The notes beneath the pieces are model-generated. The model had not been told where the DNA came from, did no database searches, and saw nothing but the letters and a program-made list of their open reading frames with translations. Positions 1 through 64,000 of a DNA stretch of 64,000 nucleotides are shown here, piece after piece. Numbering within the stretch: the first letter of the stretch is position 1; every line of letters starts with the position of its first letter. This stretch comes from Myroides fluvii (GTDB lineage: Bacteria > Bacteroidota > Bacteroidia > Flavobacteriales > Flavobacteriaceae). The stretch spans positions 1,570,501 through 1,634,500 of the forward strand of contig NZ_CP039934.1 in assembly GCF_009792295.1 (NCBI RefSeq), written 5' to 3'. The position numbers and the translations under genes were made by a program.

Positions 1-1491
1 AGCATGGTGCCAGAATACTCTCACTTTGAGAGTCCTTTCTTGGCTTTGGAAAAAGAGTTTATGGAGGTGGCATCAGGCATCCTAAAAGGGAATATTAATT
101 ATTTGACACTTAGTGATATTAACTGTAAACAGATAAAAATATTTCACAAACAGTGTTTAGATTTTGTCAATCAAGCCTTTAAGAATAGTTCCAAGTATGG
201 AATTTCCATTAAAGTTAACCAAAGTTTACTGCGCTTAAGACAGCAATTGCAACGCGTGGATGTTTTGCTCTCACTGATTATTATTGAAGGAGAAGCTACC
301 GCTTTAGAGCAGAAAAAGAACACCATTCGGTTGGCGCGTAAATTGATAGACTATAATTGCTACAAATACAACGTTTCTGGACTGATTAAGGAGAGTACGC
401 AACTTATATCGTATGAGATTACGCAACATACGGCCAAAACAGGAGAGCACTACATCACTAAAACCGCAGGAGAGTATTGGCATATGTTTAGAGGAGCCAT
501 GGGAGCGGGTATTATTGTAGGATTTATGTGTATCCTGAAGTTATTAGCTCATAAATTGGACGCTAGTATTTTTGGACATGCGATGTTGTATAGCTTGAAC
601 TATGCCTTGGGATTCTGTTTAATCTATTTGCTTGGTTTTACTTTGGCAACGAAACAGCCTGCCATGACGGCAGCGGCGATTATTAAAGCAATCGAAGACG
701 GACAAAAACAACATGTGGACAGTGTAGATAAGCACATTGGTTTTGCCAAATTGTTTGCGCGATTAGTGCGCTCCCAGTTTATCGCCTTTATAGGAAACGT
801 AATCTTAGCTTTCCCTATTGCGCTGTTGTTGATGTGGGGGTTTGATTCTGTGTTTGATGTGAATATTGCGCAAAAAGAGTGGAAAGGCATGTTAATTGAC
901 GCTGATCCCATCGAATCGAAAGCCTTGTTTCACGCGGGTATTGCAGGTATTTTCTTATTCTTGTCAGGAATTATATCGGGTAATGTATCCAATAGAAATA
1001 AACACAACCGCGTTTTTTACCGCATTCAAGAACATCCCTGGTTAAAGTATAATTTTGGAATTCAACGATCTACAAAAATTGCCAATTGGGTAGATTCCAA
1101 ATGGCCGGGAATTGCGTCCAATATCTGTTTCGGTCTATTCATGGGAACCTGTGGGGCTATTGGAACTTTTATCGGATTAGATATCGATATACGACACATT
1201 ACCTTTGTCAGTGGAAATATCGCAATCGGGTTCTACGGATCGGGATTTGAAGCACCTACTTCAATGTTAGTATGGGCTTTCATAGGCATGTGGTTAATCG
1301 GATTTATGAACTTTATTGTTAGTTTCGGTCTGTCTATTCTCTTGGCTTTCCGCTCTAGAAATATACCATTTACAGAAACGAGAGAACTTGCTTGGGCTGT
1401 GTTGAAATACTTTAAGAGCTTTCCGATGGAATTCTTCATTCCAACAGGAAATACCGTTATAGTATCAGAAAAAACACCAGATAAAAAGTAG
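1..1491 (+). CDS. Gcr-type 'site-specific recombinase' family membrane protein, 5' end cut by window
   Basis: The reading frame is open to the first base of the window, so the N-terminus is probably missing; family members are usually longer than the 495 residues seen after the first ATG. The visible part has a mostly soluble helical region of about 160 residues followed by several hydrophobic segments (around residues 165-220, 255-285, 310-335, 375-400 and 420-465). This layout fits the SpecificRecomb/Gcr family (gonococcal recombinase homologues). The family is named for recombination, but the many membrane spans argue for a membrane role, and I see no recombinase catalytic motif. It converges on the antiporter gene and shares a terminator with it. 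The family assignment is from memory of sequence character. Confidence 0.6.
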   Translation, partial: SMVPEYSHFESPFLALEKEFMEVASGILKGNINYLTLSDINCKQIKIFHKQCLDFVNQAFKNSSKYGISIKVNQSLLRLRQQLQRVDVLLSLIIIEGEATALEQKKNTIRLARKLIDYNCYKYNVSGLIKESTQLISYEITQHTAKTGEHYITKTAGEYWHMFRGAMGAGIIVGFMCILKLLAHKLDASIFGHAMLYSLNYALGFCLIYLLGFTLATKQPAMTAAAIIKAIEDGQKQHVDSVDKHIGFAKLFARLVRSQFIAFIGNVILAFPIALLLMWGFDSVFDVNIAQKEWKGMLIDADPIESKALFHAGIAGIFLFLSGIISGNVSNRNKHNRVFYRIQEHPWLKYNFGIQRSTKIANWVDSKWPGIASNICFGLFMGTCGAIGTFIGLDIDIRHITFVSGNIAIGFYGSGFEAPTSMLVWAFIGMWLIGFMNFIVSFGLSILLAFRSRNIPFTETRELAWAVLKYFKSFPMEFFIPTGNTVIVSEKTPDKK

Positions 1492-1507
1492 GCAAACAAC
1501 GAAAATA

Positions 1508-1540
1508 AAAAAGGGAGATGTAATTTACATCTCCCTTTTT
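1508..1540. terminator. Bidirectional intrinsic terminator
   Basis: A 15-bp perfect stem (arms 1508-1522 and 1526-1540) has a 3-nt loop, an A-run on the left and a T-run on the right. It lies between two convergent genes and can serve both. Confidence 0.9.
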
Positions 1541-1546
1541 GTTTCA

Positions 1547-3406
1547 TTAATCGGTATAATCTGTAGTATCCTTTGCTTCTCTCTTATGACGCAAACTATC
1601 CTTTAGCAAGTTCGATTGTTGCTCAAATTCAAGTCGAGATACGGTAATATAGTCCTCTAAATTGTGAATGTTCTTCGCTAATTTTCTCAAGGAAGCACGG
1701 TCACTTCGAATGAATAATTCGCTTTGTGTTCTCGCTTCCTCATGGCTTAATCCCAATTTTTCTAGCATTACCGATCCAACGTAAACTGCCGTAAAGAAAT
1801 TCTCGCGGTATACCTCTGTAAAGCCATCTTGTAAATATTCGTAGGCGTTCTTTCTGTTTTTGGCGCGAATAATTACCTCTACATCAGGGAAGTTTTTGTG
1901 TAATACTTCAACTAAATGCTGATTGACATCGGGTGGATCCATAGCAGCAATAACGTAATCGGCTTTTTCTACGCCTATCGATTTTAATATATTGATTGAT
2001 GTTGCATCACCATAATATACATTAAAGCCCAATTTGCGCAAGTGGTCCACGCGCTCAGCATCGTTGTCTAACACTAAAGTAGGAATGTCATTGGCTTGCA
2101 ATAAACGTCCAATCGTATTTCCAAAATCTCCAAAACCAGCAATGATAATTTTCTTATCTGCACAGATATGCGATAAATCATCATATGGTTGGTTGACCGT
2201 TGGCGACGATGCTAAACCTAAATAAGGACCAATCCACTTCTCGTTTAACAACATTAAAATAGGGGTTACGACCATGGATAAAGCTGTTGTGGCCAAAAGG
2301 TAATCGTACCAAGTTTGGTCAATGATGTTGATGGTTTTTCCCAAGGCTAAAATTACGAAGGCAAATTCTCCAATTTGCGAGAGTAAAATAGCGAAGAGAA
2401 ACGATTGATCTTTTGGGAATTTCTTCCATTTTCCGATAGCAAATAAAACAATTGCTTTGATTGTCATCGATCCAACGAGTAAAGAAAGGACAATCAGCGG
2501 TTCAGCCGCAATAACCTCAAAGTTAATGGTTGATCCTACGGCAATAAAGAAAATACCAAGCAAGAGCGCCTTGAAGGGTTCAATATCGCTTTCTAATTGA
2601 TGTTTATAGGGGTTATTCGCTAAAACGACCCCCGCAATAAACGCTCCTAAAGCAGGGCTGAGTCCTACTTGTTGCATCAACAAGGATACCCCAATAACTA
2701 AAAGTAAAGCCGAAGCGGTATAAATTTCGCGTATTTGCAGACGACCAACCGATTTAAAAAGCGGATTGACGATATAATTGCCAACCAAGAAAATAACCGT
2801 AATAGCGCCTAAAATTGCCATGGTTTTCATCAATACGGGTTGACCATCTAGCATGCTGCTATTGGTCGTTGAAATCGGTATCTTTTTTGAAACAGCCAAA
2901 AGGGGAATCAAGGCCATGACGGGAATCACCATAATATCCTGGAAGAGCAATACAGCAAAGCTCGATTTTCCTACATTAGATTTATTGAGCCCCTTTTCGG
3001 AAATGGTCTGTAGAATAATAGCCGTGGAGGACATGGTAACCACAAATCCAATCGTGATCGAAGTACCTAAACCTAAGCCAATGGCAAAAAAGCAAACGGC
3101 TGTGGTTATAATTGTCGTTCCCAGCGCTTGCACAGTTCCCAATCCAATAATCTCCTTCCGAATTTTCCAGAATTCTTTCGGATCGAGTTCAAGACCGACA
3201 AGAAACAACATCATCACAACACCAAACTCAGTGGCATGCATAATATCTGCGCCGTCTTTTCCGACAAATCCCAAGACAAAAGGACCAATTAAAACTCCTG
3301 CAAATAGATAACCTAAGACAGATCCCATTCCTAGTTTCTTAGAAATGAGCACACAAATTACTGCGGCAAATAAAAATATAAAGGCCTGCGCTAAAAAATC
3401 ATTCAT
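1547..3406 (-). CDS. CPA2-family cation:proton antiporter with RCK domain (KefB/KefC-like)
   Basis: The 619-residue protein has about 12 hydrophobic segments in residues 1-385, typical of the Na+/H+ exchanger fold. A cytosolic TrkA-N/RCK nucleotide-binding domain follows from about residue 418. Its Rossmann motif GFGDFG is at 424-429, followed by acidic LDND at the end of the second strand. Members exchange K+ or Na+ for protons across the inner membrane, gated by the RCK domain. The length is normal for KefB/KefC. There is no KefF/KefG partner beside it, so glutathione gating as in Escherichia coli cannot be assumed. The ATG start at 3406 is clear. It is a single-gene unit transcribed toward the shared terminator at 1508-1540. 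Confidence 0.88.
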   Translation of the reverse strand: MNDFLAQAFIFLFAAVICVLISKKLGMGSVLGYLFAGVLIGPFVLGFVGKDGADIMHATEFGVVMMLFLVGLELDPKEFWKIRKEIIGLGTVQALGTTIITTAVCFFAIGLGLGTSITIGFVVTMSSTAIILQTISEKGLNKSNVGKSSFAVLLFQDIMVIPVMALIPLLAVSKKIPISTTNSSMLDGQPVLMKTMAILGAITVIFLVGNYIVNPLFKSVGRLQIREIYTASALLLVIGVSLLMQQVGLSPALGAFIAGVVLANNPYKHQLESDIEPFKALLLGIFFIAVGSTINFEVIAAEPLIVLSLLVGSMTIKAIVLFAIGKWKKFPKDQSFLFAILLSQIGEFAFVILALGKTINIIDQTWYDYLLATTALSMVVTPILMLLNEKWIGPYLGLASSPTVNQPYDDLSHICADKKIIIAGFGDFGNTIGRLLQANDIPTLVLDNDAERVDHLRKLGFNVYYGDATSINILKSIGVEKADYVIAAMDPPDVNQHLVEVLHKNFPDVEVIIRAKNRKNAYEYLQDGFTEVYRENFFTAVYVGSVMLEKLGLSHEEARTQSELFIRSDRASLRKLAKNIHNLEDYITVSRLEFEQQSNLLKDSLRHKREAKDTTDYTD

Positions 3407-3593
3407 TTTATGATTGTATTTTTCGAATTAAATAACAATATAGTATCAGTAATGTTTATTTGTTGAAAATAACGCATACTTACTCAGAAAGTATTTAAAA
3501 TACATACAAATTTACGTAATACCACTTGGATTTTCATCGGAAAGTTAAAAAAAAACGATTTCTTTTTAAGAATATAAACTGATTTTTTTCAAT

Positions 3594-3601
3594 TAATTTT
3601 G
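3594..3601 (+). promoter_or_regulatory. Putative -7 element of dinB operon
   Basis: TAATTTTG matches the Bacteroidota -7 consensus TAnnTTTG and lies 17 bp before the dinB start. No TTG is at the expected -33 position, so support is partial. Confidence 0.5.
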
Positions 3602-3617
3602 ACCAAATTGCCTTGAG

Positions 3618-4691
3618 ATGAATCGAAAGATTATACATATTGACATGGATGCGTTTTATGCTTCGGTCGAACAATTAGATAATCCTGAATTAAGAGGAAA
3701 GGCTATTGTTGTGGGAGGAAGTAGCGAAAGAGGAGTAGTGGCCGCGGCCAGTTATGAAGCGCGTCAATATGGTGTGCGTAGTGCCATGAGTGGAGTGCTG
3801 GCTAAGAAAAAGTGCCCACATTTGATCTTTGTGCCTCCTCGTTTTGATCGATATAAAGAAGTGTCTAGGCAAATTCGAGCTGTGTTTCAGGAATATACAG
3901 ATTTAGTAGAGCCTTTGGCATTAGATGAAGCCTTCTTAGATGTAACTGAAAATAAAATCGGATGCCCTAGTGCTACGTTAATTGCACAAGAGATTCGACA
4001 AAAGATTTTTGATCGTACGCAGTTAACCGCTTCCGCAGGAATCTCAATCAATAAATTCTTGGCCAAAGTGGCGAGTGATTACAATAAACCCAATGGGCAA
4101 AAGACAATCAACCCTGAAGAGGTGGAGTCTTTCTTGGAAGCACTGGAGATCAAAAAGTTTTTTGGGATAGGCAAGAAAACTGCGGATCGCATGTATCATT
4201 TCGGTATTTTTACTGGGCGTGATTTGAAAGACAGATCCCTTGAATTCCTAGAGGAGCACTTTGGTAAAGCGGGTAAAGCGTATTACTATATTGTACGTGG
4301 TATTCACAACTCACCCGTTAGTCCAGATCGATTGATTAAATCCGTGGGGACGGAACGCACTTTTGATGAAAACTTGAGTTCGGAAGTCTTTCTCGAAAGT
4401 AAACTTGTACATATTGTTGAAGAATTGAGCTTGCGTATGAAAAAACAAAGCTTGGCTGGTAAAACAGTCACCTTGAAAATAAAATATGCCGATTTTGTAC
4501 AGCAGACTCGCAGTACGACCTTTCCGTATTTTATTGCTGATGCAGGTATTATCCTCGATTGTGCCAAAGAGTTGCTCTACCAAGAAGAATTGCAAAACTC
4601 CGTGCGTCTCATTGGCGTATCTTTGAGTAATCTAAATAATAAAAAAGCAGCGAAAAAACCCGTGGCTGTACAGCTGCGTTTTGATTTTTAA
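3618..4691 (+). CDS. dinB: DNA polymerase IV (Y-family translesion polymerase)
   Basis: This 357-residue protein has the Y-family palm motifs: HIDMDAFYASVEQ at the N-terminus with metal-binding Asp9 and Asp11, and LALDEAFLDVT with Asp103 and Glu104. The 'little finger' region occupies roughly residues 240-345. It extends primers past damaged bases at low fidelity. The C-terminal residues AVQLRFDF resemble a beta-clamp-binding peptide of the QLxLF type. It is the first gene of a tight operon with the LD-carboxypeptidase (17-bp gap) and the YraN protein. No SOS operator was recognised. Length and motifs are complete, so it should be functional. Confidence 0.96.
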   Translation: MNRKIIHIDMDAFYASVEQLDNPELRGKAIVVGGSSERGVVAAASYEARQYGVRSAMSGVLAKKKCPHLIFVPPRFDRYKEVSRQIRAVFQEYTDLVEPLALDEAFLDVTENKIGCPSATLIAQEIRQKIFDRTQLTASAGISINKFLAKVASDYNKPNGQKTINPEEVESFLEALEIKKFFGIGKKTADRMYHFGIFTGRDLKDRSLEFLEEHFGKAGKAYYYIVRGIHNSPVSPDRLIKSVGTERTFDENLSSEVFLESKLVHIVEELSLRMKKQSLAGKTVTLKIKYADFVQQTRSTTFPYFIADAGIILDCAKELLYQEELQNSVRLIGVSLSNLNNKKAAKKPVAVQLRFDF

Positions 4692-4708
4692 ATTTCAATA
4701 TTTTCACC

Positions 4709-5611
4709 ATGAGTAAAATGATACCTTCCTATTTGAAAAAAGGCGATAAAGTAGCCCTTGTTTGTACGGCAAGAAAATTTTCAATGCAAGAAGCCCAACC
4801 CGCCATAGCGCTGTTAGCGTCTTGGGGATTAGAAGTGGTTTTAGGACAAACAATCGGTTTAGATAATTTTCAATTAGGAGGAACAGATCAAGAGCGTATC
4901 AACGACTTCAATGCTCAGTTGAAGAACCCCGAGATAAAAGCGATTTGGTGCGCAAGGGGAGGATATGGTACGGTTCGTATCATCGATGCAATTGATTTTT
5001 CTTTATTGATACAACAACCCAAGTGGATTGTCGGATTTAGCGATGTAACAACCTTACACAGCCATGTACACAACTTGGGTATGGCTACCATGCACGGGAT
5101 CATGGCCTTTAGTGTTCCTTTAGCAAAAGAAGAATCAAAGGTTTCGCTTCACAACGCTTTGTTTGGAGCAACACTGTCGTATTCCATTAGCGCAGATCCT
5201 GCAAACAAAAAAGGAAAAGCAACAGGTGAATTAGTGGGAGGAAATCTATCAATCCTCTATAGTTTATTAGGATCAGCTTCGAGTATAACTACCAAGAACA
5301 AAATTCTATTTATCGAAGACTTAGACGAGTACTTGTACCACGTGGATCGCATGATGCATAACCTCAAGCGAAATGGGCTTCTGTGTGATTTAGCAGGTCT
5401 TATTGTCGGAGGAATGACGGACATGCACGACAATTCAATTCCTTTTGGATATAATGCACATGAAATTATTTTAGACGCTGTAAAAGAGTATGATTATCCT
5501 GTAGTATTTAATTTTCCTGCCGGACATGGATCTTCCAATTGGGCTTTAAAATTAGGCACTATTGTTGAACTAGAAGCACAAGACAATCAGGTGACTGTCG
5601 CTTTTAGTTAA
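4709..5611 (+). CDS. LD-carboxypeptidase, peptidase family S66
   Basis: The 300-residue protein carries the S66 catalytic set: Ser111 in GFSDVT, Glu203 in FIEDLDEY and His273 in PAGHGSSNWAL. The conserved ARGGYG motif lies at 82-87. Family members such as LdcA remove the terminal D-alanine from murein tetrapeptides in the cytoplasm during peptidoglycan recycling. A related subgroup (MccF) cleaves microcin C-type acyl-adenylates, and sequence alone does not exclude that role. No signal peptide is visible, consistent with a cytosolic enzyme. It is in the same operon as dinB and yraN. Confidence 0.92.
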   Translation: MSKMIPSYLKKGDKVALVCTARKFSMQEAQPAIALLASWGLEVVLGQTIGLDNFQLGGTDQERINDFNAQLKNPEIKAIWCARGGYGTVRIIDAIDFSLLIQQPKWIVGFSDVTTLHSHVHNLGMATMHGIMAFSVPLAKEESKVSLHNALFGATLSYSISADPANKKGKATGELVGGNLSILYSLLGSASSITTKNKILFIEDLDEYLYHVDRMMHNLKRNGLLCDLAGLIVGGMTDMHDNSIPFGYNAHEIILDAVKEYDYPVVFNFPAGHGSSNWALKLGTIVELEAQDNQVTVAFS

Positions 5612-5620
5612 ATATAATAG

Positions 5621-5980
5621 ATGAGTAAAACAAATGAATTAGGTCGGTTAGGCGAGGATTTAGCCGTTGATTTTTTACAGGATAAAGGCTATCAGATCAT
5701 AGCTAGAAATTGGAAACACCACAAAGCAGAAGTCGATATCATAGCAGAAGTAGATTCCTTCTTGGTTTTTGTTGAAGTAAAAACAAGAAGTTCAACCGAC
5801 TTTGGTCTGCCGCATGAGTTTTTGAAGAGCCCTCAGATCAAACGGTTAATTACTGCGGCAGATGCTTTTGTCCGACAATCCAAGCGAAAAGAAGAGGTGC
5901 GTTTCGATATAGTAGCTATTAGTATAAGAAAGTCTATTCCTGAAATTGAGCATATTGAGCGAGCTTTTTACTGGTTTTGA
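5621..5980 (+). CDS. YraN family protein (UPF0102), endonuclease-like fold
   Basis: The 119-residue protein has the YraN/UPF0102 pattern: LGRLGEDLA near residue 7, then AEVDIIAE and VFVEVKTRSS. Together these form the acidic and lysine residues of a PD-(D/E)XK nuclease-like core. The biochemical role of the family is poorly defined; a structure-specific nuclease activity is inferred from the fold. It follows the carboxypeptidase gene by 9 bp and so is the third gene of the dinB operon. Confidence 0.9.
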   Translation: MSKTNELGRLGEDLAVDFLQDKGYQIIARNWKHHKAEVDIIAEVDSFLVFVEVKTRSSTDFGLPHEFLKSPQIKRLITAADAFVRQSKRKEEVRFDIVAISIRKSIPEIEHIERAFYWF

Positions 5981-6086
5981 TAGCGTATTGGTGTCTTTTA
6001 GTTGGTGTTTTGTGTGTTTTTTAGAATAAAACACAAGGGAGTAAAATTCTTTTCTAAATCTTATATAAAAAAAGTCTAAATAAAGT

Positions 6087-6117
6087 TTGCGGATTATTTA
6101 GAATCACTTTACATTTG
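6087..6117 (+). promoter_or_regulatory. Bacteroidota-type promoter of TonB receptor gene
   Basis: TTG at 6087-6089 and TACATTTG at 6110-6117 are separated by 20 bp, matching the flavobacterial -33/-7 consensus. They lie 37 bp upstream of the ATG. Confidence 0.75.
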
Positions 6118-6154
6118 TGGCGTTTTTAATAAGTCTAAATAACACAGATTCAGA

Positions 6155-8593
6155 ATGAAGACGTATACTACATTGTTAGTTACCATTTGTGGAGTAATGG
6201 TAAGTTTCGCTCAAAACATCACAATCAAAGGAAGAGTTGTAGATGAGGTTAATAAACCACTACCTTTTGCTACGGTTGTATTAGGAGAAGGGCAAACCGC
6301 TGTTCAAACCAACGAAAATGGGGAGTTCAAATTGAATAATATTCAAAAAGGAAAGCACACGATGAAGGCTTCTTTTGTTGGATATTCAACCTCTCAAAGA
6401 GACATTACCCTGGCTAAAAATGAAGAAATCGTAAACTTTCTTTTGGTTGCAGATAGCCAATTAGAGAACATCACAGTTTATGGTAGAAGCAACAAAAACG
6501 TAAAAAATCTTCAGTATATCACGCGTTTACCACTTGGATTACAAGATCAAGTACAATCCATTAGCATTGTTTCGGAGCACGTAATCAAAGAGCAAGGAGC
6601 ATTGACTATTACAGATGCAGCACGTAACGTTGCAGGGGTAACCCAGTTTTCAAACTATGGTGGACCTGCAGAAAGTATGTCTATCCGCGGATTTAGAGGA
6701 ACACCTGTATTGAGAAATGGAGTTGGAATGGATTCTGATTTTAGAACGGCCTCAGCTATAGCAGATATGCAAGGAATTGAGAGCGTTGAGGTAATCAAAG
6801 GTTCTGCAGCAGTATTACAAGGAATCGGAAACGGTTTAGGAGCTGCTGGTGGAGTAATTAACATGGTGACTAAAACACCAAACTTCAAAAACCAAAGAGA
6901 AGTAAGCTTCAGAGCTGGAAGCTACGGTCAAGTTAGACCAACGGTTGACTTCGAACAAGTATTAGATAAAAAAGAAACGGTTTCTTTCCGTTTCAATGGA
7001 GCATATGAAAGAAATGATGGATGGAGAACGTATGTGAATAATGAACATTTTTACATCAACCCATCCCTAACATGGAAAATCGATAACAAAACCAAGTTAA
7101 CGGTTGAAATGGATTATTTAAATGGGGATTATGTTACAGACAAAGGAACGGTAAACTTAGGTCCAGATTATTCGAATCAACTATATAAAATGCCACATAA
7201 TAAATTTTTAGGTTTCAAAGGAGACGCTAAAAAGATTACCATGCAAAATTATGTTGCGCGTTTCGAAAGACAATTAACTGAAAAATTGAGCGTTAGAACG
7301 TCATATACAGCATCTATTTACAATGAAAATGGGCGTTCGACAAACATAACAACGGTTTTGCCGAAAAAAGAAATTGGAGCAGATTGGAGTAAATATGCCG
7401 ATATCAAACGCACCGTTTCTCAAGGACAATCAGATGATTATAATTCTGTATTTCAAGCAGATTTAATCGGTAAAGACATTTTTACGGGTATTTTAAAACA
7501 TACCTTCCAAATTGGTTTTGATTACAGACAAACCAAAACAATTGCTGGTTCTACAACAGGTAAAGTTTGGGGGAAAGATAAAGGTGGAAACGACGCTTTA
7601 GTTGATTTTAGAAGTGATATCAATGTATTAGGACCCATTGACAATACATTGCCAGAAAACATCATCTACGGAGATATTGCTACAACAAGAACCATGTCGC
7701 CAACTATCGGTTTCATGGCACAAGATTATATTGCTATTGGAGATAAATTAAGTGCGATGTTAGGACTTCGTTATAGCCGTTTGAATGGTAATACTACTGA
7801 AAATGCTACGGTAGATCGTTGGAATCCAATGGTGGGATTAATCTTCAAACCACAAGAAAATATCAGCACATTTGCATCTTATACTACAACAAGTAGCTTG
7901 AGACAATCAAATAAATTGTTACACGGTGGGGGATATGTAGGAGCATCAGATATTAAACAATTTGAATTTGGTTTCAAATCAAACTGGTATAACGATCATT
8001 TAGGTGTAAACTTCACGTACTTCTTCATCAATCAAAGTAACTTAGTAGCGCCTTATATCAATCCAGAAACAAACGAGCAATCAAAAACGGAAAGCATCTT
8101 AGCTGGAGATTTAAAACGCAATGGATTTGAGTTGGAAATCAACGGTAAAATTACCAACAACTTAGAGGTAATGTTAGGCTATGCTAACTTATATGCGAGA
8201 TATCAAGATAGCCCACAATATGTGGATGGTTCTGCGCCAATGAACGCTCCTGAGCATACTGCAAACGGATGGGTAAGTTATAAATTTGACCAAGGTACAT
8301 TAAACGGATTATCGTTGAGCGCAGGGGTTTACTTTGTAGGAAAACGTCCAGTAAACGAATATAGTAGAACGCTAGATAATAGCCATAATACAAACGTAAA
8401 CGTAAGACCATTTGACATGCCTAGCTACACTACGGTGAATGCACAAGCAGCTTATACTTACAAAAACGCTACGTTAAGTGTGTTTATGAATAACCTTTTC
8501 AACGAAAGAGGATACACATCTTACTTCAGAGGAGGATATATCAACGAAATTTCACCTCGAAATTTCGCAGCACAATTGTCGTATAGATTCTAG
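6155..8593 (+). CDS. TonB-dependent siderophore-type receptor with carboxypeptidase-regulatory-like N-domain
   Basis: The 812-residue protein starts with a signal peptide ending near SFAQ (about residue 20). A CarboxypepD_reg-like beta domain follows (about 22-105), then the plug (about 120-250, including ITDAARNVAGVTQ and MSIRGFRG) and a large beta barrel. It ends in an aromatic residue (LSYRF), as outer-membrane barrels do. The plug most resembles ferric-siderophore receptors (FhuA/FecA/FoxA type). It would import an iron chelate across the outer membrane using TonB energy. The downstream PepSY membrane protein supports an iron role. The substrate cannot be named from sequence. No clear Fur site was identified, although iron regulation is likely. 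Confidence 0.93.
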   Translation: MKTYTTLLVTICGVMVSFAQNITIKGRVVDEVNKPLPFATVVLGEGQTAVQTNENGEFKLNNIQKGKHTMKASFVGYSTSQRDITLAKNEEIVNFLLVADSQLENITVYGRSNKNVKNLQYITRLPLGLQDQVQSISIVSEHVIKEQGALTITDAARNVAGVTQFSNYGGPAESMSIRGFRGTPVLRNGVGMDSDFRTASAIADMQGIESVEVIKGSAAVLQGIGNGLGAAGGVINMVTKTPNFKNQREVSFRAGSYGQVRPTVDFEQVLDKKETVSFRFNGAYERNDGWRTYVNNEHFYINPSLTWKIDNKTKLTVEMDYLNGDYVTDKGTVNLGPDYSNQLYKMPHNKFLGFKGDAKKITMQNYVARFERQLTEKLSVRTSYTASIYNENGRSTNITTVLPKKEIGADWSKYADIKRTVSQGQSDDYNSVFQADLIGKDIFTGILKHTFQIGFDYRQTKTIAGSTTGKVWGKDKGGNDALVDFRSDINVLGPIDNTLPENIIYGDIATTRTMSPTIGFMAQDYIAIGDKLSAMLGLRYSRLNGNTTENATVDRWNPMVGLIFKPQENISTFASYTTTSSLRQSNKLLHGGGYVGASDIKQFEFGFKSNWYNDHLGVNFTYFFINQSNLVAPYINPETNEQSKTESILAGDLKRNGFELEINGKITNNLEVMLGYANLYARYQDSPQYVDGSAPMNAPEHTANGWVSYKFDQGTLNGLSLSAGVYFVGKRPVNEYSRTLDNSHNTNVNVRPFDMPSYTTVNAQAAYTYKNATLSVFMNNLFNERGYTSYFRGGYINEISPRNFAAQLSYRF

Positions 8594-8638
8594 AATTTCT
8601 CTTTAAGTAGTGTCATTATAATTGAAATAATAATAAGT

Positions 8639-8680
8639 ACAAACACGGTTTTATAGTATAAAATCGTGTTTGTTCGTTTT
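8639..8680 (+). terminator. Strong hairpin with T-rich tail between receptor and PepSY genes
   Basis: Arms 8639-8655 and 8657-8673 pair over 17 positions with one G-T wobble, and a T-rich tail follows. The ATG of the next gene is 18 bp after the hairpin, so it may act as an attenuator within an operon rather than a full stop. Confidence 0.7.
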
Positions 8681-8691
8681 TGAATATCCAT

Positions 8692-9843
8692 ATGAAAACA
8701 AAGAAAACCTCTCCTTTTCGCAAATTGATGAATGACCTCCACTTGTGGTTAGGTATTGCAAGTTCACTTGTCTTGTTTGTAGTCTGTTTAACCGGTACCA
8801 TCTATACGTTCAAAACCGAAATCCAAGATTGGATGGAGCCTGCGCGTTATCAAGTAACGGATAAAGGAACGGGACAAATCAAACCAATAGAGGAGCTTGT
8901 TCAATTGGTTGAAGCTTCTACCCAAGGGAAAGTACAACGCGTAACCTTGGTGAGCAAAGCCAGTAAACCCTATGTGTTTGCGGTAAGTAGTGGGGAAGAA
9001 GGAAAGCGCCCAGATGCGGTTCACGTTAACCCATATACAGGAGAAGTTTTAGGAACAGGAAAAGGTCCTGGTGACGAGTTTTTTATGACGGTATTTAAAT
9101 TACACCGTTGGTTATTGCTCGATTCATCCATCGGAAGACCTATTGTTGGAATTGCAACTATTATTTTCTGTTTCCTTTCTATTTCAGGGTTGATCTTGTG
9201 GTTCCCTAAAAAAATAAAGGGATGGAAAAGCATCAAACCCGGATTCAAAATTAAGTTTAAAGCCAATTGGAAACGCATCAATCACGATTTACACAATACC
9301 CTTGGATTTTATACCTTGTTGATTGTATTAATTATGTCTTTAACGGGCTTATGCTGGTCTTTTGAGTGGTATAGAGAGGGATTGAGCAGTGTATTGGGAG
9401 CGAAAGTTTTTGGAGGACGTGATGAAGTAAAACCAGAATCAGTACTGCAAGATAAAGCAGCAATTACCTTGGAAGAAGCTCTAGCTATTGCCAATAAAGA
9501 AATGGCGTATGAGTACCGCTCTTTAGCTGTTAGCTTGCCTAAAGACGCTGTAGGGGCTTATGAAATAAATAAAAATGAATTAGCAAGATGGAATGAAACA
9601 GTGAATGATCGAGTGTTCCTAGATCAGTATTCAGGAGCGGTTATCAAGAAAGAGATTTTCGCAGATAAATCAGTGGGAGAAAAATTGGCAAGTTCAATTC
9701 GCGCGCTTCATTTTGGGGATATTTATGGCTTGTTTTCCAAAGTTATTTACTTCATAACTTGTTTAATCGCTACTTCATTGCCCGTGACAGGTATTTTTAT
9801 TTGGTTGAATAAAATGAAAAAGAAACCCAAAAGCAAAGCGTAG
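8692..9843 (+). CDS. PepSY-associated TM helix protein (iron-regulated membrane protein)
   Basis: I chose the ATG at 8692 (383 residues) over an in-frame TTG 12 bp earlier. The protein has a TM helix near residues 18-42 after the RKLMNDLHLWLG motif. A PepSY-like periplasmic segment follows, then helices around 145-170 and 200-225 (with HDLHNTLGFY) and a final helix near 350-375. The conserved histidines in these helices are typical of PepSY_TM proteins, some of which act as ferric-siderophore reductases (FoxB/PiuB type). Its position directly after a TonB receptor supports a part in releasing or reducing imported iron at the inner membrane. The exact reaction is inference. Confidence 0.88.
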   Translation: MKTKKTSPFRKLMNDLHLWLGIASSLVLFVVCLTGTIYTFKTEIQDWMEPARYQVTDKGTGQIKPIEELVQLVEASTQGKVQRVTLVSKASKPYVFAVSSGEEGKRPDAVHVNPYTGEVLGTGKGPGDEFFMTVFKLHRWLLLDSSIGRPIVGIATIIFCFLSISGLILWFPKKIKGWKSIKPGFKIKFKANWKRINHDLHNTLGFYTLLIVLIMSLTGLCWSFEWYREGLSSVLGAKVFGGRDEVKPESVLQDKAAITLEEALAIANKEMAYEYRSLAVSLPKDAVGAYEINKNELARWNETVNDRVFLDQYSGAVIKKEIFADKSVGEKLASSIRALHFGDIYGLFSKVIYFITCLIATSLPVTGIFIWLNKMKKKPKSKA

Positions 9844-9896
9844 TGCATGTTGGGAATACTTTAGCATGGAAAGTAGACAAAATAAGAGAAAAAGTG

Positions 9897-9904
9897 TAAC
9901 TTTG
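9897..9904 (+). promoter_or_regulatory. Putative -7 element of bacilliredoxin gene
   Basis: TAACTTTG fits TAnnTTTG and lies 29 bp before the ATG. The -33 TTG is not obvious. Confidence 0.5.
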
Positions 9905-9933
9905 TTCTTACAATTTTAATTAAAGGTAAGAGT

Positions 9934-10344
9934 ATGTATCCAGAAGAAATAGTAAAACCAATGCGTCAAGAGTTAGTTGATGCAGGATTTGCAGCATTAT
10001 ATACAGCAGACGAAGTTGAAGCTGCTTTAAGTAAAGAAGGAACTACATTAGTAGTTGTCAATTCAGTTTGTGGTTGTGCGGCGCGTAATGCTCGTCCAGG
10101 AGCAATCATGAGCTTAAGAGGAGAAAAGAAACCAGCGCAAATTGTAACGGTTTTTGCAGGTGTGGATAAAGATGCGGTAGATGCAGCACGTCAACACATG
10201 TTCCCTTTCCCTCCATCTTCGCCTGCTATGGCTTTGTTTAAAGATGGTGAATTAGTTCACATGTTGGAAAGACATCATATCGAAGGACATCCTGCAGAGA
10301 TGATCGCTGAAAATTTGATCGACGCATATAAAGAATATTGCTAA
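9934..10344 (+). CDS. BrxA/BrxB family bacilliredoxin
   Basis: The 136-residue thioredoxin-fold protein has the family's Cys-Gly-Cys site: Cys46 and Cys48 in [14 protein letters not shown]. Members (YphP/YqiW in Bacillus) remove bacillithiol from mixed disulfides. Whether this organism makes bacillithiol is not shown in the window, though many Bacteroidota carry both. The length matches the family. It is a single-gene unit between its own promoter-like site and a strong terminator. Confidence 0.92.
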
Positions 10345-10350
10345 AAAGAG

Positions 10351-10378
10351 ACCACCTTCTATAAGGTGGTTTTTTTTT
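10351..10378 (+). terminator. Intrinsic terminator after bacilliredoxin gene
   Basis: An 8-bp perfect stem (10351-10358 with 10363-10370) is followed by eight T. Confidence 0.93.
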
Positions 10379-10384
10379 AAAGTG

Positions 10385-10392
10385 TATATTTG
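10385..10392 (+). promoter_or_regulatory. -7 element of plsC-like gene
   Basis: TATATTTG matches TAnnTTTG 21 bp before the chosen ATG. Its last three bases are an in-frame TTG that could be mistaken for a start codon. Confidence 0.55.
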
Positions 10393-10413
10393 CTCAAGAT
10401 ATACATTGAACTA

Positions 10414-11145
10414 ATGCAAAAAATAATTTCATATCCATTATCTGTACTATTCGTCCTCTGTTTGTTACTTGTGCTCCTTTTTTTTCACGGACTACAGTGG
10501 CTCGCTTTTAATCTTTTTGGTTACAACGCCCACAAAAAAGTGGTGGATTGCATGGTGTGGTGGATTATGTTGTGTACCGGTATCTTAGGTACGACGTATC
10601 GCGTTTCAAAAGAAGAAGAACTTCCTACGGATAAACCCATTATATTTGTTGCCAATCATCAGAGTATGTTTGATATACCGATGATTATTTGGTTCTTTAA
10701 ACAGAACCATCCCAAATTTGTCAGTAAAAAAGAACTAGGACAAGGAATTCCAAGTGTGTCCTATAATTTAAAACACGGCGGATCGGTGCTAATCGACCGC
10801 AATGATGCAAAACAAGCCCTAACCGTTATTCGAGGATTAGGTCAGTATATTTCAACGTATAACCGCGCTGCTGTTATCTTCCCTGAAGGAACTAGAAGCC
10901 GTGACGGACATCCTAAACGTTTTTCAGAAAATGGGGTTAAAATGTTATGTAAGTTTTCACCAGATGCTTACCTTGTTCCCATGACGATTAATAATTCGTG
11001 GAAATTGTTTCGATTCGGAAAATTTCCTTTAGGATTAGGAGCCAAAATTAGCCTTTACACACACAAGCCAATGAAAATTAGCGAGTACTCTTTTGAAGAG
11101 CTTTTTGCTAAAACAGAAGCCATCGTAAAGTCTAAAATAGAATAA
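10414..11145 (+). CDS. 1-acyl-sn-glycerol-3-phosphate acyltransferase (PlsC-type)
   Basis: I chose the ATG at 10414 (243 residues) because the alternative TTG at 10390 lies inside the promoter. The protein has an N-terminal membrane helix (about 8-30) and the acyltransferase HX4D motif NHQSMFD (His82, Asp87). The substrate motif FPEGTRS is around residues 156-162. It would transfer an acyl chain to lysophosphatidic acid at the inner membrane, making phosphatidic acid. An acyl-ACP desaturase follows 80 bp later, so the two may form a membrane-lipid unit. Paralogues acylating other lipids, such as ornithine lipids, are an alternative. Confidence 0.88.
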   Translation: MQKIISYPLSVLFVLCLLLVLLFFHGLQWLAFNLFGYNAHKKVVDCMVWWIMLCTGILGTTYRVSKEEELPTDKPIIFVANHQSMFDIPMIIWFFKQNHPKFVSKKELGQGIPSVSYNLKHGGSVLIDRNDAKQALTVIRGLGQYISTYNRAAVIFPEGTRSRDGHPKRFSENGVKMLCKFSPDAYLVPMTINNSWKLFRFGKFPLGLGAKISLYTHKPMKISEYSFEELFAKTEAIVKSKIE

Positions 11146-11225
11146 AAAAATACTAATTCTCGCAGTTACTCCCAAACAAACTAAACCAAACCGAAGAGCT
11201 AGTTGCGAAGTAAAAACTAATTGAA

Positions 11226-12224
11226 ATGTCAGCACACAATGTTCGTTTAGAAGTAATGCACTTCTTGGAAAAAAATATAGATAGCTTCGTAGATGATTAT
11301 CTAATACCTGTGGAGAAAATTTGGCAACCTTCTGATTTACTGCCGAATTCGGAGAGTGAAACATTTTTAGAAGATGTCAGAGAATTGAGAGAATACGCCA
11401 AAGAATTACCCTATGATTTTTGGGTGGTTTTAGTTGGTGATACCATTACAGAAGAGGCATTACCTACGTATGAGTCTTGGTTAATGGATGTAGAAGGCGT
11501 AAACCAAAAAGAAGGAGAAAGCGGAAACGGTTGGGCCAAATGGATTCGCCACTGGACCGGAGAAGAAAATAGACATGGAGATTTGTTGAGTAAATATTTG
11601 TATTTATCAGGGCGTGTCAATATGCGCGAAGTAGAGATTACAACCCAACATCTATTGAATGACGGGTTTGATCCAGGTACGGATAGAGATCCATATAAAA
11701 ACTTCGTATTTACAAGCTTTCAGGAGTTAGCAACCTATATTTCACACAATCGTGTTGGAAAATTAGCAAAACAATATGGCGATCATCGATTAGCGAAAAT
11801 TTGTCGTTTGATTGCTGGAGATGAAATGCGCCACCACCATGCGTATTCTGAATTTGTGGATCGTATTTTTAAAGTAGATCCAAGTGAAATGCTATTGGCT
11901 TTCGTCGATATGATGAAACGCAAAATTACCATGCCTGCTAACTTGATTCGCGAATCAGGTGGAAAAATGGGAGATGCTTTCGAACTGTTCTCGGATTCAG
12001 CACAACGTATTGGTGTTTATACCGCAATTGACTATGTTGAAATTATGCAGAAACTAATTGATCGTTGGGAAATTGCAAAATTAACAGGTTTAACGGATGA
12101 GGCAGAAAAAGCAAGAGAATACCTCATGAAATTACCAACTCGTATGTTGCGTATCGCAGATAGAATGACTGTGGGTAAAGAACAACATATTTTTAAATGG
12201 GTACAACCCGCTATTATTAAATAG
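11226..12224 (+). CDS. Acyl-ACP desaturase (ferritin-like di-iron fatty acid desaturase)
   Basis: The 332-residue soluble protein has the di-iron ligand pattern of stearoyl-ACP desaturases: EENRHG with Glu114 and His117, Glu167 in FQELAT, and DEMRHH with Glu200 and His203. The first ligand Glu is likely within TEEALPTYES (about 76-84). It introduces a double bond into an acyl chain held on acyl carrier protein, using oxygen. The length fits bacterial and plant members. Its position next to the PlsC-type acyltransferase suggests joint action in membrane lipid synthesis. Confidence 0.93.
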   Translation: MSAHNVRLEVMHFLEKNIDSFVDDYLIPVEKIWQPSDLLPNSESETFLEDVRELREYAKELPYDFWVVLVGDTITEEALPTYESWLMDVEGVNQKEGESGNGWAKWIRHWTGEENRHGDLLSKYLYLSGRVNMREVEITTQHLLNDGFDPGTDRDPYKNFVFTSFQELATYISHNRVGKLAKQYGDHRLAKICRLIAGDEMRHHHAYSEFVDRIFKVDPSEMLLAFVDMMKRKITMPANLIRESGGKMGDAFELFSDSAQRIGVYTAIDYVEIMQKLIDRWEIAKLTGLTDEAEKAREYLMKLPTRMLRIADRMTVGKEQHIFKWVQPAIIK

Positions 12225-12258
12225 TTTACAGTTAACGGTGAACAGTTTACAGTAAAAC

Positions 12259-12909
12259 ATGAATAAAAAAATTGAAGCAACTATTGCCTATGTTAGGGAA
12301 GAGCTAAAGCATGCGGAAGGCGGACACGATTGGTTTCATATCGAACGCGTACACAATAATGCTATCAATATTTTAAAAGGCGAACCTGAGGCTGATGCGG
12401 AAGTTGTGCGATTAATTGCTTTATTACACGATATTGCTGATAGTAAGTTCCATAAAGGAGATGAAACAGTAGGCCCTCGTAAAGCAAAGGAATGGTTGGA
12501 ATCGTTGGAGTATCAACCTGAAGTTGTAGCGCATGTAGTCAAGGGAATTGAAAATATTTCTTTTAAAGGGGGAAATTTCAATCAGAAGTTTACCTCTAAA
12601 GAATTGGAGATTGTGCAAGATGCGGATCGATTAGACGCAATAGGTGCGATTGGAATTACCCGTGTTTTTAACTATGGGGGATTTCAAAACAATCCGATTC
12701 ACAATCCAGAACAAGCCCCGCGATTTGGTATGTCCAAAGAAGAGTATAAAGCACATAAAGGAACGTCAATCAATCATTTCTATGAGAAATTACTCCTGCT
12801 GAAAGACTTAATGCACACGGAGACAGGTAAGCGAATGGCCGAAGAAAGACACCGTTATATGGAAGGTTTTTTGGCTCAGTTTTATGCGGAATGGGAAGGA
12901 AGTAGATAG
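12259..12909 (+). CDS. HD-domain phosphohydrolase (YedJ-like)
   Basis: The 216-residue protein shows the HD-superfamily metal site: GGHDWFHIERV (His23, His27), the HD doublet His57-Asp58 in LLHDIAD, and a later Asp in QDADRLDAIGAIG. The order resembles uncharacterised YedJ/YpgQ-type metal-dependent phosphohydrolases. These can act on nucleotides, but the physiological substrate is unknown. It lies 34 bp after the desaturase. That gap carries short TTTACAGT/TTAACGGT motifs related to those in the repeat array that begins just after this gene. Confidence 0.88.
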   Translation: MNKKIEATIAYVREELKHAEGGHDWFHIERVHNNAINILKGEPEADAEVVRLIALLHDIADSKFHKGDETVGPRKAKEWLESLEYQPEVVAHVVKGIENISFKGGNFNQKFTSKELEIVQDADRLDAIGAIGITRVFNYGGFQNNPIHNPEQAPRFGMSKEEYKAHKGTSINHFYEKLLLLKDLMHTETGKRMAEERHRYMEGFLAQFYAEWEGSR

Positions 12910-12912
12910 GTG

Positions 12913-13466
12913 GTTAACAGTTAACGGTTCACGGTTCACGGTTCAAATTTCCTGAATAGTTCAATGACTCTTTACTAAGAGAAGTTGATAAAAAGGCGGA
13001 AAAGCAAAGAAGCGAAAAAGCAAAAGCGCCTGATAGACTTGCAGTTAACGGTTCAATTTTCCTGAATAGTTCAATGACTCTTTACTAAGAGAAGTTGATA
13101 AAAAGGCGAGAAAGCAAAGAAGCGAAAAAGCAAAAGCGCCTGATAGACTTGTAGTTAACGGTTCAATTTTCCTGAATAGTTCAATGACTCTTTACTAAGA
13201 TAAATTGACAAAAAGGCGAGAAAGCAAAGAAGCGAAAAAGCAAAAGCGCTCGATAGACTTGCAGTTAACGGTTAAATTTCCTGAATAGTTCAATGACTCT
13301 TTACTAAGAGAAGTTAACAAAAAGGCGAAAAAGCAAAGAAGCGAAAAAGCAAAAGCGCCTGATAGACTTGCAGTTAACGGTTCAATTTTCCTGAATAGTT
13401 CAATGACTCTTTACTAAGAGAAATTGACAAAAAGGCGGAAAAGCAAAGAAGCGAAAAAGCAAAAAT
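12913..13466. repeat. Tandem array: five copies of a 110-bp intergenic repeat
   Basis: The sequence beginning CCTGAATAGTTCAATGACTC recurs at 12951, 13061, 13171, 13280 and 13390, giving spacings of 110, 110, 109 and 110 bp; the fifth copy is partial (to about 13466). Units differ by only a few bases. Each contains a purine-rich stretch made of AAGCRAARAAGCGAAAAAGC-like sequence, flanked by AGGCG and CGCCT arms that could pair (the right arm is altered in the third unit and lost in the last). Each full unit ends in a CAGTTAACGG-type motif. The array is preceded by three tandem ACGGTTC heptamers (12924-12944). No open reading frame spans it. Function is unknown. Confidence 0.95.
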
Positions 13467-13480
13467 GCCAATTAGATATA

Positions 13481-13516
13481 AAAAAAGGAAATCAATTTTA
13501 ATTGATTTCCTTTTTT
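13481..13516. terminator. Bidirectional intrinsic terminator
   Basis: A 16-bp perfect stem (13481-13496 with 13501-13516) has a TTTA loop, an A-run on the left and a T-run on the right. It ends pyruvate kinase transcription from the right and any transcript leaving the repeat array from the left. Confidence 0.92.
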
Positions 13517-13588
13517 CGTTTATATTTTTGAATGAGTGGTTTTCAATTCGGATTTCTCAACCGATCACTCATAACCGATAACCGATTA

Positions 13589-15019
13589 CTATTTAATTTC
13601 CGAAATTCTCAGCGTATTCACCATTCCTTTTTCAACGATTGGCATAGCCGCTAAGTTAATCACCATATCTCCTTTTACAGCGTGTTTCTTTTCCACAACC
13701 ATGTTGTTGATATCTTCAATCGTTTCGTCTGTGCTAACGTATTTATCGTAATAGTAAGCCTGAACTCCCCATAATAGGTTTAACTGCGTTAAAATGCGCT
13801 TATTCGACGTAAAAACAAGGATATCACTGTTTGGACGCCATGCAGAAATCTGAAAGGCGGTATATCCACTGTTTGTTAAGGTACAAATGGCTTTGGCTTC
13901 AATATCATTAGCCATTAAAGCTGCGTGATAACAAATATTTTTCGTGATATATCGATTGGTTTTAATTGTTGGAGGGCTTTGTGGTACATTGATTAACGGA
14001 GAATTCTCAACACTTTGAATAATCTGTGTCATCTTCTCAATTACTTGTACGGGATAGCTACCCACAGAAGTTTCTCCTGATAACATTACCGCATCAGCTC
14101 CGTCCATTACCGAGTTTGCAACGTCGTTTACCTCCGCTCTTGTCGGTGTTAAACTAGAAATCATGGTTTCCATCATTTGCGTAGCGATGATAACCGGGAT
14201 TCTAGCATTTTTAGCAATTTGTACCAATTGCTTTTGAATCAAGGGTACTTCTTGTGCTGGAATCTCAACACCTAAATCCCCACGTGCTACCATCAATCCA
14301 TCGCAGTAAGCAACCAATTTATGGATGTTTTTTACTGCCTCTGGTTTTTCGATTTTGGCGACAATTGGAATTTTGTGCTCTGAATGTTGTTTGACGATCT
14401 CTTGTAAATCCAATAAATCTTCCGGTGTTCTCACGAAGGATAAAGCCAACCAATCCACTTGTGCTTTAATAGCAAAAATAGCGTCGTTGATGTCTTTCTC
14501 TGTCAAAGCAGGTAAAGATACCTTGGTCATCGGTAGGTTTACTCCTTTTTTGGATTTTAAAGGACCTCCCTGAATTACTTTGGCTACAACTTCATCTGTA
14601 TTGTTTGTCGATTCAACTTCAAAGATTAACTTACCGTCATCTAATAAAATGGTCTCTCCTACATTTACGTCATTAGGAAACTGTTTGTAGTTCATGTAAA
14701 CGCGTTTTGCATCTCCTTTGAACTCTTCTTTGGTTGAGAAGGTAATCGTATCACCAGGATGAACAACTACATCTTCTGCCATGATCCCCACGCGTAATTT
14801 AGGACCTTGTAGATCTCCTAAAATAGACGTTGTATAACCGTATTCTTTATTTAATTCACGAATGATGTTGATTTTCTCTTGTACATCGGCGTAATCTGCA
14901 TGAGAAAAATTGATTCTAAATACATTTACACCTGCTTTAATCATGTTGTGCAACACTTCTTTTGTCCCTGATGCGGGTCCTAACGTTGCTACAATTTTTG
15001 TTCTTTTTTTTGCTACCAT
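13589..15019 (-). CDS. pyk: Pyruvate kinase
   Basis: The 476-residue enzyme starts with KRTKIVATLGPASG. It has NVFRINFSHADY in the first barrel strand, the catalytic-lysine region IVAKIEKPEAV, and MVARGDLGVEIP, which carries metal and phosphate ligands. The B domain occupies about residues 70-170. A C-terminal allosteric domain follows from about 350. It converts phosphoenolpyruvate and ADP to pyruvate and ATP, the last step of glycolysis. It begins 4 bp after the IPExxxVDY gene in the same direction, so the two are co-transcribed. The length is normal. Confidence 0.97.
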   Translation of the reverse strand: MVAKKRTKIVATLGPASGTKEVLHNMIKAGVNVFRINFSHADYADVQEKINIIRELNKEYGYTTSILGDLQGPKLRVGIMAEDVVVHPGDTITFSTKEEFKGDAKRVYMNYKQFPNDVNVGETILLDDGKLIFEVESTNNTDEVVAKVIQGGPLKSKKGVNLPMTKVSLPALTEKDINDAIFAIKAQVDWLALSFVRTPEDLLDLQEIVKQHSEHKIPIVAKIEKPEAVKNIHKLVAYCDGLMVARGDLGVEIPAQEVPLIQKQLVQIAKNARIPVIIATQMMETMISSLTPTRAEVNDVANSVMDGADAVMLSGETSVGSYPVQVIEKMTQIIQSVENSPLINVPQSPPTIKTNRYITKNICYHAALMANDIEAKAICTLTNSGYTAFQISAWRPNSDILVFTSNKRILTQLNLLWGVQAYYYDKYVSTDETIEDINNMVVEKKHAVKGDMVINLAAMPIVEKGMVNTLRISEIK

Positions 15020-15023
15020 ATTT

Positions 15024-15512
15024 TTAAAAAATTAGGTTGTTTTTCGATTTAATCGCTTCTACTCGGATCTCGTATGCGGTAGAAATTACTTTTATTGATT
15101 TTAATTTTTCAATGACTGTGCTAATCTCAAATTGTTCATCTGTATTTTCAACTTTTAGAAAGTAGTCTACCGTTTTGTGTTCTGGTAAGAGATACCCTTG
15201 TTTACTAATGGTTGAAACAACATATTGAAAGAGGGGTGAAGCCATTTGTGACTCAGGAAGTATAAAAGCTTTATTGGATACTAATTTCCACAAAACATGG
15301 TAATCTGGATCGTCGTATTCAAATAAAGAAAAGGAAGCTAAGCCTTGATCCGTTTCAATTTCAACATCGTGCGTTGTACGTTCTAAATAAAGGCCTAGAA
15401 TAGTATTAATAAGATAGGTGACTTTAAAATCCTCTTTGCGCGAAGAGTGGATCGCTATCAGACTATAGTTTTCAGCTTCAAAATCTTCTAATCTTAGAAC
15501 TACTGGTCCCAT
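15024..15512 (-). CDS. IPExxxVDY family protein
   Basis: I chose the ATG at 15512 (162 residues). A longer frame from a TTG at 15533 would begin inside a TATCTTTG promoter element. The protein contains LLPEHKTVDYFLKV, a variant of the IPExxxVDY signature that names this Bacteroidota family of unknown function. It has no membrane span or signal peptide and is rich in acidic and aromatic residues. It is found directly before pyk, as is usual in flavobacteria. A regulatory or structural link to pyruvate kinase is possible, but only from context. Confidence 0.85.
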   Translation of the reverse strand: MGPVVLRLEDFEAENYSLIAIHSSRKEDFKVTYLINTILGLYLERTTHDVEIETDQGLASFSLFEYDDPDYHVLWKLVSNKAFILPESQMASPLFQYVVSTISKQGYLLPEHKTVDYFLKVENTDEQFEISTVIEKLKSIKVISTAYEIRVEAIKSKNNLIF

Positions 15513-15530
15513 TTGTTTATTCGTTAGATA

Positions 15531-15538
15531 CAAAGATA
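15531..15538 (-). promoter_or_regulatory. Putative -7 element for the IPExxxVDY-pyk pair
   Basis: Read on the minus strand this is TATCTTTG, a match to TAnnTTTG, 18 bp before the ATG at 15512. It would allow pyk expression independent of acpP-fabF-rnc. No correctly spaced -33 TTG is visible. Confidence 0.5.
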
Positions 15539-15610
15539 CAACTTTTATAATTCAAATAATATGTAGCCATTTAGAAGAAAGATTAAGTAAATGTTAATTG
15601 ATTAACCAAT

Positions 15611-16357
15611 TTAGTGATTTATTTTTTCTTGCAAGGCAAAATAAGCGCGTTGCGAGGCCTTTTCTTCTGCTTTTTTCTTTGATGTAGCTCTTCCTTTTGA
15701 TATTAACTTGTTGTCAATGAATAGCTTGACTCCAAAATATTTAACATCTTCATTGGAAGATTCTTCATATGCATCAAATTTGAAGGTGTGCTTGGTTTTT
15801 TGACACCATTCTATAAGCAAACTCTTGTAACTTGTAATCTTAGTTTCTAATACGTGAATATCCGAAATGGTAGAGATTAATCGCTGGTGAATAAATTTCT
15901 CACAAGCGGGATAGCCCTGGTCTAAATATATTGCGCCAATCAACGCTTCTAGGATGTTGCCGTGTATATTTTCTCCAAACTGTTGATTGCCCATTTTGCT
16001 TTCGACAATATCGATTAAATCAAGGCTTTTGCCGATAGCGTTTAGGTTTTCTCTACTTACAATTTTTGAGCGCATTTTTGTCAAATACCCTTCGTCACCA
16101 CGGGGAACCTCTAGATATAAATGCGAGGCGATAATTGCGTTAAGCATCGCATCACCTAAAAACTCTAATCGTTCGTAGTTTATCGGATTTCCTTGAGTAT
16201 CAAGGATGTTCATCGAACGGTGGGTGAAGGCTAATTTATAGTAAGTAATATCCAATGGCTTTGTAGCCGTGATTTGAGATATCTTACGACAAAAATTCCC
16301 GTCCTTTTGATTTGAACGGGAATTTTTAAATATTTTATTTAATACATTACTCAACAT
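15611..16357 (-). CDS. rnc: Ribonuclease III
   Basis: The 248-residue protein has the RNase III signature NYERLEFLGDAML (about 79-91) and the second catalytic segment GNILEALIGAIYLD (around 134-147). A double-stranded RNA-binding domain follows (about 180-245, including FGVKLFIDNKLISKGRATSKKKAEEKA). It cleaves structured rRNA precursors and other duplex RNA. It starts 13 bp after the fabF stop, so it is co-transcribed with fabF and acpP. That order is very common in bacteria. Confidence 0.96.
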   Translation of the reverse strand: MLSNVLNKIFKNSRSNQKDGNFCRKISQITATKPLDITYYKLAFTHRSMNILDTQGNPINYERLEFLGDAMLNAIIASHLYLEVPRGDEGYLTKMRSKIVSRENLNAIGKSLDLIDIVESKMGNQQFGENIHGNILEALIGAIYLDQGYPACEKFIHQRLISTISDIHVLETKITSYKSLLIEWCQKTKHTFKFDAYEESSNEDVKYFGVKLFIDNKLISKGRATSKKKAEEKASQRAYFALQEKINH

Positions 16358-16370
16358 TACGTTGCTGTAC

Positions 16371-17624
16371 TTAAATGTCTAATTTTTTCACTAGCACACA
16401 AGCGTTGTGTCCTCCAAAGCCAAAGGTGTTACTCATACCTACTTTAACGTCTCTTTTCTGCGCTTTATTGAAGGTGAAGTTTAATTCAGCATCTATTTGA
16501 TCATCATCTGTAAAGTGATTAATCGTTGGAGGTACAATTCCATGCTCGATGGATAAGATTACGGAGATTGCCTCTATCACTCCAGCAGCTCCTAAAAGGT
16601 GGCCTGTCATCGATTTGGTAGAGTTTAGGTTCATCGAGTATGCGTGATCACCAAAAACATTTAAAATAGCTTTTGATTCTGCGATATCTCCTAATGGAGT
16701 AGATGTACCGTGTAAATTTACAACATCAACATCTTTTGGCTCAAGACCAGCATCTCTCAAACAGTTTTTCATTACGTTAGTTGCTCCTAATCCTTCAGGA
16801 TGTGGTGCCGTTAAGTGATGCGCATCAGCAGACATTCCACCACCGCCAACTTCACAGTAGATTTTAGCTCCACGTGCAATGGCGTGTTCATACTCTTCTA
16901 ATACTAACGCTCCAGCGCCTTCTCCTAGTACAAAACCATCGCGGTCTTTGTCCATCGGTCTAGATGCTGTTTCTGGACTGTCATTTCTTGTAGATAAAGC
17001 GTGCATTGCATTGAATCCTCCTACACCTGCAATCGTTACTGCTGCTTCAGAACCTCCTGTTACCATGATGTCTGCCATGCCTAAACGGATGTAGTTGAAT
17101 GCATCAATAATTGCATTGGTAGAAGAAGCACAAGCCGATACCGTTGTAAAGTTTGGTCCTCGTAAGCCATATTTAATTGAAATATGTCCTCCTGCAATAT
17201 CTGCAATCATTTTAGGAATAAAGAACGGGTTGAATCTCGGTGTGCCATTTCCATTTACGAAATCTGTAACCTCATTTTGGAAGGTTTCTAATCCACCAAT
17301 ACCAGAACCCCAAATAACTCCAGCTCTATCTTTATCTATTTTCTCTAAGTCTAATTTAGAATCTACAACTGCCTCATCAGCACTAACCATGGCTAATTGA
17401 GCATATCGATCCATTTTACGTGCTTCTTTACGATCAATAAAATCTTCTACATTGAAATTCTTTACTTCGCACGCAAATTGGGTTTTGAAATTGGTAGCAT
17501 CAAAATGTGTAATCGGAGCAGCTCCACTTACGCCATTAATAAGATTGTTCCAATACTCTTGGATATTATTCCCAATGGGAGTAAGAGCACCTAAACCTGT
17601 TACAACAACTCGCCTTAATTTCAT
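16371..17624 (-). CDS. fabF: Beta-ketoacyl-ACP synthase II
   Basis: I chose the ATG at 17624 (417 residues, MKLRRVVVTG...), which matches the usual FabF N-terminus; a longer frame to 17663 adds an unlikely leader. The thiolase-fold active site is complete: Cys165 in VSACASSTN, His305 in NLHGTSTPLGD and His342 in MTGHLLGAAG. It elongates acyl-ACP with malonyl-ACP in fatty acid synthesis. It lies about 200 bp downstream of acpP, after a hairpin, and 13 bp before rnc. Confidence 0.97.
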   Translation of the reverse strand: MKLRRVVVTGLGALTPIGNNIQEYWNNLINGVSGAAPITHFDATNFKTQFACEVKNFNVEDFIDRKEARKMDRYAQLAMVSADEAVVDSKLDLEKIDKDRAGVIWGSGIGGLETFQNEVTDFVNGNGTPRFNPFFIPKMIADIAGGHISIKYGLRGPNFTTVSACASSTNAIIDAFNYIRLGMADIMVTGGSEAAVTIAGVGGFNAMHALSTRNDSPETASRPMDKDRDGFVLGEGAGALVLEEYEHAIARGAKIYCEVGGGGMSADAHHLTAPHPEGLGATNVMKNCLRDAGLEPKDVDVVNLHGTSTPLGDIAESKAILNVFGDHAYSMNLNSTKSMTGHLLGAAGVIEAISVILSIEHGIVPPTINHFTDDDQIDAELNFTFNKAQKRDVKVGMSNTFGFGGHNACVLVKKLDI

Positions 17625-17772
17625 AAAGTAAATATTATGGTTTAATAAGTTAAAAAAACCCAATTTTTCACTTTATGTAAAAGGAAACATTGGGTAACTT
17701 TATATTTGTTTATCAGATTACTTTACTGGTAAATCTGTCCTTTTTTCTATTCTAAAAATAACTAGGTATGTC

Positions 17773-17817
17773 AAAAAATAATAACGCCCACGTGTTGTTA
17801 ACAACACGTGGGTTATT
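17773..17817 (-). terminator. Hairpin terminator/attenuator between acpP and fabF
   Basis: Arms 17780-17797 and 17802-17817 pair around a TTAA loop with a two-base bulge. Read on the minus strand, a T-run follows. It probably lowers fabF readthrough relative to the abundant acyl carrier protein transcript. Confidence 0.8.
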
Positions 17818-17822
17818 AGTTA

Positions 17823-18059
17823 TTACTTCTTAGCTTCTTCGATGTAAGAGATAGCTTGACCAACTGTAGCGATGTTTTCTGCTTGATCGTCTGGAATTTG
17901 AATATCGAATTCTTTTTCGAACTCCATGATAAGCTCAACAGTGTCTAGTGAATCAGCTCCTAAATCATTAGTGAAGCTTGCTTCTGCTACAACTTCGTTC
18001 TCGTCAACTCCTAATTTGTCAACGATAATCGCTTTTACTCTTGATGCAATGTCTGACAT
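17823..18059 (-). CDS. acpP: Acyl carrier protein
   Basis: The 78-residue acidic helical protein has the phosphopantetheine attachment site [15 protein letters not shown], with Ser37 as the modified residue. It carries growing acyl chains for FabF, the desaturase and PlsC-type enzymes, all of which are in this window. It is transcribed divergently from purN. On the minus strand TATTTTTG (18099-18092) is a good -7 element about 33 bp before the ATG. Confidence 0.97.
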
Positions 18060-18091
18060 AATCTTTAATTTTAAAATTTAATTTCCTAGGG

Positions 18092-18099
18092 CAAAAATA
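18092..18099 (-). promoter_or_regulatory. Putative -7 element of acpP
   Basis: On the minus strand this reads TATTTTTG, matching TAnnTTTG. No -33 TTG stands at the usual spacing. Confidence 0.5.
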
Positions 18100-18257
18100 A
18101 AAAACTTTATTTTATATCCTGATTATACATGTTAATTGTCAGTGCGAAATTATAAAAATAATTAATACTTAATACTATTTTTCTGTTTATTGTCAGTAAT
18201 TATTCTTTTTTTTGCACTTAAATAAAGTGTTTTAAAAATTTAAATACTACTTATATC

Positions 18258-18824
18258 ATGAGAAAAATAGCTCTATTCGCCTCAGGTTCAGGGACTAATG
18301 TGGAGAATATCATCAACTACTTTGAGAATAACTCAATTGTCAACCAATACCTTGTTTTGGTTAATAACCCTCATGCTAAAGTAATAGAAAAAGCCGAAAA
18401 AAGAAAGGTTCCCGTTTATATTTTTGATAAAAATAGACTGAATAACGGCGAGTTAGCAGAAAAACTGATCGCTTTTCAACCTGATTTAATCGTTTTGGCC
18501 GGTTTCTTGTGGAAGTTTCCTGAAGATTTGGTAAAAAGATATCACAATCAAGTAATTAATATTCATCCTGCCTTATTGCCCAAATATGGAGGTAAAGGAA
18601 TGTATGGTCACTTCGTACATGAGGCAGTTTTAGCAAATAAAGAAGCAGAAACGGGAATCACCATTCACTTTGTAAATGAAAATTACGATGAAGGAGCAAT
18701 TATTTTACAAGCCAAAACACCAGTAGAAGAACATTATACGGCTGAGGATATCGCCAAAGCAGTACAAGCGTTAGAATATAAACACTTTCCAATTGTAATT
18801 GAACAGTTGCTAGCTAATAAGTAA
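18258..18824 (+). CDS. purN: Phosphoribosylglycinamide formyltransferase
   Basis: The 188-residue protein has the GART fold: the phosphate-binding loop FASGSGTNVENI near residue 7, LAGFLWKFP, and the catalytic segment INIHPALLPKYGG with the conserved Asn and His. The catalytic Asp is likely in ENYDEGAII. It formylates GAR with 10-formyl-tetrahydrofolate in purine synthesis. rnhA starts 3 bp after its stop. It is divergent from acpP. Confidence 0.96.
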   Translation: MRKIALFASGSGTNVENIINYFENNSIVNQYLVLVNNPHAKVIEKAEKRKVPVYIFDKNRLNNGELAEKLIAFQPDLIVLAGFLWKFPEDLVKRYHNQVINIHPALLPKYGGKGMYGHFVHEAVLANKEAETGITIHFVNENYDEGAIILQAKTPVEEHYTAEDIAKAVQALEYKHFPIVIEQLLANK

Positions 18825-18827
18825 TAA

Positions 18828-19304
18828 ATGAGTCAAGCTTTTCAGGTTATTTTATATACAGATGGATCCGCACAAGGAAATCCCGGACCAGGCGGCTATG
18901 GCTTGGTACTCGAGTGGGCCGGTCATCAGGTGTTTAAGGAATTTGCACAAGGGTATCGACTTACAACTAATAATCGGATGGAATTATTAGCCGTGATTGT
19001 GGGGTTAGAAAAATTAAAAAATCCTCAAACCCGTGTATTAGTTGTTTCGGATTCTAAGTATGTAGTGGATGCTGTTGCAAAAGGATGGCTGTTTGGCTGG
19101 GAGAAAAAAAACTTCAAAGACAAAAAAAATCCAGATCTCTGGATGCGTTTCTTGCGTATTTATAGACGTCATCAAGTTTCGTTTCAATGGGTCAAAGGAC
19201 ACAACAACCACCCCATGAATGAACGTTGTGACTTCCTTGCCGTACAAGCTGGGAAGCAAAAGGATTTATTGGTCGATGAATACTATGAGCAAAATCGCGA
19301 ATAA
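18828..19304 (+). CDS. rnhA: Ribonuclease HI
   Basis: The 158-residue protein has the four RNase H carboxylates: Asp12 in YTDGSAQGNPG, Glu52 in NRMELLAV, Asp75 in VSDSKYV and Asp135 in NERCDFLA. The basic handle region WEKKNFKDKKNPDLW is also present. It degrades RNA in RNA-DNA hybrids. It is translationally close to purN and ends before a strong terminator. Confidence 0.96.
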   Translation: MSQAFQVILYTDGSAQGNPGPGGYGLVLEWAGHQVFKEFAQGYRLTTNNRMELLAVIVGLEKLKNPQTRVLVVSDSKYVVDAVAKGWLFGWEKKNFKDKKNPDLWMRFLRIYRRHQVSFQWVKGHNNHPMNERCDFLAVQAGKQKDLLVDEYYEQNRE

Positions 19305-19330
19305 ATAGAAAATAGTAAACTTTTATAGCA

Positions 19331-19363
19331 GAGGTTCGATTTTATAATCGAACCTCTTTTTTT
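19331..19363 (+). terminator. Intrinsic terminator after purN-rnhA
   Basis: An 11-bp stem (19331-19341 with 19346-19356) is followed by seven T. Confidence 0.92.
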
Positions 19364-19721
19364 GTTCGTGTATAAAGATGGATTTAAAAATGGTGTATCA
19401 GAAGGTTCGCAAGGAGTTCGTTAAGGAGAATTGATGTTTATCTTGGAGGCATGTTCGACTTTCCTTGGACTTTTCCTCGTAAATAGAGGGTTTTGGCGAA
19501 GGAAAGTCGAAGCAACGTCCCAATAAGCTTGAGCGAGTTGATTGTGGACTGTAACTAAACTACAACCACACTGTAGCTTTGATTCAGTGTATTCGCCTTG
19601 TTTAGAAGAGTCTAAAAGATAAAGTAGAGGAATTCCACCTGATTGATGGGAATAAAAAAGGAAGATAAGGAGTTGTAAGGCGTTGACTGTAAGTTAATTT
19701 TAGAATAAAGGAGATTAATTT
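19364..19721. other. Long intergenic segment with an imperfect hairpin
   Basis: No convincing gene is present. A perfect 13-bp inverted repeat, TTCGACTTTCCTT at 19454-19466 and its complement at 19499-19511, encloses a further CCTC/GAGG pairing near the loop. The fold spans 58 bp. It could be a small structured RNA, a miniature mobile-element remnant or a family-specific intergenic repeat. Nothing else was recognised. Confidence 0.5.
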
Positions 19722-19752
19722 TTGGTCTAAAATCAGGAATGCTATATATTTG
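19722..19752 (+). promoter_or_regulatory. Bacteroidota-type promoter of PfkB-family kinase gene
   Basis: TTG at 19722-19724 and TATATTTG at 19745-19752 are separated by 20 bp, 23 bp before the ATG. It is one of the best consensus matches in the window. Confidence 0.8.
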
Positions 19753-19775
19753 CATCTTATTTCTTTTCCAAAAAT

Positions 19776-20702
19776 ATGAACAAGTTATTGATCGTCGGAA
19801 CGATGGCGTTTGACACTATAGAAACACCATTCGGGAAAACGGACAACGTATTAGGAGGTGCTGCTACCTACATTGGGCTTTCAGCCTCGCACTTTGAGGT
19901 AGAATCAGCCATAGTTTCCGTAGTAGGAGATGATTTTCCTAAAGAGTATTTAGCCTTACTAGAGAGTAAGAATATCGATACAACGGGTGTCGAAGTGATT
20001 GAAGGAGGAAAAACGTTCTTTTGGAGCGGCAGATACCACAACGATCTAAATGCAAGAGATACCTTAGAGACTCAATTAAATGTATTAGCGGATTTCAAAC
20101 CCGTAGTTCCTGAGCGTTTTAAACAAGCAGATGTTGTGATGTTGGGTAATTTACATCCCGCTATTCAACAATCCGTATTAGATCAGTTGGAAAAGAAACC
20201 GAAATTAGTGGTGTTAGATACCATGAATTTTTGGATGAATTGCGCATTAGACGAGCTTAAATCTGTTTTAAAGCAAGTCGATGTGATTACCATTAACGAT
20301 GAAGAGGCCCGTCAGCTGTCTGGGGAGTATTCGCTGGTAAAAGCAGCGGAAGTAATTCACGAAATGGGTCCTGAATATGTCGTGATTAAAAAAGGAGAAC
20401 ACGGAGCCTTGTTGTTTTCGGGTAAAGATGTTTTCTTTGCGCCAGCGCTACCACTAAAAGAAGTATTTGATCCAACAGGAGCAGGGGATACTTTTGCAGG
20501 AGGATTTGCTGGTTATTTAACGGAAAGAGGAAGTATATCCTTTCAATGTATGAAGAACGCTATTATTTTTGGCTCTAACTTAGCCTCCTTCTGTGTGGAA
20601 GAATTCGGAACACAGCGCATGGAACAGCTAGAAGAAGCCGAAATGAAAAAAAGATTAATGCAATTTAAAATGTTAACCCAGTTCGACATTGAACTCAAGT
20701 AA
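19776..20702 (+). CDS. PfkB-family carbohydrate/nucleoside kinase
   Basis: The 308-residue protein has the ribokinase fold. The N-terminal strand LLIVGTMAFDTIE is followed by the substrate-loop glycines VLGGAATYIG, and the C-terminal PfkB signature DPTGAGDTFAGGFAGYL carries the catalytic Asp. It phosphorylates a sugar or nucleoside hydroxyl; the substrate cannot be read from sequence. The neighbouring purine genes (purN upstream, a PurF downstream) suggest a nucleoside or a ribose compound. That is inference. Confidence 0.87.
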   Translation: MNKLLIVGTMAFDTIETPFGKTDNVLGGAATYIGLSASHFEVESAIVSVVGDDFPKEYLALLESKNIDTTGVEVIEGGKTFFWSGRYHNDLNARDTLETQLNVLADFKPVVPERFKQADVVMLGNLHPAIQQSVLDQLEKKPKLVVLDTMNFWMNCALDELKSVLKQVDVITINDEEARQLSGEYSLVKAAEVIHEMGPEYVVIKKGEHGALLFSGKDVFFAPALPLKEVFDPTGAGDTFAGGFAGYLTERGSISFQCMKNAIIFGSNLASFCVEEFGTQRMEQLEEAEMKKRLMQFKMLTQFDIELK

Positions 20703-20716
20703 ACATGCAACATACT

Positions 20717-20740
20717 AAGCCTCGTCGTGGGGCTTTTTTT
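20717..20740 (+). terminator. Intrinsic terminator after PfkB-family kinase
   Basis: A 7-bp stem with one G-T wobble (20717-20723 with 20729-20735) is followed by a T-run. Confidence 0.82.
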
Positions 20741-20766
20741 AATGATAACCCACAACACAACTAACT

Positions 20767-22665
20767 ATGAGCGACGCACTGCAACACGAATGTGGAATTG
20801 CTTTTTTACGATTAAAAAAGCCTCTATCCTATTATAAAGAAAAATATGGGAGTGCATTTTACCCCATTCAAAAAATGTACTTATTATTAGAAAAACAACA
20901 TAATAGAGGACAAGATGGAGCTGGTTTGGCAAGTATTAAACTTGATATGGAACCAGGCGAGCGCTATATTAGTCGTGTGCGATCAAATAAAGCACAACCC
21001 ATTCAAGATATTTTTGCTCAAATCAACGGGCGTATTAATGCGGAAATGGAAGAACATCCCGAATATGCGGATAGTGCTGATTTACAAAAAAAACACGTTC
21101 CCTATTTAGGAGAAGTATTCTTGGGTCACGTGCGCTATGGAACATTCGGAAAAAATAGCATTGAGAGTGTTCATCCTTTTTTGCGTCAAAACAACTGGAT
21201 GCACCGCAATCTAATTGTTGCTGGAAACTTCAACCTAACGAACGTTAGAGAGTTGTTTGACGATTTAGTGCGCCTAGGACAACATCCAAAAGAAATGTCA
21301 GATACCATTACCGTAATGGAGAAAATCGGTCATTTCTTAGATGATGAAATCGATGATTTATACTACCAAATCAAACAAGAAGGTTTTTCTAAAAAAACGG
21401 CTTCCCCAATTATTGGAGAGCGCTTAGATATTGCTCGTATCTTAAGAAGAGCGTCAAAAAACTGGGATGGTGGATTTACTATGGCTGGAATGTTAGGGCA
21501 TGGAGATGCTTTCGTATTTAGAGATCCAGCGGGAATTCGCCCAGCTTTCTATTATGAAAACGATGAAATCGTAGTAGTAGCAAGTGAACGTCCAGTGATT
21601 CAAACGGCGTTGAATGTGCCATTTGAAGATATTAAAGAACTAACACCAGGTCAGGCAATCATTGTAAAGAAAGATGCAAGTGTACACTTTGAGCAAATCT
21701 TAGAACCACTTCCATTGAAAGCGTGTTCTTTCGAACGCGTGTATTTCTCAAGAGGAAATGACGCCGATATTTATCAAGAACGCAAAGACTTAGGGAAATT
21801 GATTTTTCCACAAGTTTTAGATGTAATCAACAACGATACGGATAATTCCGTATTCTCTTATATTCCGAATACGTCAGAGACGTCTTTCTTCGGTATGATT
21901 GAAGGGGCACAAGACTTCTTGAATCAACGTAAAATTTCGGATATCTTAAAGAATAAAGAATCGCTTTCTGAAGCAAAACTACAAGAGATTTTATCAGTGA
22001 AATTGCGCACGGAGAAAATCGCAATTAAAGATGCGAAATTGCGTACGTTTATCACAGATGACAGTAGTCGCGATGATTTAGTTGCTCACGTATACGACGT
22101 AACCTATGGGGTGATTAAACCAACAGATAACTTGGTGATTATCGACGATAGTATTGTTCGCGGAACGACGTTGAAGAAAAGTATCATCCGCATGTTGGAT
22201 CGCTTGAATCCGAAAAAGATAGTGGTTGTTTCCGCAGCACCTCAAGTGCGTTACCCGGATTGCTACGGAATTGACATGGCGAAATTAGAAGGGTTAATCG
22301 CTTTCCAAGCGGTAATCGAGATGCTGAAAGAACGCAATATGTATCATATCGTAGAAGAGGTATACCAAAAATCAAAAGCGCAAGTGGGCTTAAAAGATGA
22401 AGAGGTAATCAACCACGTAAAAGAGATTTATGCTCCTTTTACAGCGGAGGAAATTTCGACTAAAATCGCTCAAATGGTAACAGAAGAGGGAATCAAATCG
22501 GAAATAAAAATCGTCTTCCAATCGATTGAGAACTTACATACCGCTTGTCCAAAGAACTTAGGAGATTGGTATTTTACGGGTGATTATCCTACAAAAGGAG
22601 GAAATCGAGTAGTAAACCGCGCATTCATCAACTACTACGAAGGTAGAGATGAAAAACCGTATTAA
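20767..22665 (+). CDS. Amidophosphoribosyltransferase-like protein, long form
   Basis: This 632-residue protein combines a class II glutamine amidotransferase domain with a phosphoribosyltransferase domain. The likely N-terminal nucleophile is Cys9 after a short propeptide (QHE|CGIAF). RGQDGAGLAS and GHVRYGTFG follow, as in PurF. The PRPP motif VIIDDSIVRGTTLKKS lies around residue 460. PurF makes phosphoribosylamine, the first committed purine intermediate. At 632 residues it is more than 100 longer than typical PurF, with extra sequence in both domains. It may be a divergent paralogue rather than the main enzyme; other parts of the genome would decide. purN and a PfkB kinase are nearby. Confidence 0.85.
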   Translation: MSDALQHECGIAFLRLKKPLSYYKEKYGSAFYPIQKMYLLLEKQHNRGQDGAGLASIKLDMEPGERYISRVRSNKAQPIQDIFAQINGRINAEMEEHPEYADSADLQKKHVPYLGEVFLGHVRYGTFGKNSIESVHPFLRQNNWMHRNLIVAGNFNLTNVRELFDDLVRLGQHPKEMSDTITVMEKIGHFLDDEIDDLYYQIKQEGFSKKTASPIIGERLDIARILRRASKNWDGGFTMAGMLGHGDAFVFRDPAGIRPAFYYENDEIVVVASERPVIQTALNVPFEDIKELTPGQAIIVKKDASVHFEQILEPLPLKACSFERVYFSRGNDADIYQERKDLGKLIFPQVLDVINNDTDNSVFSYIPNTSETSFFGMIEGAQDFLNQRKISDILKNKESLSEAKLQEILSVKLRTEKIAIKDAKLRTFITDDSSRDDLVAHVYDVTYGVIKPTDNLVIIDDSIVRGTTLKKSIIRMLDRLNPKKIVVVSAAPQVRYPDCYGIDMAKLEGLIAFQAVIEMLKERNMYHIVEEVYQKSKAQVGLKDEEVINHVKEIYAPFTAEEISTKIAQMVTEEGIKSEIKIVFQSIENLHTACPKNLGDWYFTGDYPTKGGNRVVNRAFINYYEGRDEKPY

Positions 22666-22686
22666 TAGCAATTAAAAATTATATAG

Positions 22687-22713
22687 AAGCACCGAGAGAT
22701 TGGTGCTTTTTTG
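22687..22713 (+). terminator. Intrinsic terminator after PurF-like gene
   Basis: A 7-bp stem (22687-22693 with 22702-22708) is followed by a T-run. Confidence 0.88.
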
Positions 22714-22913
22714 TTTTGAGACTTTTGGTATTCCCTCAGAAAAGAAAGGGGTTGGCTTTTTTTATGCATAGGTATTTGTAAGATACGGTATATTTGAAAT
22801 TTCTAAAGTTATCAAAAGTATCTGTTTCAATCCATCAACCCTAAAAACAAACCTCTCCAAAAGGCACAATTGTTGATGTGATTTAGTTATCTTTAATAAT
22901 CCAGAATAAATTG

Positions 22914-22921
22914 TAGTTTTG
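22914..22921 (+). promoter_or_regulatory. Putative -7 element at the start of the ietAS-like operon
   Basis: TAGTTTTG matches TAnnTTTG and ends only 4 bp before the ATG at 22926, so the mRNA could be nearly leaderless. No -33 TTG is at the usual distance. Confidence 0.45.
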
Positions 22922-22925
22922 CATC

Positions 22926-23882
22926 ATGGCAACAGCAGAGCAAATAAAGTCTTTATTAGAATCGCATTACAAAAATGATAATGAGCGGTTTACTTCCATT
23001 GCACTTCAAGTAGCAGCACATGAAGCGCGCAAGGGCAGTATGACCGTAGCCAACGAGATTAAAGCGCTGGTTGATCGTTCTCAAAAGGATAATTTTCATG
23101 TCATTAAATTAGAACCCAATCTCAGTGATTTGGTACTCGTTTATTATCCAGAGATACAGTTAAACGATTTAGTTTTATCAGACGAAGTTGTAACGAAGCT
23201 AGATCGCATTGTACGTGAATATAAAGAACGCGATAAACTAAGAAAACATGGATTGAGCAATAGAAGTAAGCTGTTGTTGTCTGGTTTACCCGGAACAGGA
23301 AAGACAGCTACGGCTTCTGTTATAGCGGGAGAACTTAAATTACCATTGTATGTGGTGATGATGGATAAACTCATGACCAAGTATATGGGAGAAACGGCAT
23401 CTAAATTACGCCTGATCTTCGATATGATGGTGTCTAAGCGAGGCGTTTATCTCTTTGATGAATTTGATGCCCTTGGTGCAGAAAGAGGAAGAGACAATGA
23501 AGTAGGAGAAATGAGACGCGTGCTCAATGCCTTCTTGCAGTTCTTAGAGCAAGACCAATCCGAAAGTATCATCTTTGGCGCAACAAATAATTTAAAAATA
23601 TTAGATTCAGCCCTCTTTAGACGCTTTGATGATATTATTCATTACGATATTCCTGGAGCGAAAGAAATTGAAGCTTTACTTCAGTTGAAATTACGTGGTT
23701 TTTTAGGTGATTACAGTTTGAAACCCCTTGTTGAAGAGGCCAAAGGACTTAGTCATGCGGAAATAACCAATGCTTGTAATGATGCTGTGAAGGAGATTAT
23801 CTTGGATAATAAAACAATCGTTTCTCAGAAACTACTATTGCAAATGATTAAAGATCGAAAGCAGACTTATCATCTACTCTAA
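22926..23882 (+). CDS. ietA: AAA family ATPase, IetA-like component of IetAS defence/toxin-antitoxin module
   Basis: The 318-residue protein has an N-terminal helical part (1-105) and one classical AAA module. Walker A GLPGTGKT is at 120-127, Walker B YLFDEFDA at 175-182, sensor-1 GATNN at 218-222, and arginine-finger type FRRFD at 231-235. A pore-loop-like KYMGE lies at 152-156. The next gene, 11 bp downstream, encodes a subtilisin-like protease. This pairing defines IetAS, first described as plasmid stability/incompatibility genes on an Agrobacterium Ri plasmid (IetA antitoxin-like, IetS toxin-like) and later found in screens for antiphage systems. Assignment rests on domain architecture and gene order, not on a homology search. 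Confidence 0.85.
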   Translation: MATAEQIKSLLESHYKNDNERFTSIALQVAAHEARKGSMTVANEIKALVDRSQKDNFHVIKLEPNLSDLVLVYYPEIQLNDLVLSDEVVTKLDRIVREYKERDKLRKHGLSNRSKLLLSGLPGTGKTATASVIAGELKLPLYVVMMDKLMTKYMGETASKLRLIFDMMVSKRGVYLFDEFDALGAERGRDNEVGEMRRVLNAFLQFLEQDQSESIIFGATNNLKILDSALFRRFDDIIHYDIPGAKEIEALLQLKLRGFLGDYSLKPLVEEAKGLSHAEITNACNDAVKEIILDNKTIVSQKLLLQMIKDRKQTYHLL

Positions 23883-23893
23883 TGTAATTGCTT

Positions 23894-26347
23894 ATGTCCG
23901 AAAGTTTCAAACCACATTTGTTTGTACAGCATGTTAAAGAACAGCAGGGCTATACAAGGCCAAAAACAAGTTTTGGTGGAATTCCACTTCCAGAAAGGAA
24001 TAAAGAAGCACAAGGAAAACTTGTTTTAGATAGTCTGAATCAGCTATGGACGGGATTTGAGGCAGAAAATAAATATGCTATTCAGCACAATATCCCCATG
24101 CGAAAAGGGGAATATATTACCGTTAAAGGAGAACAAGGGCAAAGTTTAGAAGTAGATACATTAAATAGAAACGGAGGAACCTTTCTCAGTCTAAAAAGAG
24201 AAAATGAAGTAGAAGAAGCAATCATCTATATCCCATTTGAAAAAAGAGAGGCCTTACTTAAAAAGGTCAGTCAATACTTAACTGAATTCACAGCTTCTCA
24301 AAAACCCAAACATCAAAAACTTATCGATAAAATAGCCTCCGTTCAACGTGCTTCTATAGAAGATCTTTGGACGGGAGATTCAGCGCTCCTACCTCAAGAA
24401 GAGGCACAATGGTGTGAGTTATGGTTAACGCTAAACGAGAGTACATGGACAGATGAAGTTCATCGAGAAATCATAGCGATTTTCGATCTATACGATATTG
24501 ATTTTATAGAAGAAAGACAATTCTTTCCGGAACGTACCGTTGTTTCCATTAAGGCCAATCACGTACAATTAGATCATTTAATTAGTTCTTATAGTTATAT
24601 AGCAGAAATAAGAAGATCAGAAGAATTGAATCGCTTTTGGACACGTAATCTTATGGGTGTAGAAAGAGAAGAGTGGTGCGATAATGTTCTGGAAAGAACA
24701 GATTATGAAGAATCTTCTTATGTTGTGACAATATTGGATTCTGGCGTGAATAACGATCACTTACTTATTCGTAATTATTTAAGCGATGAAGATAGACTGA
24801 CTGTTGATGACAACTGGGGAATACGAGATGTAGGATATCAAGGACATGGGACGTCAATGGCAGGTTTGATCTTATATCCAAATTTGCGAACCATATTAGA
24901 ATCAGCAGATCGATATACATTGAGGTATAAATTAGAATCGGTTAAGATATTACCTCCTAATGAGGATATAACGAAAAGAGCTTGGCATTTTGTTACGACT
25001 GATGCGGTGAGTCGAGCCATAATTAGTAATCCCAATCATCAACGAATCTATTGTATGGCGGTTACAGCCACTAATCAAAATGATTTTGGTAAACCCTCGA
25101 CTTGGTCAGCAACTATCGATAGCATAACGAGTGGGGTTGAAGATGGAGAGTCAAAATTGTTTGTTATTAGTGCAGGAAATGTTAGACAGGAGGAGGATTG
25201 GAAGAATTATCCCGAAAGCAATTTGAATTTATCCGTTGAAAGTCCAGCGCAGGCATGGAATGCGATAACCGTTGGTGCATACACAACAAAAACGATTGAA
25301 GGAATAGATACAGTAGCTGGTGCATTTGAGTTATCTCCCTTTAGCACTACATCTGCAAGTTGGGAGTCTAAGTGGCCTGTAAAACCAGAGGTTGTATTCG
25401 AAGGAGGTAACGCCATTAGACGAGAGGATAGTGTTGATTGTGATGAAGAATTAGAATTGTTGACTACTTCTTTTATGGAAGGACAGAATCAGTTTAAAAC
25501 ATTTAGTGCAACAAGTGCAGCAACAGCTTTAGCATCAAATTTTTTAGCGCGATTGAGAGCACAATATCCTGACGCTTGGGTAGAAACGCTTAGAGGGTTA
25601 TTAGTACATGCTGCAGATTGGACACCAGAAATGAAACAGCAGTTTAATACTGATCTTAGAGCTATTCGCAGTAAACAAGAGTTACTGAAGATTTTTGGAT
25701 ATGGCACACCCGATTTTAAAAAGGCAGTACAATGCAAATCGAGCTATCTGACTTTAATTTCTGAAGAAAGAATACAACCCTATAAATTAGAGGATAGACG
25801 AGTTAAGACAAATGAAATTCACTACTATGAATTACCGTGGCCAGCAGCTATTTTAGCCGAATTAGGAGATACAATTGTAAAAGTGAAGGTCACCTTGTCT
25901 TATTTTATAGAACCCAATCCAGGGGAAAAAGGATATTCTACCTCTTACGCCTATCAATCTAGTGCGTTGGAATTTAAGCTAATTCACCCGACAGAAAGCT
26001 TTGAAAATTTTAAGGCAAGAATTAATGAGCAATATGAAAACCCAGAAGGAGAAACGAGTAAGATTACTGATTTGAGATGGTTTTATGGATCATTGTTTAA
26101 AGGTTCTATCCACAGTAATTACATTGAAGGTGCCGCTGTTGAAATTGCTCAGTGCAATAAATTAGCTGTATTTCCCAAGGCTTCGGGTTGGTGGAAAAAT
26201 TTGAAAGGGAAAAATAAGTATAATCAAACGATGCGCTATTCGTTGATCATTTCTATTGAAACTCCTGAATTAGAGACGGATATTTATACCCCTGTTCAGC
26301 TACAGATAGAAAATATGAATCGTATTCAACAAGACGTAGTTATATAA
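23894..26347 (+). CDS. ietS: Subtilisin-like S8 family serine protease, IetS-like component
   Basis: I chose the ATG at 23894 (817 residues); a TTG lies 6 bp earlier. The first 270 residues are a poorly recognisable domain. The S8 catalytic domain follows, with Asp282 in TILDSGVNNDH, His318 in GHGTSMAG, oxyanion Asn429 in ISAGN and Ser541 in SATSAATA. All triad residues are present, so it should be active. About 270 C-terminal residues form a beta-rich tail. No signal peptide is visible, so it probably acts in the cytoplasm. That is unusual for subtilases but expected for IetS, whose activity is thought to be held in check by the AAA partner. The target is unknown. Confidence 0.86.
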   Translation: MSESFKPHLFVQHVKEQQGYTRPKTSFGGIPLPERNKEAQGKLVLDSLNQLWTGFEAENKYAIQHNIPMRKGEYITVKGEQGQSLEVDTLNRNGGTFLSLKRENEVEEAIIYIPFEKREALLKKVSQYLTEFTASQKPKHQKLIDKIASVQRASIEDLWTGDSALLPQEEAQWCELWLTLNESTWTDEVHREIIAIFDLYDIDFIEERQFFPERTVVSIKANHVQLDHLISSYSYIAEIRRSEELNRFWTRNLMGVEREEWCDNVLERTDYEESSYVVTILDSGVNNDHLLIRNYLSDEDRLTVDDNWGIRDVGYQGHGTSMAGLILYPNLRTILESADRYTLRYKLESVKILPPNEDITKRAWHFVTTDAVSRAIISNPNHQRIYCMAVTATNQNDFGKPSTWSATIDSITSGVEDGESKLFVISAGNVRQEEDWKNYPESNLNLSVESPAQAWNAITVGAYTTKTIEGIDTVAGAFELSPFSTTSASWESKWPVKPEVVFEGGNAIRREDSVDCDEELELLTTSFMEGQNQFKTFSATSAATALASNFLARLRAQYPDAWVETLRGLLVHAADWTPEMKQQFNTDLRAIRSKQELLKIFGYGTPDFKKAVQCKSSYLTLISEERIQPYKLEDRRVKTNEIHYYELPWPAAILAELGDTIVKVKVTLSYFIEPNPGEKGYSTSYAYQSSALEFKLIHPTESFENFKARINEQYENPEGETSKITDLRWFYGSLFKGSIHSNYIEGAAVEIAQCNKLAVFPKASGWWKNLKGKNKYNQTMRYSLIISIETPELETDIYTPVQLQIENMNRIQQDVVI

Positions 26348-26368
26348 AGGTTCTTAAGTGAATAACTC

Positions 26369-27769
26369 TTACCCCAACCAAAAAAAGTAAGCCACTGTAC
26401 CAATAATCACGGCACAGAAAACATTCAAGATAAACCCCGCTTTCATCATGTCTTTTTGTTGAATATCTCCCGTACCGAATACAATCGCATTTGGAGGTGT
26501 AGCTACAGGAAGCATGAATGCACAAGAAGCACCGAGTCCGATAATCATGGAAAGTCCCAGGGGATGCATGCCCAATTCTTGAGAAATCGAGAAGAAGATG
26601 GGAACTAAAAGTGCTGCACTCGCGGTATTCGAGGTAAATTCCGTCAAGAAGACAATAAAGAAAGCCACAACTAGGCTGATGATGAAGAACGAACTACCTT
26701 GAATAATGGACACGAGTAAATCGGCCATGACCTTACTTGCGCCCGAATCTTTTAGTACCATACTCAACGTCAATCCCCCGCCAAATAAAAGTAAAACACC
26801 CCAATCGACATTGTGTTGCAGTTCTTTCCATCGAGAGACTTGACTGACGCAAATAAGAATAAATGCCCCAAGTGCAATGAAAGTATCAAAGTTCTTGAAC
26901 GTACCTTCAAATCCAACCAAAGCTGCAAATAATGGATTGATTTGATTGCTCAAAATCCAACAAATCGCCGTTAACAAGAAAATACCCAAGGTAATCCAGC
27001 GATCCGTGTTCATGGGAATAGATTCCATTTGATGTTCAAATTTCTGGTTGAGTTTGGGTTTAAAGACAAAATAAATCACAGCAATCATCAAAGGCAAGAG
27101 GATTATCACCATGGGAAAACCCATTTTGAGCCATTCTGCGAAGGAGATATTCAATTGAGAAGCAACGATGGCATTGGGAGGGCTTCCGACAATCGTTCCC
27201 ATTCCACCAATACTTGCACTATAAGCAATACCCAACAAAACAAATACGTAGGTATTGCGGTGTTGTGCTTTGTCCATTTGACTTAATATTCCCGTTACGA
27301 GCGGGAGCATCATAGCGACCGTAGCTGTATTGCTGATCCACATAGAGAGCACAGCCGTAGCGAGAAATAAATAAAAAATAGCATGAGCTAATCGACCTTT
27401 GGCTAAGTACATAATCTTACTGGCGATAATTAAATCTAACTTTTGTACGTGTAGAGCCCCAGCAAGTACAAAACCCCCTAGAAATAGAAAGATATTCGGA
27501 TCGGCAAAGGAAACGAGTGCGGGTTGAACATCTGTTAGTCCTAATCCAATGGCGAGCACGGGAACAAAGACAGCGGTTGTTGTGACGTGTAGTGCCTCTG
27601 TCAGCCATAAAACGGCCACAAAAGCCAACAGAGCAAGGCCTTTATTTACTTGAGGTTCATAGGGTAGAAAGCGAATTAAAGCAAAGAGCATCAATACGTT
27701 TAAGCCAATGATAATATAGTTTCGTTTGGATTTATGTCTAAGACTTTCTGGTTCGTAATCGAGTCGCAT
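26369..27769 (-). CDS. SLC13/DASS family sodium-coupled anion transporter
   Basis: The 466-residue protein has about 11-12 hydrophobic segments and the two repeat motifs of this family: WISNTATVAMMLP (about 145-157) and FTSNTASAALLVP (about 375-387). The SNT motifs bind sodium and substrate carboxylates. It would import dicarboxylates, sulfate or similar anions with Na+ across the inner membrane; the substrate is not resolved. It converges on the ietS-like gene with only 21 bp between stop codons and no clear hairpin there. Confidence 0.88.
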   Translation of the reverse strand: MRLDYEPESLRHKSKRNYIIIGLNVLMLFALIRFLPYEPQVNKGLALLAFVAVLWLTEALHVTTTAVFVPVLAIGLGLTDVQPALVSFADPNIFLFLGGFVLAGALHVQKLDLIIASKIMYLAKGRLAHAIFYLFLATAVLSMWISNTATVAMMLPLVTGILSQMDKAQHRNTYVFVLLGIAYSASIGGMGTIVGSPPNAIVASQLNISFAEWLKMGFPMVIILLPLMIAVIYFVFKPKLNQKFEHQMESIPMNTDRWITLGIFLLTAICWILSNQINPLFAALVGFEGTFKNFDTFIALGAFILICVSQVSRWKELQHNVDWGVLLLFGGGLTLSMVLKDSGASKVMADLLVSIIQGSSFFIISLVVAFFIVFLTEFTSNTASAALLVPIFFSISQELGMHPLGLSMIIGLGASCAFMLPVATPPNAIVFGTGDIQQKDMMKAGFILNVFCAVIIGTVAYFFWLG

Positions 27770-27882
27770 GTGAGTAGGATTTAGGGTAATAGCAAGGTAA
27801 ATTACAAAATAAATACTAAGGATAAGCCAGAAAAAAAGATGAAATTTAGTAGAAAAGCTTTTAATTTAGATAGTAATCAAAC

Positions 27883-27916
27883 AAAAAAAGGGAAGCATCA
27901 TCGATACTTCCCTTTT
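27883..27916 (-). terminator. Intrinsic terminator of superoxide dismutase gene
   Basis: A 10-bp stem (27886-27895 with 27907-27916) is followed, on the minus strand, by a T-run. Confidence 0.88.
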
Positions 27917-27944
27917 GATATATAAAGAGCGAACTCTTTCTGTC

Positions 27945-28550
27945 TTATTTTGCTGCTGCATATCTCTTAGCAACTTCAGCCCAGTTGATTACGCTGAAGA
28001 AAGCAGAAATATAGTCAGGGCGTCTGTTTTGGTAGTTTAAGTAGTACGCATGTTCCCAAACATCCATTCCTAAGATTGGAAAACCACCACAAGCAACACC
28101 TGGCATAAGCGGGTTGTCTTGGTTTGGCGTACCACATACTTCTAATTTACCATTTTTAACGCATAACCATGCCCAACCTGAACCGAATTGCGTAGCACCT
28201 GCTTTTGCGAAAGCTTCTTTGAAGTTTGCAAATGAACCAAAATCTTTAGCAATAGCATCTGCTAATTCTCCTGTTGGTTCTCCACCACCATTCGGGCTCA
28301 TTAGGGTCCAGAATAAGTTGTGGTTGTAGAAACCTCCACCGTTGTTGCGAACTGCACCATTAGCCATATCAAGGTTTGCTAAAATCTCCTCGATTGTTTT
28401 TCCTTCCAATTCTGTACCAGCGATAGCTGCATTTAAATTAGTCGTATAAGCATTGTGGTGTTTCGTATGGTGTATTTCCATTGTACGAGCGTCAATATGT
28501 GGTTCTAATGCGTCATACGCATAAGGTAATTGTGGTAATTCGAAAGCCAT
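27945..28550 (-). CDS. sodA: Superoxide dismutase (Mn/Fe type)
   Basis: The 201-residue enzyme has all four metal ligands: His27 (MEIHHTKHH), His77 (FYNHNLFW), Asp163 and His167 (MDVWEHAYY). Gln144 in the NQDNPL segment is in the position typical of manganese forms. A cambialistic Mn/Fe enzyme remains possible, so the symbol is tentative. It converts superoxide to oxygen and hydrogen peroxide in the cytoplasm. No signal peptide is visible. It is a single-gene unit with its own terminator. Confidence 0.94.
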
Positions 28551-28653
28551 AATTCGTATTATTTAAAGATTAGTGTTATTTTTATTCAAATTTAGGGATT
28601 TTCTATGAAATATAAAAAATCTTAAGGGTTAATAAAAGTTAAGGGATAATTCG

Positions 28654-31600
28654 ATGATTAAAGCGGAAACAGCTTCATTTTCAGTATATAACGCCTCTGC
28701 GGGTTCGGGAAAAACACATACATTAGTAAAAGAATATTTAAAAATTGTCTTAGTGGATCGATCGGATGATGCCTATCGAAAAATTCTGGCGATCACCTTT
28801 ACCAATAAAGCGGTGGCAGAAATGAAAAATCGAATTCTTTCTTGCCTTTATGCCTTCTCTCAAAAAGAAACAGGAAGTAAGTTTCAATCCATGCTGGATC
28901 AGCTTGTGGAAGAAACGGGATTGAAAGAAGAGGAAATCAAAAAGAAATCCGAGCGTATCATGAAGCATATTATCCACAATTACGCTTCTTTTGATATCTC
29001 TACCATTGATAAATTCACGCATAAGGTGATTCGCTCTTTTGCCTTTGACCTAAATTTACCCATGAGCTTTGAAGTGTCGCTTGACTCGGATGAACTGCTA
29101 CAAGAGGCCGTGGATTCTGTAATTGCCAAAGCGGGAACAGATGAAGAGCTAACCAAAGTGTTAATCGACTTCTCTATTGACAAAGCCGATAATGACAAGA
29201 GTTGGGATATTACCCGTGAGTTAAAGGAAATGGGTGCGTTGTTATTGAATGAAAACAACCGAGACGAGATTGCTCTATTTGATAAAAAAACACTTCGTGA
29301 TTTCGTGGTCTCTCGAGACTACTTGCGAAAAAAAATAGAAGAGTTGACTGTGGAAAGTCAGCAAAGAGGACAAGCTATTTGGGATTTGCTGATAGATAAA
29401 GGCGTAGATATGAAATCATTCTCTCGCGGAACGTTTCCCAATCACCTCTTGGCCATTATTAATGATACGGATAAAAGTACCCAACGAAAGTATGTTGAGT
29501 TTGATGAGGTAGCTATTTTAAAGGCTGCCAAGGATCGAGATACCATTGAGGCATTATTACCTGAAGTGTTGAAGCAATTAGAGGTTATTTACCAATTATT
29601 TGCCAAGCGCTTATTTTATCAAGCGTTTTTGAAAAATATCACTCCCTTGTCGCTACTAAATATCTTGGGCATTGAAATGCAACATATTCAAGAAGAGAAA
29701 AATATGTTGTCTATTAGTCAGTTTAATGCGATTATTCACAACGAGATTCAGCATCAACCAGCGCCTTTTATCTATGAACGATTAGGCGAGCGCTACCGCC
29801 ATTTCTTTATTGATGAGTTTCAGGATACCTCTGTGATGCAGTGGGATAATCTCGTGCCTTTGATTGACAATGCTCTAGCAGGTGAGGATTTTGGGGTAAA
29901 AGGTACCCTGATGCTGGTCGGAGATCCCAAGCAATCGATTTATCGTTGGCGCGGGGGAAAGGCAGAACAATTTATTGCTCTGAGTAAAGACGATAATCCC
30001 TTTTCTAACCCCGACAAAGAAGTTGTGGTCTTAGGGAAGAACTACCGCAGTTATTCGGAAGTCATTCAATTTAATAATACGTTTTTTAGTGGCATTTCTT
30101 CTTTTTTTACCCAAGAGGATTATAAGCATATTTATGAACATCAAAGCTATCAAGAGATAAATGCGAAAGTTGGCGGTTATGTCAACGTGCAATTTCTAGA
30201 TGAAAGTTTACTGGATAAAGAAAGCGAAATAGACAAAGAACAACTCTATCTCCAAGCAACCTTAGCAACGATCCAAAGTTGTAAGGCGCAAGGGTTTATG
30301 TATAGTGATATGGTGGTGCTAACGCGTAAACGCGCCCATGGTATTGCGCTGGCCAATTATTTAACAGAGCAGGAAATCCCAATTCTATCGTCTGATTCGC
30401 TGTTGATTAGTCACGCGACAGAGGTGAGATTGATCATGGATGTTCTGCGTTATATCCGCAACAAAGAAGACAAGGAGTCTAAATCGATGATCCTATATTA
30501 TATCGCCAGTATAAGGCAACAAGAAGCAACGCACGATTTTATTGAAGAAGGATTGGCTTATACCGTAGATTCGGAATTTGAAGCTTGGTTACTGACCAAA
30601 GGAGTTGTGATCTCTTTTGATCAATGTAGAAAAAAATCGCTCTATGAAGCAGTGGAAATTATCGTTCGCGCTTTCTTTCCCACCAAGGCGACGAGTTCGT
30701 ATGTTTTGTATTTCTCGGATATTGTGTTGGAGCGCACCATCAAGAATCAATATGGAATAGGGGATTTTATTTTGTATTGGGAGGATAATAATCACAAATT
30801 TAGTATTCCAACTCCAGAAGGAAAAGAAGCGGTGCAGTTAATGACCATCCACAAATCCAAAGGATTGGAATTTCCGGTTGTTATATTCCCTTTTGCAGAA
30901 GAAGATTATGACCGGTCTAATCGCGATAAATTGTGGGTTGAATTTGATGAACTTGACGAGGGAATTGAATTGCCCAAGGCTTTAGTGGATGCCAAGAAAG
31001 AAGTCAGAGAGTACGGAATATATGCCGAAAAACTATATGCCGAAAAAGAACAAGAAGAACTCCTCGACAATATTAATGTATTGTATGTTGCCTTGACAAG
31101 AGCCGAGGAACAATTGCATATTATTACCACGCGAGACATGAAAATCGATGGGGAGTACAAGAATAATATGTCTCGTTTTTTCATTCACTATTTGCGTCAA
31201 CAAGAAAGGTATCAAGAAGAAGAGCATGTCTATGCGTTTGGAAATCCGTGCCGATTATCAAAAGCAAGTGGTACGCTTGCGCTAGATCAAAATAAATTAA
31301 TTGAAAGTGTTGAATCCCTTTTTAACTTTAATGATATTAAAATAGCTGAACGCGAAGCTTTGATGTGGGATACCCAAGTAGGGGAGGCGATAGCATACGG
31401 GAATATCACCCATAAAATTATGTCGTTTATCCAGGGGAATACAGACATTGATACAGCAATTGAACGTGCTTTAGAAGAGGGACTCATTGTTGAAAGTGAG
31501 AAAATCAACTTCACTCAGGCCATTAAACAAATTATTACCCATCCAGATCTGCACGTGTTTTTTGCTGAAGGACGTGTATATAATGAACGGATGATTATTG

Positions 31601-31809
31601 GGAAAAACAAGAATAATCTCATTCCTGATCGCGTATTGATTCAGGGGAATAAAGCGTATTTATTGGATTATAAAACGGGAAAACCAGAAGAAAAATATAT
31701 CAAACAGTTAGCTAAATATGAGGAATCACTTCGAGAGATGGGGTATGAAGTAGCTAAAAAAGTTATTTTATATATGGGAGTGGATGATTTAAATATAATA
31801 CATTTGTAA
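28654..31809 (+). CDS. addA: AddA-like UvrD-family helicase with C-terminal PD-(D/E)XK nuclease
   Basis: The 1051-residue protein has helicase motif I NASAGSGKTH (13-22) and DEAD-type motif II FIDEFQDTS (about 386-394). VGDPKQSIYRWRGG, MTIHKSKGLEFPVV and the late helicase motif VALTRAEEQL follow. A C-terminal nuclease motif LLDYKTGKP lies near residue 1010. It is the motor-nuclease of an AddAB/RecBCD-type complex that resects double-strand breaks for recombination and degrades foreign linear DNA. The AddB-like partner is not adjacent but lies 2.8 kb downstream, after kbl and an ompA-like gene. That arrangement recurs in flavobacteria as far as I recall. The symbol is by analogy. Confidence 0.87.
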   Translation: MIKAETASFSVYNASAGSGKTHTLVKEYLKIVLVDRSDDAYRKILAITFTNKAVAEMKNRILSCLYAFSQKETGSKFQSMLDQLVEETGLKEEEIKKKSERIMKHIIHNYASFDISTIDKFTHKVIRSFAFDLNLPMSFEVSLDSDELLQEAVDSVIAKAGTDEELTKVLIDFSIDKADNDKSWDITRELKEMGALLLNENNRDEIALFDKKTLRDFVVSRDYLRKKIEELTVESQQRGQAIWDLLIDKGVDMKSFSRGTFPNHLLAIINDTDKSTQRKYVEFDEVAILKAAKDRDTIEALLPEVLKQLEVIYQLFAKRLFYQAFLKNITPLSLLNILGIEMQHIQEEKNMLSISQFNAIIHNEIQHQPAPFIYERLGERYRHFFIDEFQDTSVMQWDNLVPLIDNALAGEDFGVKGTLMLVGDPKQSIYRWRGGKAEQFIALSKDDNPFSNPDKEVVVLGKNYRSYSEVIQFNNTFFSGISSFFTQEDYKHIYEHQSYQEINAKVGGYVNVQFLDESLLDKESEIDKEQLYLQATLATIQSCKAQGFMYSDMVVLTRKRAHGIALANYLTEQEIPILSSDSLLISHATEVRLIMDVLRYIRNKEDKESKSMILYYIASIRQQEATHDFIEEGLAYTVDSEFEAWLLTKGVVISFDQCRKKSLYEAVEIIVRAFFPTKATSSYVLYFSDIVLERTIKNQYGIGDFILYWEDNNHKFSIPTPEGKEAVQLMTIHKSKGLEFPVVIFPFAEEDYDRSNRDKLWVEFDELDEGIELPKALVDAKKEVREYGIYAEKLYAEKEQEELLDNINVLYVALTRAEEQLHIITTRDMKIDGEYKNNMSRFFIHYLRQQERYQEEEHVYAFGNPCRLSKASGTLALDQNKLIESVESLFNFNDIKIAEREALMWDTQVGEAIAYGNITHKIMSFIQGNTDIDTAIERALEEGLIVESEKINFTQAIKQIITHPDLHVFFAEGRVYNERMIIGKNKNNLIPDRVLIQGNKAYLLDYKTGKPEEKYIKQLAKYEESLREMGYEVAKKVILYMGVDDLNIIHL

Positions 31810-31841
31810 AAGAGTATAGTTAACGCTTAAAAAGAGTAAGT

Positions 31842-33035
31842 ATGTACGGAAAAATTAAAGACCATTTACAACAAGAGTTGAAGTCAATTGAAGACAATGG
31901 TTTATTTAAAAGAGAGAGAATTATTACTTCGCCACAAGGAGCAGAAATTACAGTTTCTACAGGAGAAAAAGTATTGAATTTTTGTGCGAATAACTATTTA
32001 GGATTATCCTCACACCCCGAGGTGATTCAAGCGGCAAAAGACGCTTTGGATACCCATGGTTTTGGGATGTCATCGGTGCGTTTCATCTGTGGAACACAAG
32101 ATATTCACAAACAATTAGAAGCGACAATTGCAGATTTCTACGGAACAGAAGACACTATTTTATACGCGGCGGCTTTTGATGCGAATGGTGGAGTTTTCGA
32201 ACCTTTATTAGGAGCAGAAGACGCAATTATTTCAGATAGTTTAAATCACGCGTCCATTATCGATGGCGTTCGCTTGTGTAAAGCAGCGCGTTACCGTTAT
32301 GAAAATAACGATATGGCTGATTTAGAGCAACAGTTGATTAAGGCGAATGAGGCAGGACATCGCTTCAAGATTATCGTTACGGATGGCGTATTCTCTATGG
32401 ATGGCTTAGTAGCGCCATTGGACAAAATCTGTGATTTAGCAGATAAATACGATGCCTTGGTGATGGTAGATGAATGTCATGCGGCTGGATTTATCGGGGC
32501 TACAGGAAAAGGAACGATGGAGGCGAAAAATGCAATGGGACGTGTGGATATTATTACAGGTACTTTAGGAAAAGCATTGGGAGGTGCAATGGGAGGTTAT
32601 ACAACGGGTAAAAAAGAGATTATTGAGTTGCTGAGACAACGTTCACGTCCTTATTTATTCTCAAACTCATTGGCTCCAATGATCGTGGGTGCTTCATTGA
32701 AAGTATTCGAACTACTGAAAAAAGATACAAAGTTGCGCGATCAGTTGGAATGGAATACCAATTATTTCAAAGCAGGAATGAAAAAAGCAGGGTTTGATTT
32801 TATTGATGGAGATTCTGCTATCGTCCCAGTGATGTTATACGATGCAAAGCTGTCACAAGAGATGGCAGATCGCTTGTTAGCGAAAGGGGTTTATGTCATT
32901 GGATTCTTCTATCCTGTTGTGCCACAAGGAAAAGCGAGAATTCGCGTTCAATTATCCGCAGCACATACACAAGAACACCTGGATAAAGCGATTCAGGCCT
33001 TTACAGCGGTAGGAAAAGAACTAAATGTAATCTAA
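31842..33035 (+). CDS. kbl: Glycine C-acetyltransferase (2-amino-3-ketobutyrate CoA ligase)
   Basis: The 397-residue protein is an alpha-oxoamine synthase (fold-type I PLP enzyme). The PLP lysine is Lys244 in [26 protein letters not shown] binds the cofactor ring, and [14 protein letters not shown] is the typical N-terminal motif. The length and near-perfect match to Kbl (rather than BioF or SPT) support threonine degradation: 2-amino-3-oxobutyrate and CoA give glycine and acetyl-CoA. No threonine dehydrogenase gene is in the window. Its position 32 bp after the AddA gene suggests shared transcription. Confidence 0.93.
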
Positions 33036-33081
33036 ATATTGGGTTTTTTTGGTAAATCATAATAATTGTTAAGAATAAAAT

Positions 33082-33111
33082 TTGTTAACTACACATATAA
33101 TTGTATTTTTG
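33082..33111 (+). promoter_or_regulatory. Bacteroidota-type promoter of ompA-like gene
   Basis: TTG at 33082-33084 and TATTTTTG at 33104-33111 are separated by 19 bp, 33 bp before the ATG. It gives the abundant outer-membrane protein its own start of transcription. Confidence 0.75.
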
Positions 33112-33144
33112 TTTTAACATTACAATAAATAGAAAAATAAAGTT

Positions 33145-34536
33145 ATGAAACATCTCAACAAATTAATTGCAGCGGCGATACTATGTGCTGGTCTTTCGAC
33201 TCAAGCGCAAGATGCCGACCATCCGTGGGCTGTAACTATTGGTGCGAATGCTGTAAACACTAAAGTTAGTTCAGCAAAAGGGTTTTCACATAGAATGGGA
33301 GGTTATTTCCAAACTTCGGATTGGAACATTCTACCTTCAATCTCTTATTTGAACGTATCTAGATACCTAGGTGATGGATTCTCATTAGGAGTAGTAGGAT
33401 CAGTAAATAAAATTGAAAAATTTATTTCAAAAGAATCTGAAGGATATTTAAAATACAATCCTGGAGATTTATCTTACTATGGTATTGATGCAGAAGTTAA
33501 GTACAGCTTCAAAGAATTATTAAACACAAAAGTAGTTGACCCATTCTTATTAGTAGGTGGAGGTTATACTTTTATGGGTGATGCAAGTGCTGGTACGGTT
33601 AATGGAGGTTTAGGGTTAAACTTTTGGTTTACTGAAAACATCGCTTTAACAGTACAGTCTACTTACAAACACTCATTTGACGATACAAGAATTCCAAATG
33701 TAGATATTGCATCACACATGCAACACTTCATGGGGATTCGCTTCCAATTTGGAGGATCTGATAGAGATGGAGATGGAATCTTAGACAAATATGACGAGTG
33801 TCCAGATGTTCCAGGTTTACCAGAATTCAACGGATGTCCTGATACAGACGGAGATGGTATTCCAGATCATTTAGATGAGTGTCCAGATGTTCCAGGTTTA
33901 CCAGAATTCAACGGATGTCCTGATACAGACGGAGATGGTATTCCAGATCATTTAGATGAGTGTCCAGAAGTTCCAGGTTTACCAGAATTCAACGGATGTC
34001 CTGATACAGACGGTGACGGTGTGCCAGATCATAAAGATGAGTGTCCAGAAGTTCCTGGTCCAAAAGAGAACAAAGGTTGTCCTTGGCCAGATAGAGACGG
34101 AGACGGAGTGCCTGATCATTTAGATGAGTGTCCAGATGTTCCTGGTCCTGCTTCAAACAGAGGATGTCCAGAAATTAAAGAAGAGCAAGTGAAAAAACTG
34201 AACGACTATGGAAAAACAATCTTATTCCATACAGGTAAGTTTACTTTCCAAGATGCTTCTTACACTGTTCTAGACAACATCGTGAAAATTATGAAAGAAT
34301 ATCCAACTGCTAAATTCCACATCGCTGGATACACAGATAGCACTGGATCTGATAAAATCAACGTTCCGTTATCTGACAATAGAGCTAACGCAGTAAAAGT
34401 TTACTTAATCGAAAAAGGTGTTGATGCAAACAGAGTAACTTCTAAAGGTTACGGTTCTGCTGAGCCAATCGCTTCTAACAAAACTGTTAAAGGCCGTGAG
34501 TTAAACAGACGTGTTGAAATTCAATTACAAAAATAA
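33145..34536 (+). CDS. OmpA-family protein with thrombospondin type-3 repeats
   Basis: The 463-residue protein has a signal peptide ending near STQAQ (about 22). A beta-barrel-like domain follows (about 25-200), ending in MGIRFQFGG. Five calcium-binding thrombospondin type-3 repeats (DxDGDGIxD...ECPDVPG) occupy about residues 206-342. A C-terminal OmpA peptidoglycan-binding domain follows (about 350-463, with [11 protein letters not shown] and NRRVEIQL). It should anchor the outer membrane to murein. It has its own promoter and terminator, suggesting high, independent expression within the addA-addB stretch. Confidence 0.94.
33760..34170 (+). repeat. In-frame 81-bp tandem repeats encoding thrombospondin type-3 motifs
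   Basis: Five units cover 33760-34170. The second (33841-33921) and third (33922-34002) differ at a single base, whereas the outer units are more diverged. This indicates a recent duplication or gene conversion within the gene. Confidence 0.93.
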
Positions 34537-34557
34537 TTGGGTGAAACCATAAGATAG

Positions 34558-34590
34558 AAAAGGGCTTCGAGAAATCGAAGCCCTTTTTTT
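34558..34590 (+). terminator. Intrinsic terminator after ompA-like gene
   Basis: A stem of about 12 bp with a GAAA tetraloop (centre 34571-34574) is followed by a T-run. The addB-like gene starts 16 bp later. Confidence 0.93.
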
Positions 34591-34605
34591 ATTACCTTTA
34601 TTCTC

Positions 34606-37365
34606 ATGAGTCAACAACGTTTTTTATATCAATTCTGCGTAGAAATAAAGAAGGATTTTCCTTCATCTATGGACAATCTAGTAGTGGTATTACCCAATAA
34701 ACGGGCCAAGGTCTTTTTGTTAGAACAACTGAAATCGTTTTACGATCATCGTATTTTTGCTCCAACGATTATTAGTGTTGAAGAATTAGTTCAAGATATT
34801 GCTCAATTAAGAGGGATTGATTCGATCGAGCTCTTGTTTGAGTTCTATCTCGTCTATAAACAATTGTTAGCAGATAAGGCTGAAGATTTTGACTATTTTG
34901 TCAATTGGGCTAGAATGTTGTTACAAGATTTTAATGAAGTTGATCGATATTTGTTGAATCCACAACATGTGTTTAGTTATTTAAAAGATATTGAAGACAT
35001 CAATCACTGGGCAGTAGATGTAAATCAACAAACCGATTTAGTGAAAAACTATCTTCAGTTTTGGGAGCAAATACCCAGGTATTACACTGCGTTATACGAG
35101 CATCTCAAATCGAAGAAGATTGGCTATCAAGGCATGATTTACCGCGAAGCGGTAGCGGTGCATCAAGATTTCGTAAAATCTAGTGATAAGCAATATTACT
35201 TTGCAGGATTTAATGCGTTGAATGCAGCGGAAGAAGTGATTATTCAACACTTCTTAGTGGAAGGTAGGGCAAGAGTTTTTTGGGATATTGATGAGGCATT
35301 TTTACATGATCCATATCACGATGCAGGGTTGTTTTTGAGGAGGATTAAGCAAAAATGGGGGTACTATCAAAATCACCCTTTTGAGTGGATCACCACTTGT
35401 TTTAGTGCGGAAAAAAAGATTGAAATTATACAAACGCCCAAAAGCGTTGGACAAGCAAAAATTGTTGGTGCTATCGTCGATAAAGAATTGGCAAAAGGAA
35501 CTTCTTTAGATGAAATAGCAGTGGTTTTGGGAGATGAAAACCTACTACAACCTGTATTATATGGACTTCCTAATACCGTTACTAGTCTAAATATCACGAT
35601 GGGGTATAGTGGAAATAGTAGTCCCGTACAGCTGTTTTTGAACAAAATATTTAAGATGCATTTGGCCGCCGTGCGCCGTGGTGGAAAACAGTATGTATTT
35701 TATTACCGCGATGTGTTAGAAGTATTGACGAGCCCTGTAATGGAAGGCTTGTTTGATGTGGAGGCTGTCGTGTCTGAAATACAGAAAAAAAACTTGACTT
35801 TTTTCTCCTTTGACCGCTTTGAGTCTTGGATAAAAGCCTCAGATGAAGAAACCAAGCGATTGGTTTTTGACAATTGGCAAGACAAAGCTCCAGCGGAAAT
35901 ATTAAAGAGCTTAATTGCTTTGGTTATTCGGGTGAAAAATAAATTAGCAGTAGATAGTCAACAGAATCGCTTGATGAAAACTTTTTTGTTTACTTCTTAC
36001 AATTTGCTAAATCGACTCCTGTCGTATTGCGAAAAATATCCATTTATTCATTCTTTGGATCTACTCCATGTGCTGTATAAGCAGATTATGGATATGAGCG
36101 AGGTGTCTTTTGAAGGTGATCCTCTCGAGGGACTACAAATTATGGGAATCTTAGAAAGTAGGGTGTTGGATTTTGAAACGGTTATTCTTACCTCGGTAAA
36201 TGAAGGAAAATTCCCTTCTGGAAAAAGTCAAAATTCCTTTATTCCTTATGATGTAAAAAGAGAGTTAGGCTTGCCAACTTATAAAGAAAAAGATGCAATT
36301 TACAGTTTTCACTTTTATCATTTACTGTTGCGTGCAAAGCAAGTGTATTTGATTTATAATTCCCAGGCGGAGGGTATGGATGCGGGAGAAAAGAGTCGAT
36401 TTTTGACTCAATTGGAAATGGAAAAGCAAGCGAAGCATCAGTTGTCCAACGTGACTTATTCTGCTTATTTGCCCGATAAGGCCTATGAGCCTATGGCCAT
36501 TGAGAAATCGGATGAATTATTGATGAAATTGAAAGAGATTGCAACAATCAGAGGTTTTTCTCCTTCAGCTTTGACGGCTTATTTGCGCAATCCATTGCAG
36601 TTTTATATTCAACAAGTTTTGCGTATTCGCGAAGTGGATGAGGTAGAAGAAAGTGTTGCCTTGAATACGTTGGGAACTATTATTCACAACGCCTTAGAGA
36701 ATTTATATCAACCCTATGTTGGTAAAGTGTTGGACGTGGGAATGATTCGGGAAATTCAAGCTAAAGCAGATGAGGAAGTGCAAGTGCAATTTGAAGAGAT
36801 CTACAATAGTGATAAAGAAAAAATGGGTAAAAACCTCTTGGCTTTTGAGGTTGCTAAGCGAAACGTTTATCATTTCTTACGCGAAGAGTTAAAAGGCTTA
36901 GAACAAGGAGACCAGGTGGAATTGTTAGCGTTAGAAACGCGCCTAGAACATCTGTTAGAAGATAGTCGTTTGCCCTATCCGATTAAACTATTTGGCTTTG
37001 TCGATCGAATTGAACGTCGCAATGGAAAAATTCGCGTTATTGATTATAAAACGGGAAAAGTAGAGTCTAATCAGGTCAAATTATCCCAATGGGAAGGACT
37101 AACAGAACATTTAAAGCACGATAAAATTATTCAGCTGTTGTGTTATGCCTTGATGTATGCAGAGAAAGAAAATTTATCCTCATTAGAGGCGGGTATTTAC
37201 TCGTTTAAAAACCGAAGAGAAGGTTTCTTGTTCTTTGGTGTTCGCGAAGGAAGAGCGGTAAATCACGACATCACGCCTGTGATTTTGGATGCGTTTAGAG
37301 AGGAATTGATTAAGCTTATTTTAGTTATTTTAAACCGGGAAACTCCCTTTGTGGAAACCTTATAA
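34606..37365 (+). CDS. addB: AddB-like PD-(D/E)XK nuclease family protein
   Basis: The 919-residue protein starts with an inactive helicase-like domain: NLVVVLPNKRAKVFLLEQL stands where active members have a Walker A loop. It contains LQIMGILESRVLDFETVIL, the region equivalent to helicase motif IV/V in AddB. The RecB-type nuclease domain is at the C-terminus, with VIDYKTGKVE around residue 815. The four-cysteine iron-sulfur staple of Firmicutes AddB is not visible: FSPSALTAYLRNPLQFYIQQ has Asn-Pro where the first C-terminal cysteine is expected. It would pair with the AddA-like protein in break resection. The symbol is by analogy. Confidence 0.82.
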   Translation: MSQQRFLYQFCVEIKKDFPSSMDNLVVVLPNKRAKVFLLEQLKSFYDHRIFAPTIISVEELVQDIAQLRGIDSIELLFEFYLVYKQLLADKAEDFDYFVNWARMLLQDFNEVDRYLLNPQHVFSYLKDIEDINHWAVDVNQQTDLVKNYLQFWEQIPRYYTALYEHLKSKKIGYQGMIYREAVAVHQDFVKSSDKQYYFAGFNALNAAEEVIIQHFLVEGRARVFWDIDEAFLHDPYHDAGLFLRRIKQKWGYYQNHPFEWITTCFSAEKKIEIIQTPKSVGQAKIVGAIVDKELAKGTSLDEIAVVLGDENLLQPVLYGLPNTVTSLNITMGYSGNSSPVQLFLNKIFKMHLAAVRRGGKQYVFYYRDVLEVLTSPVMEGLFDVEAVVSEIQKKNLTFFSFDRFESWIKASDEETKRLVFDNWQDKAPAEILKSLIALVIRVKNKLAVDSQQNRLMKTFLFTSYNLLNRLLSYCEKYPFIHSLDLLHVLYKQIMDMSEVSFEGDPLEGLQIMGILESRVLDFETVILTSVNEGKFPSGKSQNSFIPYDVKRELGLPTYKEKDAIYSFHFYHLLLRAKQVYLIYNSQAEGMDAGEKSRFLTQLEMEKQAKHQLSNVTYSAYLPDKAYEPMAIEKSDELLMKLKEIATIRGFSPSALTAYLRNPLQFYIQQVLRIREVDEVEESVALNTLGTIIHNALENLYQPYVGKVLDVGMIREIQAKADEEVQVQFEEIYNSDKEKMGKNLLAFEVAKRNVYHFLREELKGLEQGDQVELLALETRLEHLLEDSRLPYPIKLFGFVDRIERRNGKIRVIDYKTGKVESNQVKLSQWEGLTEHLKHDKIIQLLCYALMYAEKENLSSLEAGIYSFKNRREGFLFFGVREGRAVNHDITPVILDAFREELIKLILVILNRETPFVETL

Positions 37366-37407
37366 AAAAATCGAGGAGAGCATATGCTATCCTCGATTTT
37401 TTTATTA
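37364..37407. terminator. Bidirectional intrinsic terminator
   Basis: A stem of 13 positions with one mismatch spans about 37371-37396 and is flanked by an A-run and a T-run. It separates the convergent addB-like and hydrolase genes. Confidence 0.88.
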
Positions 37408-37421
37408 ATTTATTCTGTCAC

Positions 37422-38207
37422 TTAGATCTTTACTAGCTCACTAAGATGTTGCTTAAGGGCTTCTTTTTGTTCAATGTGAAGCATATGGCCTCCTTCTAAG
37501 GTTATTACTTCTGCCTTGGTACCAAGGGTTTGATCGATAGTGTCTTGATAAGGCATCACAGGATCCGATTTGCCTAATATAAAAGCAATTGAATAAGGAG
37601 CAAAGTGCAACAACACTTCTCTGTCTATTCGCGTTTTCATTCCTTCTAAGGCTGCAATAACGCCTTGCGTTGCCGTTTTTAGGGCTTCTTCTCGAGTGTG
37701 ATTAATCTCTTGTTCATATTGTGGCCTGATGTGATCAGCAAATAAGTTGTTGATTGCCATAGTGATGAACATGGGTGCATTTTTCTTGATGAGGTCAATG
37801 GCTCGATCTCTATTTTGTACGCGTTCTGGACTGTCAGCACGTGCTGTTGAGTTGATTAAAATAATTCGTTTGACATGATCGGGGTACAGTTCAGCAAAAG
37901 CCAAGGAGACATATCCTCCCATGGAGTGTCCAATTAGCGTTACTCTTTTTAGTTTCAAATGGGAAATTACAGCGTGAACGGCATCTGCCATATCTTCCAT
38001 GCTGTGGATATAACCTAAACATCCCGTGCCCCCATGTCCCAATAAGTCCATACTTATTACGCGGTATTTAGTAGCGAAATGATCCATGTAATACTTCCAC
38101 ATTTTTCCGTTTTCTAGAAATCCATGAAGAAAAATTAACGTATTGCCTTTTCCGCTATCGTAATAATTAATTTGAATGTTTTTGTATAGTAACGATTTCG
38201 AAATCAT
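37422..38207 (-). CDS. Alpha/beta-hydrolase fold protein
   Basis: I chose the ATG at 38207 (261 residues) over an upstream TTG. The protein has the oxyanion motif LIFLHGFLENG (about 23-33), the nucleophile elbow LIGHSMGGYVSLA, an Asp in LGKSDPVMPY and a C-terminal His in GGHMLHIEQ. Together these form a complete Ser-Asp-His triad. It resembles MenH/BioH-like or general esterases; the substrate is unknown. It has no signal peptide. It is a single-gene unit with the shared terminator downstream. Confidence 0.87.
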   Translation of the reverse strand: MISKSLLYKNIQINYYDSGKGNTLIFLHGFLENGKMWKYYMDHFATKYRVISMDLLGHGGTGCLGYIHSMEDMADAVHAVISHLKLKRVTLIGHSMGGYVSLAFAELYPDHVKRIILINSTARADSPERVQNRDRAIDLIKKNAPMFITMAINNLFADHIRPQYEQEINHTREEALKTATQGVIAALEGMKTRIDREVLLHFAPYSIAFILGKSDPVMPYQDTIDQTLGTKAEVITLEGGHMLHIEQKEALKQHLSELVKI

Positions 38208-38333
38208 TAGATGTATTTTGTTGTGCAAGCAAAAGTAAAGGTTGCAAAACGAAAAAAAAACTTTATGTCCTAGAATTGCCTTTTGTTGATAGGTATTTTT
38301 ATTTTTATTTATTCTAAATTACTCAAATAGAAT

Positions 38334-38341
38334 TATCTTTG
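38334..38341 (+). promoter_or_regulatory. Putative -7 element of ChaN-like gene
   Basis: TATCTTTG matches TAnnTTTG, 21 bp before the chosen ATG. Its TTG has been open to misreading as a start codon. Confidence 0.5.
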
Positions 38342-38362
38342 AGGCTTATAAACAGAGTAAAA

Positions 38363-39217
38363 ATGAAATATATCTATAGCGTATTAATCGCTCTATTCGT
38401 TGGAAGTGTTTTTGCAAGTAACGGACAACCTTACCAAATTTACAATGCAAAAGGCAAAAAAGTAACCTATAAACAGATGATTAATACCTTGGGTAAATCT
38501 GATGTCGTTTTGTTTGGAGAATACCACAATAATTCTTTGGGGCATTGGTTGCAATTAAAGGTGACGCAAAGTTTGGGAGAAAAACGCGAACTTGTATTGG
38601 GAGCGGAGATGTTTGAAGCTGATAATCAAGATGGATTGACGAACTATGTGAAGGGAAAAATAGCAGAAGAAGAATTTGAAAAAGAGGTGCGTTTATGGAA
38701 TAACTATAAAGGAGATTACCGTCCCTTGGTGGAATATGCCAAACAAAATAAACTTTCTTTTGTGGCGACTAATGTTCCCCGTCGCTATGCAAGCTTGTTG
38801 TTTAAAGGTGGAATGGAGGCATTAGATACACTAAAAATAGAAGAGAAAGCATGGATTGCACCTCTCCCATTTCCGTATGATCCTGAATTACCTGGTTATA
38901 AAGAGATGTTGACGATGTTTGCTGCCGATCACGTGAACGAAAATTTACCTAAGGCGCAAGCGATTAAAGATGCAACCATGGCCCATTTCATTCAGACTAA
39001 CATAGAAGAGGATAAACTATTTGTTCACTATAATGGATCATACCACAGTAACAAGTATGAAGGGATATTTTGGTACTTGAAAAACGATGCTCCACAGTTG
39101 AAAGTGGCAACAATTACGATGGTTGAGGCGGATCAGGTAGAGCATTTCGAAAAACTCAATCTCGGATTAGCGGACTTTATTCTTGTTATAGATGCGAATA
39201 TTTTAAAGTCGTTTTAG
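38363..39217 (+). CDS. ChaN/DUF399-like haem-binding family protein, secreted
   Basis: I chose the ATG at 38363 (284 residues), which starts directly with a signal peptide, MKYIYSVLIALFVGSVFASN. The mature part shows the ChaN family pattern (PF04187): VVLFGEYHNNSLGHWLQLKV near residue 45, and later FVHYNGSYHSNKYEGIFWYL. ChaN of Campylobacter is a surface lipoprotein that binds haem and is tied to iron uptake. This homologue has no lipobox cysteine, so it is probably periplasmic rather than lipid-anchored. It stands alone upstream of the sdh operon. The iron role is inferred from the family. Confidence 0.82.
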   Translation: MKYIYSVLIALFVGSVFASNGQPYQIYNAKGKKVTYKQMINTLGKSDVVLFGEYHNNSLGHWLQLKVTQSLGEKRELVLGAEMFEADNQDGLTNYVKGKIAEEEFEKEVRLWNNYKGDYRPLVEYAKQNKLSFVATNVPRRYASLLFKGGMEALDTLKIEEKAWIAPLPFPYDPELPGYKEMLTMFAADHVNENLPKAQAIKDATMAHFIQTNIEEDKLFVHYNGSYHSNKYEGIFWYLKNDAPQLKVATITMVEADQVEHFEKLNLGLADFILVIDANILKSF

Positions 39218-39332
39218 AATCTTTTAAAATAATATACTATTTGGTCTTAAATCTAGTTCCAATCTAGTTTTTTTTTAAGCAAAATAAGGCAAAAAACTTT
39301 GTTTATATTCAATATAAATAAACCTTGACACA

Positions 39333-39363
39333 TTGTGGATAACGTTAATTAGGTGTATTTTTG
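39333..39363 (+). promoter_or_regulatory. Bacteroidota-type promoter of sdhCAB operon
   Basis: TTG at 39333-39335 and TATTTTTG at 39356-39363 are separated by 20 bp, 36 bp before sdhC. Confidence 0.82.
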
Positions 39364-39399
39364 AGAGATTTTTTCAAGAAAAACAATTAAAATTACATT

Positions 39400-40227
39400 A
39401 TGGCAAAATCTGCACTTTTAAAGTCATCCATTGCAAAGAAATATTGGATGTCTCTTACTGGTTTATTTTTATGCGTGTTTTTAGTTGGTCACTTGATAGG
39501 GAATCTTCAGTTGATTTTTGGGGATGCGTCAAAATTCAATGAGTATGCCTTATTCATGACAACTAATCCAGCTGTAAAAGTATTATCTTATGTTACCTAT
39601 ATCTCAATCCTTTTCCACGCGATTGATGGTATAGTTCTTACGGTTCAAAACAAAAAAGCTCGTCCTATTGGATATGCGAAGAACAATGCTGGTGCAAACA
39701 GTAAATGGGCTTCTCGTAATATGGCGGTATTGGGAACTTTATTGTTAGTTTTTATTGTAACGCACATGGTTAATTTCTGGGCTAAAATGCACTTTACGAC
39801 TATGCCTTTGCAAACAATTGAAGTAACAGTAGAAGGCCAAGAAGAGCCAATTACAATTTACAAAACTGTTCAAGAGCAACCCATCGACGTAAGAGCGGTT
39901 GAAATGGGACAATTGGAAATTAAGGGAACTGCGTTTTATCAAAAAGGCATGGACTTAAAAATTGCAGATGGTTACAAAGATTTACATAAAATTACAATTG
40001 AGTTTTTCAAAGATCCTTCTACAGGGTTGATTAGCACAATTTTATATGTAATCGCAATGATTGTTCTTGGATTCCATTTATCTCATGGTTTTGCAAGTGC
40101 ATTCCAATCTTTAGGGATAAATAATCCAAAGTATAACTGTTTGATTAAAGGGTTAGGTTATGCATTTGCATACTTAGTTCCAGCTTTGTTTGCAATCATT
40201 CCATTATACATTCACTTTATTAAATAG
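39400..40227 (+). CDS. sdhC: Succinate dehydrogenase cytochrome b558 subunit, with extra loop
   Basis: The 275-residue protein has five TM segments (about 17-38, 62-82, 107-127, 210-230, 252-273). Conserved haem-ligand histidines are in VGHLIGNLQ (His31), LFHAIDG (His73), VTHMVNFW (His122) and [10 protein letters not shown] (His226, His229). It anchors SdhAB to the inner membrane and carries electrons to or from menaquinone. As I recall, flavobacterial homologues are about 220-230 residues. The excess lies in the loop between TM3 and TM4 (about 131-190), which is rich in Thr, Val, Glu and Gln. Confidence 0.93.
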
Positions 40228-40244
40228 TCCTAAAGAAATTGATT

Positions 40245-42245
40245 ATGAAATTAGATTCAAAGATACCTCAAGGACCAATCGATAAGAAATGGTCTGATTA
40301 TAAAAACCACATTAAATTAGTTAACCCTGCGAATAAACGTAACATTGATGTTATTGTTGTTGGAACAGGATTAGCAGGTGGATCAGCTGCTGCTACTTTG
40401 GCAGAGCTTGGTTATAATGTAAAAGCATTTTGTTATCAAGATTCACCTCGTCGTGCGCACTCAATTGCAGCACAAGGGGGGATTAACGCAGCTAAAAACT
40501 ATCAAGGAGATGGTGACTCAATCCACAGATTATTTTATGATACTGTAAAAGGAGGAGATTACCGTGCACGTGAGGCAAACGTTCACCGTTTGTCTGAAGT
40601 TTCAGCCAATATTATTGACCAATGTGTGGCTCAAGGTGTGCCATTGGCACGTGAGTACGGTGGTTTATTAGACAACCGTTCTTTTGGAGGAACACAAGTT
40701 TCTCGTACGTTCTACGCAAAAGGACAAACAGGTCAACAATTATTATTAGGAGCTTATTCTGCAATGAACCGTCAAATCGGTCGTGGTAAAATTCAAATGT
40801 ATAACCGTCATGAAATGCTAGATTTAGTATTAGTAGATGGAAAAGCAAGAGGAATTATTGCTCGTAATTTAATTAATGGGGAGATTGAACGTCATTCAGG
40901 ACACGCAGTAGTTATTGCTACGGGTGGTTATGGAAACGTATTCTTCTTATCAACAAACGCAATGGGTTCAAACGTTACTGCGGCTTGGAAAGCACACAAA
41001 CGTGGAGCATTCTTCGCTAACCCTTGTTTTACACAAATTCACCCAACTTGTATCCCGGTTACAGGAGACCACCAATCAAAATTAACGTTGATGTCGGAGT
41101 CTTTGCGTAATGACGGACGTATTTGGGTTCCAAAGAAAATGGAAGATGCAGTTGCAATTAGAGAAGGTAAATTAAAACCAACGCAAATTGCAGAAGAAGA
41201 TAGAGATTACTACTTAGAAAGAAGATATCCATCATTCGGTAACTTAGTACCACGTGACGTTGCGTCTCGTGCAGCGAAAGAAAGATGTGATGCTGGATAT
41301 GGAGTTAACGCAACAGGTGAAGCTGTTTACTTAGACTTTGCTTCTGCTATTGAGCGTTACGGAAAAGAACAAGCGCGTATTCAACACTTAAATGAAAACG
41401 ATGCGAAGTTAGTTTACAAATTAGGTAGAGACGTTGTAGAGAATAAATACGGAAACTTATTCCAAATGTATGAGAAAATCGTAGATGAGGATCCATACAC
41501 TACACCAATGATGATTTATCCAGCAGTTCACTATACAATGGGTGGAGTATGGGTAGATTACAACTTAATGTCTACTATTGAAGGATGTTATGTAATTGGT
41601 GAGGCTAACTTCTCAGACCACGGAGCAAACCGTTTAGGGGCTTCTGCTTTGATGCAAGGTTTAGCTGACGGATATTTCGTATTGCCTTATACAATCGGTG
41701 ATTACTTAGCTGATGATATTCGTACAGGTGCGATTCCAACAGATTTACCAGAATTCGTGGCTGCGGAGAAAAATGTACAAGATATGATCGATCACTTAAT
41801 GAATAATAAAGGATCGCATTCAGTAGATTATTTCCACAAAAAGTTAGGTAAAATCATGTGGGATAAAGTAGGTATGGCTCGTAATGCACAAGGTCTAAAC
41901 GAAGCGATGGACGAAATTGCTGCATTGAGAGAAGAATTCTACAAAGACGTGAAAGTTTCTGGAACTGCAGAAAGCTTTAACCAAGAGTTAGAAAAAGCAC
42001 TTAGAGTTGCCGATTTCTTAGAGTTAGGTGAATTATTTGCGAAAGATGCTTTACACCGTGAAGAATCTTGTGGAGGACACTTCCGCGAAGAACACCAAAC
42101 AGAAGAAGGAGAAGCGCAACGTGATGATGAGAACTTTGCTTATGCTGCTGCATGGGAATACAAAGGAAATCCTAGAGACGCTGTTCTACACAAAGAAGAC
42201 TTGGTGTATGAAAATATTAAGTTAGTAACTCGTAGTTATAAATAA
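40245..42245 (+). CDS. sdhA: Succinate dehydrogenase/fumarate reductase flavoprotein subunit
   Basis: I chose the ATG at 40245 (666 residues); a TTG lies two codons earlier. The FAD-binding Rossmann motif is [19 protein letters not shown] (39-57). The histidine carrying covalent FAD is His72 in [11 protein letters not shown]. Active-site segments such as [25 protein letters not shown] and [10 protein letters not shown] are present. The C-terminal [12 protein letters not shown] segment is typical of the Bacteroidota/epsilon-type enzyme. It oxidises succinate to fumarate or, in reverse, reduces fumarate. It is the second gene of sdhCAB. Confidence 0.97.
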
Positions 42246-42295
42246 TATTAGGTATTGATTCTTGAATCATATCTTGTTGTAAAAATTCGATACAG

Positions 42296-43036
42296 ATGAA
42301 TCTTACATTAAAAATATGGCGTCAAAAAAACGCTAAAGAACAAGGAAAAATCGTTGAGTATAAAATAAACAATGTTTCTCCTGATATGTCTTTCTTAGAA
42401 ATGCTTGATGTTTTAAACAATGAGTTAATCGAGAAAGGGGATGATCCCGTAGCATTCGACCACGATTGTCGTGAAGGTATTTGTGGAATGTGTTCATTAT
42501 TTATTAATGGACAAGCACACGGACCAGATAGAGGAGTTACTACTTGTCAGTTACACATGAGAAAGTTTAAAGATGGTGATACAATTTACATTGAGCCATT
42601 TAGAGCAAAAGCTTTCCCTGTAATTAAAGATTTAGTAGTGGACCGTACTGCTTTTGATAAAATTCAACACGCAGGAGGGTTTGTCTCTGTAAATACTTCT
42701 GGAAATACACAGGATGCTAACGCTATTCCTATTCCTAAACACGATGCAGATAAGTCTTTTGACGCTGCAACTTGTATTGGATGTGGAGCGTGTGTAGCAA
42801 CGTGTAAAAACTCATCGGCTATGTTATTCGTTTCTGCAAAAGTTTCTCAGTTTGCTTTGTTGCCACAAGGTAAAGTAGAAGCAGCAGACCGCGTAATGAA
42901 CATGGTAGCTGAGATGGACGCTTTAGGCTTCGGTAACTGTACGAATACAGGTGCTTGTGAGGTAGAATGTCCAAAAGGTATTTCTCTTGAGAATATTGCT
43001 CGTATGAACAGAGAATACTTAAAAGCAGCCTTATAA
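42296..43036 (+). CDS. sdhB: Succinate dehydrogenase/fumarate reductase iron-sulfur subunit
   Basis: The 246-residue protein has cysteine sets for three clusters: the [2Fe-2S] ferredoxin domain CREGICGMC (Cys58, 63, 66) plus Cys84; the [4Fe-4S] motif [11 protein letters not shown] (Cys160, 163, 166, 170); and the [3Fe-4S] motif [11 protein letters not shown] (Cys215, 221, 225). It passes electrons from SdhA to the haem subunit. A 50-bp gap separates it from sdhA, and a strong terminator follows. It completes the operon; there is no sdhD, as expected for the one-anchor type. Confidence 0.97.
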
Positions 43037-43063
43037 AGGATTTTAATATTTTTTTGAAAAAGG

Positions 43064-43095
43064 AAAAAGCAGCACAATTTGTGCTGCTTTTTTTA
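43064..43095 (+). terminator. Intrinsic terminator of sdhCAB
   Basis: A 12-bp perfect stem (43064-43075 with 43081-43092) is followed by a T-run. Confidence 0.93.
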
Positions 43096-43107
43096 TTAGC
43101 CTTTGTT

Positions 43108-43136
43108 TTGTTTTTACTATCATTAAATTATATTTG
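43108..43136 (+). promoter_or_regulatory. Bacteroidota-type promoter
   Basis: TTG at 43108-43110 and TATATTTG at 43129-43136 are separated by 18 bp, 30 bp before the ATG at 43167. Confidence 0.62.
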
Positions 43137-43166
43137 GCGCCTATTAACATAATATTTTATAATTTA

Positions 43167-43946
43167 ATGAAAACCTTACTACTAAGTATCCTATTTGTCT
43201 GTACTTCTTTGGCTAGTTATGCACAATTTGGACTCAATGTTTATGATGGACTTACTGCAAAAGCGATAATAAACTTTAAAAATGGCACCCGAGAAGTTGG
43301 AACCGTAAAAGAAAATAGCCCTCTTTTTAAGGTTAGGTCTAATGATCCTGATGAAATTAAATTTAAAAATGATGGTGCAGCAGACTATCGTTTAGTTTCC
43401 TCTAGTGATTTTACTTCAATTTTGGTAGATGTTGGAAAAAAAGAAGTGATATACAAAGAATATTTTCCAATTCGAATTCGTCAATTGAAGAACAAAGACA
43501 CTTTTTCTGATAAATATTTTGTGGATTATTATCCATTGGTAAAGTATAAAGACCTGGCTTTTGTTCAAAGTCACCTTTTTGTAAATGGTAAATATGCAAA
43601 TGATTTTTTTCTTTTCCCTGTAGCTAATTCAGATTACTATTTTCTTGTAGACGATGGTATTAAGAAAAAGAAAAAATTGGCGCAAACCTTAATGAAGCTT
43701 GATCCAGATTGTGAAGAATTCCGTGTTTATATTCAAAAGAATTACTTGGATGCTTCTAACTATAAAGAAGAATATAAACAAGCAGTAAATGCTTTTAAAG
43801 CCAATCAGTCAAATTTCATTGATGCAGAAATGGGTAAAGGTAAGAAGCGAAGAGAGGCAAAATATTTGTACCAAAGTGGAGAGAATTTTATATTTATCCA
43901 ACAGCTATTGGACAAATACCTTGAGTTTTGTGGGAAGGAAAAAAAA
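43167..43946 (+). CDS. Secreted protein of unknown function
   Basis: I did not recognise a family. I chose the ATG at 43167 (260 residues, then a TAG stop), because the longer frame starts at a TTG inside the promoter. A signal peptide is clear: MKTLLLSILFVCTSLASYAQ, cleaved about residue 20. The mature protein begins with a short beta-rich domain (KAIINFKNGTREVGTVKENS), which looks like a small barrel. Charged helical sequence follows, with a basic segment GKGKKRREAKYLYQ near the end. It has its own promoter and no close operon partner. Confidence 0.75.
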
Positions 43947-44023
43947 TAGCGTTCGTAGGAGGTGTTTTTGATAGTCGGTAAATCAGTTTTTGCTGTTGTA
44001 AAGTTACTTTACTTAGTATTTCG

Positions 44024-44031
44024 TACTTTTG
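44024..44031 (+). promoter_or_regulatory. Putative -7 element of omega-amidase-like gene
   Basis: TACTTTTG matches TAnnTTTG, 11 bp before the ATG. The nearest TTG is 25 bp upstream, longer than usual. Confidence 0.42.
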
Positions 44032-44042
44032 GTCAGATCTAA

Positions 44043-44831
44043 ATGTCGATTATGAAACTAGCATTAATTCAAGCTCCTTTAGTTTGGGAGGATGTACCGC
44101 AAAATACGGCTTTCTTTCTGAAGCAATTGAATCAAATAGAACCTGAAACGGATTTGGTGGTATTACCTGAGATGTTTACTTCAGGCTTTACCATGAACCC
44201 TGAGCGCGTTTTTATGACGATGCAAGACAAGTTTATCGAAGAGTTGCAATCGCGCTGTAAATCGCTTGATTTTGCCTTAACAGGCAGTATTGTAATCAAG
44301 GAAGGAGAACAGTATTATAATCGTTTGTTTTTTATTTGGCCCACGGGCGAATTCAAAACCTATGACAAGCGACATTTATTCTCGCTTGCAGGAGAAGAAA
44401 AAGTTTATGCGCCTGGAAAGGAACGCTTACTTGTCCATTATAAAGGGTGGAATATCTGTCCGTTGGTTTGCTACGATTTGCGTTTTCCTGCCTTTGCCCG
44501 AAATGTAGGTGAAGTGTATGATTTGCTACTTTATGTAGCGAGTTGGCCAGATCAACGCATCTATGCTTGGGATTCACTTCTTAAAGCACGGGCTATTGAA
44601 AATATGAGCTATGTGGTAGGGGTAAATCGCTGTGGGGAGGATCAAAATGACAATCAATATACTGGACATTCTCAAGTCATTGATTATATGGGGCAGTATG
44701 TCATAGCACCTCAAGAAGGGATAACTATACAATATTGTACGTTAGATAAAGCAGTGCAAGATAAAGCGAGAAATAGATTTGCTTTTCTAAAAGACGCAGA
44801 TCACATTGAAGTAAAGGAGAAAGAACGTTAA
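44043..44831 (+). CDS. Nitrilase-superfamily amidohydrolase (omega-amidase, YafV-like)
   Basis: The 262-residue protein has the carbon-nitrogen hydrolase triad: Glu43 in LPEMFTSGF, Lys109 in YDKRHLF and Cys143 in VCYDLRFPAF. The CYDLRFP context is typical of omega-amidases such as YafV/Nit2, which hydrolyse 2-oxoglutaramate and 2-oxosuccinamate and repair dead-end transamination products. The length fits. An alternative ATG lies three codons downstream. The enzyme is cytosolic. Confidence 0.9.
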   Translation: MSIMKLALIQAPLVWEDVPQNTAFFLKQLNQIEPETDLVVLPEMFTSGFTMNPERVFMTMQDKFIEELQSRCKSLDFALTGSIVIKEGEQYYNRLFFIWPTGEFKTYDKRHLFSLAGEEKVYAPGKERLLVHYKGWNICPLVCYDLRFPAFARNVGEVYDLLLYVASWPDQRIYAWDSLLKARAIENMSYVVGVNRCGEDQNDNQYTGHSQVIDYMGQYVIAPQEGITIQYCTLDKAVQDKARNRFAFLKDADHIEVKEKER

Positions 44832-44836
44832 GCATA

Positions 44837-44866
44837 CAAAAAAAGCTACCTTTTGGGTAGCTTTTT
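44837..44866. terminator. Bidirectional intrinsic terminator
   Basis: An 11-bp stem (44840-44850 with 44856-44866) has an A-run and T-run either side, between convergent genes. Confidence 0.9.
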
Positions 44867-44888
44867 GTTAGTAAAAGGATGTGTTTTA

Positions 44889-45305
44889 TTATTGTTTGGT
44901 AAAGGCTTGGATAGTTCCCTCAACTTCAAGTGTAAGGGTTTTGCCCTCTGCCAATTCATATTTTAAGGTGCTAACCTTTACTGAAGCAGGATCGTTGTTG
45001 GTAACTTCGCTTTCAAAAACAAGGGTGTTATCCACTAGTTTCCATTTGGTAAATACCAGGGCTGGATCATTTACAGCCACCATTGCCCCGTCTGCTTTCA
45101 ATTCAAAGCCTTGTTGTACACTTGGATTTGCTTGGTTCGCTTGTGTCCAAATTCCAACTAATGCTTGGGCAGCATCCACTTCTGGAGCGGGTTGTTCTGT
45201 TACTGTTGTAGTTTCTTCCACTACGGTTGCTTCTTTTTGATCTTTACAAGAAGCGAATGCAAGAGCTACAAAAGCTAATGCGAGTACAGTTTGTTTTGTT
45301 TTCAT
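44889..45305 (-). CDS. Small lipoprotein, lipocalin-like; paralogue of the next gene
   Basis: The 138-residue protein begins with a lipoprotein signal (LAFVALAFASCKDQKEA, lipidated Cys19). A Thr/Glu-rich linker (about 25-45) and a beta-rich domain follow. That domain opens with LVGIWTQANQ and contains QGFELKADGAMVAV, a pattern seen in lipocalin-like lipoproteins of Bacteroides and flavobacteria. It would sit on the periplasmic face of a membrane or at the cell surface. Its role is unknown. It is 21 bp downstream of a close paralogue, so the pair arose by tandem duplication and is probably co-transcribed. Confidence 0.8.
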   Translation of the reverse strand: MKTKQTVLALAFVALAFASCKDQKEATVVEETTTVTEQPAPEVDAAQALVGIWTQANQANPSVQQGFELKADGAMVAVNDPALVFTKWKLVDNTLVFESEVTNNDPASVKVSTLKYELAEGKTLTLEVEGTIQAFTKQ

Positions 45306-45326
45306 CTACTAAATCTCGAAAAAAGA

Positions 45327-45752
45327 TTATTTTTTAGTGAAAGAGTCTTTAGACTCACCGTTAATTAGGTTTAAGGTTGTACCATCAACCACCTCAAATT
45401 GGTATGATACAGTGTCAACACTTGACGTACCATTACCGATGCTTTCTTGCGCTAAGAACAATTTATCTCCTTCTACCCACCACTTGTTTGTTTTCAGTGT
45501 AGCCATATTAATTGAAGCAGCTGTTCCGTCTTCTTTTAATTCGAAACCTTGTACTTCTTTGTCATTAATAGGGTTAGGTTGTGTCCAAGAAGCAACCAAT
45601 ACTTGAGTGTCTACAGCCACAGGTGCTGTAACTTCTTCTACTACTTCAGTAGTTGTTGTTTCTTCAGTCACAGGAGCTTCTTTTTGGTCTTTACAAGAAG
45701 CGAAAGCGATAGCTACAAATGCGATAGCTAAAGTCATTTTTGTTAATCTCAT
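45327..45752 (-). CDS. Small lipoprotein, lipocalin-like; first of a tandem pair
   Basis: The 141-residue protein has the same plan as its downstream paralogue: a lipobox ending in FASC (Cys20), CKDQKEAPV, a Thr/Glu/Val linker and a beta domain with VASWTQPNP and QGFELKEDGTAASINMATL. The second half resembles lipocalin-like domains. The substrate or ligand is unknown. A TACATTTG element on the minus strand (45788-45781) lies upstream, so this gene is first in the pair. Confidence 0.8.
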   Translation of the reverse strand: MRLTKMTLAIAFVAIAFASCKDQKEAPVTEETTTTEVVEEVTAPVAVDTQVLVASWTQPNPINDKEVQGFELKEDGTAASINMATLKTNKWWVEGDKLFLAQESIGNGTSSVDTVSYQFEVVDGTTLNLINGESKDSFTKK

Positions 45753-45780
45753 CGTGGATTAAATTTTAATTTTGTTAGAC

Positions 45781-45788
45781 CAAATGTA
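45781..45788 (-). promoter_or_regulatory. Putative -7 element of lipoprotein pair
   Basis: On the minus strand this reads TACATTTG, a TAnnTTTG match 28 bp before the ATG. Confidence 0.5.
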
Positions 45789-45983
45789 TAGCAGGAAAGT
45801 GTGAAAAAATTATTTTAATAATAATTTAACTACGTTTGTAACTGATAGATTTACAGTTAGTTGAAGTTTTGTTTTTTGGGTTGTTTTCTTTTTTTAGTTA
45901 AATATTTACACTGGGGTAAAAAAAATATTCTTAGAGAAGCCATTCAAAGCAAGAAATAATACAAGTAGCAAAATCCACGACAT
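45789..45983. other. AT-rich intergenic segment
   Basis: I see no gene here in either strand. It contains long T-rich and A-rich runs and an isolated TACGTTTG (45831-45838, plus strand), which resembles a -7 element without any gene to serve. Confidence 0.5.
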
Positions 45984-46020
45984 AAAAAAACACCTCTTAA
46001 TTTTCTATATCAAGAGGTGT
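45984..46020 (-). terminator. Intrinsic terminator downstream of Ig-like lipoprotein gene
   Basis: A 9-bp stem (45990-45998 with 46012-46020) is followed on the minus strand by a run of seven T. Confidence 0.82.
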
Positions 46021-46075
46021 CTTTGTTATATTATACTTATAAGGTACTTGCTATCAGTAATCAAGAAGGAATAAA

Positions 46076-47683
46076 CTAGTTCAAGTCTAGATCCTGATTG
46101 ATATCCCAGTTGGCACGTACGTCAATGGGCTCTTTGGAGTAAAAAGTTTCTTCAGGTTGGCGTTTATCCCAATAGTAACCGGTATCCCATTTGCCGTTTT
46201 GGTTGTCATCATATATGATGCGAACATAATATTTACGCGGAGGCAACAGATCAAACGGAACGACTTGCGGTTCTTTGACTAGTTGAGTAGCGTGTACTTT
46301 TTCCTGTTCGTCGATGAGTTCCACAATAATTGGATAGCGTTTTACGGAACTCAACTTCAAGTTTAAGTTTCCATAATCCGTGTGTTTTGTCGTTTTTAAC
46401 GCGTATTTTAAGGTGTCATTAGCCTTTCCAAATAAATCAGTTAAGGCTTGTGGCAAAAGTTGAATTGAATACAATTCCTCTTGATTTTTATCAAAGACTA
46501 AAGCCACTTTTTGCTCTGCTAACAGCTCTTGAACTTCAAAAGAAACAGGGAGAGAATCTTTGTTGATAATTTGAATCAAACTCTTATTTATGGCGGTAAT
46601 TGGCGTAGTCGATTTCAAGGTGAAATTTTCCTTAAAATCAATTATGTTATTTTTTGCTGTGATGTTTAATGTATCGATTTCCTTTATCTTTAATCGAGGA
46701 CGAACCGTAAAGGTTTCTAAGTAGTCGTCTTTGCTAACTGCTATGTGTATCGAATTGGCAATGACTTTGGGAAACCACACTTGGAGGGAGTCTTTTCCTT
46801 CTAATGGGGTGTAAATACTTTGGATTAAACTGTCATTTTTAGAGACTTTTACTTTTACGCCATCTTTATTTCCTTTATAAGGCAGGTACCATTTGTTTTC
46901 CGAAATTTGAGCAGGGCGTTTGGCCGCAAATTTCTCTTCTGATTTAAACAAGACCAAGTTGTATTTTTTATCCGTAGGAATCACAATGGTATCTTGGATA
47001 AATGCAATTTTATCTTGATCAGGGTTGAACATATAATTGTTTGTCTTTTGTTTTAAAGCAACCGCATAATAAGTTCCCGCTTTGATATTTTCAATAGAGA
47101 AAGTCGTTAGGGAATCGAGTGTATTGGTGATATACAACGGTTTTTCTTTGTAGATTGTTGAATCCTTAAACGAAGCAGCATCGTACAACATGATATTGAC
47201 AAAATTATCTGTTTTCAACTTGTGTGCAGATTGTATGGTTCCTTCAAGTTTAAGCGAGTCAATATAGCTCCCTGTGGAGAAGATGTATTTAAATTGAGGC
47301 AATACGTTTCCTTCGTTATTGTCGGTGATCGCATCTCCAAAATTAAAACTATACGTGGTGTTTGGGCGTAGGGTATCCTTTAATTTAATGGTCATGACTT
47401 TCTTTGGACTTCCCATAGGCAAAATTTCAGGATTGTTCTTCAATGGAGGAGATACAATTAAGTTCTGATTGGCATTTTTTAATTTGACAAACTCATCAAA
47501 CTCAATTCGGATCTCATCCTTATCAAAGTTAATCGAATAGTTTTCGGGATAGCTTTTTAATACAACAGGAGGTAAGGTATCCATAGGACCACCAGAAATA
47601 TACCCTCTTTTAGCACAATTTGAAAAACAAGTTATACATAAAACGAGTAAACACGCAAAAAAATAAAGACGAAACTTCGACAT
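46076..47683 (-). CDS. Lipoprotein with N-terminal SbsA-type Ig-like domain
   Basis: I chose the ATG at 47683 (535 residues, MSKFRLYFF...). A lipobox ends in CFSNC, giving a lipidated Cys near residue 23. An Ig-like Big_5/SbsA domain follows (about 38-130, LPPVVLKSYPENYSINF...). The rest is beta-rich, with repeated segments of the form PLYITNTLDSLTTFSIENIKAG that look like carboxypeptidase-regulatory-type beta sandwiches. The C-terminus has DDNQNGKWDTGYYW, another typical feature of this family. It is common in flavobacteria, and its function is unknown. It follows comF in the same direction after about 50 bp. Confidence 0.83.
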   Translation of the reverse strand: MSKFRLYFFACLLVLCITCFSNCAKRGYISGGPMDTLPPVVLKSYPENYSINFDKDEIRIEFDEFVKLKNANQNLIVSPPLKNNPEILPMGSPKKVMTIKLKDTLRPNTTYSFNFGDAITDNNEGNVLPQFKYIFSTGSYIDSLKLEGTIQSAHKLKTDNFVNIMLYDAASFKDSTIYKEKPLYITNTLDSLTTFSIENIKAGTYYAVALKQKTNNYMFNPDQDKIAFIQDTIVIPTDKKYNLVLFKSEEKFAAKRPAQISENKWYLPYKGNKDGVKVKVSKNDSLIQSIYTPLEGKDSLQVWFPKVIANSIHIAVSKDDYLETFTVRPRLKIKEIDTLNITAKNNIIDFKENFTLKSTTPITAINKSLIQIINKDSLPVSFEVQELLAEQKVALVFDKNQEELYSIQLLPQALTDLFGKANDTLKYALKTTKHTDYGNLNLKLSSVKRYPIIVELIDEQEKVHATQLVKEPQVVPFDLLPPRKYYVRIIYDDNQNGKWDTGYYWDKRQPEETFYSKEPIDVRANWDINQDLDLN

Positions 47684-47751
47684 AGTTTTGTTTTGAAAAG
47701 GCAAAGTAACAATTATATTTTTTACTTAGAAAATATCGACCACTAAAAACT

Positions 47752-48432
47752 TCACTTTGTGTAAGCTAAACACAAAATACTGACCTTGCTATCAGGGATT
47801 TGTAACAATAGCCTGGCACAAGTTTCTAAAGTACTTCCTGTCGTTAAGATATCGTCCAATAAGAGAAAGTGTTTACCCGTCAGCTCCGGTGTTGATTGCA
47901 ACTGAAAAACAGTTGGTTTGGAGGTGATGCGTTCCTGAAACGATTTTGTTGTTTGTGAGGTTGTTTGTTCAACTTTGATTAATACCGTAGGGTGGACGGG
48001 AATGTGAAATTGTTGTGTCAGAGCGGTGGCAAATCCATCCACTTGATTGTATCCGCGTAGTCGGATTTTTTTTCGATGCATGGGCACAACTACGACGAAA
48101 TCTGCATCAGGACATGCTTGCGCTTCAGCTAATAATGCAGCATATAATTGACCAAGTACAAAAGCGATTTTCGGTTGGTTGTTGTATTTCAACTGATGCA
48201 GAAGGTTGGAAACAATTCCGTTTTTTGCATAGTAAAGCAGGCAACTTGCATGTTGTATTCTGACTTTTCCGTAGAATTTACCTAGAGCCTCGTTAGTAGT
48301 AGACAAGTGTTGATCCGTAAAGGGAAGGGCTGTGCGACATGCGGTACACAATAGATTTTCTTGTGTAAGGAGAATTGTCGCACACCCAGGACAACTCTTC
48401 GGAAAAAATAGATTGATAAGATTTTTGAACAT
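47752..48432 (-). CDS. comF: ComF family phosphoribosyltransferase-like protein
   Basis: The 226-residue protein has an N-terminal zinc-ribbon-like part with two Cys pairs (CPGC near 14-17, CTAC near 29-32). A phosphoribosyltransferase domain follows, with RLRGYNQVDGFA and the PRPP-loop motif LLLDDILTTGSTLETC (about 193-208). ComF proteins are linked to DNA uptake and handling of single-stranded DNA in transformation, while homologues are also widespread in non-competent species. The length is typical. It is divergent from the small-protein/YchJ pair. Confidence 0.9.
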   Translation of the reverse strand: MFKNLINLFFPKSCPGCATILLTQENLLCTACRTALPFTDQHLSTTNEALGKFYGKVRIQHASCLLYYAKNGIVSNLLHQLKYNNQPKIAFVLGQLYAALLAEAQACPDADFVVVVPMHRKKIRLRGYNQVDGFATALTQQFHIPVHPTVLIKVEQTTSQTTKSFQERITSKPTVFQLQSTPELTGKHFLLLDDILTTGSTLETCARLLLQIPDSKVSILCLAYTK

Positions 48433-48508
48433 GGAAATGGGAGATTCGTTTACCTAAAAATAGCAGAAATACCAGCAAGAAAAAACGGATTTAAATGAAA
48501 GCAACCAA

Positions 48509-48516
48509 TATCTTTG
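48509..48516 (+). promoter_or_regulatory. Putative -7 element
   Basis: TATCTTTG matches TAnnTTTG, 27 bp before the ATG at 48544. The -33 TTG is missing. Confidence 0.48.
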
Positions 48517-48543
48517 TATAGTATAAGCAAAAAGTATAAAGTC

Positions 48544-48735
48544 ATGGAAAAGTTAATAATCATTTTAAAGCAAATGGTAGAACAAGGAAAGAAGGAGCAG
48601 GCACAGCGATTAGCCGATGAAATAAAAGGGCAACTAAAGAGGATGATTGATTCGACGGATATAGACGAAGACTTAGTGCGATTGGCCAAGATGCAAAAAA
48701 TCGTAGCAGATTTAGAACAACAACTGAAAGACTAA
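48544..48735 (+). CDS. Small helical protein of unknown function
   Basis: This 63-residue protein starts at the ATG 48544; the in-frame TTG at 48514 lies in the promoter. It is almost entirely charged amphipathic helix (EKLIIILKQMVEQGKKEQAQ at the start, KIVADLEQQLKD at the end) and probably forms a coiled coil. I did not recognise a family. The 4-bp gap to the YchJ gene and the promoter-like site upstream make it likely to be real and co-transcribed. Confidence 0.68.
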   Translation: MEKLIIILKQMVEQGKKEQAQRLADEIKGQLKRMIDSTDIDEDLVRLAKMQKIVADLEQQLKD

Positions 48736-48739
48736 CGAT

Positions 48740-49114
48740 ATGGAATGTCCTTGTGGAAGTGGATCTACACTCGAAACTTGTTGTATGCCTTTTCTCAAAG
48801 GAAAACAGGTTCCAACAACAGCAGAAGCCTTAATGCGTTCGCGTTATACTGCTTATGTATTGGCTAATGCGAAATACCTGATCGAAACAACACATCCGAG
48901 TTTACGTCATTTGTATAGTAAGAAGTCCATTTTGCAATGGGCAAGTGAAAACCAATGGGTGCGATTGGAGATTGTTTCAGTTTTCGATTTGCGCATTGTT
49001 TTTCGCGCTTATTTCAAGGATCCAAGTGGACAGCAACAGCAACATTATGAAGATTCTACCTTTGAAATGCTCGGCGGGAGGTTATACTATGTTTCAGGTA
49101 TCTTCGAAGAATAG
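48740..49114 (+). CDS. YchJ family protein with SEC-C motif
   Basis: The 124-residue protein has the N-terminal metal-binding SEC-C motif CPCGSGSTLETCC (Cys3, Cys5, Cys13, Cys14). The YchJ-type body follows, with ALMRSRYTAYVLANAKYLIETTHPS and an NTF2-like beta sheet. The molecular function is unknown; SEC-C motifs bind zinc and often mediate protein contacts, as in SecA. E. coli YchJ has a second SEC-C motif at its C-terminus, which I do not see here. Confidence 0.88.
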   Translation: MECPCGSGSTLETCCMPFLKGKQVPTTAEALMRSRYTAYVLANAKYLIETTHPSLRHLYSKKSILQWASENQWVRLEIVSVFDLRIVFRAYFKDPSGQQQQHYEDSTFEMLGGRLYYVSGIFEE

Positions 49115-49203
49115 CCACGGATCTAAGCTGTAGATTCATGAAGTAAACCAATAAAATTCAAAAAAGAAATAAATTCATGAAGTTTTTTTTGTAATTTACT
49201 AAG

Positions 49204-49836
49204 ATGAGAGCTGTAATTATTGGCGCCACAGGAGCCGTTGGAAAAGTATTAGTCCGTCAACTATTGTGTGATGAGCGCTATCATTTTGTCGAAATTTTCG
49301 TGCGAAACCCTTGGGATATTCAACATCCGAAGCTGATTTGCCATGTCGTTGATTTTGAGAAAATGGGACAATGGCACCATCTCATAGAAGGAGATGTCGC
49401 GTTTAGCTGTTTGGGAACCACTAAAAAGCAAGCAGGAGGAAAAACCAACCAATGGCATATTGATTATGACTATGTGGTTCAATTTGCCAAATACTGCAAG
49501 GCAAAATCCATGCAAACGTTCGTTCTAGTCTCATCAAAAGGAGCAGATTACCGCAGTAAGGTTTTTTATCTCTATCTCAAAGGGCGAATTGAACAAGCCA
49601 TTGCTCAATTGCATTTTAGTCGAACGATTATCATTAGACCAAGTTCGCTGATTCGGCCAAATTCCAAGCGCAAAGGAGAAGAAATAGGAGTAAAAATCTT
49701 GACTTTTTTAAATCGAATGGGGATGTTCAAATCTTATTCCCCAGTATCAGTCTCTAAAGTAGCAGATCGAATTCGCAATGCAGCCGTTGAACATGTAACG
49801 TATAATCTAGTAGTAATTGAAAATGATGAAATATAA
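49204..49836 (+). CDS. Atypical short-chain dehydrogenase/NAD(P)-binding protein (TIP30-like)
   Basis: The 210-residue protein has an N-terminal Rossmann dinucleotide motif VIIGATGAVGKVLVRQL. It has FSCLGTTKKQAGG and FVLVSSKGADYRSKVFYLYLKG, in which the SS and YxxxK residues sit as in SDR enzymes, and RPSSLIRP. This pattern matches HTATIP2/TIP30-like oxidoreductases. The substrate is unknown. The short length and absence of extra domains are normal for this group. Confidence 0.85.
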   Translation: MRAVIIGATGAVGKVLVRQLLCDERYHFVEIFVRNPWDIQHPKLICHVVDFEKMGQWHHLIEGDVAFSCLGTTKKQAGGKTNQWHIDYDYVVQFAKYCKAKSMQTFVLVSSKGADYRSKVFYLYLKGRIEQAIAQLHFSRTIIIRPSSLIRPNSKRKGEEIGVKILTFLNRMGMFKSYSPVSVSKVADRIRNAAVEHVTYNLVVIENDEI

Positions 49837-49840
49837 ATAA

Positions 49841-49875
49841 AAAAAAGGGTCCGCTACACAGAGCAGACCCTTTTC
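49841..49875. terminator. Bidirectional intrinsic terminator
   Basis: A stem of AAAAGGGTC-type arms (49843-49851 with 49866-49874) has a partly paired 14-nt loop and A/T-runs on the outside, between convergent genes. Confidence 0.8.
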
Positions 49876-49896
49876 ATTTTAAAGATATATAAAGGA

Positions 49897-50472
49897 TTAG
49901 TTAGCCTTACTAAATTCTAAATTCACTGTAATATCAACGTTTTTTCCAATCGCCTGTCCTGTTGGATCATAGGCTACATCAAAGTCAAAACGGTTAATTG
50001 TCGTAGTGGCTTGGAAACCCAGTTTTGTATTTCCATTTCCATCATCTGCTAACAAACCACCATAAGTCAATTGAAAGGTTACCGGTTTAGTTTTATTTTT
50101 TATAGTTAAGTTTCCTACTAACTCATATTTATCTTTCCCCGTTTTTTTGATTGACTTGCTGTCAAATTTCATCGAAGCATATTTTGCTGCATCAAAGAAG
50201 TCTGGAGATTTTAAGTGATTGTCACGCATTTCTACACTGGTGTTAATGCTGTTTAAATCTACTGTAAAGTTGAAGGTACCTTTCGTTAAATCTTCAGGAT
50301 TTCCTACAAAAGTTCCTTCGTATTTGTCAAATCGACCATCTACAAAAGAAATTCCTAAATGCTTCACTGAGAAGTTTAAGAAGGAGTGCATCGGATCGAC
50401 ATTCCATTTTGTTTGTGCAAATGAAGTAACTGAAAATAAGGCAGCTACAACGAATAAAGCTATTTTTTTCAT
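49897..50472 (-). CDS. yceI: YceI family periplasmic protein
   Basis: The 191-residue protein has a signal peptide ending at SFAQ (about 20). The lipocalin-like YceI domain follows, beginning WNVDPMHSFLNFSVKHLG and containing LKSPDFFDAAKYASMKFDSKS. Such proteins bind long polyisoprenoid chains, for example quinone precursors, in the periplasm. The physiological role varies. On the minus strand a TATCTTTG element (50510-50503) lies 30 bp before the ATG. It is downstream of glyS but separated from it by a terminator. Confidence 0.93.
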   Translation of the reverse strand: MKKIALFVVAALFSVTSFAQTKWNVDPMHSFLNFSVKHLGISFVDGRFDKYEGTFVGNPEDLTKGTFNFTVDLNSINTSVEMRDNHLKSPDFFDAAKYASMKFDSKSIKKTGKDKYELVGNLTIKNKTKPVTFQLTYGGLLADDGNGNTKLGFQATTTINRFDFDVAYDPTGQAIGKNVDITVNLEFSKAN

Positions 50473-50502
50473 ATCGGTTATATTTTGTGATTATCAATAA
50501 CG

Positions 50503-50510
50503 CAAAGATA
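50503..50510 (-). promoter_or_regulatory. Putative -7 element of yceI
   Basis: On the minus strand this reads TATCTTTG, a TAnnTTTG match. Confidence 0.5.
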
Positions 50511-50561
50511 CGGATGTTCTGAATGATAAGGACTTAACCTACATTAAGAAACACTTGAAAT

Positions 50562-50595
50562 AAAAAAAGCCTCTCCGTTATGTGGAGAGGCTTTT
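50562..50595 (-). terminator. Intrinsic terminator of glyS
   Basis: A 12-bp perfect stem (50565-50576 with 50584-50595) is followed on the minus strand by a T-run. Confidence 0.92.
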
Positions 50596-50615
50596 GTATG
50601 TATAATCATCTAAAA

Positions 50616-52160
50616 TTAGATCATTTTCTTTAACCAGTTTTTCATCGACACTTCTTCGTTGATGATGTTTCGAAGATCAGCAATTGCCACGCGATCTTGT
50701 TTCATCGTATCTCTGTGGCGGATTGTTACGGTTTTGTCTTCTAGGGTTTGGTGATCCACTGTAATACAGAACGGAGTTCCCAACGCATCTGCACGACGGT
50801 AACGACGTCCTACCGCATCCTTTTCATCGTAAGCTACGTTGAAATCCCATTTCAAGTCTTCAATGATCTCTTGAGCGATTTCAGGTAAACCATCTTTTTT
50901 CACTAAGGGGAAGATTGCCGCTTTTGTTGGTGCTAATACCGCAGGTAATTTTAATACCGTTCTCGTTGATCCATCTTCTAAGGTCTCTTCTTGTAGTGAC
51001 TTAGAGAATACAGATAAGAACATACGATCCAATCCTACTGATGTTTCTACTACATAAGGAACATAAGAAGAGTTTGTTTCATTGTCAAAGAACTGCAATT
51101 TCTTACCAGAGAATTGCTCATGTGCTTTCAAATCAAAATCAGTACGCGAGTGAATTCCTTCTAATTCTTTAAATCCGAATGGGAAGTTGAATTCAATATC
51201 AGTAGCAGCATTGGCGTAGTGAGCCAATTTTTCGTGGTCGTGGTAACGGTAATTTTCCGCTCCTAAACCTAAAGATAAATGCCATTTTAAACGCGTCGCT
51301 TTCCAGTAGTCGTAGTATTTCATCTCTTCTCCTGGTTTCACGAAGAATTGCATTTCCATTTGTTCGAATTCACGCATGCGGAAGATAAATTGACGCGCAA
51401 CGATTTCGTTACGGAATGCTTTTCCTGTTTGCGCAATACCAAAAGGAATCTTCATACGTCCCGTTTTTTGAACGTTTAGGAAGTTAACGAAAATACCTTG
51501 AGCTGTTTCTGGACGAAGGTATAAATCCATCGCTGTATCCGCAGAAGCCCCAAGTTTAGTACCAAACATCAAGTTGAACTGACGTACTTCAGTCCAGTTT
51601 TTAGAACCTGTGTCAGGATCTGCAATTTCCAACTCTTCGATTAGCGCTTTTACATCCGCTAAATCTCCAGTATCTAAACCGCGAGCCATGCGCTCTAAAA
51701 TTTCTTTTTTCTTTGCGTAGTACTCTACAACACGTGGATTAGTTGCAATGAATTGCTCCTCATCAAAAGCCTCTCCAAAGCGCTTTTTCGCTTTTTCAAT
51801 TTCTTTTAATGCTTTTTGGTGTATTTTTTCACAGTAGTCTTCAATTAAAACGTCTGCTCTATATCTCTTTTTACTGTCTTTGTTGTCAATTAAAGGATCG
51901 TTGAATGCATCAACGTGACCTGAAGCTTTCCAAGTGGTTGGATGCATAAAGATTGAGGCATCAATTCCTACAATATTTTCGTGCATTTGTACCATGGATT
52001 TCCACCAGTACTCTCTAATGTTTCTCTTTAATTCTACACCGTTTTGAGCATAGTCATATACTGCGCTTAAACCATCGTATATTTCGCTAGATGGAAAAAT
52101 GTATCCATACTCTTTTGCATGCGAAATAACATTCTTAAAAATATCATCTTGTTTTGCCAT
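50616..52160 (-). CDS. glyS: Glycyl-tRNA synthetase, single-chain alpha2 type
   Basis: The 514-residue class II synthetase begins with HAKEYGYIFPSSEIYDGL and NGVELKRNIREYWW, the hallmark of the eukaryote/archaea-like GlyRS. Class II motif 2 is around FRNEIVARQFIFRMREFEQME, spaced by a TAQGIFVNFLNV segment. Motif 3, VETSVGLDRMFLSVF, is followed by an anticodon-binding domain (about 400-510). It charges tRNA-Gly with glycine. The length is normal. It is a single-gene unit in this window. Confidence 0.97.
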   Translation of the reverse strand: MAKQDDIFKNVISHAKEYGYIFPSSEIYDGLSAVYDYAQNGVELKRNIREYWWKSMVQMHENIVGIDASIFMHPTTWKASGHVDAFNDPLIDNKDSKKRYRADVLIEDYCEKIHQKALKEIEKAKKRFGEAFDEEQFIATNPRVVEYYAKKKEILERMARGLDTGDLADVKALIEELEIADPDTGSKNWTEVRQFNLMFGTKLGASADTAMDLYLRPETAQGIFVNFLNVQKTGRMKIPFGIAQTGKAFRNEIVARQFIFRMREFEQMEMQFFVKPGEEMKYYDYWKATRLKWHLSLGLGAENYRYHDHEKLAHYANAATDIEFNFPFGFKELEGIHSRTDFDLKAHEQFSGKKLQFFDNETNSSYVPYVVETSVGLDRMFLSVFSKSLQEETLEDGSTRTVLKLPAVLAPTKAAIFPLVKKDGLPEIAQEIIEDLKWDFNVAYDEKDAVGRRYRRADALGTPFCITVDHQTLEDKTVTIRHRDTMKQDRVAIADLRNIINEEVSMKNWLKKMI

Positions 52161-52240
52161 GGTGCAAAAATAAGAAAAGACTTTAAGATTAAAAATTTCA
52201 CTACAAGCTATTTGCTGTTAATAAGCTAAAGTTTATTGGT

Positions 52241-52435
52241 TTACTCTTGTAATGACTTGTTTTTGTCTGAAATTTGTTGATTGTAGGTGGTAAGTATTCG
52301 CTCTGTTTGTTCAAGATGACCCGATATATTCCAAGCATCATGCCCTGGAAGAATCACTTTAGCTTGATTAAAGATGGGTGTGTTCAGTCGAATGAATTTC
52401 GTGAGAGAAAATTTTAGATTTACTTTTATGGCTAA
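52241..52435 (-). pseudogene. C-terminal fragment of a metallo-beta-lactamase-fold gene
   Basis: On the minus strand a frame with a TAA stop at 52243-52241 reads FNQAKVILPGHDAWNISGHL, then EQTERILTTYNQQIS to the end. AKVILPGHDAW matches the third zinc-binding region of metallo-beta-lactamases (PGH, with the His a metal ligand). The following helix, with its HLEQTERIL pattern, fits the C-terminus of subclass B1 enzymes. No start codon or upstream zinc motif (HxHxD) is present; the frame runs into the promoter of the divergent lipoprotein gene. It therefore looks like a decayed or truncated remnant. The fold call is from motif recognition; subclass is uncertain. Confidence 0.62.
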
Positions 52436-52443
52436 AATAATAT

Positions 52444-52451
52444 TATTTTTG
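52444..52451 (+). promoter_or_regulatory. Putative -7 element
   Basis: TATTTTTG matches TAnnTTTG, 22 bp before the ATG at 52474. Confidence 0.48.
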
Positions 52452-52473
52452 AGTGCTTTTGATCCAAACCGAA

Positions 52474-52881
52474 ATGAAAAAAAACAAAATAATTCTCATA
52501 GTTCTTGTTTGTGCGGGATTGTCTTCCGCTTGTACAGAGTGGTGGGATCGCAATTCTTCCAAATGTAAAGTGTCTACCAATGTCAGTCGCAAATTTTTGA
52601 CCTTTCCCAATACGGGAGGAGAGGAGTTTATTGACGTCAATCCTAAACCCTATCACATCATTCAAAAAGTCCAAATTGGAAAAGTGGGGGATGAGGGGTA
52701 TATGTATGAAGAACGCAGTGTAGATAGTTATGGGACCGCCAATTATACGGTTCAGAAAGTAGGAGATGGCCGATTAGTTGTGCGTACCAATCCCTATTAT
52801 GGGGAAACCGCCCTTAAGTTTGAAATTGAGGTCAAGGGTGGTGATTGTTCAGAAACCATCTATTGTACGATAAAACCATGA
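52474..52881 (+). CDS. Small lipoprotein of unknown function
   Basis: I chose the ATG at 52474 (135 residues). It starts with a lipoprotein signal, MKKNKIILIVLVCAGLSSAC, with the lipidated Cys at residue 20. The mature part is a small beta-rich domain with aromatic and charged residues and paired cysteines (CTEWWDRNSSKC, and GGDCSETIYC at the end), which could form disulfides. I did not recognise a family. The pattern FPNTGGEEFIDV resembles the start of BACON-type Ig-like domains of Bacteroidota, a weak similarity only. It ends at a shared terminator. Confidence 0.72.
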   Translation: MKKNKIILIVLVCAGLSSACTEWWDRNSSKCKVSTNVSRKFLTFPNTGGEEFIDVNPKPYHIIQKVQIGKVGDEGYMYEERSVDSYGTANYTVQKVGDGRLVVRTNPYYGETALKFEIEVKGGDCSETIYCTIKP

Positions 52882-52910
52882 AAAAAGTCCAGCATACGCT
52901 GGACTTTTTT
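52881..52910. terminator. Bidirectional intrinsic terminator
   Basis: A 13-bp perfect stem (52881-52893 with 52898-52910) has a 4-nt loop and A- and T-runs forming the outer pairs. It ends both the lipoprotein gene and the metal efflux operon. Confidence 0.93.
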
Positions 52911-52911
52911 G

Positions 52912-54075
52912 TTATTCTTCCTCTTCTGTATTTCTTAGTTTCATCAGTAGGGTATAGGCTCCTTTTGAAACAATGGTTTTATTGATGAAATCCTCTGCAT
53001 TGAGAATGGCGGTAAATCCATTTTCCGTTTCGCCAACTTGAACTGCTGTTAGCTGATAGGTTTGTTTACCCGTCTCGATAAAAATGAAGTGTTTGCCTTC
53101 AAAGTAAACCACGCTTTCTTCGGGCAGTGCTTTGCTTAGCGATGAATGTGTATCAATTTCTGCATTCATATACATCCCAGGTAAAAGATTTTTCTCGAAA
53201 TTCTCAAAGTGACAGTGTACTTCTGAGGTTCCCTCTGTATTGACGTCCATGCTAATGAGTACAATTTCTCCTTCGTATTTTTTTGCAGGATTGTTGTTGG
53301 TAAAGCTCACCACGCGTTGTCCGACTTCTAATTTGTCTAAATCTTTTTCGTACACCTTCAGATTTAAGTGGATATCAGAAGGGTCGATTAACTCAAACAT
53401 CACATCCGAAGGGTTTACATATTTTCCAATATTGACATAGGTGTTGCTTACAAAACCGTTGATTGGGCTGTAAATAGCAACGGATCGACTAATGGAATTG
53501 TAGGTTAATGCATTGGGATTGATGTTAATCAAACTCAACTGTTGTCCCAGCGCATTCATCGCAATGCGCTGTGCATTCATTTCTGCTTGGGCTTGTTGCA
53601 TGACTTTGTCGCTACTAGCCTGACTTGCATTTAAATCTTTCTGACGTTGGTAGTCCAATTTAGCAAACTCATACTTGTCTTTGGCAATAAGGTAGTTTTG
53701 TTGTAATTCAATATAGCGCGGGTCTTCCATGATGGCAATTTGCTCTCCTTTTTTGATGTGCATTCCCGGCATTAATTTGGTCTGTTTTACATAGCCTCCT
53801 AATGGATTGGTTACCGAGATTAAATTCTGTGGGGGAACATCAATTTTCCCGTTTAACTTTAAGACTGTGGCAATGGTGTGCTCTTGCATTTTTGTGGTTT
53901 CTAGTTCCACGTGTTTCAGCTGAGCATCCGTTAATTGTACGATGTCCGTTTCTTCTTGAACGACTACCTCTTCTGGGGTTGTTTCATTTTCCTTACATTG
54001 AACGAAGCTCGTAGATACAAAGATCCCTAGTATTGCAATAGAAAAAGGGCGAATAGTTTTATATAGGATAGACAT
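52912..54075 (-). CDS. RND efflux periplasmic adaptor (CusB/CzcB-type membrane fusion protein)
   Basis: The 387-residue protein begins with a lipoprotein-type signal (STSFVQC, lipidated Cys near 27). It has the barrel-sandwich segments ISVTNPLGGYVKQTKLMPGM and VAIYSPINGFVSNTYVNIGK flanking a helical hairpin (about 120-190, LQQNYLIAKDKYEFAKLDYQ). A beta-barrel region and a membrane-proximal domain follow. It links the inner-membrane pump to the outer-membrane channel. It lies 4 bp after the pump gene and is the last gene of the operon. Confidence 0.92.
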   Translation of the reverse strand: MSILYKTIRPFSIAILGIFVSTSFVQCKENETTPEEVVVQEETDIVQLTDAQLKHVELETTKMQEHTIATVLKLNGKIDVPPQNLISVTNPLGGYVKQTKLMPGMHIKKGEQIAIMEDPRYIELQQNYLIAKDKYEFAKLDYQRQKDLNASQASSDKVMQQAQAEMNAQRIAMNALGQQLSLININPNALTYNSISRSVAIYSPINGFVSNTYVNIGKYVNPSDVMFELIDPSDIHLNLKVYEKDLDKLEVGQRVVSFTNNNPAKKYEGEIVLISMDVNTEGTSEVHCHFENFEKNLLPGMYMNAEIDTHSSLSKALPEESVVYFEGKHFIFIETGKQTYQLTAVQVGETENGFTAILNAEDFINKTIVSKGAYTLLMKLRNTEEEE

Positions 54076-54079
54076 GAGG

Positions 54080-57000
54080 CTAATTATTTGAAGTTAGATA
54101 ATTGATTTGAATTAGGGTGTCATTATATGCTTTCAAGGCATCAAAGTAGTTACTTAACAGCTCTAGAGCCTGATTGGTTAGGAGCACATACTCAAGATAG
54201 TTAATCGCTCCATTGACGAATTGTAGTTCAGCTGTTTTCATGATGACAGCAGCACCTTTTGGCGCTTGTTGTTCATAACTTGTCAATATTTGTTGACTAC
54301 TTGAGAGGTTTATCAACAATTGTTGATAACGATTGACCATCGTTTGTTTGGTCATCATTGCTTCGGCTTCCGCTACTTTTTCCGCTTCTTTGGAGGCGCG
54401 AATTCTTCCCTTTTGTCCAAAGTCAAAAAGAGGTAACGTCAGGCCAACTTGAAAGGCGTGAAAACGATCTTTTCGATCGTAATAGATCTCGTTAGCCGCC
54501 AATCCCATAAAACTACTGTTGTTGTAGGTCAATTGAAGTGTTGGCAAAAGTTTTGATCGCTCCAGTCGGGTCTGCGCTTGGGCTATTTCATGGTTTTGCT
54601 CTGCTATTTTTAGCTGTGGATTATGATCAAGGTCTTGTTCTAATCCTAGTAATTCCACTTTATTCCCTTCTAGAACAGGAACCAAATCCTCTTCGGTATT
54701 GAGTAAATACCTCAATTGTAATTGCGCCAAACTTTTCGCTTGTGCAATCTCAGCGAGTTGCATCTGGATTCTGATCAACTGATTTTTGGCCGTGGTCTGT
54801 TCCAATATTGTACTTTCCCCTTTTTGAAAGCGCAAGGTGGCTTTGTTGTAGAAGGAAGTGTACATGCTATCTGCTTGATGTAGTAGTTGTTCTTTTTCTT
54901 TCCAATAGAAGTAGTCGTAAAAGCTTTGGGTTACTTCTTTTTTGATTTCAATTGTTTTGAGTTCTAGGTCAAAAATGCTTTTCTGCCAAGTTTTTTGGTA
55001 TACCTTTTTTTGTCTATTGTAAATGGTAGGAAAGGCAATATCCTGACTGACACTAAATTTATTATCGGTATAAGGGCCATTGATTTGACCGAATTCACCC
55101 GCTACGGTTGTTTGTGGAATGTCTGTTGCGGTATGGATAAAGGCTTTAGCAAAGTCCGAGCGCAATTGCTCGGTACGAATAGCGTGGTTGTTTGCCATGG
55201 CGCGATCAATTGCTTCATTCAAGGCAATTGGCGTTTGAGCGAAGGTGGAACCGCTAGTTGCCAACAACAAAGCTATGGTTGCCACGAGGGTGCTAACTTT
55301 TTTCTTTTTGAAGAAAGAGAAGTTCAGCTTTTGTTCGAAAGTGATATATAATAAAGGCAAAATAAATAAAGTTAAAAAAGTGGCGAGGATTAATCCTCCA
55401 ATGACTACTGTCGCTAAAGGACGTTGTACTTCTGCTCCAGCGCCATTGCTCAGCGCCATGGGTAGGAATCCAAACGAAGCAACAGAGGCAGTCATTAATA
55501 CAGGACGTAAGCGACTTTTCGCTCCTCGAACAACAACATAAACAATATTGGTAATTCCCGATTTTTGTAATCGGTTGAATTCGGCAATTAATACAATACC
55601 ATTCAATACAGCAACACCAAATAAGGCAATAAAACCAACGCCTGCGCTGATGCTAAATGGCATGCCTCTTAAGGCAAGTAGAAAAACTCCTCCAATAATA
55701 GAAAGGGGAATAGCGGTGAAAATCATCAAGCATTCTTTGATGTCTCGGAAGGCAAAGAACAGCAAGACAAAGATTAGAACTAGGGCTAAGGGAACGGCAA
55801 TTGCCAAACGTTCTTTGGCCTCATTTAAGTTTTCAAATTGACCGCCATAGGTAATGCGATACCCTGTTGGTAAAGTAATCTTAGCCTCTACTTTTTGTTG
55901 TAGTTCTTCAACGATACTCTGAACATCGCGTCCTTTGACATTGAATCCAACAAAAATACGACGTTGTGCGTTTTCACGTTGAATTTGATTCGGGCCTTCT
56001 TTGATGTCCACAGCAGCTAATTGACTCAATGGAATTTGTGTTCCTGACGGAGTAGGAATTAGAATATTTCGGATTTGTTGAATGTCTTTTTTACTGTTTT
56101 CATTCATACGCACCACAACGTCATATCGCTGTTCTCCTTCATAGACCATTCCTGCACTTTGCCCTGCCAAAGAAGTATTGACAATCGTATTGACCTCACT
56201 TATCGATAAGCGATGACGAGCAATTGCCGCACGGTCATACTCAATTAACAATTGTGGCATGCCAGTAATGGGCTCTACGTATAAATTCGCCGCTCCAGAA
56301 ATGGTATTAATGATTTGTCCAATTTGATTGGCGGTTGTCGCTAAGGTGTCTAAGTTGTCTCCAAATACCTTAATTACAACATCTTGTCTAGCTCCAGTCA
56401 TCAACTCATTGAATCGCATTTGCACAGGAAATTGAAAGCCAACGGTAATACCGGGAACTTCTTCTAGCGCATGCGTCATCTTCTCGGCTAATTCTGGAAA
56501 GGAAGAAGCAGAAGTCCACTCTTTTTTATCTTTGAGGATCACCATCATATCTCCGGCCTCCATCGGCATAGGGTCGGTGGGAACTTCACTGTTTCCAATT
56601 TTAGTGACTACCTTTTCTACTTCTGGAAATTGTGTAACCAAAATATGAACGGCCTTTTGTGTACTTTCTATGGTGGTGGTTAGATTACTTCCGTTTAATA
56701 CTTTAGTGTCCACCGCAAAATCGCCTTCTTCTAAGGAGGGAATAAACTCTCCGCCTAAGGTAGATAGGATATAAATCGCACTGACAAATAATAGGGCAAC
56801 GATGGTATAAATGGTTTTGGGAATTTCCAATACTTTGACTAAGGTATTTTGATAGATCTTTTCTAATTTAGCCATGAAACGATCGGAAAAATTAGGTTTT
56901 GTACTCACTTTTCTACTTAAGATTAGTGAACTCATCATCGGAACATAGGTCAAGGAAAGTAAAAAGGCACCCAATAAGGCAAAAGCTACGGTTTGAGCCA

Positions 57001-58438
57001 TGGGTTTGAACATTTTCCCTTCAATTCCTTGTAAGGTCAGAATGGGAATATACACGATGAGGATAATAATCTGCCCAAATACCGCACTATTCATCATTTT
57101 GGAAGCCGATTGCACCACGGTTTGGTTCATTTCCTCTTGTTTGAGCATGACTTTCTCCTTGAATTTATTGTTGTGACTAAACTGATGGAGGACCGCTTCC
57201 ACAATGATGACGGCTCCATCGATGATTAACCCAAAATCCAAAGCACCTAAACTCATTAGGTTTCCACTTACGCCAAATAAATTCATCATGGAGATGGCAA
57301 ATAGCATGGCTAAAGGAATGATGGAGGCAACGAGTAATCCTGCACGGAAGTTCCCTAAAAATAAAACCAATACTAAAACGACAATTAAAGCCCCTTCTAA
57401 TAAGTTGGTTTCTACTGTTCCAATGGCGTTGTTTACCATTTTGGTACGGTCTAGGAAAGGTTCGATTACCACGCCCTTAGGTAAGGATTTTTGGATTTCA
57501 GCTACACGTTCTTTTACATCTTGAATAACGTTGTTGCTATTTTCTCCTTTTAGCATCATCACAATACCACCCGCAACCTCTCCTTGGTCGTTGTAGGTCA
57601 TGGCGCCATAACGTGTAGCATGTCCGATTTGTACTTTGGCAATATCGCGAATAAGGATGGGGAATTCACTGTTTTTTGAGGTTATCGCAATATTCTCAAT
57701 ATCTTCTATTGTTCCGATTAACCCTTCAGAACGAATGTATAAAACCGTAGGGCCCTTTTCGATATAGGCTCCTCCTGTATTTTCATTGTTTTGATTCAGG
57801 GCATCAAACACATCTTTGATTGTTAGTCCATTGGCATCTAGTTGGTTGGGATTGAGGGCAATTTCGAATTGTTTGAGTTTCCCTCCAAAACTACTCACTT
57901 CAGCAACCCCTTTTACAGCGATTAACTGACGGCGAACAATCCAATCTTGGATGGATCGCAATTCCGTGAGATCGAATTGTTTTTCATATCCGGGTTCTGG
58001 GCGAACAACATATTGATAGATTTCTCCTAATCCGGTAGAAATAGGTCCTAATTCTGGTTGTCCTACTTCTTTGGGAATATCGTTTTGCACTTGGAGTAAG
58101 CGTTCACCTACCTGTTGTCGGGCCCAATAGATATCCACATCTTCTTCAAACACAATGGTAATTAACGATAAGCCAAAGCGAGAAAAGCTTCGAATACTTT
58201 TCATCCCTGGAATATTACTATTGGCTTGTTCGATGGGAAAAGTAACTAAGCGCTCAATGTCTGTTGCACCATAGTTGGGGGCCACGGTAATGACCTGTAC
58301 TTGGTTGTCTGTGATATCGGGTACAGCATCGATAGGTAATTTCGTCATTTGAAAAATACCAATACCGATTAGGCCAAGTACCATTAAGCCTATGATGAGT
58401 TTATTCTTTACAGAATATTCAATTATTTTGTTTAACAT
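54080..58438 (-). CDS. CusA/CzcA-type heavy-metal RND pump fused to a TolC-like outer membrane component
   Basis: I chose the ATG at 58438 (1452 residues, MLNKIIEYSVKNK...). Residues 1 to about 1045 are a complete HME-RND pump. This part includes the early motif PIDAVPDITDNQVQV, TM segments with ALDFGLIIDGAVIIVEA (acidic proton-relay residue), and a late TM block with FIALFGVAVLNGIVLIAEFN. After about 1045 comes FFKKKKVSTLVATIALLLATSGSTFAQ-like sequence, which has the plan of a signal peptide. A 385-residue CzcC/TolC-like region follows (ALNEAIDRAMANNHAIRTEQ, then long coiled-coil helices). The fusion encodes inner- and outer-membrane parts in one frame. The metal (Cu, Ag, Zn, Co or Cd) cannot be chosen from sequence. 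Confidence 0.9.
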   Translation of the reverse strand: MLNKIIEYSVKNKLIIGLMVLGLIGIGIFQMTKLPIDAVPDITDNQVQVITVAPNYGATDIERLVTFPIEQANSNIPGMKSIRSFSRFGLSLITIVFEEDVDIYWARQQVGERLLQVQNDIPKEVGQPELGPISTGLGEIYQYVVRPEPGYEKQFDLTELRSIQDWIVRRQLIAVKGVAEVSSFGGKLKQFEIALNPNQLDANGLTIKDVFDALNQNNENTGGAYIEKGPTVLYIRSEGLIGTIEDIENIAITSKNSEFPILIRDIAKVQIGHATRYGAMTYNDQGEVAGGIVMMLKGENSNNVIQDVKERVAEIQKSLPKGVVIEPFLDRTKMVNNAIGTVETNLLEGALIVVLVLVLFLGNFRAGLLVASIIPLAMLFAISMMNLFGVSGNLMSLGALDFGLIIDGAVIIVEAVLHQFSHNNKFKEKVMLKQEEMNQTVVQSASKMMNSAVFGQIIILIVYIPILTLQGIEGKMFKPMAQTVAFALLGAFLLSLTYVPMMSSLILSRKVSTKPNFSDRFMAKLEKIYQNTLVKVLEIPKTIYTIVALLFVSAIYILSTLGGEFIPSLEEGDFAVDTKVLNGSNLTTTIESTQKAVHILVTQFPEVEKVVTKIGNSEVPTDPMPMEAGDMMVILKDKKEWTSASSFPELAEKMTHALEEVPGITVGFQFPVQMRFNELMTGARQDVVIKVFGDNLDTLATTANQIGQIINTISGAANLYVEPITGMPQLLIEYDRAAIARHRLSISEVNTIVNTSLAGQSAGMVYEGEQRYDVVVRMNENSKKDIQQIRNILIPTPSGTQIPLSQLAAVDIKEGPNQIQRENAQRRIFVGFNVKGRDVQSIVEELQQKVEAKITLPTGYRITYGGQFENLNEAKERLAIAVPLALVLIFVLLFFAFRDIKECLMIFTAIPLSIIGGVFLLALRGMPFSISAGVGFIALFGVAVLNGIVLIAEFNRLQKSGITNIVYVVVRGAKSRLRPVLMTASVASFGFLPMALSNGAGAEVQRPLATVVIGGLILATFLTLFILPLLYITFEQKLNFSFFKKKKVSTLVATIALLLATSGSTFAQTPIALNEAIDRAMANNHAIRTEQLRSDFAKAFIHTATDIPQTTVAGEFGQINGPYTDNKFSVSQDIAFPTIYNRQKKVYQKTWQKSIFDLELKTIEIKKEVTQSFYDYFYWKEKEQLLHQADSMYTSFYNKATLRFQKGESTILEQTTAKNQLIRIQMQLAEIAQAKSLAQLQLRYLLNTEEDLVPVLEGNKVELLGLEQDLDHNPQLKIAEQNHEIAQAQTRLERSKLLPTLQLTYNNSSFMGLAANEIYYDRKDRFHAFQVGLTLPLFDFGQKGRIRASKEAEKVAEAEAMMTKQTMVNRYQQLLINLSSSQQILTSYEQQAPKGAAVIMKTAELQFVNGAINYLEYVLLTNQALELLSNYFDALKAYNDTLIQINYLTSNN

Positions 58439-58657
58439 AATATAACTGTTATTCTCAAGAACAGGCATTAATCCACGGCAAAATGAAATACATACCACAA
58501 GTACTATTGCCTCATCTAACGGTGTGTTTGATGAGATAATACCTAGAGGTCATGTATAAATCGCGCACTATTGGATAAATACTGCTGTTGAGTTGATACA
58601 TAAATACGATAAGAACCACGCGCTATTTTTACAGCACGAGGTAAGGGACTTGATGTA

Positions 58658-59035
58658 TTAACAGTATTTCGGCGGTTGCCAAATAGAGGATAAGAAACTA
58701 CTTTCAAAAACGGTATCGTGAAAACTTTCCACCGGGGTATTGTTGGTTGGAATTTTTATACGATCAATTTTTAACATAGCAGGAGGGGGAGTTGCAACTA
58801 TATGAATAATAGGAGCATGAGAAACAAAAGGGAGCTTCTCGTCGGTAGGGTCACCATCCTCTTTATGATTGTTGTCATAGTGGATTTGTAAAAAACCCCA
58901 AATACTCAAATCGGGATTCAAACCTTTGTGCTCCACATAATGCTCTACAAGCAAAGGAAACTTCAACAACTGACCAAATTCGGTCGTTGAAATTAGAAAC
59001 ATAAGCATGAAAAATAGAGCTGCTTTTCTTTTCAC
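58658..59035 (-). CDS. Small secreted protein heading the metal efflux operon
   Basis: The 125-residue protein starts at a GTG (59035), giving a signal-peptide-like N-terminus (KRKAALFFMLMFLISTTEFG). The mature part contains LLVEHYVEHKGLNPDLSIWG and FLQIHYDNNHKEDGDPTDEK, rich in His and acidic residues, and ends in SSIWQPPKYC. Proteins of this kind often precede heavy-metal RND genes in flavobacteria; I know no name or function. Metal binding in the periplasm is a reasonable guess from the His/Asp content. It is 219 bp upstream of the pump gene in the same direction, with TAACTTTG (minus strand, 59069-59062) upstream. Confidence 0.75.
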   Translation of the reverse strand: MKRKAALFFMLMFLISTTEFGQLLKFPLLVEHYVEHKGLNPDLSIWGFLQIHYDNNHKEDGDPTDEKLPFVSHAPIIHIVATPPPAMLKIDRIKIPTNNTPVESFHDTVFESSFLSSIWQPPKYC

Positions 59036-59061
59036 AAGGCTTGTTTTGAGTTTGTTAGGTA

Positions 59062-59069
59062 CAAAGTTA
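59062..59069 (-). promoter_or_regulatory. Putative -7 element of metal efflux operon
   Basis: On the minus strand this reads TAACTTTG, a TAnnTTTG match 26 bp before the GTG start. Confidence 0.48.
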
Positions 59070-59166
59070 AGTAATCTTTCTCATTTGCGTCACGCAAGGT
59101 AATAATTTGTTTGCATTCAAAATAGAGTAGAGGCGCATTCTAATAAAAATCTAATAAATATTTAAC

Positions 59167-59198
59167 GAAAAAAGCAGAACCAAAAGATTCTGCTTTTT
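59167..59198 (-). terminator. Intrinsic terminator of DUF4190-type gene
   Basis: An 11-bp stem (59169-59179 with 59188-59198) has an 8-nt loop and A/T outer pairs. Confidence 0.85.
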
Positions 59199-59217
59199 AT
59201 ATAATGCCTGATTTATA

Positions 59218-59598
59218 CTACATTTCTGTTGCAAGTGCCGCAGCTGTTGCCAATCCTAAAATTCCCAATAGGACAAACATAATAATGAAGCCTATGAGTG
59301 AAATAATTAAACCTGCTATAGCAAATCCTTTTGGTCTTCGGAACAATCCTACAATTGATAGAATTAAACCCACTAGCCAACATAACCATCCGACTAGTGG
59401 AACCCAAGAGATAACAATGGCAACAATAGATAAAATAAATCCAGTTAATCCGATGTTGTTCTTTTCTATGGGTTGCTGTAAAGGAGGAGGGAAATTTTGA
59501 TAATTTGTGTTTGTAGTTGGTGCAATTGTTTCTTCTTGTTGCACAGCTATTTGTTCTGTTGGTTGTTCCTGATTTTCTTCTTGATAGTTCGTGCTCAT
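59218..59598 (-). CDS. Small membrane protein with DUF4190-like C-terminal region
   Basis: The 126-residue protein has a Gln/Glu/Thr/Pro-rich cytosolic or unstructured N-terminus (about 1-45). Two or three TM segments follow: about 48-64, 66-86 and 94-122, with GLFRRPKGFAIAGLIISL between the last two. The pattern IGLTGFILSIVAIVISWVP...GLILSIVGLF matches the DUF4190/small integral membrane families. The function is unknown. It is a single-gene unit with its own terminator. Confidence 0.78.
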   Translation of the reverse strand: MSTNYQEENQEQPTEQIAVQQEETIAPTTNTNYQNFPPPLQQPIEKNNIGLTGFILSIVAIVISWVPLVGWLCWLVGLILSIVGLFRRPKGFAIAGLIISLIGFIIMFVLLGILGLATAAALATEM

Positions 59599-59710
59599 AT
59601 TATAGTGATTTTACCCAAATTTAAAACATTTTATCAAATAACTGCAAAAAATAGTTAATATATTATTTAATATGTGTTTTTAAGGTCAGTTTTGTTCGTA
59701 AACAAGAATA

Positions 59711-59738
59711 AAAAAACTGGCTGTAGGCCAGTTTTTTG
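59711..59738 (-). terminator. Intrinsic terminator of thiL
   Basis: An 11-bp perfect stem (59711-59721 with 59727-59737) is followed on the minus strand by a T-run. Confidence 0.9.
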
Positions 59739-59742
59739 AGCA

Positions 59743-60786
59743 TTATTGTAGTGCATTCCAACCTTTTGCTTTGATTGGAATTTTAGTATTATCTCTCGTA
59801 ATCAGGTGAATTCCTTCACTTTCTTGTGTCATATGACCAATTATGGTTAAGTTGGGATTTCCTTTGATTTTATCGTAATCCTCCATCTTAACCGTGAATA
59901 ACAATTCGTAGTCTTCTCCACCATTGATAGCAATTGTTGTGGAATCAATATTGAATTCTTCACACGTACTGATAAACTGTGGATCAAGAGGAAGTTTTTC
60001 TTCAAATAAGTTACAACCCACTTTAGAGGACGTGCACAAATGCATAATCTCCGACGATAGACCATCAGAAACATCAATCATACTTGTAGGTTTTACATCA
60101 AGTTCAACTAATAATTGTTTGATATCTGTACGTGCTTCTGGTTTTAATTGTCTTTCGATGATGTAATCGTATATGGCAAGATCGGGCTGGCTATTTGGAT
60201 TGACAAGATACACTTGCTTTTCGCGTTCTAATACTTGTAATCCCATATAGGCACCTCCAATATCACCTGTTACTACTAATAGGTCATTATCTTGTGCGTT
60301 ACTTCTGTACACCAAATCCTCTTCTTTTGCTTTACCTAAAGCCGTTACACTGATGATTAATCCTTTTTGAGAAGAAGTCGTATCACCTCCAATTAAATCT
60401 ACTTTATAGTAATTACAAGCTAAAGCAATTCCCTCATATAGCTCTTCTAAAGCTTCTAAAGGAAAGCGATTAGAAACAGCGATGGACACAGTAACCTGAG
60501 TTGGAACCGCATTCATGGCGCAAATATCAGAAAGATTGACCACAATAGCCTTGTAACCTAAGTGTTTCAATGGAGCATAAGCTAAGTCGAAATGCACACC
60601 CTCAATGAGTAAGTCGGTTGAAACAACGACCTTTTCCTCTGTAAAGTCCAAGACTGCTCCATCATCTCCAATTCCCTTTAGGGTAGAAGATTGTGTCATA
60701 GCGAAATCTTTGGTTAAGTGTTTGATTAAGCCAAACTCACCCAATTGCTCTAATTGTGTTTTACTTTGATTTTTATTTTCAATCAT
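59743..60786 (-). CDS. thiL: Thiamine-monophosphate kinase
   Basis: I chose the ATG at 60786 (347 residues, MIENKNQSKTQLEQ...). The protein has the PurM/ThiL fold: IGDDGAVLDF with the metal-binding Asp pair, STDLLIEGVHFDL, LSDICAMNAVP, GGDTTSSQKG and MIDVSDGLSSEIMHL, ending in INGGEDYELLFT. It phosphorylates thiamine monophosphate to the active cofactor thiamine diphosphate. All family motifs are present. The longer frame to 60834 adds an unlikely leader. It is separated from the DUF2723 gene upstream by a terminator. Confidence 0.95.
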   Translation of the reverse strand: MIENKNQSKTQLEQLGEFGLIKHLTKDFAMTQSSTLKGIGDDGAVLDFTEEKVVVSTDLLIEGVHFDLAYAPLKHLGYKAIVVNLSDICAMNAVPTQVTVSIAVSNRFPLEALEELYEGIALACNYYKVDLIGGDTTSSQKGLIISVTALGKAKEEDLVYRSNAQDNDLLVVTGDIGGAYMGLQVLEREKQVYLVNPNSQPDLAIYDYIIERQLKPEARTDIKQLLVELDVKPTSMIDVSDGLSSEIMHLCTSSKVGCNLFEEKLPLDPQFISTCEEFNIDSTTIAINGGEDYELLFTVKMEDYDKIKGNPNLTIIGHMTQESEGIHLITRDNTKIPIKAKGWNALQ

Positions 60787-60872
60787 AATTGTGATTCCTT
60801 TTGAAGGGCAAAGGTAAGAAGAAAACTCAACCATGCCCTATAGGATTTGTTTTTTGCTGAGGTATAGTAGGA

Positions 60873-60906
60873 CAAAAGCCTCTATTGATTAACAATAAAG
60901 GCTTTT
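60873..60906 (-). terminator. Intrinsic terminator of DUF2723 gene
   Basis: A 14-bp stem with one mismatch (60874-60887 with 60893-60906) has T-rich sequence on the minus-strand side. Confidence 0.8.
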
Positions 60907-60929
60907 GTTTGAATCTATATTATAGGAGG

Positions 60930-63900
60930 TTAAGCTTCGGGTTGTTGTTCTTCCTCTCCTCCTTGGTATTGTTTGAATAAATAGTTGAAATGGGTAAAAT
61001 ACGCGTTGAAATCGTTTTTAAACGAATTTACATAATTCGCTTGTTTGTCTTCTACATCGACAATAGCAACTAAATTTCTCCAGATTTCTAATTCGGATAA
61101 AATTTCATACGCATAATAGTTTTGCTCCTCTAAAGGAAGATTTTTGTAGTAAAACAATTTCTCCTCCGATTTTTGTGCTAACTGCTTGGCGTAATCTTGT
61201 GCTAATTTCGTTTCTCCAATTTTGTAGTAACATTCAACAAAAGGAATAACTAATTGATAATAACCATAATATTCAATCGGCATATTGGTCATGGCAATAT
61301 CCAATATTTCTTTGGCTTTTGTCTTTTTCCCCTCTTCAATTAATTGTTCAGCTAAACGACTTAAGTTGATGCGGTAGCTCAAAGAGTTTCTACGTGTTTG
61401 TGGGTCGTGGTAAATTTTATCACTACCCATATTACCCCAATACCACGTTTTTACAGTTTCGTACATGCGATCTGAATCAATCATACCCAAATCGATTGGA
61501 TGCGCATTTTGGCCTGATGTTTTGATCGGTACTAACTTGTAAATCAATCCCTGTAATTGCAAGTAGTCTTTCATCCAAACAAAGTCGTCATTGTTGAAAC
61601 TACCTCCAGAGAAATAAATTGGTCGCTCCCAGTTGTTGTTTGCGATAATATCTAACATAATCAAGCGGTGCTTATAAATGGCTTGATCTGTAATATCGAT
61701 TTCCAGAGAAGGCAATACTTGGTCTCTTAAGTATGGAGATACAATATTGTTTTTCGCAATAATAGCACTATCTACAGGTAGGCTAAACTTATTCGTAGGA
61801 ATAAAGTGAAGTGTTGTACCCGCTTCTGTCATTCGCTTGGTTCTTTGATCATCTGAGCGCACAACATCTAACAATAGTGATAAATCAAAACGCTGCTCTG
61901 TTTTTGGATCAATAAGAATTGCATCGCGTTTATTCCCCACATATTGATCATGCGTAAATTTGATTGGCAATGGCTCAGAATCGTAAGCTTTAGCTTTCAT
62001 CTGGTCGATGTACCAATCTTGTGTTAGTAAGCTGGTACAAACCACGCGAACATCCGTACGGTATCCCTCAATTTCTTGTAAATACCAAAGCGGGAAGGTG
62101 TCATTATCACCAATAGTAAAAATAATGGCATTCGGATCACAAGAATCTAAATAGGCTCGAGCATTCGCCAAAGCCGTATAGCGATTAGAGCGGTCGTGAT
62201 CATCCCAGTTTTGTTGGGCTAATAATACAGGAGCGGCTAACGTACAAACGGTTAATACAATGGCGTTAGACAGTTTTGGAGAGAGGTATTTTTTCACTCC
62301 TTCATAGATGGAGTAAACACCAAATCCCAACCACATAGCAAAAATATAGAACGAAGGAACAACGGCGTAATCGCGTTCTCTAGGTTCAAATGGGCGTTCA
62401 TTCAAGAATACTTTTAAGGCTAAACTCGTAAATAAGAATAGAACCAACAGCACCCAGAACATTTTCGGATCTTTACGGTAGTTAAATACAATTCCGATAA
62501 TTCCCAAGATAAAAGGCAAGAAGAAATACGTGTTTCTACCTTTGTTATTCAATACTTCAGTAGGTAAATTGTCTTGAGATCCTAGGCGAATTTCATCTAA
62601 AAATTTTACACCACTCAACCAATTTCCATGTTCTAGATCCCCTTGTCCTTGAATGTCATCTTGACGTCCAACAAAGTTCCACATCAAATATCTCCAGTAC
62701 ATATACCCAAATTGATAGGTAAACATATACGACATATTATCAGAAAAAGAAGGTACTTCAATATCGAGTGCTTGACCATATTGACTAAAGAGATTGTCTA
62801 GTTCTTCCACGCCAAATTCACCACTGGCTAACTTTTGTTTTACCCCTCGCTCGAGGTAAATTAGTTGTTCATTATTGGTATACCCTGAAGCAATGTTGAA
62901 ATTCAGGGGTTTAGAATAACGCATATAATTGATGCGGTGATTCTTATCGGTACTCCACATACGCGGTAAAAAGCCTTTGTGCTTTTCATCGAAGTTTTGT
63001 CCGGCGTTTTTCCACTCATTCACAACCACATATTTACCTGTTTGGTAATCTCTTTCGTAGTTGGGTTTTTCGTCTTTCCAAGGGTTGTTTTTATCTAAGC
63101 CAACATACGCTTTGGTAAAGTATGAATCGTAGTAAATGCTTTCATCTCCATACTGCTCACGTTGGTAGTAGGCTAACAATTCCGTCGCATCCGAAGGCGT
63201 ATTTTCGTTAATTGTAACATTGGCATTTGCGCGAATTGGCAACATCAACCAAGCGGTTAATCCCACACAAACAAATACTAAAGTTAGAATTAATGTATTA
63301 AGGGTACCATATCCTTTTTTACGGGTGTAGTATAAGCCAAATACCGTAATTCCGATTAAGATAAGGAAAGCGAGGATGGTTCCACTGTTGAAGGGAAGTC
63401 CAAGTGTATTGATGGCAAAAATTTCCGTTTTTCCAAAGAAAGCTAAGAGCTTAGGAAAGAAAAAGGCAAATAAGAAGAATAGAGCAGCTACAGCTGCAAT
63501 ATTGCCAATGATGAAATTCTTAACGGTTACTTTTTCATATTTTTTGAAGAAGTACAACAACCCGATCGAAGGAATAGTTAACAAAGCCATGAGGTGAACT
63601 CCAAAGGAACATCCCGCTACAAGGCCAATTAACAACAACCAACGGTTTCCACGCGGTTGGTCCATATCATCTACCCATCTTAGTCCCAAATAGAGTAATA
63701 AGGCAGTCAGTACCATAGCAGAAGCATAAACTTCTGACTCAACGGCATTAAACCAAAAACTATCCGTAAAACTGAAGGCTAACGATCCGATAGCAGCACT
63801 ACCTAAAACGGCAATAGCGTTAGAAGTGTTCCACTCCGATGTTTTGATCACCATCTTTTTTAAGATATTGGTCATCGACCAGAACATAAATAAGATGGTA

Positions 63901-64000
63901 AAGGCGCTAGAAAATACAGCTACCATATTCACTGCTAATGCAATATGTTGTGGTGAGATAGCGAAAAGAGAAAACAAAGCACCTAGCATTTGATAAAAAG
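60930..64000 (-). CDS. DUF2723 family multi-spanning membrane protein (glycosyltransferase-like), 5' end cut by window
   Basis: The frame stays open to the window edge, and the usual N-terminal segment (a first TM and the WDCGEF-type motif) is missing, so about 70-90 residues lie outside. The visible 1019 residues have about 10-12 hydrophobic segments to residue 560, including FWFNAVESEVYASAM and FGVHLMALLTIP. A large periplasmic domain follows (about 570-830, with IFTIGDNDTFPLWYLQE), then a helical TPR-like tail (about 860-1000). DUF2723 proteins resemble protein O-mannosyltransferases (GT-C fold) and are linked to protein O-glycosylation in Bacteroidota. An activity for this copy is inference. 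Confidence 0.88.
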   Translation of the reverse strand, partial: FYQMLGALFSLFAISPQHIALAVNMVAVFSSAFTILFMFWSMTNILKKMVIKTSEWNTSNAIAVLGSAAIGSLAFSFTDSFWFNAVESEVYASAMVLTALLLYLGLRWVDDMDQPRGNRWLLLIGLVAGCSFGVHLMALLTIPSIGLLYFFKKYEKVTVKNFIIGNIAAVAALFFLFAFFFPKLLAFFGKTEIFAINTLGLPFNSGTILAFLILIGITVFGLYYTRKKGYGTLNTLILTLVFVCVGLTAWLMLPIRANANVTINENTPSDATELLAYYQREQYGDESIYYDSYFTKAYVGLDKNNPWKDEKPNYERDYQTGKYVVVNEWKNAGQNFDEKHKGFLPRMWSTDKNHRINYMRYSKPLNFNIASGYTNNEQLIYLERGVKQKLASGEFGVEELDNLFSQYGQALDIEVPSFSDNMSYMFTYQFGYMYWRYLMWNFVGRQDDIQGQGDLEHGNWLSGVKFLDEIRLGSQDNLPTEVLNNKGRNTYFFLPFILGIIGIVFNYRKDPKMFWVLLVLFLFTSLALKVFLNERPFEPRERDYAVVPSFYIFAMWLGFGVYSIYEGVKKYLSPKLSNAIVLTVCTLAAPVLLAQQNWDDHDRSNRYTALANARAYLDSCDPNAIIFTIGDNDTFPLWYLQEIEGYRTDVRVVCTSLLTQDWYIDQMKAKAYDSEPLPIKFTHDQYVGNKRDAILIDPKTEQRFDLSLLLDVVRSDDQRTKRMTEAGTTLHFIPTNKFSLPVDSAIIAKNNIVSPYLRDQVLPSLEIDITDQAIYKHRLIMLDIIANNNWERPIYFSGGSFNNDDFVWMKDYLQLQGLIYKLVPIKTSGQNAHPIDLGMIDSDRMYETVKTWYWGNMGSDKIYHDPQTRRNSLSYRINLSRLAEQLIEEGKKTKAKEILDIAMTNMPIEYYGYYQLVIPFVECYYKIGETKLAQDYAKQLAQKSEEKLFYYKNLPLEEQNYYAYEILSELEIWRNLVAIVDVEDKQANYVNSFKNDFNAYFTHFNYLFKQYQGGEEEQQPEA

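Follow-up and report, generated by a model that had tools for sequence, protein, structure and literature searches.

The ietAS locus of plasmid pTiC58, reportedly described by Yamamoto and colleagues in 2009, is said to be the prototype of the IetAS systems, and antiphage activity of IetAS was reportedly demonstrated by Gao and colleagues in 2020. In the report on SgiAT, from Salmonella genomic island 1, this pair is published as a subtilisin-like toxin with an AAA antitoxin, the protease being toxic and the ATPase neutralising it, and both pTiC58 ietAS and SgiAT are treated as toxin-antitoxin stabilisation systems (PMC5006074). SgiAT expression is not SOS-regulated in Salmonella and rises about 1.5-fold in E. 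coli. Toxin-antitoxin behaviour, with a toxic protease and a neutralising ATPase, is also described for TA132/3 of Mycoplasma mycoides subsp. capri (PMC8562856). A table of a 2023 review enters ietAS under changes in functional phage proteins, and papers of 2023 and 2025 call its mechanism unknown. No mechanism study of an AAA ATPase/subtilase antiphage pair was found among the open-licence papers searched.

The pair analyzed here lies in a 64-kb window (the whole stretch of DNA that was analyzed, contig positions 1570501-1634500) of a single 3.77-Mb contig of Myroides fluvii. It has in common with IetAS, as modelled in PADLOC, a gene for an AAA ATPase immediately followed by one for an S8 subtilase, the full catalytic motifs and the model matches. 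However, it is chromosomal, with no mobility gene seen adjoining, and its likeness to the plasmid-borne prototype is one of gene layout and PADLOC models. Gene order and protein types are shared with SgiAT (PMC5006074), whereas SgiAT is carried by an integrative mobilizable element and the pair here is chromosomal, the neighbouring genes, as read, including no integrase. TA132/3 is also a chromosomal AAA ATPase/subtilisin-like pair (PMC8562856), but its host belongs to a different phylum.

Gene organization and assignment to IetAS

The first gene, ietA (22926-23882, plus strand), encodes a classical AAA ATPase of 318 residues, as indicated by ORF, Pfam and PADLOC analyses, and is followed after 11 bp on the same strand by ietS (23894-26347), which encodes an S8 subtilase of 817 residues. 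The ietS start is the ATG at 23894, an in-frame TTG at 23888 adding two residues if used instead. Pfam analysis reports an AAA domain in the ietA product (1e-27) and Peptidase_S8 (PF00082, 2.9e-54) in the ietS product, and the protease query returns one match in its own genome at E <=0.001. PADLOC names IetA with model PDLC02196 (1.1e-70, residues 2-310 out of 318 in total) and IetS with PDLC02198 (2.1e-34, residues 277-723) and PDLC04233 (1.7e-30, residues 267-812), the N-terminal third of IetS being matched weakly or not at all. Both models of the broad IetAS definition are thus matched, with ietA directly upstream on the same strand and motifs and triad intact. The NCBIfam anti-phage models also rank first for the pair, yet far below their cut-offs: IteA (NF042959) scores 192.5 bits against 510, and IteS (NF042956) 65.6 against 900. 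As judged from these models, the pair is a member of IetAS, an already known system, and a divergent one, since it falls far outside the narrow IteA/IteS equivalogs. This agrees with an initial annotation made from the DNA alone, which had proposed IetAS on the strength of intact ATPase motifs, an intact protease triad, the 11-bp spacing (23882 to 23894) and the lack of a signal peptide; motifs, triad and spacing hold, and no signal peptide is visible.

The same annotation had set the start of the locus at 22914, which proves to be the first base of a promoter-like TAnnTTTG motif (22914-22921, plus strand) ending 4 bp before the ietA ATG at 22926. We take TAnnTTTG to be the -7 element of Bacteroidota. 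Its first base lies exactly 12 nt upstream of the ietA start codon in six pairs (the window, L038 and L050-L053), and it is found within 66 nt upstream of ietA in 11 of the 12 loci examined, being absent in L042; as background, the motif occurs 85 times in the window on both strands. From its placement at 12 nt in the six pairs, the ietA transcript may be nearly leaderless.

Predicted structures of IetA and IetS

IetA comprises an N-terminal three-helix part (residues 4-55) and an AAA core (residues about 66-318). Besides the window copy, its 49-row alignment includes 36 of the best 80 loci of a scan of named genomes, three plasmid copies and nine of the 11 loci of the genus that were retrieved with 20 kb of DNA. 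Residues K126, D178/E179, N221 and R232/R233, presumably Walker A, Walker B, sensor-1 and arginine finger, respectively, are invariant in 49/49 rows, and an aromatic-hydrophobic-Gly pore loop (KYMGE in IetA, residues 152-156) is kept. A fold search with the predicted structure reports p97, Rpt, PAN and FtsH as the closest folds, which suggests a likeness of IetA to ATPases of the PAN/FtsH type that have an aromatic pore loop.

In IetS, D282, H318 and S541, which we take to be the Asp-His-Ser catalytic triad, and N429 are invariant in 53/53 aligned rows (sources as for IetA, with 40 in place of 36 of the best 80 named loci). No hydrophobic stretch or signal peptide is visible at the IetS N-terminus, read by eye from the sequence. 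The N-terminal tail (23894-23995, plus strand, residues 1-34) bears a KPHLFV motif followed by predicted disorder at residues 21-34, where the model pLDDT is below 50; an H-[LIVMF]-x-[FLIVM] motif lies inside the first 45 residues in 43/53 rows. Residues 172-241 (24407-24616, plus strand), directly before the catalytic domain, form a β-α-β-β-α-β module in the predicted structure. This is the place of I9 prodomains in subtilases. The model has a ferredoxin-like strand order and suggests an N-terminal ferredoxin-like module, the N-terminal fold being barely probed by the fold search; neither Pfam nor PDB searches returned any sequence match for this segment, of the I9 inhibitor family or otherwise, the sequence search for an I9 prodomain being negative. 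The S8 catalytic domain covers residues 276-604 (24719-25705, plus strand) according to the Pfam and fold matches. The β-rich part that follows (25706-26344, plus strand, residues 605-817) amounts to 213 residues, and not to the 270 of the initial annotation; the model suggests a C-terminal β domain arranged as in KP-43-type subtilases. The catalytic and C-terminal parts together have a predicted fold like that of the KP-43 and ProN-Tk-SP subtilases. A single-sequence search with the protease found no PDB relatives, and a profile search reported only subtilases among the 60 of 93 PDB matches listed, the best at 2.7e-10. The KP-43 and ProN-Tk-SP enzymes are secreted outside the cell, and PAN and FtsH are motors of the proteasome and of a membrane protease; to our knowledge, none of them has such a pairing.

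A small exchange slot between purF and an SLC13 gene

The pair is flanked on the left by purF (20767-22665, plus strand) and on the right by an SLC13 transporter gene (26369-27769, minus strand), their stop codons being 3,703 bp apart. This order was rightly described at the outset as purF beside SLC13, but the SLC13 gene is no housekeeping gene: it is accessory within the genus, a close copy (>=78% identity) being present in 13/398 genus genomes, the own genome included. In the 12 others, as here, the SLC13 copy adjoins purF, and the two genes converge. In the closest of these 12 relatives by PurF (G270, 98.6% identical), purF and SLC13 are about 56 bp apart; the blastn homology of G270 runs to position 22712 of the window and resumes at 26369, which bounds an inserted segment of 3,656 bp (22713-26368).

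Over the 13 genomes, the slot is empty in eight (gaps of 56, in G270, and of 60, 67, 77, 80, 110, 113 and 115 bp, measured between the ends of coding matches), short in two (405 and 669 bp) and filled in three, with IetAS in the own genome, a DRT2-type reverse-transcriptase set in G075 (5,836 bp) and a KAP-NTPase/PifA-like gene in G371 (3,488 bp). For G075, PADLOC reports Drt2 (2.2e-126), RTasWYL-YodC (1.5e-96) and a PD-Lambda-4_B-like protein (1.6e-9), and the slot also contains a TonB-like gene and a 108-aa ORF, both devoid of PADLOC matches. In the same locus (L032, 7687-7797), a second copy of the purF 3' end and terminator, about 110 bp long, lies downstream of the TonB-like gene, beside the DRT2 cargo, and looks like a recombination scar. 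The G371 slot holds one gene of 1045 residues (L146, 1761-4895), with a KAP NTPase domain (6.6e-24) and a match to the PifA model over residues 164-474 (2.6e-29); going by these matches, it is a candidate defence gene of its own. The G371 DNA on both sides of it matches the insert of the window, the left side as far as window position 22796 (88.8% identity) and the right side starting at 26222 (89.2%); these matches include the final 44 ietS codons (84% identity of the encoded residues). Since insert edges and an ietS remnant flank the KAP gene, an IetAS copy was once there and has been replaced. Apart from this 44-residue remnant, the other 11 relatives return no IetS match at E up to 1, so that an intact IetS match is found in 0/12 close relatives.

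In near relatives the site is thus empty or occupied by a different suspected defence cargo, and in this sense is a defence exchange slot. The comparison of this interval, which the initial annotation had proposed, therefore finds a locus that is not fixed, and its picture of a chromosomal pair with no tRNA or integrase alongside also stands: no tRNA was found in the 64-kb window, and no integrase among the adjacent genes as read or among the 10 of 46 other window ORFs scanned with Pfam. No repeat pair brackets the insert, only short pairs being found elsewhere. Exchange of the cargo probably goes by homologous recombination via purF and SLC13 and not by an integrase of its own. The GC content of the pair (0.375) equals that of its surroundings (3.4-kb mean of 0.377) and hence gives no compositional sign of recent arrival; base composition as proof of transfer was dropped. 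What is newly added is a slot with clean empty, replaced and alternative states, the system itself being already known. Suspected defence cargo can thus turn over at a site that measures about 56 bp when empty and has neither a tRNA nor, as read, an integrase beside it.

Distribution of the pair

An IetS match is present in 13/199 genomes of the genus, the own genome included. Of the 12 other genus loci, 11 were fetched with about 20 kb of DNA, G005 (a 327-aa frame only) and a second G135 match being left out, and the ATPase gene is directly upstream of the protease gene in all 11. A scan of named genomes, of which the best 80 loci, from many phyla, were kept, shows the same arrangement in 77, that is 76 by ORFs (including the short or cut frames of L102, L105, L115 and L117, and L118 at 397 bp) and L083 by tblastn; in the remaining 3, the contig ends within 464 bp upstream of ietS. 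On plasmids, 439 records match IetS, 375 of them over at least 80% of the protein and 312 typed conjugative. The 20 plasmid matches listed are 36-37% identical to IetS, and in 3/3 opened by hand an ATP-binding protein gene lies just before the S8 gene. Only 2 phage records match IetS.

In an IetA tree of 46 rows, the genus is split over four separate positions; for example, G119 stands next to Chryseobacterium, whereas G098, G150 and G052 stand next to Zobellia. This scatter speaks for repeated transfer. The IetA and IetS distances are correlated (r 0.925 over 46 pairs; 0.834 over 42 pairs without a distant clade). As far as sequences can tell, strict pairing and correlated distances would fit a physical partnership, and joint inheritance also accounts for them.

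Defence genes were found near other IetAS pairs in 3/10 neighbours scanned singly, the other 7 having none. In a scan, without a control set, of 85 flanking ORFs chosen from 9 loci, PADLOC matches were few: PDC-S06 in 2, and TmtA, type I restriction and DrmD in 1 each. The F. cellulosilyticum pair adjoins genes for TmtA and type I restriction, and near the G045 pair there is a fragment of a PDC-S06-like ATPase. With so few matches among the flanking ORFs scanned, a general defence clustering of IetAS pairs is not supported.

Proposed mechanism and alternatives

Both genes of the locus are intact, carry all catalytic motifs and follow the fixed order of the family, and near relatives have nothing or other cargo at the same site. 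We consider it rather likely that this chromosomal IetAS is cargo of a small exchange slot, and that an IetA ring would hold IetS inactive until infection frees IetS for defence. IetA would form a PAN/FtsH-like AAA ring and keep IetS inactive, probably by gripping its N-terminal part; infection would disturb IetA or the complex, and the freed IetS would cut cytoplasmic proteins, leading to growth stop or death before the phage spreads. We infer this hold-and-release step of IetA on IetS. In a bolder form, to which we attach a low probability, IetS would be an AAA-gated subtilisin whose N-terminal motif and disordered tail serve as a handle for the IetA pore; the ATPase would be a brake that pulls or holds the protease, a phage product blocking IetA or competing for the pore would release it, and the purF-SLC13 slot would be a miniature defence-exchange site working by homologous recombination alone. 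One structural hypothesis pairs a PAN/FtsH-like ATPase, its pore loop kept, with a protease tail that is conserved in most members though predicted to be disordered. Together with the natural series of an empty site (in the PurF 98.6% relative), a replaced IetAS with its ietS scar and a reverse-transcriptase system, this makes IetAS more testable.

It is unlikely, in our estimate, that the pair is instead an addiction module, in which loss of an unstable IetA would free IetS and kill the cell, phage defence being incidental. The treatment of pTiC58 ietAS and SgiAT as stabilisation systems (PMC5006074) and the 439 plasmid records with IetS relatives, 312 typed conjugative, argue for it. However, the pair here sits in a single 3.77-Mb contig and, as read, adjoins no integrase gene, the IetAS copy of G371 has been replaced and the other slot cargo is defence-like, and SgiAT causes no post-segregational killing from its own promoter (PMC5006074). 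That IetA could be a positive partner of a two-part ATP-dependent protease, its ring unfolding phage or host proteins and passing them on to IetS as PAN does for the 20S proteasome, is consistent with its closest model folds (p97, Rpt, PAN and FtsH), with the kept pore loop, and with the strict pairing and correlated distances; yet in SgiAT and TA132/3 the protease is toxic by itself and is neutralised by its ATPase, and we regard this alternative as markedly improbable. Ordinary protein-quality or housekeeping proteolysis in the genus, for which the GC content equal to that of the surroundings might speak, is highly improbable as the role of the pair because it is contradicted by the patchy distribution, with IetS matches in only 13/199 genus genomes and intact in 0/12 close relatives, and with genus copies in four separate parts of the IetA tree; the different conserved housekeeping family that the initial annotation had named as a refuting outcome was not seen.

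Other variable gaps and genes of the window

As controls, the pfkB-purF gap measures 66-79 bp in 10/10 relatives, and the purN-rnhA gap 1-26 bp in 9/9 relatives, with both genes in the fetched DNA. Two genes away from the slot, the rnhA-pfkB gap exceeds 1.8 kb in 4/9 relatives (1.8-4.1 kb in L145, L150, L152 and L153), with contents that are not defence-like by reading, so that the region is variable not for defence alone; in G270 it holds a collagen-like-looking protein of 1157 residues. The purF and sodA genes were mapped in 121 genus genomes, purF being below cut-off in 4/121 and the weaker SodA matches of G050, G084, G096 and G103 being left out. Both are present in 116 genomes, on one contig in 99, and convergent within 20 kb in 93, with a median gap of 509 bp. 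The gap is at most 2 kb in 88/93 genomes and exceeds 3 kb in five, of which G080, G039 and G089 hold ordinary genes as read from ORFs; the interval was dropped as a general hotspot.

No other convincing defence system was found in the window by PADLOC, among the 25 of 31 matched families listed. Matches to RTasHel, GajB, PsyrT and ShosT were taken as housekeeping look-alikes (an AddA-like helicase and phosphoribosyltransferases), the tally giving no gene-by-gene match. A UvrD-like helicase gene (by reading) and a PD-(D/E)XK nuclease gene lie near each other at 28654-31809 and 34606-37362 (plus strand); they are probably AddA/AddB, and the helicase probably accounts for the GajB matches. Lastly, at 54083-58498 (minus strand), Pfam analysis reports a protein of 1472 residues that fuses an AcrB-type transporter (ACR_tran) to an outer-membrane efflux domain (OEP).
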